This document shows positions 1 through 33,040 of a stretch of 33,040 nucleotides of DNA, piece after piece. Source of the DNA: Elusimicrobiota bacterium (lineage in GTDB: Bacteria > CG03). Numbering within the stretch: the stretch's first letter is position 1; each line of letters begins with the position of its first letter. The notes under the pieces are model-generated. The model was not told the origin of the DNA and did no database searches. It worked only from the letters and a program-made list of their open reading frames with translations. Both the position numbers and the translations under genes were made by a program. The DNA is taken from the NCBI GenBank assembly GCA_021161565.1, contig JAGHAK010000020.1, positions 1-33,040 of the forward strand. The letters are read 5' to 3'.

Positions 1-122
1 ATTTGAAGAAGTAAAAGAGATGGTTGATATAAGGGCTGAGATAATTTTGCATTTTAATCTGTCATTTTTATTTTTTCATTTTGATTTTTGATTTATACGC
101 AATAATTTAATGCGTTACATAT

Positions 123-185
123 AGTATGAATAAAGCAGGCTAAAATTGCTTTCATACTGAAATTTTCCGCTTGTTTTTGAGCGGA
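123..185 (+). promoter_or_regulatory. Leader region with two consecutive hairpins upstream of the cyclase gene
   Basis: AGTATG(123-128)-AAT-AAAGCA(132-137)-loop-TGCTTT(147-152)CATACT(153-158), followed by TCCGCT(166-171)-8 nt loop-AGCGGA(180-185). The RBS-like AGGAGGT lies just before the ATG at 231. Confidence 0.45.
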
Positions 186-230
186 TTAATAACTATAATT
201 TGGTGAAATTGCTTATCAGGAGGTATTAAA

Positions 231-995
231 ATGAAATTAGTTGACCTTTCCCAGCCTATCAGTCATTTGACTCCGCCCTGGCCGACTTACGAGCCGCTTC
301 AGATTAAATTTTTCAAACGGCTCGCGCCCAACGGGGCGAATGGACAGTTGTTGACTCATTCCAATCACGTGGGTACCCATCTCGACGGGCCGCTTCATTT
401 CTGCACTCATGGAAAAGACATTGCGTCTCTTCCGTTAAACGGTTATCTTTACGGGCCCGGAGTCGTGGTAGACCTTTCGGATATTGCCGAGGACTACGGA
501 ATTTACACATCGAAAGATATAGAGGAAAGGGTCGAGGTAAAAGAAGGCGACATTCTGATTATAAACACGGGCTACCATAAATATGCGTGGGACCAGAAAG
601 ATGCCGATGAAGTCAGATATATGGTAAGGCATCCGGGCCCAACGATGGAATTTGCCGATTGGTGCATAAAGAAAAAAATCAAATGGCTCGGAGTGGACTG
701 CGGTTCCGCGGATCATCCTATGAACACGAAGATAAGGGACTGGATGCCGGGCGAGGCGAAAAAGAGCGACGAGTTCCTCAAAAAAAAGTACGGCAAGGGT
801 CTCGACGATTTCTTTCCCCCCGACCATTATCAATTGATGCACATAAAACTTTTTCCTCTGGATATAATCCACGCGGAAAATCTCGGTGGCGAGATTGACA
901 CGATTCTCAACAAACGAACCACTATAGGTTGTTTCCCGTGGAAATTTGTCGGCGGGGAGTCCTGCATCTGCAGAATTGTGGCTTTTGAGGAATAG
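231..995 (+). CDS. Cyclase family protein (kynurenine formamidase-like metal hydrolase fold)
   Basis: 254 aa; HVGTHLDGPLHF matches the HxGTHxDxPxHF metal-binding motif of the cyclase family; good RBS (aggaggt). Confidence 0.85.
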   Translation: MKLVDLSQPISHLTPPWPTYEPLQIKFFKRLAPNGANGQLLTHSNHVGTHLDGPLHFCTHGKDIASLPLNGYLYGPGVVVDLSDIAEDYGIYTSKDIEERVEVKEGDILIINTGYHKYAWDQKDADEVRYMVRHPGPTMEFADWCIKKKIKWLGVDCGSADHPMNTKIRDWMPGEAKKSDEFLKKKYGKGLDDFFPPDHYQLMHIKLFPLDIIHAENLGGEIDTILNKRTTIGCFPWKFVGGESCICRIVAFEE

Positions 996-1023
996 AAAAT
1001 AGAATTAGAGGAGTCAGACAGAA

Positions 1024-1956
1024 ATGAAAAGAGATTTGATTGAAGTTACAGATTTGTCGAAACGTCAGATTTTAGACCTTCTTTCTCTGACATTTAAAAT
1101 AAAGAAAACCCCGCGGCGATTCTCGCAGTCGCTCAAAGGAAAGATTCTGGCTTTGATTTTTAAGAAACCTTCCACGAGAACCCGCGTTTCGTTTGAAGCT
1201 GGGATGATTCAACTCGGCGGTGCGGCAATTAATCTGAGTTCGAGCGGAATGCAGACATCCCGCGGCGAATCCGTGAAAGACACAGCAAAGACGCTGTCCG
1301 GCTATGTCGACGCGATAATGATAAGGACGACGAGCGACGAGGAAGTTTTCGAACTTGCGAGGGAAAGTTCCGTTCCCGTCATAAACGGTCTTTCGAAATC
1401 GTATCACCCCTGCCAGGCGCTGAGCGACATATTTACCGTGTGCGAGAAAAAGGGGCTGGACGAAAAATCTGTTTATGACTTCGATTGGAGTTCGGTAAAA
1501 ATTGTTTTTGTCGGGGATTCCAATAATGTAAGCAGGTCTCTTGTGAATCTTTCGACGATTTTAAAATTCGAATTTGGTCTGATGTGTCCCGAAAGATTTC
1601 TTTTCGACAGGAGTTTTCTTGCGGAAGCGAAAAAGAAGAACCCGAATTTTCATTTTACATCCAGGATTGACAGAAAATACTTTTCGGACGCCGAATTTAT
1701 TTACACGGATGTGTGGGCAAGCATGGGAGACGAGAAGGAAAGCGCCGCAAGGAGAAGAATTTTTTCGAAATATCAGGTGAATTCCCGCCTTGTGAATATG
1801 GCGGCGAAAAATGTTTCTGTGATGCATTGTCTGCCTGCGATGAGAGGGCAGGAAATAACCGATGAGGTTATGGATTCTGCGAAGTCAATTGTGTTTCAGC
1901 AGGCGGAAAACAGAATGCATTTCCAGAAGGCGCTTCTTTACCGGCTTCTCAAATGA
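1024..1956 (+). CDS. argF: Ornithine carbamoyltransferase
   Basis: 310 aa; carbamoyl-phosphate motif STRTR, HPCQ, DVWASMGDE (SMG loop) and HCLPAMRG, all typical of OTCase. Confidence 0.88.
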   Translation: MKRDLIEVTDLSKRQILDLLSLTFKIKKTPRRFSQSLKGKILALIFKKPSTRTRVSFEAGMIQLGGAAINLSSSGMQTSRGESVKDTAKTLSGYVDAIMIRTTSDEEVFELARESSVPVINGLSKSYHPCQALSDIFTVCEKKGLDEKSVYDFDWSSVKIVFVGDSNNVSRSLVNLSTILKFEFGLMCPERFLFDRSFLAEAKKKNPNFHFTSRIDRKYFSDAEFIYTDVWASMGDEKESAARRRIFSKYQVNSRLVNMAAKNVSVMHCLPAMRGQEITDEVMDSAKSIVFQQAENRMHFQKALLYRLLK

Positions 1957-3161
1957 AAAAAAAGTCGTCTCTCGCCCTGAATATTCAAGCGAAATTAAAG
2001 CGGATAAAAACCGCGAAGGTTCTTGTGGGGATTCCGTCCTACAACAACGAAAAAACGATTTTGAAGGTTCTAAAAACCGTCGAAACAGGTCTTGACAGAT
2101 TTTTCCCGGATGTTTCCTGCACGATAATGGTTTCCGACGGCAATTCCGTCGATAAAACCCTCGACATAGCGTTTGACGATTTCAAGCCGAAACGCGTGAA
2201 GAAAATATGCACCACCTACCGCGGAATTTCGGGGAAAGGAATGGCTATCAGGGCTGTTATGGAAGCGGGGCGTATGCTTAATTCGGAAGTTCTTATGCTT
2301 TTCGATGCTGATTTAAGAAGCATAAAGCCGTGGTGGATAAGGGATGTCGGTCTGCCTCTTCTTAAAAGGAAGTTTGATTTCATTGCGCCTTTTTATGTCC
2401 GCCATCCAAGGGACGGGACCATAACGAATCTGATTACATATCCCTTGACTCGCGCTCTTTACGGGGTGAGGCTGCGCCAGCCTATCGGGGGCGATTTCGG
2501 AATGCGGGCTTCTCTCGTCAGATATTTTCTCGACTGGGCTTACTGGGACGCGGATGTTTCAAAGTTCGGCATAGATATATGGATGACGACGATTGCCGTG
2601 GCGGAATCGTTCAAAATTTCGCAGTGCTTTCTCGGCGTAAAGGAACACGACAGCCGTCAGCCGAGTCAGTTGGGTCCGATGTTCAGGGCGGTTTTGAGCA
2701 CCTCATTCAAACTGATGGAAAGATATGTCCATAAATGGGAACGGTCTTCCGGAAGCGAGGATGTCGGTTTTGCAAATTCGCCTTTCGAGATTTCTCCGCC
2801 GAAGATGACGATTCAGTCGGATGATTATTTCGCGAAATTCGCTTCGTCCGCGCGAAATATGATGAAATTGTGGAAGAACATTTTGGCAGGCGACACTTAC
2901 AGGAAAATCGTCTCCGCTGCCGAAAGAAAAGAATTCGATGGGAAACTCTGGGCGAGGGTTGTCTATGATTTTGCCTGCGTTTTTCACGAATGGGAGAGGG
3001 ACAGATTCAAACTGATAGGTCTTATAACCCCATTTTATTATGCTCGCCTCGGTTCTTTTTTCGAAGAGTGCGAAAAGGAAGACCCTGACAGTGTTGTAGA
3101 GCGCCAGGCGGAAGATTTCGAGGAGGAGAAAAAATATCTCCTAAAAAACTGGAGATACTGA
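1953..3161 (+). CDS. Family 2-type glycosyltransferase
   Basis: 402 aa; VGIPSYNNEKTI N-terminus, DADLRSI (DxD), GGDFGMR; 4-nt overlap with argF. Confidence 0.75.
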   Translation: MKKKSSLALNIQAKLKRIKTAKVLVGIPSYNNEKTILKVLKTVETGLDRFFPDVSCTIMVSDGNSVDKTLDIAFDDFKPKRVKKICTTYRGISGKGMAIRAVMEAGRMLNSEVLMLFDADLRSIKPWWIRDVGLPLLKRKFDFIAPFYVRHPRDGTITNLITYPLTRALYGVRLRQPIGGDFGMRASLVRYFLDWAYWDADVSKFGIDIWMTTIAVAESFKISQCFLGVKEHDSRQPSQLGPMFRAVLSTSFKLMERYVHKWERSSGSEDVGFANSPFEISPPKMTIQSDDYFAKFASSARNMMKLWKNILAGDTYRKIVSAAERKEFDGKLWARVVYDFACVFHEWERDRFKLIGLITPFYYARLGSFFEECEKEDPDSVVERQAEDFEEEKKYLLKNWRY

Positions 3162-4735
3162 TGGAAGAACAGAAGGAACTACTTTTCAAAGAGACAATCG
3201 CGCAGTTGCATCTTCGAAACAGAGTCATTTCGCAGATTCTCCAGATGATGGATATTACTCTCGCGAAAGACACCTTCCTCGAGAAAGTCGTTAAAATTCT
3301 CGAAGAGGCGATACACTGCCGGGTCCAGATTCTCATTGTGGAAAAAAGCACCGGCGAAATGCTTTTTTATCCCGCCACATCCGAAGACGATCTCACTGAT
3401 GAAGATATGGAAAAGCGCGAATTTATCGCGAATGTTTATCACGAAATAGAAGCCAGTCCTGTGGCTGTGGAAAGGAACGGATTTATGTCGTTTCCGATAG
3501 GAGAAAAAAACGACCTGACGGGAATGATAGCGGCGTTCAGTTACGGTGAATCGGCGATTTTTCTTCCGCACGAGGTGAAACTTTTCAACGAAGTAGCCAT
3601 CCTCATCAAGAAAATTCTCGAGAGCGCCGTTGTTATAGACGATATGAATGCTTCTCTGGTGAAAATGAAAAATCTTTTCGAACTGATAAAAGATCTGTCG
3701 AAGATAACTGATTTTGAAGTTCTTCTGTCGAGCGTGGTGAAAGAAACGACAAAAATTCTCGAATGCGAGGGGGCGTCAGTTCTTTTGCTGGACGAGAAAG
3801 AGGAAAATCTCCGCTTTGCCGCGGTTACGGGCGAGGCTTCGGAAAAACTAAAAGGTTATGTTTTTCCAAAGTCCGAGGGCATCGCCGGCTGGGTGCTTTC
3901 CCAGAAAAGAGAGGTCATCGTAAACGAAGTCGACAGGTCTGACCATTTCTCGTCGCGGACGGACGAGGTGGGGGGATACACCACGAGAAATCTTATGGCT
4001 GTTTCTCTCGGATGCGATCACAAGTCCATCGGCGTTATGGAGGCTGTCAACAAAATAAACGGAAAAGATTTTTCGTCTCAGGATTTGCTTTATTTCAGCA
4101 TTCTCTCATCCGAAGTCGCTCACATAATAGAAAGGTCGCGGCTTTACAACGAATTGAACGACGCTTTTCTCAGCACAATCACCGCTCTGACTGACGCTGT
4201 GGAATTCGGCGCGCCGCTTACGGTGCAGCATTCGAAAAATATGAGCAAAAACGCTTTTGATATTGCCCGCGCTATGGGAATCGACGAAAAACACGCCGAA
4301 GACATTTCGGTGGCGGCTTTGCTTCACGATGTCGGCAAAATCGGTGTTCCCGATTCGATTCTGCAGAAGCAGGGACCTCTCGACGATAATGAATGGAAAA
4401 TCGTGAAAAAACATCCCGAAATCGGCGCGAAGATTCTCCAGCCGATTAAAAAATTCGCGCAGGTGATTCCCGTCATAAAAAGTCATCACGAACGGTGGGA
4501 CGGCACAGGATATCCCGACGGGCTTTCGGGGGAGCAAATTCCGATAGGTGCCCGGATTGTCGCGGTTTGCGACGCCTTCGACGCGATGATTTCGGAGCGC
4601 AACTACGGAAGGCGATATTCCGTTCAGGACGCCATCGAGGAGATAATCGCCAATTCGGGAAAGCAGTTCGACCCGAAAGTTGTGGAAGTTTCGATTCCGA
4701 TTTTGAAAAAAGCGAGACAGAGAGAGGAAGAGTGA
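3161..4735 (+). CDS. GAF domain-containing HD-GYP phosphodiesterase
   Basis: 524 aa; ALLHDVGKIGVPD and HHERWDGTGYPDGLSGEQIPIGARIVAVCDAFDAM are HD-GYP hallmarks; GAF-like regions upstream. Confidence 0.87.
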   Translation: MEEQKELLFKETIAQLHLRNRVISQILQMMDITLAKDTFLEKVVKILEEAIHCRVQILIVEKSTGEMLFYPATSEDDLTDEDMEKREFIANVYHEIEASPVAVERNGFMSFPIGEKNDLTGMIAAFSYGESAIFLPHEVKLFNEVAILIKKILESAVVIDDMNASLVKMKNLFELIKDLSKITDFEVLLSSVVKETTKILECEGASVLLLDEKEENLRFAAVTGEASEKLKGYVFPKSEGIAGWVLSQKREVIVNEVDRSDHFSSRTDEVGGYTTRNLMAVSLGCDHKSIGVMEAVNKINGKDFSSQDLLYFSILSSEVAHIIERSRLYNELNDAFLSTITALTDAVEFGAPLTVQHSKNMSKNAFDIARAMGIDEKHAEDISVAALLHDVGKIGVPDSILQKQGPLDDNEWKIVKKHPEIGAKILQPIKKFAQVIPVIKSHHERWDGTGYPDGLSGEQIPIGARIVAVCDAFDAMISERNYGRRYSVQDAIEEIIANSGKQFDPKVVEVSIPILKKARQREEE

Positions 4736-6000
4736 GCATATTCGGCGGTCGCTTCCGCGGCGGCGTTCATCCGCCGGAGATGAAGGAAACGGCTTCTTCC
4801 GAAATTGTTCGGTTTGAAGCGCCCGAAAAACTTTATATTCATCTTTTTCAGGGATTCGGAAGTCCTTCCAATCCTATTGTGAAAAAAGGAGACAGGGTTT
4901 TGAAAGGTTCTGTCATCGCAGAACCGTCTTCGAAATTTTCCGCTTTTTTACACAGTCCGGTCTCGGGAATTGTTGAGGGTATCGTCAAATGGCCTCATTC
5001 GTCGGGCAAAATGCTCGATGCCGTGGCGATTTCCAATGATTTCGAAAACAAATCCGAAATTCGCGGCGAGGCGAGAATTCACGACCAGCTGACTTCCCGC
5101 GCGATAACGGAAATCATAAGAAATTCAGGCATTGTAGGTCTTGGCGGCGCGGCGTTTCCGACAGACATAAAACTTTCGCCGCCGGTTGGCAAAAAAATAG
5201 ATTTTCTGATCGTAAACGGCTGTGAATGCGAGCCGTATCTCACCTCCGACGACCGCCTTATGATAGAGCGGACGGACGAAATAGCAGAAGGAGCGAAAAT
5301 CGCCGCGAGGGTCCTTTCCGCGCCCAATATAGTGTTTGCGGTGGAGGACAACAAAAGAGAGGCGATTGCCGAACTAAAGAAAAAAGAAGATTCGAGAATA
5401 TCGGTTTCGATTCTGCCTACGAGGTATCCGCAGGGCGGCGAAAAGCAGTTGATTTTCGCGGTTTTGAAAAGAAAAGTTCCAGCCGGCGGCCTTCCCGCTG
5501 ATGTGGGGTGTGTTGTGATAAATGTTCAGACGGCTTTTTCCATTTACAGGTCTGTTGTTTACGGCGTTCCTCTTTACGAAAGGGTTGTCACCCTTGGTGG
5601 TTTTTTCAGAAAGCCAGGGAATATTCTCGCGCCCATAGGCACAACCGTGGGCGACATCATAAACGCGCGCGGCGGCATTCCCGACGATGTCGATAAAATC
5701 GTTCTCGGCGGCGTTATGATGGGGGTCTCCGTTTCGGATTTGAGGATTCCAGTGGCGAAAGGCACTTCCGGAATTTTGCTGCTGAAAACCGAAAAGAAAA
5801 AAGAATTCAACTGCATCAGGTGTCTCAGATGTTCGGATGTCTGCCCGATGAATCTCACCCCGAGGCTTGCCTATTATCTCTATAAAAAAGGGGATGTTTA
5901 CGATGGCGCGAAAAACTGCATCGAATGCGGAAGTTGCGCTTACATTTGTCCGGCGAGAATACCTCTTGTGCATTATCTGAAATGGGCAAAAGCGAAATAG
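4732..6000 (+). CDS. RnfC-like electron transport protein with two 4Fe-4S clusters
   Basis: Re-called from GTG at 4732 (the track start at 4495 lies inside the HD-GYP gene). FRGGVHPPEMKE start, GGAAFPT, VNGCECEPYLTSDDRLM, CIRCLRCSDVCP and CIECGSCAYICP match RnfC. Confidence 0.85.
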   Translation: MSIFGGRFRGGVHPPEMKETASSEIVRFEAPEKLYIHLFQGFGSPSNPIVKKGDRVLKGSVIAEPSSKFSAFLHSPVSGIVEGIVKWPHSSGKMLDAVAISNDFENKSEIRGEARIHDQLTSRAITEIIRNSGIVGLGGAAFPTDIKLSPPVGKKIDFLIVNGCECEPYLTSDDRLMIERTDEIAEGAKIAARVLSAPNIVFAVEDNKREAIAELKKKEDSRISVSILPTRYPQGGEKQLIFAVLKRKVPAGGLPADVGCVVINVQTAFSIYRSVVYGVPLYERVVTLGGFFRKPGNILAPIGTTVGDIINARGGIPDDVDKIVLGGVMMGVSVSDLRIPVAKGTSGILLLKTEKKKEFNCIRCLRCSDVCPMNLTPRLAYYLYKKGDVYDGAKNCIECGSCAYICPARIPLVHYLKWAKAK

Positions 6001-6115
6001 TAGCGGGCGGATGATAAATGGAAGATGGCAGATGAAAGGTGAAAAAAACAGCAGTGCCTCCTCACGGCTGTGACAGGAATTGCGGTCTATAAATAGCAAG
6101 GAAGAAATTAACTGA

Positions 6116-6448
6116 ATGGCTGGAAGAAAACCGAAAAAGTGCGCCATCTGCGGCAAGAAAATAAAAGGCGACGGTTTTGTTCTGAAAATTGTCTGCTATG
6201 TCGCTTTTGACGGTATCGAAATCAGGCCTGAGGATTTGAGCAAAGATATAAAAAAGCAGATAAGAGACGAGTTGAAAAAAATCAGGAAAATGTCAAAGAA
6301 GCGGCTGCAGGACGAAGTGGCAAAGTGGTGGGAGTTTTCCCTCTGTCAGACCTGCGCGGAGGAATACAGGAAAAACCCGCTGCGAGGAGCAAGAAGAGAA
6401 GGGACAATGTATGAAAAAGGTCGGAATGCAGATTTGTCGTCTGGCTGA
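6116..6448 (+). CDS. Small putative zinc-ribbon protein (two CxxC motifs)
   Basis: 110 aa; CAICGKK and CQTCAEE knuckles; basic; same strand as murB and overlaps it. Confidence 0.6.
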   Translation: MAGRKPKKCAICGKKIKGDGFVLKIVCYVAFDGIEIRPEDLSKDIKKQIRDELKKIRKMSKKRLQDEVAKWWEFSLCQTCAEEYRKNPLRGARREGTMYEKGRNADLSSG

Positions 6449-7265
6449 AAGGACGGTTTTGAGAACAGGCGGATTCTGCTTTCTTTACAGAGTCGAAAAT
6501 ATAAATCAACTGGCGTCGGTGGTCGCGCGTTTCGGAAAATTTTATTGTCTCGGCAACGGTTCCAATGTCGTCATAAGCGACAGCGGCGTGTCTTTGCCTG
6601 TGATACGTCTTGCCGGCGATTTTGGGAAAATCCGGTTTGAGGGCAATAACGTCATTGCCGGCGCCGGAGTTCCGCTTTCCTTTCTGATTGCTGAATGTGC
6701 GAAAAGGTCTCTCGATGGCATCCAGAACCTTTTCGGAATTCCCGCCACGGTTGGAGGCGCGGTTTACAAAAACGCCGCGGCATTTGGCGTTTCCTTCGGG
6801 GAAAAAGTAAAATGGGCGAATGTTTTCAGGGCCGGCCGCCTGCGAAAGATATCGGGTGGAGAGATAGGATTTGGTTACAGAAAATCCTCTTTTCTGAAGT
6901 CGGATGTCATAACGGAAGTCTGCCTCGAATTGAAAGAAGAAAGGCGGGAGTTTATAGAGGCTGAAATGAGGAAAATAAAGTTGGAAAGAATCAAAAAAGG
7001 TTTCATCGCGGCCCATGGCACGGGTTGCGTGTTCGAAAATCCGAAGGGTTATTTTGCAGGGAAACTGATAGAGGAAATCGGCTGCGGAAGTTTGCGGCGC
7101 GGCGGCGTGTCGGTATCGGAAAATCACGCGAATGTCTTCTCGACATCCCGCTCTTTTTTGGCGAAGGATGTTTTTCTGCTTTCCGAGGAGATAAAAAAAA
7201 GGGTTTTTGACGCGTGGGGCGTTTTCCTGAAAAATCTGATAGAATTTTGGGGAAACCTTATATGA
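6411..7265 (+). CDS. murB: UDP-N-acetylmuramate dehydrogenase
   Basis: 284 aa; LGNGSNVVISD, IPATVGGAVYKNAAAFG, GCGSLRRGGVSVSENHANVF. Confidence 0.9.
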   Translation: MKKVGMQICRLAERTVLRTGGFCFLYRVENINQLASVVARFGKFYCLGNGSNVVISDSGVSLPVIRLAGDFGKIRFEGNNVIAGAGVPLSFLIAECAKRSLDGIQNLFGIPATVGGAVYKNAAAFGVSFGEKVKWANVFRAGRLRKISGGEIGFGYRKSSFLKSDVITEVCLELKEERREFIEAEMRKIKLERIKKGFIAAHGTGCVFENPKGYFAGKLIEEIGCGSLRRGGVSVSENHANVFSTSRSFLAKDVFLLSEEIKKRVFDAWGVFLKNLIEFWGNLI

Positions 7266-8164
7266 AAAAAATCAGAAAAGTTGCGGTTCTTGCGGGTGTG
7301 TGGGAGTCGGAAAGGGAAATATCTTTTAGAACCGCTTCGGCGGTTTGCGCCTCTCTCATCCGTCTTGGTTATGAAGCGAAAATAATAGATATCGGCAGGG
7401 GCAAAAAGGCGGAAAAAATTCAGGATTTTTCTCCCGATTTTTGTTTCATCGCCTGTCACGGGCGCCTCGGCGAGGATGGAACTCTTCAGGGATTTTTGAA
7501 GACGCTCGGAATACCGTTTGGCGGTTCGGGCATTCTCGCCTCGTCGGTGGGCATGGACAAGATAGTCTCGAAGGAAATTTTCGCCGTTCTGGGATTAAAG
7601 ACGCCGCCAGGAATTTTTCTGAAAAAAACCGGGAAAATTCCACGGCTGAGGAGATTTATTCCTTTTGTCGCGAAGCCCTCGAGAGAAGGTTCCACCGTCG
7701 GGATGAGCATTGTCAGGAGCGTTCGGGGCATATCCGCCGCGATTGAGAAGGCTTTCAGGTATGATGACAGGATAATCGTGGAGAAATACATAGAAGGGAG
7801 AGAATTTACAGTGGGTTATCTCGCCGGGGCTGTTCTCCCCCCTCTTGAAATTGTGCCGAAAAACGAGTGCTATGATTACGAGTCGAAGTATGTTCGGGGA
7901 ATGAGCGACCACATTGTCCCCGCGAAAATCGCCGCGAGAGAAACGAGGTTTCTCAAAAGTGCGACCCAAAAAATCTGCGAATTCTTGCGCGTCCGCGGCG
8001 CCGCGCGCGTGGACTTTCTGCGCTCGTCGGCAGGCGTTTATTATGTTCTTGAACTCAACACTATTCCCGGAATGACTCCGACAAGCCTTCTTCCCGAAGC
8101 CGCATCGGCGGTTGGAATCGATTTTGACGGCGTTGTGGAAAAGATAATTTCTGATTGCGAATGA
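7262..8164 (+). CDS. ddl: D-alanine--D-alanine ligase
   Basis: Start ATG at 7262 (MKKIRKVAVLAGVWESEREIS); GREFTVGYL, ARVDFLRSSAGVYYVLELNTIPGMTPTSLLPEAASAVGIDF. Confidence 0.9.
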   Translation: MKKIRKVAVLAGVWESEREISFRTASAVCASLIRLGYEAKIIDIGRGKKAEKIQDFSPDFCFIACHGRLGEDGTLQGFLKTLGIPFGGSGILASSVGMDKIVSKEIFAVLGLKTPPGIFLKKTGKIPRLRRFIPFVAKPSREGSTVGMSIVRSVRGISAAIEKAFRYDDRIIVEKYIEGREFTVGYLAGAVLPPLEIVPKNECYDYESKYVRGMSDHIVPAKIAARETRFLKSATQKICEFLRVRGAARVDFLRSSAGVYYVLELNTIPGMTPTSLLPEAASAVGIDFDGVVEKIISDCE

Positions 8165-8946
8165 GACGCAGAAGATTTAAAACCAGAAAAAATGGGATTC
8201 TGAAATTCGCGCTGTTTGCTCTTATTGTCTTTGCTGTTTTCACTCTTGGGCATTTTATTTACGGGTTTCTTCTTTCCTGGGACAAACTCAATGTCAGAAA
8301 AATAGAGGTCCGCGGGGCAAAAGTTTTAGGCCCAGATCGCGTGAAATCTTTCCTGAATCAGCGTGCGGGGAAAAACATCTTCACATACAAACTCGACGGA
8401 AAAAAAGTCGCGCGGGAAAAATGGATAAAAAAAGCGGAAATTGTGAGGGATTTTCCCGACAGAATTGTTGTAAAAATCAGAGAGCGAACGCCTCTGGCTG
8501 TTTTCGCGCGGCAGGGGAGGGAATTTGTTATTTCCGCCGATGGTTGGATCCTGGATAAAGCCTCTTTGGCGAAAAAAATTTACAAACTGCCCTTTTTTCC
8601 TGATTACGGCAAAATTTCCGCGGAAAAAAGGAAACAGGCGAGGGATTTTCTCAGGCATCTGCGCCGGGAAGAAGTCGATTTTTACAGGAGCGCGAAGAAG
8701 TTTTCGTATTCCGGAGATTCCCTCAAAATGATTCTGGACGGGTTCACGGTTTATTTCGGCAAAATTTCTCCGGATCTGGCAAATTCGAAAATTCAGGCGG
8801 TAAAAAAAATTATTGCGGATGCAGGGAAAAAGGGTGTCGGGATCGAGTATCTCGATTTGCGACCATTTACAAGAAAAACGCAAAGTGCTATTATTAAAAC
8901 TAAAAAATTACCGAAGGGAAGTTTGAAAAAGGAAAATGGCATCTGA
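8161..8946 (+). CDS. ftsQ: Cell division protein FtsQ/DivIB-like (POTRA domain)
   Basis: ATG at 8161 overlaps the ddl stop. Basic N-terminus, one TM helix, then LNVRKIEVRGAKVLGPDRVKSFL...DFPDRIVVKIRERTPLAVF; position between ddl and ftsA. Confidence 0.8.
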   Translation: MRRRRFKTRKNGILKFALFALIVFAVFTLGHFIYGFLLSWDKLNVRKIEVRGAKVLGPDRVKSFLNQRAGKNIFTYKLDGKKVAREKWIKKAEIVRDFPDRIVVKIRERTPLAVFARQGREFVISADGWILDKASLAKKIYKLPFFPDYGKISAEKRKQARDFLRHLRREEVDFYRSAKKFSYSGDSLKMILDGFTVYFGKISPDLANSKIQAVKKIIADAGKKGVGIEYLDLRPFTRKTQSAIIKTKKLPKGSLKKENGI

Positions 8947-10153
8947 AATTCTTCAGGCTGGTCTTGAGATAGGTTCTTCTCATATTAAGTGTGTCATAGG
9001 GAAAGTGTCGGGTGAGACAATCAGAGTCCTTGGCGCTTCTTCCACGAGGTGCAAGGGTATTCAGGACGGCAATGTCGTTAATATTGCGAAGACAATCGAG
9101 GCGATTAGGGAAGTTGTTGGAATGTCCGAAGAGCAGGCGAAGCAGAACATAAATTATGTGAATCTCGGGCTTCACGGGCTGCACATCCAGTCGCAAAACC
9201 ATATCGGCGCGATAGGAATTGTCTCGCAGGACAGGGAAATAGGCGTCCATGACATTCGTCAGGTTCTGGAATCGGCGCGTGGTTCGAGTCATTACACAAT
9301 GGGAACGCAGATAATACACACGATTCCGCAGGAATACATTGTCGATAATCAGCGCGGCGTTGTCGATCCTCAGGGAATGGTCGCGAATCATTTGAAAGTA
9401 AATGTCCACATCGTCACGGCGCTCACCTCCGCCATAATAAATCTCAGAAGATGCGTGGAGAAGGCGGGTTTCGGAATAAATCATTTGATTTTGGCGTCGC
9501 TGGCGGCGTCCGATGTTATTTTGCTTGACGAGGAAAGGGACATAGGATGTATTCTCATCGACTTCGGCGGGCGGTTGTGCGAAGTCAGTTATTATTCTTC
9601 CGGGGCGATTCGGGGATTCGCGGCGTTCTCCAACGCCAGCGACAACATTACGGGCGACCTTGCTTATTTTTTCAAAACTTCCCATGAAGAAGCCGCGAGA
9701 ATAAAAGAGGATTTCGGGTTTGCGACTCCAGCCCATATTCCGAAAGAGGGCAAGGTAACCATAACGAAGATCGACGGCAGAACGAGAGAGGAAGTTCCGA
9801 TAAAGGCGGTTTCGAAGGCGATAAACGACAGGCTTGAAGACATATTCGAAAGAGTCAACGCGCAGATTGCGAAGTTTGTCGGAAGGCCGGAGATGATAGC
9901 CAGTTGCGTGGTCACCGGCGGCGGCGCGAAACTTCCGGGCATCGCGGAGTTTTTTCAGGAAAGAACGGGGATTATCACCCGTCTCGGGCTTGTGAGAAAC
10001 TGCATAGGAGACGATGAAGTTGTAAACGACCCCGCCTATACCGCGGCAATAGGGCTTTTGAAATACGACATAACAAAGGAAGCCCCCACGCTCGGCGGCA
10101 AAAGCGGCCACCGGAGAAAAGGGCTTATCGAGTGGCTGAGAAAAATTTTTTAA
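8936..10153 (+). CDS. ftsA: Cell division protein FtsA
   Basis: 405 aa; actin-fold layout GLEIGSSHIKCVIG, SHMA-like domain, CVVTGGGAKLPGI, amphipathic C-terminus GLIEWLRKIF. Confidence 0.87.
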   Translation: MASEILQAGLEIGSSHIKCVIGKVSGETIRVLGASSTRCKGIQDGNVVNIAKTIEAIREVVGMSEEQAKQNINYVNLGLHGLHIQSQNHIGAIGIVSQDREIGVHDIRQVLESARGSSHYTMGTQIIHTIPQEYIVDNQRGVVDPQGMVANHLKVNVHIVTALTSAIINLRRCVEKAGFGINHLILASLAASDVILLDEERDIGCILIDFGGRLCEVSYYSSGAIRGFAAFSNASDNITGDLAYFFKTSHEEAARIKEDFGFATPAHIPKEGKVTITKIDGRTREEVPIKAVSKAINDRLEDIFERVNAQIAKFVGRPEMIASCVVTGGGAKLPGIAEFFQERTGIITRLGLVRNCIGDDEVVNDPAYTAAIGLLKYDITKEAPTLGGKSGHRRKGLIEWLRKIF

Positions 10154-10172
10154 TATTTTTCGAGGAGGAGAA

Positions 10173-11249
10173 GTGAGAACGAACAAGTTTCTTGGAAAAG
10201 ATTGGATTGACGCGGAATTGGATTTCACAAAAGAGGAGTGGGAAACGCTGATTGAAGTCGGTCTCGAACTGAAAAAACGGCATGCGATGAATCAGGACCA
10301 GACTGAAATTTTGAAAGGAAAAACGCTTTTTACGATGTTTTTTAATCAGTCCCTTCGGACGAGAAGCACATTCGCCGCAGGCATTCAGCAGCTCGGAGGT
10401 TTTCATGTCGACCTCGAACCGGGAAAGACCTACACTCCCGCGCGGGAAGGTTTTGATATTCCGTATAAAACAGAGAGAATTGCAGATGTTTCGAGAATGC
10501 TCAACAGGGTGGGAGATGCGATAGCCATAAGGATGTATGGTCCGCCGGCTTACTGGATTTACGGATTTGCCAATTCCACAATCAAGGAATTCGCCCAGTA
10601 TGCCGAAATTCCGATAATAAATATGGAATGCGACAAGTATCATCCCACGCAGGCTCTCGCCGACCTGATTACGATAAAGGAGAAATTCGGCACATTCAAG
10701 GGAATCAATCTTACGATGTCGTGGGCGTATTCGGGTTCTATCGAAAAGCCACGGGCTGTGCCGCAGAGTGTGGTTCTCGCCGCCGCGAAAATGGGAATGA
10801 ATGTGACGCTCGCTCATCCTAAAGGTTTTGAACTCGACCCCGAAGTGATTGCGGCCTGCGAAAAGTTCTCCGCCGAAACTGACGGGTCTTTCAGAATTAC
10901 AAATGATTTCGACGAAGGTTTCAAAGGCGCGCATATTGTCTATCCCAAGTCATGGGGCTCCGTTTACTGTTTCAATTACACAGACAAAACAGGAAAAACC
11001 GTCAAGAAACAGGATTTGGAAAAGGCTGAGAAAGTCAACAACGAGAACAAAAACTGGAGAACGACAAAAAAGCAAATGGAACTCGTCGACAAGCATGGGA
11101 TTTATATGCACTGTCTTCCCGCAGACAGGGGCCAGGAAGTGGATGACGATGTTATTGACGGTGAGAGGTCTGTCGTGATTGACGAAGCGGAAAACCGTCT
11201 CCACGCCCACAAAGCGATTATGGCGATGATTATGGGCGGCAGACTATAA
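10173..11249 (+). CDS. Aspartate/ornithine carbamoyltransferase superfamily protein, YgeW-like (transcarbamylase A)
   Basis: 358 aa, GTG start after gaggagg; NQSLRTRST, HPTQALADL, TMSWAYSGSIEKPRAVPQS, VYPKSWGS, HCLPADRGQEVDDDV. Lacks the OTC SMG loop. Confidence 0.82.
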   Translation: MRTNKFLGKDWIDAELDFTKEEWETLIEVGLELKKRHAMNQDQTEILKGKTLFTMFFNQSLRTRSTFAAGIQQLGGFHVDLEPGKTYTPAREGFDIPYKTERIADVSRMLNRVGDAIAIRMYGPPAYWIYGFANSTIKEFAQYAEIPIINMECDKYHPTQALADLITIKEKFGTFKGINLTMSWAYSGSIEKPRAVPQSVVLAAAKMGMNVTLAHPKGFELDPEVIAACEKFSAETDGSFRITNDFDEGFKGAHIVYPKSWGSVYCFNYTDKTGKTVKKQDLEKAEKVNNENKNWRTTKKQMELVDKHGIYMHCLPADRGQEVDDDVIDGERSVVIDEAENRLHAHKAIMAMIMGGRL

Positions 11250-11272
11250 AATGCAAAAATCAAAAATCAAGA
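11250..11272. repeat. Short AT-rich intergenic repeat (aaaatgcaaaaatcaaaaatcaa type)
   Basis: AAATGCAAAAATCAAAAATCAAG; a related sequence occurs in reverse orientation near 48-92. Confidence 0.4.
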
Positions 11273-11291
11273 GGATAAAGAGGGGGATAAT

Positions 11292-12323
11292 ATGGCTAAG
11301 TCTGAACTTTTTGGAAAAGATTTAATCTGTTCCCAGGATTGGAGAAGGCCGGAACTCGACGAAATTCTGGAACTGGCGAAAAAGATGAAGGAAAAAAGAT
11401 TTTCGCCGGAATACACCAGCCTTCTAAAGGACAGAACATTTTTTATGTTTTTTTACAATCCTTCCGTGAGGACTCGTCAGAGTTTCGAATGCGCCGCAAC
11501 GGAACTCGGCGGCCACGCCCAGTTTCTTGAGCCCAAAACGATGAGATTGAAAACGGCCAAAAGCGCGGGCGAAACCACGGAAGACGCCGCCAAGGTTATG
11601 AGCAGATATGCTTGCGGGCTGGGAATCAGAATTCTCGAGGATAAAATTTCCGCATACGGTCAGGGCGACGCGCTTCTGCGCGAATACGCAAAATATGCGT
11701 CGATTCCCGTTGTCAGCATGGCTCACGACAAGTTTCATCCCTGTCAGGGTCTGGCCGACATAATGGGAATTGAGGAACATCTCGGCGAGGATTTGAAAGG
11801 CAAAAAAATTTTGATAACCTGGGCGCACGGGGCGCTTGCGAGAAGTTTATGCAGCGTGCAGGAAGCAGCTCTTTTGGCTTCGAGATACGGGATGGATGTG
11901 ACGATCGCTCATCCGGAAGGTTACGACCTTGACGCGGAAGTTATGGATGTTGTCGGAAAGAACTGCGCTGAAAACGGAGCGAAATTCGAAATTACCAACG
12001 ATGTGAAAGAAGGATACAGGGGGGCTCATGTTGTGTATTCCAGAAACTGGATGAGTCCGAATGCCTATCACGGCGGTGAATTCCACAAACAGGAAGAAAT
12101 AGAAAAGGCGCTTCGGTATACAGATTGGATTTGCGATGCCGAAAAAATGAAGCTTTCCGAAAACGCTCTTTTTACTCATCCTATGCCCATAGACAGAGGG
12201 CATGAGGTGACAGATGAAGTTGCTTCAGGTCCGCGCTCTATAATTTATGATGTTGCGGAAAACCGCCTTCATGTCCAGAAAGCGATAATGGCTCTGACAA
12301 TGAGCGAGAAATTGAATAAGTAA
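11292..12323 (+). CDS. Second carbamoyltransferase superfamily paralog with HPMP in place of HCLP (transcarbamylase B)
   Basis: 343 aa; NPSVRTRQS, HPCQGLADI, ITWAHGALARSLCSVQEAALLASRYGMDVTIAHPEGYDLD, THPMPIDRGHEVTDEV; co-linear with transcarbamylase A. Confidence 0.82.
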   Translation: MAKSELFGKDLICSQDWRRPELDEILELAKKMKEKRFSPEYTSLLKDRTFFMFFYNPSVRTRQSFECAATELGGHAQFLEPKTMRLKTAKSAGETTEDAAKVMSRYACGLGIRILEDKISAYGQGDALLREYAKYASIPVVSMAHDKFHPCQGLADIMGIEEHLGEDLKGKKILITWAHGALARSLCSVQEAALLASRYGMDVTIAHPEGYDLDAEVMDVVGKNCAENGAKFEITNDVKEGYRGAHVVYSRNWMSPNAYHGGEFHKQEEIEKALRYTDWICDAEKMKLSENALFTHPMPIDRGHEVTDEVASGPRSIIYDVAENRLHVQKAIMALTMSEKLNK

Positions 12324-12333
12324 GGGAGGAAAA

Positions 12334-13299
12334 ATGTCAAAAGTTGCTGTTGTTGCGGTCGGCGGTAATTCGCTGATAAAGGATAAAGAACATCAGGCGG
12401 TTCCCGACCAGTATATGGCTGCTGTCGAAACAATGAAGCACATCGCGACAATGATTCAGAGCGGCTGGGATGTTGTCGTTACCCATGGCAATGGTCCGCA
12501 GGTCGGTTTTATTCTTCTGAGAAGCGAAGCGGGGAAAAAAGTTTTCGGGCTTCACACTGTTCCGCTTGATTCCTGCGGCGCCGACACACAGGGAGCGATT
12601 GGATACAATTTCCAGCAGGCTCTTTCCAACGAATTCAGGCGCAGAGGGGTCAATAAATCGGTTGCCACTGTTGTCACGAGAGTTCTTGTTGACAAAGACG
12701 ATCCCGCATTTCAAAATCCGACAAAACCTATAGGGCCTTTTCTCGAAAAAGAAGAAGCGATGATGAGAAAGGAGAAAGAAGGTTGGAATGTGATGGAAGA
12801 CGCCGGTCGCGGCTGGCGCAGAGTCGTTCCCTCTCCGGACCCGAAGTCCATACTTGAAGAAAAAGCAATTGAAACTCTTGTCAGGGGAGGTTTTGTCGTT
12901 ATAGCGGTCGGCGGCGGCGGCATTCCCGTGATAGAGGTCAAGAAAAAAAATATCATAAAGGGCTGCGCAGCGGTGATTGACAAGGATTTTGCTTCATCGC
13001 TTCTCGCCTCCAACATAAATGCGGATTTGTTTTTGATATCCACGGCGGTCGAGAAAGTTTGTCTCAATTTCGGCTCGCCTGATGAGAAAAAAATTGATAA
13101 AATGACTCTTTCGGAAGCGAAGAAATATAAGGAAGAAGGGCATTTTAAAAAGGGCAGTATGCTTCCCAAGATTGAAGCGGTGATAAGGTTCCTTGAAAAA
13201 GGCGGTAAGCAGGCGCTTATTACCTGCCCGGAGAAGATAGAAGAAGCCCTTGCCGGAAAAACGGGAACCTGGATTGTTTCCGAAAATTTGCGGGCGTAG
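12334..13299 (+). CDS. arcC: Carbamate kinase
   Basis: 321 aa; VAVGGNSL, THGNGPQVG, DTQGAIGY, AVGGGGIPV, IDKDFASSLLA, FKKGSMLPKIEA. Confidence 0.92.
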   Translation: MSKVAVVAVGGNSLIKDKEHQAVPDQYMAAVETMKHIATMIQSGWDVVVTHGNGPQVGFILLRSEAGKKVFGLHTVPLDSCGADTQGAIGYNFQQALSNEFRRRGVNKSVATVVTRVLVDKDDPAFQNPTKPIGPFLEKEEAMMRKEKEGWNVMEDAGRGWRRVVPSPDPKSILEEKAIETLVRGGFVVIAVGGGGIPVIEVKKKNIIKGCAAVIDKDFASSLLASNINADLFLISTAVEKVCLNFGSPDEKKIDKMTLSEAKKYKEEGHFKKGSMLPKIEAVIRFLEKGGKQALITCPEKIEEALAGKTGTWIVSENLRA

Positions 13300-13362
13300 T
13301 TCAGTTGGCTAGAACGCAACCTTGCCAAGGTTGAGGTCGTGGGTTCGAACCCCATCGCCCGC
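13290..13362 (+). tRNA. tRNA-Gly(GCC)
   Basis: Cloverleaf: GCGGGCG/CGCCCGC acceptor, anticodon arm CAACC-TTGCCAA-GGTTG, T arm GTGGG-TTCGAAC-CCCAT region. No encoded CCA. Confidence 0.95.
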
Positions 13363-13368
13363 TTTATT
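13347..13368 (+). repeat. 22-bp direct repeat, copy 1 (3' end of tRNA-Gly plus 6 nt)
   Basis: GAACCCCATCGCCCGCTTTATT, identical to 13568-13589. Confidence 0.95.
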
Positions 13369-13567
13369 GCTTTGCAGGGTTCGAAGCCGACCCGAGCGCA
13401 TCCTTAACGGATGAAAAGCGAAGCGTCAGCGAGGGCGGCAGGCTTCGGCGGGTGCCGGTCGCGATGAATAAAGAGCGACGACCGAGCCCAAAGGGCGAGG
13501 GAAAGGCACGGGCGCGAGGCGGTGAGCGCCCCGGGTCCGAAGGACAGTGGCTACGACGGGGGAGAAG
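13369..13567. other. GC-rich insert between the duplicated tRNA-Gly 3' ends; possible structured RNA or small integrated element
   Basis: 199 bp between perfect 22-bp direct repeats. Local hairpins: CATCC-TTAAC-GGATG (13399-13413), GCCC-AAA-GGGC (13486-13496), GGGCGC...GCGCCC (13510-13531), GTCC-GAA-GGAC (13535-13545). No convincing ORF. Confidence 0.6.
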
Positions 13568-13589
13568 GAACCCCATCGCCCGCTTTATT
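13568..13589 (+). repeat. 22-bp direct repeat, copy 2
   Basis: GAACCCCATCGCCCGCTTTATT, identical to 13347-13368. Confidence 0.95.
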
Positions 13590-13590
13590 A

Positions 13591-13637
13591 AGCGAATAGA
13601 GAATAGCGAATAGAGGCGAGAGATTAGAGATTAGAGG
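13591..13637. repeat. Degenerate short tandem repeat
   Basis: AGCGAATAGAGAATAGCGAATAGAGGCGAGAGATTAGAGATTAGAGG. Confidence 0.5.
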
Positions 13638-13659
13638 TTGGGAGAAAACTGGAGGTAAA

Positions 13660-14175
13660 ATGTTTCTTCAGGATGTGGTTTCGGAAAAGACGATAATTAC
13701 TGATTTGGAAGTCGCAGACAAAGAGGAAGTTTTGAAGAAGATGACAGAAGTTCTCGATTCCGCCGGCGTTCTTTCCGACAGGAATAAGTTTTATGATTCC
13801 GTTATAGAACGAGAAAGCCTCGAATCCACCGCAATCGGCGATGGTATCGCGATTCCGCACGCCAAAGGCGATTTTGTGAAAAAGATTTTTTGCTGTTTCG
13901 CCCGGCTAAAAAACGCCGTTGATTTTAATTCCCTCGACGGGAATCCCGTAAAAATGGTTTTTCTTGTCGCCGCGCCCGCGGATATGAACAGAGAATACAT
14001 ACAAATCGTCGCCAAAGCCGCGCGACTCTTGAAGAGCGGCGTTATGAGAGAACATCTTCACAACGCGGCAACGCCGAAAGATGTTCTCGCGATTTTCAGC
14101 GATTTCGATAAAATTCTCCAGCAGTCCCTTTCCGTCAAAACAAAGGAAGGCAGGGTGATTCACAAAGATATGTGA
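13660..14175 (+). CDS. PTS EIIA (fructose/nitrogen-type, PtsN-like) domain protein
   Basis: 171 aa; ESLESTAIGDGIAIPHAKGDFV matches the EIIA phospho-histidine region; RBS ggaggt. Confidence 0.85.
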   Translation: MFLQDVVSEKTIITDLEVADKEEVLKKMTEVLDSAGVLSDRNKFYDSVIERESLESTAIGDGIAIPHAKGDFVKKIFCCFARLKNAVDFNSLDGNPVKMVFLVAAPADMNREYIQIVAKAARLLKSGVMREHLHNAATPKDVLAIFSDFDKILQQSLSVKTKEGRVIHKDM

Positions 14176-14191
14176 AAATGCGAAGACAAAA

Positions 14192-15064
14192 TTGGAAGAT
14201 TCGGTAGTAAGAAAGAGGGAACTGGAAGAAGTCGATTTCCTGCTTGAAAGATCTTTTGAGGAAGACGCCGTTTTCAATGATATAACCTCGCTGGCGCTTG
14301 TTTCGGGAAAAAGAATAAAATCCGCGATAATCACCCGCCAGACTTGCGTGGTGGCGGGCGTTGCTTTTCTTCCAGCCATTTTCGGAAAACGGGATAAAAA
14401 AATTTCCGTAAAAATTTTAAAAAAGGATGGTTCAGTCGCGAGGAAAAACTCGGTTATTTGCGAAATTACCGGCGATGCCGCATCCATTTTCTCGGTGGAG
14501 AGAATCGCGCTGAATCTGATAGGGTTTCTTTCGGGAATCGCCACAAAGACCCGTCGGCTGAGGAAAATAGCCGAAGCGAATTGGAAAAAGGGAAGAATCC
14601 CCGCGATTCTGGACACCAGAAAAACCGTTCCGGGTTTGAGATATCTTTCGAAATACGCCGTCCGCTGCGGCGGAGGGAAGAATCACAGGTTTGACCTCGC
14701 GGAAAGAGCAATGATCAAAGACAGTCACAAAGCGGTTTCCGGGATAAATTCCGCCGTTTGCAAGACGCCGTCGGGAGAAGTCATTTTCGAAGCGGACAAC
14801 GAAAAAGAAGCGGAAAAAATTTTGAGGATAAAACCTTTTGTCATTCTTTGCGACAATTTTTCTCCAGCGCGTCTGAAGAAAGTTGTAAGAATGAGAAACA
14901 AAATTTCCCCCGGCACGCTGATAGAAATTTCAGGAGGCGTAGACGAGAGGACAATCGCGAAATACAAAAATATTCCTATCGACAGGATTTCATCCGGTTC
15001 GATTACGCACTCGGCCGGCTTTATTGATTTTTCTCTTGAAGTCAGAAAAGCGAAGAGCGAATAG
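14192..15064 (+). CDS. nadC: Nicotinate-nucleotide diphosphorylase (carboxylating)
   Basis: 290 aa, TTG start predicted; DTRKTVPGLRYLSKYAVRCGGGKNHRFDLAERAMIKDSH, EISGGVDERTIAKY, ISSGSITHS. Confidence 0.9.
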   Translation: MEDSVVRKRELEEVDFLLERSFEEDAVFNDITSLALVSGKRIKSAIITRQTCVVAGVAFLPAIFGKRDKKISVKILKKDGSVARKNSVICEITGDAASIFSVERIALNLIGFLSGIATKTRRLRKIAEANWKKGRIPAILDTRKTVPGLRYLSKYAVRCGGGKNHRFDLAERAMIKDSHKAVSGINSAVCKTPSGEVIFEADNEKEAEKILRIKPFVILCDNFSPARLKKVVRMRNKISPGTLIEISGGVDERTIAKYKNIPIDRISSGSITHSAGFIDFSLEVRKAKSE

Positions 15065-15084
15065 GATATTGGGAGAGGATATAG

Positions 15085-15663
15085 ATGGAATTTCCCAAAA
15101 GAAAAATCGGGGATATTTTCTTTGATATTTTTCGTTCGAATGATTTTTATTTCGAAGAGGAATGCGATTCTACGCAGAAGAAGATAAGGGATAGAATAAT
15201 ACGGAATAAACCTGCGCTGTTTATGTGTTCGCGGCAGACGGCGGGTTACGGCAGGTTCGCTCGGAGGTTCTTTTCCCCGCCGGGCGGACTTTGGTTTTCT
15301 GTTTATATTCCTGCGAGTAGAATTCCCGAAAATTTGCCGTTTGCGTTATCCGAAGGAATAGGAAAATCGCTAAGTGAAAAATACGCGATAGCGCTTCGGA
15401 CAAAAAAACCGAATGACATTGTCGCGTTCAACGGAAGAAAACTTGCGGGTTTTCTGGTGACAAGATTTTTTCAGGGCGTCGAAATGTCGGGTTTTATCGT
15501 CGGTGTGGGAATGAATGTAAATAACAAGACGGAATTTGAGGGATTTTCGGCGGTTTCTCTTAAAGAACTTGTCGGAAAATCCGTGCCTCTTGAAGAAGTA
15601 TTTTTTATTTGCTTGAAAGTAATAAAAGAAAATTCGGCGGTCTCGAACCCCGCCCTTCCTTGA
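15085..15663 (+). CDS. birA: Biotin--[acetyl-CoA-carboxylase] ligase-like protein, short
   Basis: 192 aa; CDSTQKKI, QTAGYGRFARRFFSPPGGLWFSVY, KKPNDIVAFNGRKLAGFLV, VGVGMNVN; no C-terminal domain. Confidence 0.75.
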   Translation: MEFPKRKIGDIFFDIFRSNDFYFEEECDSTQKKIRDRIIRNKPALFMCSRQTAGYGRFARRFFSPPGGLWFSVYIPASRIPENLPFALSEGIGKSLSEKYAIALRTKKPNDIVAFNGRKLAGFLVTRFFQGVEMSGFIVGVGMNVNNKTEFEGFSAVSLKELVGKSVPLEEVFFICLKVIKENSAVSNPALP

Positions 15664-15670
15664 ATTTTAA

Positions 15671-15758
15671 GGCGGGATGCTGGAGTGGTTTATCAGGCCT
15701 GTCTCGAAAACAGGTGCCCTGCTTAGCGGGGCCGTAGGTTCGAATCCTACTCCCGCCG
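15671..15758 (+). tRNA. tRNA-Ser(CGA)
   Basis: GGCGGGA/TCCCGCC acceptor, anticodon arm CCTGT-CTCGAAA-ACAGG, long variable arm, T arm GTAGG-TTCGAAT-CCTAC. Confidence 0.95.
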
Positions 15759-15787
15759 TTGTTTATAATGGAATGGCGGGGCGAATC

Positions 15788-15807
15788 CCTGCCTGCCGGC
15801 AGGCAGG
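15788..15807. repeat. 20-bp perfect palindrome
   Basis: CCTGCCTGCCGGCAGGCAGG, flanked further out by the inverted pair AATGGA (15767-15772) / TCCATT (15816-15821). Confidence 0.9.
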
Positions 15808-15899
15808 CTCCCACCTCCATTGTTAGGGAAGTCCCGCAAAGAATTGAAAAATTTGAAAAAAATTGTAAAATTAAAGAAATTTCTTGAATTGGAGGAGTA

Positions 15900-16088
15900 A
15901 TGAAAGTTACTGTTGATGAAAATCTTTGCACCGGCTGCAGTCTGTGCGAGCAGACCTGTTCCGAAGTTTTTGAAGTTGTCGACGGAGTCGCCAAAGTGAA
16001 AGTCGCTGTTGTTCCGTCTCATCTCGAAGAGCAGGCGAAAGAAGCGGCAGAAAACTGCCCTGTGGAAGCGATTTCCGTAAGCGAATAA
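15900..16088 (+). CDS. Ferredoxin (small 4Fe-4S type)
   Basis: 62 aa; CTGCSLCEQTC...NCPVEAI; RBS ggagga. Confidence 0.88.
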   Translation: MKVTVDENLCTGCSLCEQTCSEVFEVVDGVAKVKVAVVPSHLEEQAKEAAENCPVEAISVSE

Positions 16089-16095
16089 AAAGATT

Positions 16096-16689
16096 TTGCG
16101 CGACTGGCTGGGGACTGACCTCGACGGTATTGTCGCCGACACAGATCCCGTTTTCCGAAAATACATAGCGAAAATCTCGGGGAAATTTTTTCCCCGGGAA
16201 ATGGTGACGAGTTATTTTTACGAACAGTGTCTGCCCATAACCGAAGAAGTTGTCGACCGCGCGTACAGGATGATGTCGGAAGACCGGGTGTGGGGCGAAA
16301 TTCCGTTGATAGAGGGGGCGAAACCCGCTCTTGTCGAACTTTCGAAAAAGTTTGATATTTTCGCCATAACCGCCCGTCCGGCTGATGCGCGGGATTTAAC
16401 GGAAAAATTTGTGGCTGAAAATTCCCTGCCGGTAAAAAAAATTTATTTTCTCGAACAAAATCAGAGAAAAATCGAAATTATAAAAAAATTCTCCCGAAAA
16501 ATCCGCGCTTTCATAGAGGACCGCCTCGATTTTGCGAAAGATATCGCTCTTTCGGGGATAGAAACTTTTCTGCTGGATTACCCATGGAACAGGATTAAAG
16601 AAGACATTCCGAATTTAAAGAGAGTCTTCACATGGAGACAGATAAGAAATTTACTGCTTGTGGAAAATCAGAACAACCAGACCCGCTAA
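16096..16689 (+). CDS. HAD-like 5' nucleotidase / deoxyribonucleotidase family protein
   Basis: 197 aa, TTG start predicted; GTDLDGIVADTDP (DxDG), ITARPAD, FIEDRLDFA. Confidence 0.65.
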   Translation: MRDWLGTDLDGIVADTDPVFRKYIAKISGKFFPREMVTSYFYEQCLPITEEVVDRAYRMMSEDRVWGEIPLIEGAKPALVELSKKFDIFAITARPADARDLTEKFVAENSLPVKKIYFLEQNQRKIEIIKKFSRKIRAFIEDRLDFAKDIALSGIETFLLDYPWNRIKEDIPNLKRVFTWRQIRNLLLVENQNNQTR

Positions 16690-17775
16690 CGCCCAGAATC
16701 CTCCCCACAGGAAACAAAGAGCTGGATTGGAATTCCATAGAATTCCCTGCACGATTCCGCCGATAAGAAGGAATATTGTCCGCACCATCTGAAACAACCC
16801 CATTGATTTCCCCTTGGATTCTGCCTTAGAGACGCTGTTAATCCATACCCGCTGGTTTACATCCACAAATCCGTGGCTTACGCCGAATACAACCATTGAA
16901 GCCATAAGGAGATAAGGATTTCTTACAAAAACAAAATAAACGCAGAGAATGAGAAAAAGAGAATTTCCCACAAACATCGCTTTGCGGCAGGTTGTTTTGT
17001 CGGAGTATTTCCCTGCCGGCACTGCGGAGGCGGCATAAAAAAGGTTGTAAATTATGTATGAAATGATACCTGCCGAAACCGCGGTTGCCCCTGCTTTTTT
17101 GTACGACAGCTGAATGAAAACCACAAAAAAAAGATAACTCAGATTTCCGAGAGAAAAAACGGCGATGTAAAACAGGATTGAGGCGAGATTTCCCGTCTGG
17201 TTTGTTTGCTTCTCTTTTTTTATTCTGCGTTTTTCCTTCAGAATAATAATCGGAATCAGCGCCGTGAAAGCGATGACGCTTGCGGTGAGAAGTATGCTTT
17301 TTATTCCGAAACCGAGATTCCACATCACGAACGCGAGAATCGTCCCGAACGCCGCGCCGGTTGTGTCCATCATTCTGTGAATCCCAAACGCTTTTCCCGC
17401 GAATTCCTTCGGTATCACATCGCCTATCAGCGAATCCCGCGGCGCGCTCCTTATTCCTTTTCCTATTCTGTCTCCGGATCTAGCCGCTGCCACAAGGGGA
17501 ATGGAATTCGAGAAAGCGATAAGAATTTTCGAAATGGAAGAAAACAAATAACCCGCGAAAATGAGAGGCTTCCGCCTGCCTATTTTGTCGGAGAGAGTGC
17601 CGCTTAGAAAGTGCGTTATTCCCTGAAAGACGAAAGGAAGGTTGCCCACGATTCCGATGGCGATTCCGCCGCTTTTTAGCGCGAGCAAAAACGCAGGCAT
17701 CATCGCGTTTATCATTTCGGACGAGATGTCCGTTAGAAAACTAACGAGACCTAAAAGATAAATTGTGAGAAACAT
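16651..17775 (-). CDS. MFS transporter
   Basis: 374 aa; multiple hydrophobic helices, GTLSDKIGRRKPLI (MFS motif A), RSGDRIGKGIRSAPRDSLIGD. Confidence 0.87.
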   Translation of the reverse strand: MFLTIYLLGLVSFLTDISSEMINAMMPAFLLALKSGGIAIGIVGNLPFVFQGITHFLSGTLSDKIGRRKPLIFAGYLFSSISKILIAFSNSIPLVAAARSGDRIGKGIRSAPRDSLIGDVIPKEFAGKAFGIHRMMDTTGAAFGTILAFVMWNLGFGIKSILLTASVIAFTALIPIIILKEKRRIKKEKQTNQTGNLASILFYIAVFSLGNLSYLFFVVFIQLSYKKAGATAVSAGIISYIIYNLFYAASAVPAGKYSDKTTCRKAMFVGNSLFLILCVYFVFVRNPYLLMASMVVFGVSHGFVDVNQRVWINSVSKAESKGKSMGLFQMVRTIFLLIGGIVQGILWNSNPALCFLWGGFWALAGLVVLIFHKQ

Positions 17776-19105
17776 AATCGAAAATTTTGTCGATTTCCAT
17801 TTTTCTCGAGCCTTTGAAAATTATAAAAGCCGCTTTTGCCCGAGTGATTTCCTCAGCCGCTTTCTGCGGCGACTTTATAATTTTTGCCCGCACGCCTTTG
17901 CCTGCCGATAACGCTCCTTTGATGAAACTGCTGGCGAATTGCCCCCTGTAAAAAATTTCGGACACGCCTGCTGCTGCGAACCTTTTGCCTGTTTTTCTGT
18001 GGAGTTCTTCCGACCTGTTTCCAAGTTCCAGCATATCTCCGAAAACGAGTATCTTTTTTCCGGCAAGATTCCTTAGAATTTCGCAAAGTGCCGCTGCGGA
18101 ATCGGGATTTGCGTTGTAGGAGTCATCTATCAGAATTTTTCCCCTGATTTTTTTCACGTTTATTCTGCCTTTCTGGGGGGAAAAAGTTTTTAGCCGCGCT
18201 CTTATTGTTCCCCAGCCGATTCCGATGATTCTCGCCGCCGCTATTGCCGCGAGAGCGTTTGACACATTGAATATGCCGGGAATCTTCATTCTGAAAATTT
18301 TTCCGTTGACTGCGAAAGTTGCGCCGTTTATGTCCGTGGATATTTCTCTTGCCGTAAAGTCGGCGGGTTTCCTGATGGAATAGGTTACCGTTTTCCCCCG
18401 CGCCATCTTTCTCAGTTTTTCGGTGTATGGGGTGTCGGCGTTCAGGATAACCGTTCCGCTTTCTCCGATACCCGTTACCAGTTCGCTTTTTTCTTTGAAG
18501 ACATTGTATTTGTTTTTGAGAAATTGGAGGTGCGTTTCTCCGATGTTTGTTATTATTCCGATATCAGGTTGTGCGATTCCGCAAAGTTTCCCGATTCCGC
18601 CTATTTTGTTTGTTTCCATTTCAAGGACAAGGATTTCCGTTTTCGGATTTGCCTCGCAGACTGTCAGCGGCACCCCGATGAAGTTATTGAAACTTTTTTT
18701 TGCGGAAACGACTCTGAAATTTTTTTTGGCGATGTGGGCTATAATGTCCTTGGTTGTAGTTTTGCCGTTTGACCCTGTCACGGCAATCACCTTTGGCGAG
18801 ATTTTTGTTCTCCAGAAAGCGGCGATTTCCTGAAGCGCGGCGAGAGAATTTCGAACCAGAATGACGGGTTTTTTGGTTTTTTGTTTTATTCGCCTGCCTA
18901 CCACCGAGGCGGCGGCGCCGGCGAGAAAAGCGGAATTCAAAAATTTGTGTCCGTCTGAATTTTCGCCTTTCAGCGCAATAAACAAGTTTCCTTTCTTTGT
19001 CTTTCTCGAATCGACTGAAACGCCCCTGATTTTCCCGACGAGCGGTCCTTGAATTGGAACGCCTCTGACAAGTTCCGCAATTTGTTTTATGGAGAGATTT
19101 ACCAT
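17741..19105 (-). CDS. murF: UDP-N-acetylmuramoyl-tripeptide--D-alanyl-D-alanine ligase
   Basis: 454 aa; VTGSNGKTTTKD P-loop, NNFIGVPLTVCEA, EMETNKIGGI, LIDDSYNANPDS. Confidence 0.92.
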   Translation of the reverse strand: MVNLSIKQIAELVRGVPIQGPLVGKIRGVSVDSRKTKKGNLFIALKGENSDGHKFLNSAFLAGAAASVVGRRIKQKTKKPVILVRNSLAALQEIAAFWRTKISPKVIAVTGSNGKTTTKDIIAHIAKKNFRVVSAKKSFNNFIGVPLTVCEANPKTEILVLEMETNKIGGIGKLCGIAQPDIGIITNIGETHLQFLKNKYNVFKEKSELVTGIGESGTVILNADTPYTEKLRKMARGKTVTYSIRKPADFTAREISTDINGATFAVNGKIFRMKIPGIFNVSNALAAIAAARIIGIGWGTIRARLKTFSPQKGRINVKKIRGKILIDDSYNANPDSAAALCEILRNLAGKKILVFGDMLELGNRSEELHRKTGKRFAAAGVSEIFYRGQFASSFIKGALSAGKGVRAKIIKSPQKAAEEITRAKAAFIIFKGSRKMEIDKIFDYVSHNLSFRSR

Positions 19106-19121
19106 TTGATATTATACAAAA

Positions 19122-20141
19122 TCACAAAATAAGCATACAGTCTCCGAATGAAAAAAAACGCCAGCGGTTTTTGATCGCGTCTTTGTAGGCGGAAAGGATG
19201 AGTTTCCTTCCGGCGAACGCGCTTGCGAGAACGAGCAGAGAAGTTTTAGGCAGATGAAAATTCGTCAGAAGCCCGTTTATTATTTTGAATTTGTAGGCGG
19301 GTGTGATAAAAAGTTTTGTAAAACCTCTTCCTGGTTTCGAAAACCATATTCCATTTTTTCTTTCGCAGCAGCTTTCCAGCGTTCGCGTAACGGTCGTTCC
19401 GCAGGCGATTATCCGCCTTTTTTGGGCAATCGCCAGATTTATACTATCCGATGTTTTCTCCGGAATTTCAAAAAACTCCTCTTCCATTTCGTGATTTTCA
19501 ACGGTATCCGTTTTGATGGAATTGAAAGTGCCGAATCCGACATGAAGAGTTACAAATTTTATTTCGACGCCTTTTTTTTCGAGTTTTTTCAGAATATTTT
19601 TTGTGAAGTGAAGACCTGCCGTCGGGGCGGCGACAGCGCCGTTTTTCAAGGCGAAAACCGTTTGATATCTGCGCGTGTCCTGTTTTTTTTCCTTGATGTA
19701 GGGCGGGAGAGGAATTTCCCCGATTTTGCCCAGAAAATTTTCTATGTTTTCGCTGAATTCCACAACACCTTTTCCCCTGATTTTCTTTTTAAGCGTTCCG
19801 AATATTTCTCCGGCTATTTGGATGGTTTCGTTTTCCCTGACTTTTCTCATAGGCTTGACAAGGCATTCCCATGCGCGGTTTTTTATTTTCTTCAGCAGAA
19901 GCAGTTCTATTCTCGCGCCGCTTTTTCTTCTCGCAAGAATTCTTGCCGGTATAACTCTGGTGTCGTTCAGCACGAGAACATCGCCTTTTTTCAGGAATTC
20001 GGAAAATTGCGAAAATTTTGTCTTTATAATTTTTCCGCTTTGTCTGTCGATTACCATAAGATTGGACAGGTCTCTCCTTTCGGCGGGTTTCTGCGCGATT
20101 AACTCGCTCGGCAGACTGTAATCAAAAAGCGAAATTTTCAT
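19122..20141 (-). CDS. queA: S-adenosylmethionine:tRNA ribosyltransferase-isomerase
   Basis: 339 aa; YSLPSELIAQKPAERRD, LVLNDTRVIPARI, AVAAPTAGLHFT, HVGFGTFNSI, LLTNFHLPKTSLLVL. Confidence 0.93.
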   Translation of the reverse strand: MKISLFDYSLPSELIAQKPAERRDLSNLMVIDRQSGKIIKTKFSQFSEFLKKGDVLVLNDTRVIPARILARRKSGARIELLLLKKIKNRAWECLVKPMRKVRENETIQIAGEIFGTLKKKIRGKGVVEFSENIENFLGKIGEIPLPPYIKEKKQDTRRYQTVFALKNGAVAAPTAGLHFTKNILKKLEKKGVEIKFVTLHVGFGTFNSIKTDTVENHEMEEEFFEIPEKTSDSINLAIAQKRRIIACGTTVTRTLESCCERKNGIWFSKPGRGFTKLFITPAYKFKIINGLLTNFHLPKTSLLVLASAFAGRKLILSAYKDAIKNRWRFFSFGDCMLIL

Positions 20142-20198
20142 AACAATTGATATAAAGCAAATTTTATACTAAAATAGCAAAATGGAGTTTCGGATACA

Positions 20199-22295
20199 AT
20201 GAACAAAGACCTGGCTTATTATGTGAGAAGAGCGGTTGTGTTGCTTACCCCAATTTTGTGTTTTCTGGTGGCAGTCGCTTTTTATCTTAAAACCTACGAT
20301 TCCGCCACAATCAAAATAACGCTCGTCCAGATGGGCGGAGTTTTTCTCATAGCGCTTTTTCTGGTCGAGAACATGGAAAGCGGGTGGAATCTGACAAAAG
20401 ACGAAATTCTCTTTGTCCTGCCCGTCATTGCTTTTTTTCTCTGGGGGACATTCTCATACATAAAATCTCCATTCAAAGAGTGGGCATCTTTTGACGAATA
20501 CTGGCGCAGGGCCATTTACACGGGGCTGTTTCTTATAGGATTTTTTGAATACAGAAGGTTGAAAGATGTCAAATATTTCACGATTATCATTCTTCTGACC
20601 ATTTTAACCGTATGTTTCTACGGTTTTATTCAAGATGCCGGTCTCGACCCGTACGCGTGGAAGGGCGCGTTTGGGACAAGGCATTTTTCGACTTTCGGCA
20701 ATCCGAATTTTTTTGGTGCGTGGCTTGCGGGAATGTCGGCGATACCGATAGCGTATTTTCTGAAAACAAAGAATTTCATTTTCATTCTGATTTATATTGC
20801 CGTCGTCATAAACGCGTGGTTGACGGGAAGCAAAGGGAGCATTCTTGGCCTTGGCGGCGCCACGCTTTCTTCCGTATTGCTTATTGCTCTTTATTCGGGC
20901 TATGTAAACAGAAAAAAAGCGGTGAAGTATCTGAAAATTTTATCTCCGCTTTTTCTCGTTATTGTAGTTGGGGCTATTGTGGTTTTAGGCAATCCCACCT
21001 CGTACAAGTTCAGAATTTTCACCTGGTCGGGCGGGATTGAGATGTTGAAAAAGCACCCAGTCGCCGGCACGGGGATAGGAAGTTTCAAAGAGGTTTATCC
21101 GCTGTTCCGCCCTCCGGAGATTTTTTTCATCGAAGGAAAACACAACACGGAAACAGACCATTTTCACAACGAATTTCTCGAAATTTTTTATGACGAAGGT
21201 TTCATAGGCATTGGCATTTTTCTGCTTATTCTGTTTATAGTGTCTTTTGCGGCAATAAAGAAACTTTCGAAGATAGGTTTTATGTCCCAGCATCGCCTTC
21301 ACCCGGAACTTGCCGACAGGACATTTCTTTTAATCGGCTGGTATTCGGGAGCGATAGGGATGCTTGTCCAGGCGGCGATGAGCGTTCATATGAGGTTTGT
21401 TTCCTCGGGGCATATTTTCTGGCTGATGCTTGGCGTGACAGGGGCTTTGAGTTTTCCAGGCCGCCCCCGGAAGCAGGGTAACAGGAAAATGAACGAACTT
21501 TTCAAAATTTCCCTTGAATTTGCCGTTGTAATTGTCGCCATTTATTTGATGGGATATTTCAGAAGGTTTTTTATTGCGGACATAAATCACAATATCGCGA
21601 TAGCGTATTCGAAGCAGGGAATGTGGGACAACGCGCTCAGACGGTACGACAGGGTTATAACTCTCTGGCCCAGATTTGTTATGGCGCACTATTTTATGGG
21701 AAATGTTTTTAATGACAGATGGAATCTCACGCCGCAGTATAATCCGCTCTGGGACAAAGGTTTTCCGTCAGGCACGAAACGGACCGACCCGGAAAGAGCG
21801 ATTTCCAAATACGAGGATGTCAAGCGGCTCGCGCCGAACTATGTCCAGACGCATTATCAGATAGGGAATATTTACCTGAAAATGGGCAAATTTTCGCAGG
21901 CGCTCGAAAATTTTAACCGGGCGCAGGACATCGATCCAATTTTTTATCTGACTCCTTTTAGAAAGGGGTACTGCCTGGTGCAGTTGAGAAAATTTGCAGA
22001 TGCTGAAGCAGCCTTCCGCCGGTCTGCGAAAAACGCCAGGTTGATGCACAGAAAATTTCCCGAGGCGTATACAAATCTGGCGAATGTTCTTTTCCTTGAA
22101 CACAAAAACGCCGATGCGGAAAAAATATACAGAAAAGCGATAAAACTTTCGGGGCGAAGACCCGAAGCGTATTATCCGCTGCTTAATTTTTATGAAAAAA
22201 CCAAAAATTTCGGAAAAGAGAAGGAATTATGCCGAGAAATCCTAACAATAGACCCTCAAAACAAAAAAGCCAGGGAAGTTCTGGGAATAAAGTAG
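20199..22295 (+). CDS. O-antigen ligase/polymerase (Wzy/WaaL-like) fused to C-terminal TPRs
   Basis: 698 aa; many TM helices, STFGNPNFFGAW, KHPVAGTGIGSFKEVYP, HNEFLEIFYDEGFIGI, then TPR-like repeats. Confidence 0.83.
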   Translation: MNKDLAYYVRRAVVLLTPILCFLVAVAFYLKTYDSATIKITLVQMGGVFLIALFLVENMESGWNLTKDEILFVLPVIAFFLWGTFSYIKSPFKEWASFDEYWRRAIYTGLFLIGFFEYRRLKDVKYFTIIILLTILTVCFYGFIQDAGLDPYAWKGAFGTRHFSTFGNPNFFGAWLAGMSAIPIAYFLKTKNFIFILIYIAVVINAWLTGSKGSILGLGGATLSSVLLIALYSGYVNRKKAVKYLKILSPLFLVIVVGAIVVLGNPTSYKFRIFTWSGGIEMLKKHPVAGTGIGSFKEVYPLFRPPEIFFIEGKHNTETDHFHNEFLEIFYDEGFIGIGIFLLILFIVSFAAIKKLSKIGFMSQHRLHPELADRTFLLIGWYSGAIGMLVQAAMSVHMRFVSSGHIFWLMLGVTGALSFPGRPRKQGNRKMNELFKISLEFAVVIVAIYLMGYFRRFFIADINHNIAIAYSKQGMWDNALRRYDRVITLWPRFVMAHYFMGNVFNDRWNLTPQYNPLWDKGFPSGTKRTDPERAISKYEDVKRLAPNYVQTHYQIGNIYLKMGKFSQALENFNRAQDIDPIFYLTPFRKGYCLVQLRKFADAEAAFRRSAKNARLMHRKFPEAYTNLANVLFLEHKNADAEKIYRKAIKLSGRRPEAYYPLLNFYEKTKNFGKEKELCREILTIDPQNKKAREVLGIK

Positions 22296-24586
22296 TTTCC
22301 GCCGCTTTTTGGGTTTTCGCTTTCGCAATTGTTGTCTCGCCCCTTATCTTTTTTACGGATGTGACGAGAAATCCGTATATTATACAGAATATAATTTTCA
22401 GGACGCTTGTATTCGCCGCTGCCATAATGATTGTTTTTTCCAGAAAAAACGGCATTTTTTTCGCAAAAACTTTTATGGATGTTCCCTTTCTTGTTTACGG
22501 AATTCTGATTTTCCTGTCGATAATTGTCAGCCTGCTGATGTATCCCCAGTGGAAAGCGGCTCACATCGTCTTCTGGGGAAAGAGAATCATTTTTTTTGTT
22601 TTTAACTGCGTCGCGGTTTTTTATATTTCCTTTCTTATGTCGAAAGACGGATTTTTCAGGCGCGTTCTTGTATATGCGATTATCTTCACGGCCACTGTCG
22701 CCGCGGGATACGCGTTTCTCCAATACACCGGCCACGAATTCATCTGGCCTCGAAATCTGCATCACTACGGTTCGAGGAGTGTTTCGACTTTTGGCAATCC
22801 GAATTTTTTTTCAAGTTTTCTCATAGTCGTTCTTATGCTTGATATTTTTGCCTATTATTCTTCGCGGGAGGTTGCGAAAAGCGCGGTTTTCCTCCTGATT
22901 TTTCTCGCGAATTTTTTTGCGCTTCTCATAACGGAAACGCGCAGTTCATGGGGCGGTTTCGCGGGCGCTTTTTTTCTCTTTCTGATTTTTTTTCTGAGAA
23001 AAGACACTTTGAAAAAGACGGTTGTGTTGGTGGCATTCGTGGTTGCCATTTCCGGCATATTCCCGTATCTTGCTTATAACAGAGACCATCCGACGGTGCT
23101 TAACAGAATCAAGAGCCTGACGAAGTTAAAAGCCCTGAAAAAATCGAATTCGCTGCAGCAGCGTTTGATGATATGGCAATGCGCTTTGGGAATGTTCAGA
23201 AAATCCCCTCTTGTCGGAGTCGGCTGGGGAAGTTTCGAATTGAGATATCCGTTTGAGCAGGGCGCTGTTTTAAGCAAAAAACCTCAATGGGGAGGAATGA
23301 GAACCCATGCCAACAATTCGCACAACGAAATTTTCGAGCAGGTTTCGCAGATTGGTCTGGCGGGCTTTCTGTGTTTTTGTTTTTTATGGTTTGTTTTTTT
23401 CAAAAAAACCGCGGGTTGTTTCCTGAAAAAGAAGACAATGCTTCTCGGCGCCGCTCTTGCCGCCACAGCCGGTTTTTTCGCCGATAATCTGCTCAATGTC
23501 ACTTTTAATTTCCCGATGCCCGCACTCGCCTTCTGGGTTGCCGCCGGAATAGCCGCGGGAGAAAGTCAGGAAAAGTTTACTAAAATTTATAGACCCTTTC
23601 GAAATCAAAAATTGTATTTTGCCGTTTCGCTGGTTGTTTTTATCGTCTTTCTCTATGGGCAAATTCGCTATTTTAGAGGGGAAATCCATTATTTCAAGGG
23701 GTTCACGCTTTCGCGCAGGGGAATGTTGGAAGACGCCACCGCCGAATGCCTTAAATCGTGGCGTTATTACAAATACAATGTGGATAACGACTATGAACTC
23801 GGCAACTGTTATATGAGAAGAGGCATAATCGACAGGGCGATATGGGCTTACAAGGAGGCGCTGAGGGCTAATTACGGTTATGACGAAATTTACTTCAATC
23901 TCGCCATAGCCCAGCAGAGCGCAGGGGATTTCGACGCAAGCGAGAGGAACCTTCTTGAAGCGATAAGAATAAATCCCGTTTCCGCTGAGTATTATATGAG
24001 CGCGGGAAATTTCTATCTGCGGCGCAGAAAAGATAATGAAAAAGCGAAGTTTTATTACGAAAAAGCCCTTTCGGTCGATCCCGATTCGGTCGATACCCTC
24101 AACAATTTGGGATATCTCTATCTTCGGGAGGGAAAAATGGACCTCAGCCACGAGTATTACAAAAGGGCGCTTAAGATAAATCCCGCTTACGGAATAGCCG
24201 AGAAAAACATAAAAACGGTTTTGAAAGAGATGAAAATTCCCGTCGAAAAGTGGCGCGGCCGGGCAGCTTCTCTGGTGAAAGAGAAAAAATTTGACAGCGC
24301 CGCGCGGCTTTACGAAAAAATAACGGAATATAATCCAGGGGATGTTCTCTCGCTTTTTTATCTGGCGAACTGCTACACTTCCGTGAGAAAATTCGACAAG
24401 GCGATCGCGATTTACGAAAGGCTTGTCAGGTTTTTCCCGAAGGAGCTGAACTTTGTTCTGAATCTCGCAAAGATTTACATTTATAAGGGAGACAAACAGA
24501 AAGCGGTTGATCTGCTTCGCTCTGCCAGCAAAAGATTCCCGGGAAACAGCGAGATTTATTCGCTGCTAAAAAGTTTGAATGGCTGA
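22229..24586 (+). CDS. Second O-antigen ligase/polymerase-TPR fusion
   Basis: 785 aa; STFGNPNFFSS, KSPLVGVGWGSFELRYP, HNEIFEQVSQIGLAGF, then several TPRs. Overlaps the upstream gene by 67 nt, with an RBS-like aagga before the ATG. Confidence 0.83.
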   Translation: MPRNPNNRPSKQKSQGSSGNKVVSAAFWVFAFAIVVSPLIFFTDVTRNPYIIQNIIFRTLVFAAAIMIVFSRKNGIFFAKTFMDVPFLVYGILIFLSIIVSLLMYPQWKAAHIVFWGKRIIFFVFNCVAVFYISFLMSKDGFFRRVLVYAIIFTATVAAGYAFLQYTGHEFIWPRNLHHYGSRSVSTFGNPNFFSSFLIVVLMLDIFAYYSSREVAKSAVFLLIFLANFFALLITETRSSWGGFAGAFFLFLIFFLRKDTLKKTVVLVAFVVAISGIFPYLAYNRDHPTVLNRIKSLTKLKALKKSNSLQQRLMIWQCALGMFRKSPLVGVGWGSFELRYPFEQGAVLSKKPQWGGMRTHANNSHNEIFEQVSQIGLAGFLCFCFLWFVFFKKTAGCFLKKKTMLLGAALAATAGFFADNLLNVTFNFPMPALAFWVAAGIAAGESQEKFTKIYRPFRNQKLYFAVSLVVFIVFLYGQIRYFRGEIHYFKGFTLSRRGMLEDATAECLKSWRYYKYNVDNDYELGNCYMRRGIIDRAIWAYKEALRANYGYDEIYFNLAIAQQSAGDFDASERNLLEAIRINPVSAEYYMSAGNFYLRRRKDNEKAKFYYEKALSVDPDSVDTLNNLGYLYLREGKMDLSHEYYKRALKINPAYGIAEKNIKTVLKEMKIPVEKWRGRAASLVKEKKFDSAARLYEKITEYNPGDVLSLFYLANCYTSVRKFDKAIAIYERLVRFFPKELNFVLNLAKIYIYKGDKQKAVDLLRSASKRFPGNSEIYSLLKSLNG

Positions 24587-25772
24587 CACTTTTTTAATCA
24601 GGACTTTCGGATGCAAAACGAACCAGATTGATTCGGGAAAAATTGTCTCCAGATTGGTCGCTTCTGGCTGGATTCGCGACGAGTCCTGCCCCAAGTTGTG
24701 TGTTGTCGCATCCTGCTGTGTGACAGAGCGGGCTGAAAAAAAAGTTTTCGCGCAGGTGATGGGTCTGAAAAAGAAATTTCCGTCTTCAAAAATTGTCGTT
24801 TCGGGGTGCGTGACGGAATCTTTGAGGGAAAAATTCGCAAGGGAGAGAATTGCCACCAAATCGAATGAATCCTTTGAGGCGTCCGGAGAAATCTGCGCGT
24901 GGAATTTTCCAAGATATTTTCTGAAAATTCAAAACGGATGTGATGATTTCTGCGGATTTTGTATTGTGCCTTATCTGCGCGGGAAACCATCAAGCGTTCC
25001 GCCCGCGGATATTTTCAAGGAAATGGAACACGCGTTTGAAAAACTGCGTCCGCGGGAGGTTGTCCTTTCCGGAACAAACATAATGAAATATGAGATTGAG
25101 AATTTTTCTCTGATAGATTTGGTTTATGAAATTTCGCGGCGGTTCGATGTTCGAATCCGATTGAGTTCGCTATCTCTTCCTTTCGAAACGGGATTTATCG
25201 ACGAACTTTCGAAAATAAAAAAATTCTGTCCGCATTTTCATATCTCGCTTCAAAGCGGGTCGGACAGGATTCTCGGCAAAATGTTCAGGAAATATACAGT
25301 GTCGGATTTTATGGAGGCCGTTAGAAAAATAACCGAAAAATTTCCCGGCGCTGCGATTACAACGGATTTGATTTTTGGGTATCCCGGAGAAAGCGCCGCC
25401 GATTTTCGGGAAACGGTTAAAATTTTAAGGCGGATTGATTTCTGCCGCGTCCATATTTTCCCTTTTTCTCCCCGTCCCGGCACAATCGCGGCGCTGTTCG
25501 AAACAGAGAAAAGCCACGAGATGTTCGCTCGAAAAAAAATAATTCAGGAAGAAGCAGAAAAATCGATGATTCGTTATAGAAACAAATTTGCAGGCAAAGT
25601 TGTCGAAGTGGTCGTTGAGAAGCAGGATGGAGATTTTTCTTACGGCGTCTCCGAAAATTATTTAAGCGTGAAATTTACAGGCGCCGCCGGAATAGGGGAT
25701 GTGGTGAAGGTTTTTCTGGAAGGCCGCTCCGGCAGGTTTATGAAGGGGGTTATGGCGGATGGCAGAGGATAA
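24579..25772 (+). CDS. mtaB: Radical SAM tRNA methylthiotransferase, MtaB/MiaB-like
   Basis: 397 aa; RTFGCKTNQIDS, SGCVTES, IQNGCDDFCGFCIVPYLRGK, SLQSGSDRILGKMFRKY, TTDLIFGYPGE. Confidence 0.85.
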   Translation: MADTFLIRTFGCKTNQIDSGKIVSRLVASGWIRDESCPKLCVVASCCVTERAEKKVFAQVMGLKKKFPSSKIVVSGCVTESLREKFARERIATKSNESFEASGEICAWNFPRYFLKIQNGCDDFCGFCIVPYLRGKPSSVPPADIFKEMEHAFEKLRPREVVLSGTNIMKYEIENFSLIDLVYEISRRFDVRIRLSSLSLPFETGFIDELSKIKKFCPHFHISLQSGSDRILGKMFRKYTVSDFMEAVRKITEKFPGAAITTDLIFGYPGESAADFRETVKILRRIDFCRVHIFPFSPRPGTIAALFETEKSHEMFARKKIIQEEAEKSMIRYRNKFAGKVVEVVVEKQDGDFSYGVSENYLSVKFTGAAGIGDVVKVFLEGRSGRFMKGVMADGRG

Positions 25773-26328
25773 AGCGGGCGATTTGCTCGAAAAACATCTC
25801 AGGGAGTTTCAGAAGATAATAGGCGAAAAAGAAGAGAGGATAAAAAAACTCGCCGAGGAAAACGCTTTTTTGCGGAAAGAAATAGAAAGAAAAATGATTC
25901 TGAGGCCGGCATTGAAGGAACGCATTTTGGGCGATGTGAACAGAGTCATAGGGCAGTTGCGGCTGGAATTGAAAAAAACGAAATTCAATGAGGAAGATTT
26001 GGCGAAAAAACTCGAATCTCTGCAAAATAAGCACAAATCCGCGCTTGCCGAAATTGCGGCGCAGAACAAAATGATCGGTGAACTGAAAAATTCCGTCGAA
26101 CGGTTGAGAAAAGAACTGGAAAAGGAGAAAATCGCGAAAAATCTGGAAGTGGAAAGGCTGAAAAAAGACCACGAAAGAGATTTGAGCGAACGCCTCGCCG
26201 CCCAGAAAGCGGAGATTTCCGCCGCGCTTGAGGAGAAATACGAAAAAGAATTGGCTCGTCAGATGGAAAGCGCGAAAAACCAGATTGAGGAATTGCTGAA
26301 AGTCATAGCGGAAAAGGAAAGGGAATAA
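25759..26328 (+). CDS. Coiled-coil protein of unknown function
   Basis: 189 aa, Glu/Lys/Leu-rich with heptad-like pattern; 14-nt overlap with mtaB. Confidence 0.65.
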   Translation: MAEDKAGDLLEKHLREFQKIIGEKEERIKKLAEENAFLRKEIERKMILRPALKERILGDVNRVIGQLRLELKKTKFNEEDLAKKLESLQNKHKSALAEIAAQNKMIGELKNSVERLRKELEKEKIAKNLEVERLKKDHERDLSERLAAQKAEISAALEEKYEKELARQMESAKNQIEELLKVIAEKERE

Positions 26329-26332
26329 AAAA

Positions 26333-27787
26333 ATGAGAAAATTAAAAAATAGCCGACATAAAGGTCTCTCTGCGGCTCTGTTTTTTTTGTTATTCTTTTT
26401 TTGTTTCGTCGATTCTTTTGCCGGGGAGAAAACCCGCGCGGACAAACTGATTGAAAAAGCGGTTTTGCAGTATCAGCGGGGAAACTTTCCTCTGGCGCTT
26501 GACCTCATATACAAAGTTCTCGAGAAGTATCCCAAGAACAAAAGAGCGATGGAACTTTATCAGCAGATAAAAGATGAGGAGGCGATGAGGCTTTTTAAGG
26601 CAGCAGCCATTTATTTCGAAAACGGTGAAAAGGAAATGGCGAAGAAGAAGGCGGAAGAGGGTAGGGCTCTCAGCGTTGATGTTTTCCTGAAATTTATAGA
26701 CAGAAAAATTCTTGATGCGAAGGCTCTTTTGTCCAGGCAGGATGTTGTCGGCTGCGCGAACGCGGTTTCCGAGATTCTTTTCTTCTCGCCGGGAAACAAT
26801 GATGCGCGGAAAATTCAGACGCTTCTTAAAAGCGATTTTTTCAAGGCTGTTTACAAGAGCATTTTGAAAGAGCGAAGCCTGCTGGCGTGGAAAAAGGTGG
26901 CGGAAGCGAAAAATATCAGGGACAATCCCGTCCGGGCTCTTTCTCTCGCGAACGAAGCTCTTTCTTTGGACCCGTCCAGCAAAGAAGCCAAGAAATTGAG
27001 AAAAGTTCTGCTGAAGGAGATAAAATCCGCGGAGAAATCGCTCCTTGCGAAATCAGAAGAGCAGAGAAAAAAGGACATCGAGAAGGCGATGAAATTATAT
27101 TTGAAAGCGGAGAAATATTACCGCCGGAAAAAATACGAGAAATGCTATAAACTTCTTTCCCTGGCGATTAAATACGATCCGCAGTTGGTTAAGGCGAAGG
27201 AACTCCGGAAGGAGGTTTCGGATATTTTGTATGATTCCGAGGTAAAAATCGCGATGTATTATTTTTCGAAAGGCAAATTTTCGAAAGCGCGGAAGCATAT
27301 AGAAAAAGCGCGTTCTTACAATCCGCAGAAATTAATTAAACTGGCAAAGGAACTTATTGAAAAGGCAAACAAACTGATTGCCGCCGGTCAGAAAGAAAAG
27401 GGACTGGCCCTTCTGAAACAGGCGGAAATTGTCAGTCCATTGTATAAAGGCTCGAAAACGGTTGCTTCCGGCAGGTTAAAAATCGCGCTGGACGGAGTAT
27501 GGAAAATCTACAGGGATGGAAATTACAAGGAAGCGCTCAAGCGGATAGAAAATGTCGAAAAAGAGTTTCCAAACGAACTTGATGTCATTTTTCTCAAAAA
27601 TCTGATTCAGGCGCAGATTGCCCTTGATGACAGCGATTTTCTCAAGACGCGGAAATTCCTCCTCGCCGCGATAAAAATAAAGCCGATGCATCAGGAGGTG
27701 TGGGGGTTTTTCAACAGGCTGGACGAGATTCTGGATTTGATGGGATATAAACTGGATAATCTGAAGAACGAACAGGAGGCGAAGTGA
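26333..27787 (+). CDS. Exported TPR protein
   Basis: 484 aa; signal peptide-like N-terminus (AALFFLLFFFCFVDSFAGE) and repeated TPR-like helices. Confidence 0.75.
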   Translation: MRKLKNSRHKGLSAALFFLLFFFCFVDSFAGEKTRADKLIEKAVLQYQRGNFPLALDLIYKVLEKYPKNKRAMELYQQIKDEEAMRLFKAAAIYFENGEKEMAKKKAEEGRALSVDVFLKFIDRKILDAKALLSRQDVVGCANAVSEILFFSPGNNDARKIQTLLKSDFFKAVYKSILKERSLLAWKKVAEAKNIRDNPVRALSLANEALSLDPSSKEAKKLRKVLLKEIKSAEKSLLAKSEEQRKKDIEKAMKLYLKAEKYYRRKKYEKCYKLLSLAIKYDPQLVKAKELRKEVSDILYDSEVKIAMYYFSKGKFSKARKHIEKARSYNPQKLIKLAKELIEKANKLIAAGQKEKGLALLKQAEIVSPLYKGSKTVASGRLKIALDGVWKIYRDGNYKEALKRIENVEKEFPNELDVIFLKNLIQAQIALDDSDFLKTRKFLLAAIKIKPMHQEVWGFFNRLDEILDLMGYKLDNLKNEQEAK

Positions 27788-29049
27788 TAAGGATTTTTAT
27801 TTTGGGCATTTTCTTTAGGAGTTTTGTTTTTGCGGCGGTTGATGCGAAACTTATCGGCATTGCTCTCGAAGATTATCTCACGGGGAAGTACGAAGCGGCG
27901 TATAAGGCCTCGAAAAAACTTTATGATGAGGCTCCGGAAAATCCCAAAGTCAGAAATATCCATCGAAAAGTTCTTGTAAAAATGGCGCTTTTGAGGGAAG
28001 ATGAAAATAAACTGAAAGAGGCTCTTTCTATGATAACAGCCGCGGAAGAAATAAAGCGGACGGATGAAAGCGCGAAAATAAAAAAGAGAATTTTGTCGAA
28101 GTTGAGAAAAGCGAAACAGAAAAAGAAAATCGAAAAGAGGCAACAACCAAAAAAGAAATCGGAGATAAAGAAACGAAAAGTTCGGAAAACTTCTGCTGTG
28201 GCGAAAACGAAAAAAGGGAAAGCGAAAAAAGAAAAAGCCGGGATGAAACCGCAAAAGAAAAAGGCATTGTCGGGCAAAATCAGATATCCCAGTTCCCTTT
28301 TTATCATTTCCTCGCTGAATCTTCTGGGGCTGATATTTCTTTCGTATTTTGTGGCGGTCGCTTTTTCGAAAAGGAAGGAGGAAAAACTAATAGAGGAGGA
28401 AAGGCGAATCGCCCAGATTGTGGAGACCCTCGGCAACAAGAGCGAATACAGGACAATTCTTCAGAATCAGAAAGAAATTATGTCCGAATTGATGAAAATT
28501 CCGGAGGAGACCGAAGTTATGCGGCTTCAGAACGCCGAAATTCTGAGGTTGATAGAAAGACTCACCAGAGGCGCGGCTTCCACCAATATCGAAATGCCCG
28601 CCGATTCCGAAAGAGCGGGAATTACGGGCGTGGACGACAAAGCCAGAGTGAGAGCGGATACGGTGGAGATAATTGCGGAGATGTTCAAGGATTCTCCCAT
28701 AATAGAAGATATGCTTGAACCGTATCTTCATGATATGAACAACAGGGTTCTCGCCAACGCCTGCAAGGCTCTTTTCCCTCACAACAGAAGAAGGGCTCTT
28801 GAAATTGTCAGAAGAATGGCGGCAGAGGACAATGTCTGGATGAGACTTTCCGCGGCATGGGTTTGCGGGGAACTGGCGACTTCGGAATGCGTGAAAATTT
28901 TAACTCCGCTTCTAAATGACACTTCCCAGCATGTCAGAAAAAGGACGGTTTTGTCGTTTGAAAAACTGAAGGAAAAAGGTATCGAAATTCCGATTGCCGT
29001 TGCGGAAAAAATAGACGAAATCAAAATGAGCGAAAGCCAGCAGAAATAG
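27784..29049 (+). CDS. TPR-like / Lys-rich linker / TM / HEAT-repeat protein
   Basis: 421 aa; hydrophobic N-terminus, helical repeats, KKKSEIKKRKVRKTSAVAKTKKGKAKKEKAG linker, TM LFIISSLNLLGLIFLSYFVAVAF, C-terminal HEAT-like repeats; 4-nt overlap with the upstream gene. Confidence 0.72.
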   Translation: MIRIFILGIFFRSFVFAAVDAKLIGIALEDYLTGKYEAAYKASKKLYDEAPENPKVRNIHRKVLVKMALLREDENKLKEALSMITAAEEIKRTDESAKIKKRILSKLRKAKQKKKIEKRQQPKKKSEIKKRKVRKTSAVAKTKKGKAKKEKAGMKPQKKKALSGKIRYPSSLFIISSLNLLGLIFLSYFVAVAFSKRKEEKLIEEERRIAQIVETLGNKSEYRTILQNQKEIMSELMKIPEETEVMRLQNAEILRLIERLTRGAASTNIEMPADSERAGITGVDDKARVRADTVEIIAEMFKDSPIIEDMLEPYLHDMNNRVLANACKALFPHNRRRALEIVRRMAAEDNVWMRLSAAWVCGELATSECVKILTPLLNDTSQHVRKRTVLSFEKLKEKGIEIPIAVAEKIDEIKMSESQQK

Positions 29050-29096
29050 CGGATTTTCCGGGTTTTATTTTCGGACTTTTCGGATTAAACTATAGT

Positions 29097-32000
29097 ATGG
29101 GAACAATGAAACAGAAGTTTGGTTTCGGAATGTTTTTTGCCGTTTTTTTGTTTTTTCTTTCCCATCCCCTTCATGCCGTAAATGCTCCTGATTCTTTGCT
29201 CACGGATAACCAGACAAACCCGATATATGTCGACACGCCCGACCCCACTTTTTCGTGGTCGGCCTCGACCCAGTGTTATTATCAACTTGTTGTGGCTACT
29301 TCTTCGGATTTTGGCTTTTACAAATGGGATACCGGCAGAGTCACTTCTACGGTAAAATCATGCGATTATTCGGGCAGTTATCTTTCCGGAAATACGACTT
29401 ATTATTGGAAAGTCAGGGTGTGGAATGTGAATTTGTCAAGTTCGGTTTATTCGTCGACCGCGACTTTCAGGATGAATTTTTTCATAAAAAAGGGAAGTTT
29501 TGAAAGCGGGCAGGTCGTTTCTCTCGGCCGGGGCGATTTTGACGGCGATGGGAAAATAGACCTCGCTCTCGGCACTTCCGGAACTTCTTCTCTGACGAAG
29601 GTTTACAGGAATTTGGGAAACTGGAATTTTTCGCTGATGTATTCCACCCAGTACGCGCTCGATATCGGCGGAGTGGTGGTCAAGGATTTGAACAAGGACG
29701 ATTTGCCGGATTTAATCACTGGTGTTCAGATTGACAACGAGGGAACGAACACGGCAAGCCAGATTTTTTTAAATGACGGTAGTTTCAATTTTCATGAATC
29801 TGCGGCGCTGAACAAGAAAAAAACCTATTCCATAACGGTTTTCGACATAAACAGGGACGGGAATTACGATATCATCGAAGGACTCCTTTCGGGCGGCGAA
29901 GCCGGCGAGTACAATATGCTCTACAACGGTTCCGGCGCTGGGGCTTTCTCTTCTGGAGCGCAGATTTGCGAGTCGAATAACACCTATTCGATAGGGGTTG
30001 CCGATTTCAACGACGACGGTTTTCTCGACCTCGTTTGCCTGAACAATCGCAACAGCGGCACTTCTCCCGATTATTCTCCTCTTGAAACCGCTATTGTTTA
30101 TCAGGGCGATGGCAATGGAAATTTTACGAAAGTGTGGGAAAGTCCCGCCGGTTATTTCAACGCTGTCGCCATAGGCGATATTGACAACGACGGTTTGTGC
30201 GATTTTATCGCAGCGACTTACAGATTTGGGCCGCCTTACGGGCAGGACCAGGATAGTTATGTCACCTGTTATTACAATACGGGAAATTTCAATTTTGTCA
30301 ACGGCTTCGAATTTGCAGGTCCCATCTCGCGCGTCACATCCCTCGCTTTAACGGATGTCGACAACGACGGCTGGCTTGATTTGATTATGGGATGGAACGG
30401 AACCAGCGAAACGAAAACGAGGCCTTATCTCAATACAGGGGGAACTTTTTCCCTTCTTGATATGACGGAATTTTCAGCCGATGCGATGTCTTTCGCAGTC
30501 GGCGACTTTGACAATGATGGTGACCTTGATTATGTGGCGGGAACTTCCAACGGCTGCGAATATTATTATTCCACTCTCGCGGATGATGGAAATAGCAATT
30601 TCCCGCCGTCAGCGCCTTCGGGCGGATTTTCGTTTTTCTGGGACAGCGGAAAACTTCACTTGAACTGGGGAAATGGTACGGATAACGAAACGCCTACCGC
30701 GCTTTTGCAGTATAATCTGAAACTGCGGGACGAGTCAGGCACGGTGATTTCGCCTGAAGGAGGCGATGTTTTCAGCGAATGCGACGGATTTTATGGAAAT
30801 ATGCTCACCAGCACCTGGACGGTTTTGAATGTTCCGAGAAAAACTTATTTTTATTCGATTCAAACAATCGATGCTTACGGCGCTGAGAGTTCTTTTTCCG
30901 CAGAAACCACGGTCAACGAGAAACCGTATCCGGGCTGGGATTCGGAAAACGTCATTCCTTCCACCGGATGCCGGCAGTACACGAAGGATGATGTTCTTCA
31001 GGATTTCAGTTTGAGAGGCTGCGTGACGGTTGATTTCAAAGTCAAGGATTTCGAAAAAAACGCCGTCACTGGGAAAAATTTCGAATTTTCGCTTGACGGG
31101 GGAAATTCATGGACGGCTCTTCCCGAAGGAAGCGGCGCTCTTGACAAATTTTATTCTCCGTATTCGTTTTACTCGTCAGACTCTTTTTCCGATGCTCAAA
31201 AATACACATTCACATGGAACACGACGCATCCTGACGACCCGTCAGTTCTCTATTCCACGCGCACGCTCGCGGCAAGAGTCAGATTCAAAGTGAATGACGG
31301 ATATAGCGACAGCGATTTTTGCGAATCCGAAAATTTTGAAATTGACAACGAAAAACCCACGAATCCCGGAGATTTGACATTTAACGGTTATTACACCGGG
31401 CAGAGTTTGGGATTGAATTTCGGCTCCGCTTCTTTCGACCCGAACTTCGACGAATACATAATTTACTATAATAAAACGCTTTCGGTGAATAATGTTGGAG
31501 ACAGCATCGGAGAATGGAATTCATCGAACGACGGAAATCTTGCCGCCGCTGATTTTAACGGGGCATCCTCAACTACGATTACGGGTCTGACGGACAACAC
31601 TACGTATTATTTCGCGATTTACGCCTACGACAGTTTCGGAAACTACAATTCCGCCGTTCATGAAACTTCCGCCAAAACGAACGACATTCCTTCGATGGCT
31701 TTTCTCTCTGTGAATGCAAGCACGACGGGGACGCATCTGGTAACTTTTTCGTTCAGGGGATCGGACAGCGATGCCAATTCGTGGAATTATGTTTCCTATC
31801 AGGTGAGAAACAAGTTTGGCTCCTACATAGATGTGACCCCCGAAACGGCCGACCCGTCATACACCTCGCCTCTTTTTTTCTGCTCCACGGGGTCTGTCAA
31901 CACCTTTGTTTTCAACGCCGAAAAAGCGCTTGGCGCGGTATCTTACGATAACGCTCTTTTCAAGTTGACTGTTACAGACGGAATCGATTCATCCGAAGTT

Positions 32001-33040
32001 TCCACGCCTCTTCCATTTACCATTGACACGCTTCCGCCGTCGGGGATAACGGCATTCAAGGTGAGTGCGTTCAAGTCTTCGAGCGTTCAATTGCAGTGGA
32101 ATGTGGATGATACAGGTCAGGTTATCCAGAATCTTGTCGAGGATAATTTCTGGAAATACGCGGTGTGGTGGGGAACTTCCCCGGGTGTGACGAATTCCGC
32201 GCCGTTTAATTGCTGGGGACCGGAAAACGAGGACGCTCTCGGCAGCGCTTCCGCCATTTCCGCGGATGTGACTGGGCTTGATTCGGGAGTGAAATATTAT
32301 TTCAGGCTTTTTGTTTATGACGCTTATGGCAACATTTATTCGGGAGACGAAGTTTCCCAGGTAACCGGCGCAGGACCTACTTCGTGGTTTGACAGCGCTT
32401 CGCAGATTCCGACGGGCGACGGAACGGTCGAGGTAAAAATTTTCTGTCAGCATCCAGACAGATACGATATATTCGGCCGCCTCGAATATTCCACCGTCTC
32501 CGCCGGGGGACCATGGTATAAGGCGACTCTTTTATCCACCACGGAAGCGTACTATAATCAGACAAGCGGATATTTTACCGCTCCGCCTCCCGAAATTGAC
32601 AATTCGCAGTATTACCAGATTGGCACTTCCCAGAATCCGATTGACACTTCGACCGGGACATGGACTGCCATTTATTTGCGATGGTTAAGCCGCAACGATA
32701 TTCCTTCTGCCCGTTATGAAAATGTTTATCTGAAAACATCCGTAAAGGACATGAATGAAATCAAACAGTATTCGGACGATGTGACGGGTCCTTTTGTTGT
32801 CGATAACCTCGACCCGGGAATTTTAGGGTGTTCCTACAGCCACGGGGATGAAAATTACGGAACAAATTCCGCTTTCTTTTCCCTTGTTCTGAACAAGGAG
32901 ATAAATTCAATCGATTATTCCGGAATTTTCATTTCCACTTCGCCGTTTCCGTTGCTCTCGCAGGGTTGCGAAAAAGTTTACCTGAGCACCGGCGAATTTC
33001 TCCCGGCGGTCTCATCCTCGACGCTTTATTTTCGGCTTGA
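29097..33040 (+). CDS. Large secreted protein with 7 FG-GAP/VCBS motifs and FN3-like domains (3' truncated by window end)
   Basis: Translated by hand from ATG 29097 (MGTMKQKFGFGMFFAVFLFFLSHPLHAVNAPDS...); checked in frame at several points through 30480 and at the end (..SSSTLYFRL). Motifs include GDFDGDGKIDLALG, VADFNDDGFLDLV, IGDIDNDGLCDFI and VGDFDNDGDLDYVAG. Absent from the ORF track, presumably because no stop lies in the window. Confidence 0.85.
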   Translation, partial: MGTMKQKFGFGMFFAVFLFFLSHPLHAVNAPDSLLTDNQTNPIYVDTPDPTFSWSASTQCYYQLVVATSSDFGFYKWDTGRVTSTVKSCDYSGSYLSGNTTYYWKVRVWNVNLSSSVYSSTATFRMNFFIKKGSFESGQVVSLGRGDFDGDGKIDLALGTSGTSSLTKVYRNLGNWNFSLMYSTQYALDIGGVVVKDLNKDDLPDLITGVQIDNEGTNTASQIFLNDGSFNFHESAALNKKKTYSITVFDINRDGNYDIIEGLLSGGEAGEYNMLYNGSGAGAFSSGAQICESNNTYSIGVADFNDDGFLDLVCLNNRNSGTSPDYSPLETAIVYQGDGNGNFTKVWESPAGYFNAVAIGDIDNDGLCDFIAATYRFGPPYGQDQDSYVTCYYNTGNFNFVNGFEFAGPISRVTSLALTDVDNDGWLDLIMGWNGTSETKTRPYLNTGGTFSLLDMTEFSADAMSFAVGDFDNDGDLDYVAGTSNGCEYYYSTLADDGNSNFPPSAPSGGFSFFWDSGKLHLNWGNGTDNETPTALLQYNLKLRDESGTVISPEGGDVFSECDGFYGNMLTSTWTVLNVPRKTYFYSIQTIDAYGAESSFSAETTVNEKPYPGWDSENVIPSTGCRQYTKDDVLQDFSLRGCVTVDFKVKDFEKNAVTGKNFEFSLDGGNSWTALPEGSGALDKFYSPYSFYSSDSFSDAQKYTFTWNTTHPDDPSVLYSTRTLAARVRFKVNDGYSDSDFCESENFEIDNEKPTNPGDLTFNGYYTGQSLGLNFGSASFDPNFDEYIIYYNKTLSVNNVGDSIGEWNSSNDGNLAAADFNGASSTTITGLTDNTTYYFAIYAYDSFGNYNSAVHETSAKTNDIPSMAFLSVNASTTGTHLVTFSFRGSDSDANSWNYVSYQVRNKFGSYIDVTPETADPSYTSPLFFCSTGSVNTFVFNAEKALGAVSYDNALFKLTVTDGIDSSEVSTPLPFTIDTLPPSGITAFKVSAFKSSSVQLQWNVDDTGQVIQNLVEDNFWKYAVWWGTSPGVTNSAPFNCWGPENEDALGSASAISADVTGLDSGVKYYFRLFVYDAYGNIYSGDEVSQVTGAGPTSWFDSASQIPTGDGTVEVKIFCQHPDRYDIFGRLEYSTVSAGGPWYKATLLSTTEAYYNQTSGYFTAPPPEIDNSQYYQIGTSQNPIDTSTGTWTAIYLRWLSRNDIPSARYENVYLKTSVKDMNEIKQYSDDVTGPFVVDNLDPGILGCSYSHGDENYGTNSAFFSLVLNKEINSIDYSGIFISTSPFPLLSQGCEKVYLSTGEFLPAVSSSTLYFRL

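Follow-up and report, generated by a model that had tools for sequence, protein, structure and literature searches.

Two genes of the transcarbamylase superfamily, here called A and B, lie directly ahead of a carbamate kinase gene (arcC) in the window, i.e. the whole 33,040-nucleotide stretch of DNA that was analysed. The question raised by this locus is which reactions two neighbouring transcarbamylases could perform beside a carbamate kinase. The best-described counterpart is found in Escherichia coli, where reduction and ring opening of urate give 2,3-diureidopropionate (DUPA), one ureido group is phosphorolysed by YgeW, the second is hydrolysed by YgeY, and YgeX yields pyruvate (PMC12507026). 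On the identity of the ureido group removed by YgeW, two groups disagree (PMC12990295).

Organization of the locus

The two paralogs and arcC are encoded on one strand, with gaps of 42 bp (A/B) and 10 bp (B/arcC), exactly where a first-pass annotation of the window had placed them (Table 1). Gene A starts 19 bp past the end of ftsA, and in seven genomes of the family to which the window genome belongs the A-B-arcC module follows ftsA. Besides argF, A and B, the window genome (1.52 Mb in 169 contigs; 95% complete) contains a fourth transcarbamylase gene, which is ATCase-like and lies on C65.

Table 1. Features of the window (coordinates in nucleotides from its first letter).
Feature	Position	Strand	Description
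gene A	10173..11249	+	358 aa; GTG start, GAGGAG ribosome site ahead
gene B	11292..12323	+	343 aa
arcC	12334..13299	+	321 aa; catabolic carbamate kinase (TIGR00746, NF009007)
ftsA	8936..10153	+	directly upstream of A
argF	1024..1956	+	true ornithine transcarbamylase, carries the DVWASMG loop; outside the module, used for comparison
ddl-ftsQ-ftsA and module	7214..13299		cell-division cluster with A-B-arcC directly behind it
tRNA-Gly gene	13290..13363		overlaps the final 10 bp of arcC
putative cyclase gene	231..995		PF04199; immediately ahead of argF
repeat protein gene	29097..33038		large, secreted-looking; 1314 aa so far, continues past the contig end

The position behind ddl-ftsQ-ftsA is usually occupied by ftsZ; the module is found there in G001-G006 as well as in the window. 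A 57% identical copy of the PF04199 cyclase is located at the same position in G004 as in the window. An Rfam search of the stretch encoding the repeat protein gave zero matches.

Family assignment of A, B and ArcC

Proteins A and B share approximately 36% identity, match both PF02729 and PF00185 (1e-34 to 1e-36) and carry the SxRT and HPxQ motifs of the superfamily. The first-pass annotation had read these motifs as SLRTR/SVRTR and HPTQ/HPCQ and had noted that the ornithine loop (DxWxSMG), present in the product of argF, is missing from A and B; the sequences bear out both observations, with SLRT/SVRT and HPTQ/HPCQ present.

Neither protein reaches any NCBIfam cut-off in the transcarbamylase superfamily, that for ornithine transcarbamylase (OTC) included. 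The scores of A and B are, respectively, 256 and 260 bits with the N-acetylornithine carbamoyltransferase model (cut-off 288), 177 and 135 bits with the YgeW models NF005538 and TIGR03316 (cut-off 453), and 189 and 204 bits with the putrescine transcarbamylase model TIGR04384 (cut-off 500). The argF product scores 365.5 bits with NF001986 (cut-off 306). ArcC, whose gene adjoins those of the transcarbamylases, exceeds the equivalog cut-off of TIGR00746 (398.6 vs. 358.25 bits) and the cut-off of NF009007 (420.4 vs. 266 bits).

A tree of 92 rows (mixture model, quick search, no bootstrap) contained: (i) B, as a single clade (SH-aLRT 99); (ii) A, as a second group beside the N-acetyl- and N-succinylornithine transcarbamylases (AOTC/SOTC); (iii) YgeW together with CTs (single-copy enzymes); and (iv) A', outside all the others. 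All YgeW rows fall into a single clade (100) near the CTs, and A and B are placed elsewhere. The label "YgeW-like", given to both proteins by the first-pass annotation, is loose: they score far under the model cut-offs and lie outside the YgeW clade. Placement among OTC or putrescine transcarbamylases, which the same annotation had named as evidence against its proposal, was not seen. A and B thus make up separate, deeply branching groups, presumably both of the knotted transcarbamylases. The proline-rich loop, which in knotted enzymes threads a trefoil knot, is kept in A; B of the window keeps the insert, with no prolines there.

AlphaFold models of A and B have mean pLDDT values of 83 and 86, respectively, and Foldseek retrieved AOTC and OTC structures with both, as matches at the superfamily level only. 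The closest solved structures and best sequence models are those of AOTC/SOTC, and the top NCBIfam and PDB sequence matches are to N-acetylornithine transcarbamylase; the B model fits 3m4n (TM 0.86/0.89), and A, which groups near AOTC/SOTC, has their E/K second-site pair and extended 80's loop. It is nevertheless very improbable that the pair serves arginine synthesis as anabolic N-acetyl- or N-succinylornithine transcarbamylases: both are under the AOTC cut-off, the 80's-loop Trp is replaced by Thr in A and missing in B, the E/K pair is A/R in B, the genome also encodes a true OTC, and the neighbouring arcC specifies a catabolic carbamate kinase. Motifs, model cut-offs, tree and arcC linkage together ruled out participation of A and B in arginine biosynthesis (AOTC, SOTC or OTC) and in putrescine catabolism.

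Active-site residues

In 64 A and 52 B sequences the SxRT motif, a conserved Arg and the HPxQ motif are invariant, variable x positions aside; B as a dead subunit is ruled out by the invariance of these carbamoyl phosphate residues across its 52 sequences. The second-substrate residues are clade-specific: Y87, E152, S189, K192, K259 and D318 in A; R85, A144 and R251, with Met in HxLP, in B. The second site of A is YgeW-like, retaining the equivalents of S200, K203, K270 and D334, except that Q98 and Q160 of YgeW are replaced by Y and E; B differs from YgeW in R85, A144 and R251. The N- and C-terminal helices of YgeW are missing in A and B, whereas the CTs have YgeW second-site residues almost unaltered. 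Because the carbamoyl phosphate residues are invariant and the second-site residues vary by clade, both proteins appear to be active enzymes that differ in their second substrate. The suggestion of the first-pass annotation that these substrates are not ornithine is supported.

Conservation of the A-B-arcC linkage

GTDB species genomes were searched with the A alignment and the best 80 loci were taken. Among all loci gathered, 51 contain A and B together, and ArcC is encoded nearby in 47 of these. The pair occurs in Cloacimonadota, Bipolaricaulota/Acetothermia, Chloroflexota, Caldisericota and Elusimicrobiota-labelled genomes, among others, and also in a genome of Hermodarchaeota (an Asgard archaeon); in Candidatus Erginobacter (Auribacterota) A is present and B was not detected. 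In a separate search with B as query, B was found in 29 of 386 genomes, where the slot next to it, on the upstream side, is taken by A (23), A' (4), YgeY (1) or the contig end (1); ArcC adjoins in 27 of the 28 B loci read. The A-B-arcC order is kept across phyla; lack of linkage in relatives, the other finding that the first-pass annotation had named as evidence against its proposal, was not seen, and a catabolic carbamoyl phosphate module with ArcC, as first proposed, is supported. No description of a tandem A-B pair was found in a literature search to which most subscription literature was inaccessible, and A and B represent two transcarbamylase families without a description in the literature searched.

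The distances within A and within B correlate (r = 0.78; 0 of 2000 permutations), much of which could be explained by shared descent alone. There are clear exceptions, e.g. G005/G006, whose A and B have different histories. In G001, G003, G004 and G360, A is replaced by A' beside B.

The A' genes are located at L045:9424-10443, L044:12106-13191, L046:3512-4531, L050:9110-10126 and L157:2681-3694. A' occurs on its own in G009, and a truncated A survives just upstream of A' in G004.

Purine-catabolic context

Several relatives carry the pair in larger clusters: (i) G008 and G009, with genes for 8-oxoguanine deaminase, SsnA (above the cut-off), a YgeY-like M20 protein, A, B, ArcC, a ThrC-like enzyme and argF; (ii) G010 and G012, with a similar cluster minus the ThrC-like gene; (iii) loci L061 and L062 of Cloacimonadota, encoding full YgfK (1435 and 1431 bits; cut-off 835), Xdh subunits, A, B, ArcC and a 490-aa PLP enzyme; (iv) L072 of Chloroflexota, similar to the latter two (YgfK 991 bits); and (v) Bipolaricaulota, with HyuA, a GntR regulator, ArcC, A, B and XdhA. 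These neighbours (SsnA, YgfK, Xdh, HyuA and 8-oxoguanine deaminase) suggest a role in reductive purine (urate) catabolism, in support of the nitrogen/purine setting suggested by the first-pass annotation. Linkage to carbamate kinase and to urate genes, a trait of YgeW, is shared by the A-B pairs, the urate genes being found in relatives and not beside the window copy.

In the window genome, purine-related homologues are scattered and not clustered with A-B-arcC. They include an XdhD-like protein (TIGR03313, 900 bits; cut-off 1102), a HyuA-like protein (317 bits; cut-off 393), a ThrC-like enzyme with 51% identity to that of the relatives, and an 8-oxoguanine-deaminase-like protein. Searches of the 169 contigs of this 95% complete genome revealed neither SsnA nor a reductase resembling YgfK or UacX, and the pathway there is therefore incomplete or partly unassembled.

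The 490-aa fold-II PLP enzyme (PALP2) is encoded in the window genome on C141 (L137:4745-6217, - strand). It scores 49 bits with PF00291, matches no NCBIfam model at E 1e-30, occurs near A-B in 18 of 51 loci and is 59-78% identical across phyla; it is a candidate for the lyase acting on diaminopropionate or on one of its ureido forms. The ThrC-like enzyme is recurrent in A-B clusters, and its window genome copy lies on C66 (L139:1225-2475). Only G010, G012 and G033 yielded a YgeX-like diaminopropionate ammonia-lyase (442-517 bits; cut-off 532), and the ThrC-like gene is missing from two of these three genomes, as if one of these enzymes substituted for the other.

A and YgeY as apparent alternatives

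Among the genomes examined, YgeY exceeds the cut-off in 23 of 24 genomes with YgeW or CTs, as against 4 of 32 genomes with A-B and without YgeW/CTs; 14 of the latter 32 have no YgeY homologue of at least 120 bits (Fisher tests, p about 1e-10 and 1e-4, ignoring relatedness and MAG incompleteness). These counts are to be read with the knowledge that TIGR03526 under-scores some YgeY relatives, e.g. the G428 protein, with 250 bits there and 413 on NF009555. In at least 10 A-B genomes no YgeY-like match was found at 1e-30, and none was found in the genome of Cloacimonadota G049, where the gene order is Xdh-YgfK-A-B-ArcC-PALP2. In G428 (95% complete), YgeY lies 3 bp ahead of B, followed by ArcC, and A was not detected in the genome. 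Given this YgeY-B-ArcC layout without A, A and YgeY appear interchangeable, with B in the place of YgeW.

An M20 protein of the window genome (C141) was considered as YgeY; this is doubtful, as it scores 243 bits against 321 and a quickly built tree places it apart from the YgeY clade.

SbnA and SbnB together produce 2,3-diaminopropionate (DAP). In Kitasatospora phosalacinea and in Pandoraea, an A-clade gene shares a cluster with genes for SbnA and SbnB, each above its equivalog cut-off, and every second-site residue checked in these A-clade proteins matches the window A. The argument for DAP as a substrate of A comes from gene neighbourhood, and SbnAB shows only that DAP is made nearby.

These two clusters (L078:5223-13310 and L100:5307-13265) encode SbnA, SbnB, a PurA-like protein, an A-type transcarbamylase and a ThrC-like enzyme, and apparently represent an undescribed natural-product cluster built on ureido-diaminopropionate.

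The scarcity of YgeY in A-B genomes, the G428 layout and the SbnAB-linked A suggest that A and B could between them cover both ureido cleavages. A different division of labour, in which A and B form one heteromeric equivalent of YgeW performing a single phosphorolysis and a YgeY-type M20 hydrolase makes the second cleavage, is unlikely. It would fit the near-constant adjacency and correlated distances of A and B, as well as the YgeY-like M20 proteins beside A-B in G008-G010, G012, G041, G047 and others; however, the A and B sites both look complete, known knotted transcarbamylases are homotrimers (PMC4581275), A-clade enzymes occur in SbnAB clusters without a detected B, and at least 10 A-B genomes lack a YgeY-like match at 1e-30. 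An obligate heteromer is further disfavoured by the exchange of A for A' or YgeY with B kept, and by the differing histories in G005/G006.

The YgeY-like M20 genes in several A-B clusters, together with L062, L065 and L103, which retain YgeY and CTs alongside A-B as if for a second substrate, make redundancy or another substrate possible. The substrates of A and B could then be other ureides (hydantoin-derived N-carbamoyl amino acids, 3-ureidopropionate from pyrimidines, or allantoate), with the urate genes being just neighbours. HyuA-like hydantoinases, linked or present, and the failure to find SsnA in the window genome are in line with this, but full YgfK, Xdh and SsnA adjoin A-B in several phyla, A is linked to SbnAB, and its site is YgeW-like. 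We consider this explanation rather doubtful, albeit more plausible than the single heteromer.

Proposed pathway and comparison with known systems

Our preferred reading, to which we assign a probability slightly under one half (about 0.47), is that A-B-arcC encodes a module with two phosphorolytic steps that belongs to reductive purine (urate) catabolism. In this module, B would remove one ureido group of DUPA as carbamoyl phosphate, the role played by YgeW in E. coli; A would convert the resulting mono-ureido-diaminopropionate into DAP and a second carbamoyl phosphate, its phosphorolysis taking over from hydrolysis by YgeY; ArcC would use both carbamoyl phosphates to form ATP; and a fold-II PLP lyase (the ThrC-like enzyme or PALP2) would convert DAP into pyruvate and ammonia. 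The genes, the two groups, the intact carbamoyl phosphate sites, the differing second-substrate sites and the conserved linkage and neighbours are observed, and we infer the substrates, the order of the A and B reactions, the ATP yield and the completeness of the pathway in the window genome. DUPA and mono-ureido-diaminopropionate would be better candidates than the citrulline, ureidoglycolate or oxamate derivatives listed by the first-pass annotation. With somewhat more reserve, a fully phosphorolytic anaerobic urate pathway may be envisaged, in which two families recover both ureido groups of DUPA and A is a DAP transcarbamylase of separate origin from the known 2,3-diaminopropionate transcarbamylase (DPTCase), reused in natural-product clusters.

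The system most similar to this module is YgeW-YgeY-YqeA/ArcC, in which a transcarbamylase, there of the knotted group, is likewise encoded beside a carbamate kinase in purine-catabolic clusters (PMC12507026, PMC12990295). E. coli combines one transcarbamylase (YgeW) with a hydrolase (YgeY), whereas here there are two transcarbamylases of separate groups. The module is best called a variant of the reductive urate pathway that would work like YgeW-YgeY-ArcC; it is not YgeW itself, because model score, clade and two site residues all differ. The AllFGH proteins of oxamic transcarbamylase are not known to fall within the ATCase/OTCase superfamily, in contrast to A and B. That enzyme also forms carbamoyl phosphate from a purine-derived ureide, ahead of carbamate kinase (PMC11326118). 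DPTCase shares with A the amine partner, 2,3-diaminopropionate, which for A is proposed here; it carries an HDLP motif and is a member of the unknotted OTC branch, whereas A has HCLP and the proline-rich loop (PMC4581275).

The anaerobic urate pathway was worked out only in 2025, by the two groups that disagree on the YgeW step (PMC12990295). The A/B pair, G428 (B with YgeY) and the SbnAB-linked A offer naturally occurring cases in which the two cleavages would be separated, and they make the disputed question of the ureido group removed by YgeW testable with purified proteins. If the proposed pathway is correct, two widespread families scored by NCBI as near-miss N-acetylornithine transcarbamylases would gain a function, and two ATP would be obtained per urate, compared with one in the E. 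coli pathway, across numerous bacterial phyla and in an Asgard archaeon. The ATP yield of anaerobic purine fermentation would have to be revised if energy is conserved in both cleavages.

Follow-up and report, generated by a model that had tools for sequence, protein, structure and literature searches.

A family of small repeats with tRNA-matched ends directly behind tRNA genes of several little-known bacterial phyla

The 178-bp repeats of Escherichia coli tyrT (tyrV), known with rtT RNA (RttR, RF00391), are units that lie in tandem behind a tRNA gene. They were reportedly described around 1978, and their RNA product around 1991. Duplicated tRNA 3' ends also mark sites of integration by tyrosine recombinases; there, the element itself carries the att repeat, whose sequence should not vary between insertions, and integration makes no inverted copy of the T-arm. 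As a general rule, in the account given by PMC4383910, the att repeats of tRNA-targeting elements start within the tRNA and end just past it. Here we analyzed a 33,040-nucleotide stretch of Elusimicrobiota DNA (the window) with an insert behind a tRNA-Gly gene. This insert is one member of a repeat family whose copies immediately follow tRNA genes of many kinds, in several bacterial phyla about which little is known. A search of the open-access literature found no description of the family, which is thus apparently undescribed there. Its closest known case is the E. coli tyrT repeats, which share its layout but not its sequence.

The tRNA-Gly(GCC) gene is intact and lies at 13290-13363, as predicted by both ARAGORN and Rfam, on the plus strand like all of the insert features below. 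An earlier note on this DNA had described a perfect 22-nt repeat, GAACCCCATCGCCCGCTTTATT, with a spacing of 221 nt, around a GC-rich insert. We confirmed that the copies are exact, at 13347-13368 and 13568-13589, and that the enclosed DNA has a GC content of 64.7%, compared to 46.1% for the window; no third site was found in the window even allowing up to three mismatches, with a chance expectation of 0. Each copy spans tRNA position 57 to the 3' end (position 73) plus about 5 nt, and the left edge of the first copy, at 56/57, is constant in the family. The earlier note had overlooked an inverted tRNA-derived piece, GGGTTCGAA, at 13377-13385, which is the reverse complement of the T-arm sequence TTCGAACCC at 13344-13352. 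It had also overlooked that the insert core recurs in the same genome and that the sequence of the direct repeat varies from tRNA to tRNA. The window unit thus consists of the tRNA, a linker, the inverted T-arm, a 182-nt core, and a direct copy from tRNA position 57.

The linker between tRNA and inverted arm (13364-13376) is 12 to 13 nt in the window unit and 9 to 67 nt in the family. The tRNA-tailored arm at 13377-13385 is the 5' strand of a predicted helix, P1, which it would form with the first 7 to 8 nt of the second repeat copy. Adjoining it is the 5' strand of P2, GCCGACCC, with a bulged A (13386-13393), whose predicted partner is GGGCGGC at 13433-13439. The 5' strand of P3 is CTTC (13443-13446), and its partner GAAG (13564-13567) lies within a conserved GAGAAG (13562-13567) that adjoins the 3' copy in nearly all units. 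A second structured repeat, module B (GGTGCCGGTCGCGATGAATAAAGAGCGACGACC...GCGCCCC), is nested in the P3/P4 region at 13449-13533. We rejected a protein-coding insert (a 70-amino-acid minus-strand open reading frame at 13364-13576), as core lengths of 181, 182, 183, 189, and 190 nt within one genome disrupt every reading frame. Rfam identified nothing in the window insert besides the tRNA and a subthreshold IMES-1 match (15.2 bits, cutoff 81). There was no match of the insert to viral, phage, or plasmid sequences, and viral contigs queried with the neighboring PTS protein returned nothing. On its upstream side, the tRNA overlaps the last codons of a carbamate-kinase-like open reading frame (12334-13299) by 10 nt, placing the stop codon within the tRNA 5' end; therefore, both may share a transcript. 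Two adjacent aspartate/ornithine carbamoyltransferase genes, with an amino-acid-kinase-family gene after them, were noted at 10173-12323.

The earlier note had suggested looking for the same insert at other tRNAs, and it is present there, in its own genome and in others. Using the 341 bases around the insert as a query, we found nine matches in the own genome (G000; 1.52 Mb, 169 contigs, 95% complete). Reading of these matches and a tRNA census placed units behind five tRNAs: Gly-GCC, Gly-CCC, Ala-GGC, Leu-CAA, and Leu-GAG. Identity among the five main cores is 94 to 98%, and their ends differ, being specific to each tRNA. A variant also follows Ser-TGA, and a remnant follows a tRNA whose anticodon is CAT. 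Approximately 7 of the 34 tRNAs carry the element, and most others have nothing like it; behind the empty ones, the census showed no inverted T-arm close by. Contigs C127/C169 and C144 break near copies. An assembly artifact is nevertheless unlikely, because tailored units recur at orthologous tRNAs of independent metagenome-assembled genomes (MAGs). The breaks call for caution when these MAGs are assembled and their tRNAs annotated. Separately, about 30 nt behind tRNA-Pro(TGG) of G000 (L082) lies the 3' half of another proline-like tRNA (GGCGGTTCAAGTCCGCCCACCCCGACCA).

Both ends of the unit track the host tRNA. Among 26 units behind tRNAs, 9.62 of the 10 nt of the 5' arm match positions T54-63 of its own tRNA in reverse complement, compared to a mean of 8.41 and a maximum of 9.0 when tRNAs were permuted among units. 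The 3' copy is identical to its own tRNA at 14.6 of 15 positions (21 units), compared to a permuted mean of 9.7 and maximum of 11.5. The observed agreement was reached by 0 of 10,000 permutations for either end, and even position 57, which is A or G, is tracked by both. When we aligned 22 units, identity between copy 1 and copy 2 was 0 to 5% at positions 54-56 and 91 to 100% at 57-73; beyond the tRNA, it was about 80% over the next three bases and averaged about 40% from 4 nt on. Thus, the left edge has a constant position in the T-loop, and near-identity extends approximately to the mature tRNA end. At some sites and in some arrays the repeat extends further into the flank, as at Leu-CAA in G005 and at Gly-TCC in G003, where it is 37 nt long and includes the arm. 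Ordinary integrating elements do not tailor their ends to the particular tRNA in this way.

To define the family, we searched 85,462 species genomes with a degenerate core pattern, which gave 36 loci. The tRNA-linked loci belong to Elusimicrobia, Endomicrobiales, Candidatus Omnitrophica, Candidatus Desantisbacteria, Candidatus Aerophobetes, Patescibacteria, and other MAGs. The remaining loci (Proteobacteria, Actinobacteria, and others) have neither a tRNA nor a T-arm-complementary arm and were discarded as chance matches. With a covariance model, R1, we detected the element in 8 of the 16 genomes from the window's phylum and in 10 of 290 genomes of a broad sample, a patchy distribution. We examined 46 R1 matches, which include the model-building sequences, themselves chosen by core and complementary ends and not by tRNA. 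All 46 are in sense orientation, and 45 of them follow a tRNA, the 3' end of a tRNA, or a masked stretch: 35 start less than 80 nt from a tRNA 3' end, 5 are further array units behind a tRNA, 4 are located at the start of a contig, with a tRNA 3' end visible there, and 1 has its upstream side masked. The one exception (L062) has no recognizable tRNA. The hosts include Gly, Ala, Leu, Ser, Thr, Met, Lys, and Asp tRNAs, and the units, about 95 to 210 nt and noncoding, also form tandem arrays of two to three. Their common layout is an intact tRNA, a linker, the inverse complement of its own T-arm, a conserved core, GAGAAG, and the direct copy from position 57 to the 3' end.

Other cores occur in similar positions. 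A second core subfamily, subfamily B (GAAGNCCGCAGCG..GCGCGAGTTTG), has the same inverted T-arm and was seen at L007 (Ser-TGA), L148 (Tyr), L103 (Val), and L070 (Tyr), and a Lys tRNA in G053 has yet another core in the same layout. At tRNA-Phe of G005 (L142), a different insert of about 76 nt carries a degenerate copy of the tRNA 3' end (TTCCCTGCCGGCATGTTA) and no inverted arm; the orthologous site in G003 (L141) is clean, which resembles a similar process with another core.

The core is predicted to be a three-way-junction RNA with compensatory changes. We first aligned 17 short units with MAFFT, without fitting them to a structure, and this alignment supports four helices: P1 (arm with 3' copy), P2 (GCCR-A-CCY/RGGYGGC, with the bulged A), P3 (CTTC/GAAG), and P4, a small hairpin that often has a GNRA loop on an apparent tandem G.A and, in other units, Watson-Crick pairs instead. 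In this alignment, 91% of cells pair, and double changes occur in 30 cells, compared to 8.4 after shuffling. Among 43 distinct model-aligned units, an alignment that was fitted to the structure and so leans toward it, there are 131 double-change cells, compared to 27 after shuffling (reached in 0 of 500 shuffles) and at most 38 in slid controls; P2 is 98.6% paired, with 6 of its 7 pairs changed on both sides. As covariation in P1 partly restates the tailoring of the ends, P2 and P3 provide the independent support. The folding energy of the window copy is moderately low (z of -1.6 sense and -0.9 antisense), and its minimum-energy structure does not fully coincide with the family fold; fold energy alone is indecisive.

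Module B is an optional nested part of the unit. In G003 and G005, it is also found alone at sites other than tRNA 3' ends, and three genomes have a copy immediately upstream of tRNA-Arg. In the latter (L030, L019, and L029, in G003, G004, and G005), it runs into the 5' end of tRNA-Arg(TCG), with GCCCCGG common to both. At L024, it stands alone and adjoins an integrase gene. At L010 (G000 C10:4079-4405), a copy between ATGCGATACCGAG repeats precedes tRNA-Ala, with no recognizable tRNA in front of it.

Comparison of orthologous tRNAs among relatives revealed empty sites, which the earlier note had proposed to look for. Leu-CAA is filled in G005 and empty in G003, the G005 unit being an odd one that consists of module B and the right end and lacks the arm. 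Gly-CCC is filled in G004 and not in G003, G005, or G006. Thr-TGT is filled in G004 and G006 and has a scar (AAAGGAATCAAGCC or close to it) in G003 and G005. Leu-GAG is filled in G000, G003, and G005 and empty in G004. At Gly-TCC, G003 exceeds G005 by one complete unit, which has a 37-nt repeat at its boundaries. This turnover is compatible with gain, with loss through the repeats, and with array growth; its direction is not proven, and since most absences are explicable by loss via the direct repeats, no insertion event is proven recent. Loss is favored for the Thr-TGT and Gly-TCC scars, and the near-identical cores could stem from gene conversion instead of spread. The element is old enough to have a covarying structure across several phyla and dynamic enough to differ between sister species.

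We searched for proteins that might move the element. Reverse transcriptase (PF00078) had no matches in G000 and G003-G006, genomes that are 90 to 97% complete, and Y1 (RAYT) transposase (PF01797) had none in G000 and one to four in related genomes. As both are absent from G000, we rejected them as mobilizers. The integrase family PF00589 has four matches in G000 and is present in every control genome. None is in the insert and none of the four adjoins a copy, though two are on contig C127 together with the Leu-GAG copy, about 14 kb away from it. On C127:1160-3078, two integrase-family open reading frames adjoin a tRNA gene, possibly as an integrated element, with no relation to the insert seen.

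The best explanation, to which we assign a probability of roughly 0.6, is that these units form a family of small, noncoding, RNA-structured, selfish, nonautonomous insertion elements that occupy tRNA 3' flanks and are tolerated via the tailored arm. Such an element would insert at the 56/57 boundary of the T-loop, duplicating the 3' part of the tRNA, and would be mobilized in trans by separate machinery. The inverted arm would be written at insertion or else repaired afterward by selection or conversion, and recombination between the direct repeats would let the element grow, shrink, or be lost. Transcribed as a tRNA trailer, it would pair its tailored arm with the second 3' half (P1), which would keep the duplicate from rivaling the genuine 3' half as partner of the tRNA 5' half. 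We propose that this sequestering makes the insertion tolerable and therefore obliges the arm to match each tRNA. A bolder version, tentative and on balance doubtful, would place the family in a new class of mobile RNA elements of bacteria. Insertion would generate T-arm copies in both direct and inverted orientation, so that each new element would be fitted to its tRNA and silent to tRNA folding, and the E. coli tyrT repeats would be a relict member.

The earlier note had proposed a tyrosine-recombinase scar or satellite, with attL and attR around a deleted island. Its picture of a small, protein-less, repeated element of tRNA 3' ends, nonautonomous and tRNA-targeting, stands; the att/integrase origin does not. 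The pattern that the note would have taken as refutation, an insert with neither empty sites nor other copies, was not what we observed. The repeat does extend from the T-loop to just beyond the tRNA, like tRNA-targeting att repeats. Nevertheless, it varies with the host at each tRNA, and an inverted T-arm copy, which the att reading leaves unexplained, is present; on these grounds the reading fails. Tandem arrays, a core conserved across phyla, the lack of island remnants and of viral, phage, or plasmid matches, and the occurrence of PF00589 in all control genomes alike also count against it. A scar or satellite is thus very improbable, and the tRNA-specific repeats exclude att integration as a sufficient or sole explanation.

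A host-functional trailer RNA, kept for regulating tRNA maturation or dosage or for giving rise to a small RNA, as has been suggested for E. coli rtT/RttR, is an unlikely but more substantial rival. Pairing of the arm in P1 or with copy 1 could then be a two-state switch, with either 3' half completing the tRNA. The compensatory changes that P2, P3, and P4 show across phyla would be in keeping with such a role, as would the near-identity of the tRNA part of copy 2 although the linker differs, the Leu-GAG element at the same locus in G000, G003, and G005, and the same layout at E. coli tyrT. However, the element is patchy across genomes and across the tRNAs of one genome, orthologous tRNAs of sister species lack it, and a dedicated regulator of one tRNA is not expected behind such different tRNAs alike. 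Rather improbable is a by-product of replication template switching at tRNA hairpins, without dedicated machinery: fold-back synthesis would give the inverted arm, a jump would copy an existing core, a jump back would duplicate the tRNA 3' end, and gene conversion would then homogenize the cores. This accounts for one inverted and one direct copy from the local tRNA, and the lack of PF00078 and PF01797 in G000, the junction microhomologies TCGAA and GA, the other cores in the same layout (subfamily B at Ser, Tyr, and Val; Lys in G053), and the armless Phe insert of G005 all suit it. Yet the 56/57 boundary is always the same, the GAGAAG junction is nearly always present, and a by-product would not need compensatory evolution in its core.

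A selfish element of this kind would coexist unusually with an essential RNA gene, in that the ends of the insertion copy and counter-pair the sequence of its host gene. Two questions become testable: which machinery writes target-specific ends, and whether a competing 3' half influences tRNA maturation.

Compared to known systems, the family shares features with several. Like REP/BIME/MITE-type palindromic repeats, it is small, noncoding, structured, multicopy, and nonautonomous, but it is fixed behind tRNA genes in a fixed orientation, its ends are tailored to the target, and the host genome G000 has no Y1 (RAYT) gene. It differs from retroelement or SINE-like sequences in that G000 has no reverse transcriptase. 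Islander-type tRNA-targeting integrative elements, as PMC4383910 presents them, similarly have a repeat from inside the tRNA to its 3' end and leave the tRNA intact. In contrast to those islands, the family has neither integrase nor cargo, and its units measure only about 0.1 to 0.2 kb; the repeat changes from one tRNA to the next, and there is an additional, inverted copy. The E. coli tyrT repeats involve one tRNA only and have a different core sequence: model R1 did not match them at an E value of ≤1, and the RF00391 covariance model had no match at E ≤ 1 in window positions 13200-13800 and none in G000 and 385 other genomes. Their layout, as we read it from the sequence, is nevertheless that of the family: tRNA-Tyr, linker, GGGGAAGGAT, core, and AATCCTTCCCCCACCACCATCACTTTC, the unit ending in this copy of the tRNA 3' part. 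Moreover, GGGGAAGGAT, before the core, is the reverse complement of the tRNA sequence ATCCTTCCCC, which runs onward from the T-arm, at 10 of 10 positions, a complementary arm as in the family, covering approximately positions 59-68 where the family arm covers 54-63. We know of no published description of this arm in the E. coli tyrT units. The comparison links a single-locus oddity to a family spread over many tRNAs in several candidate phyla.
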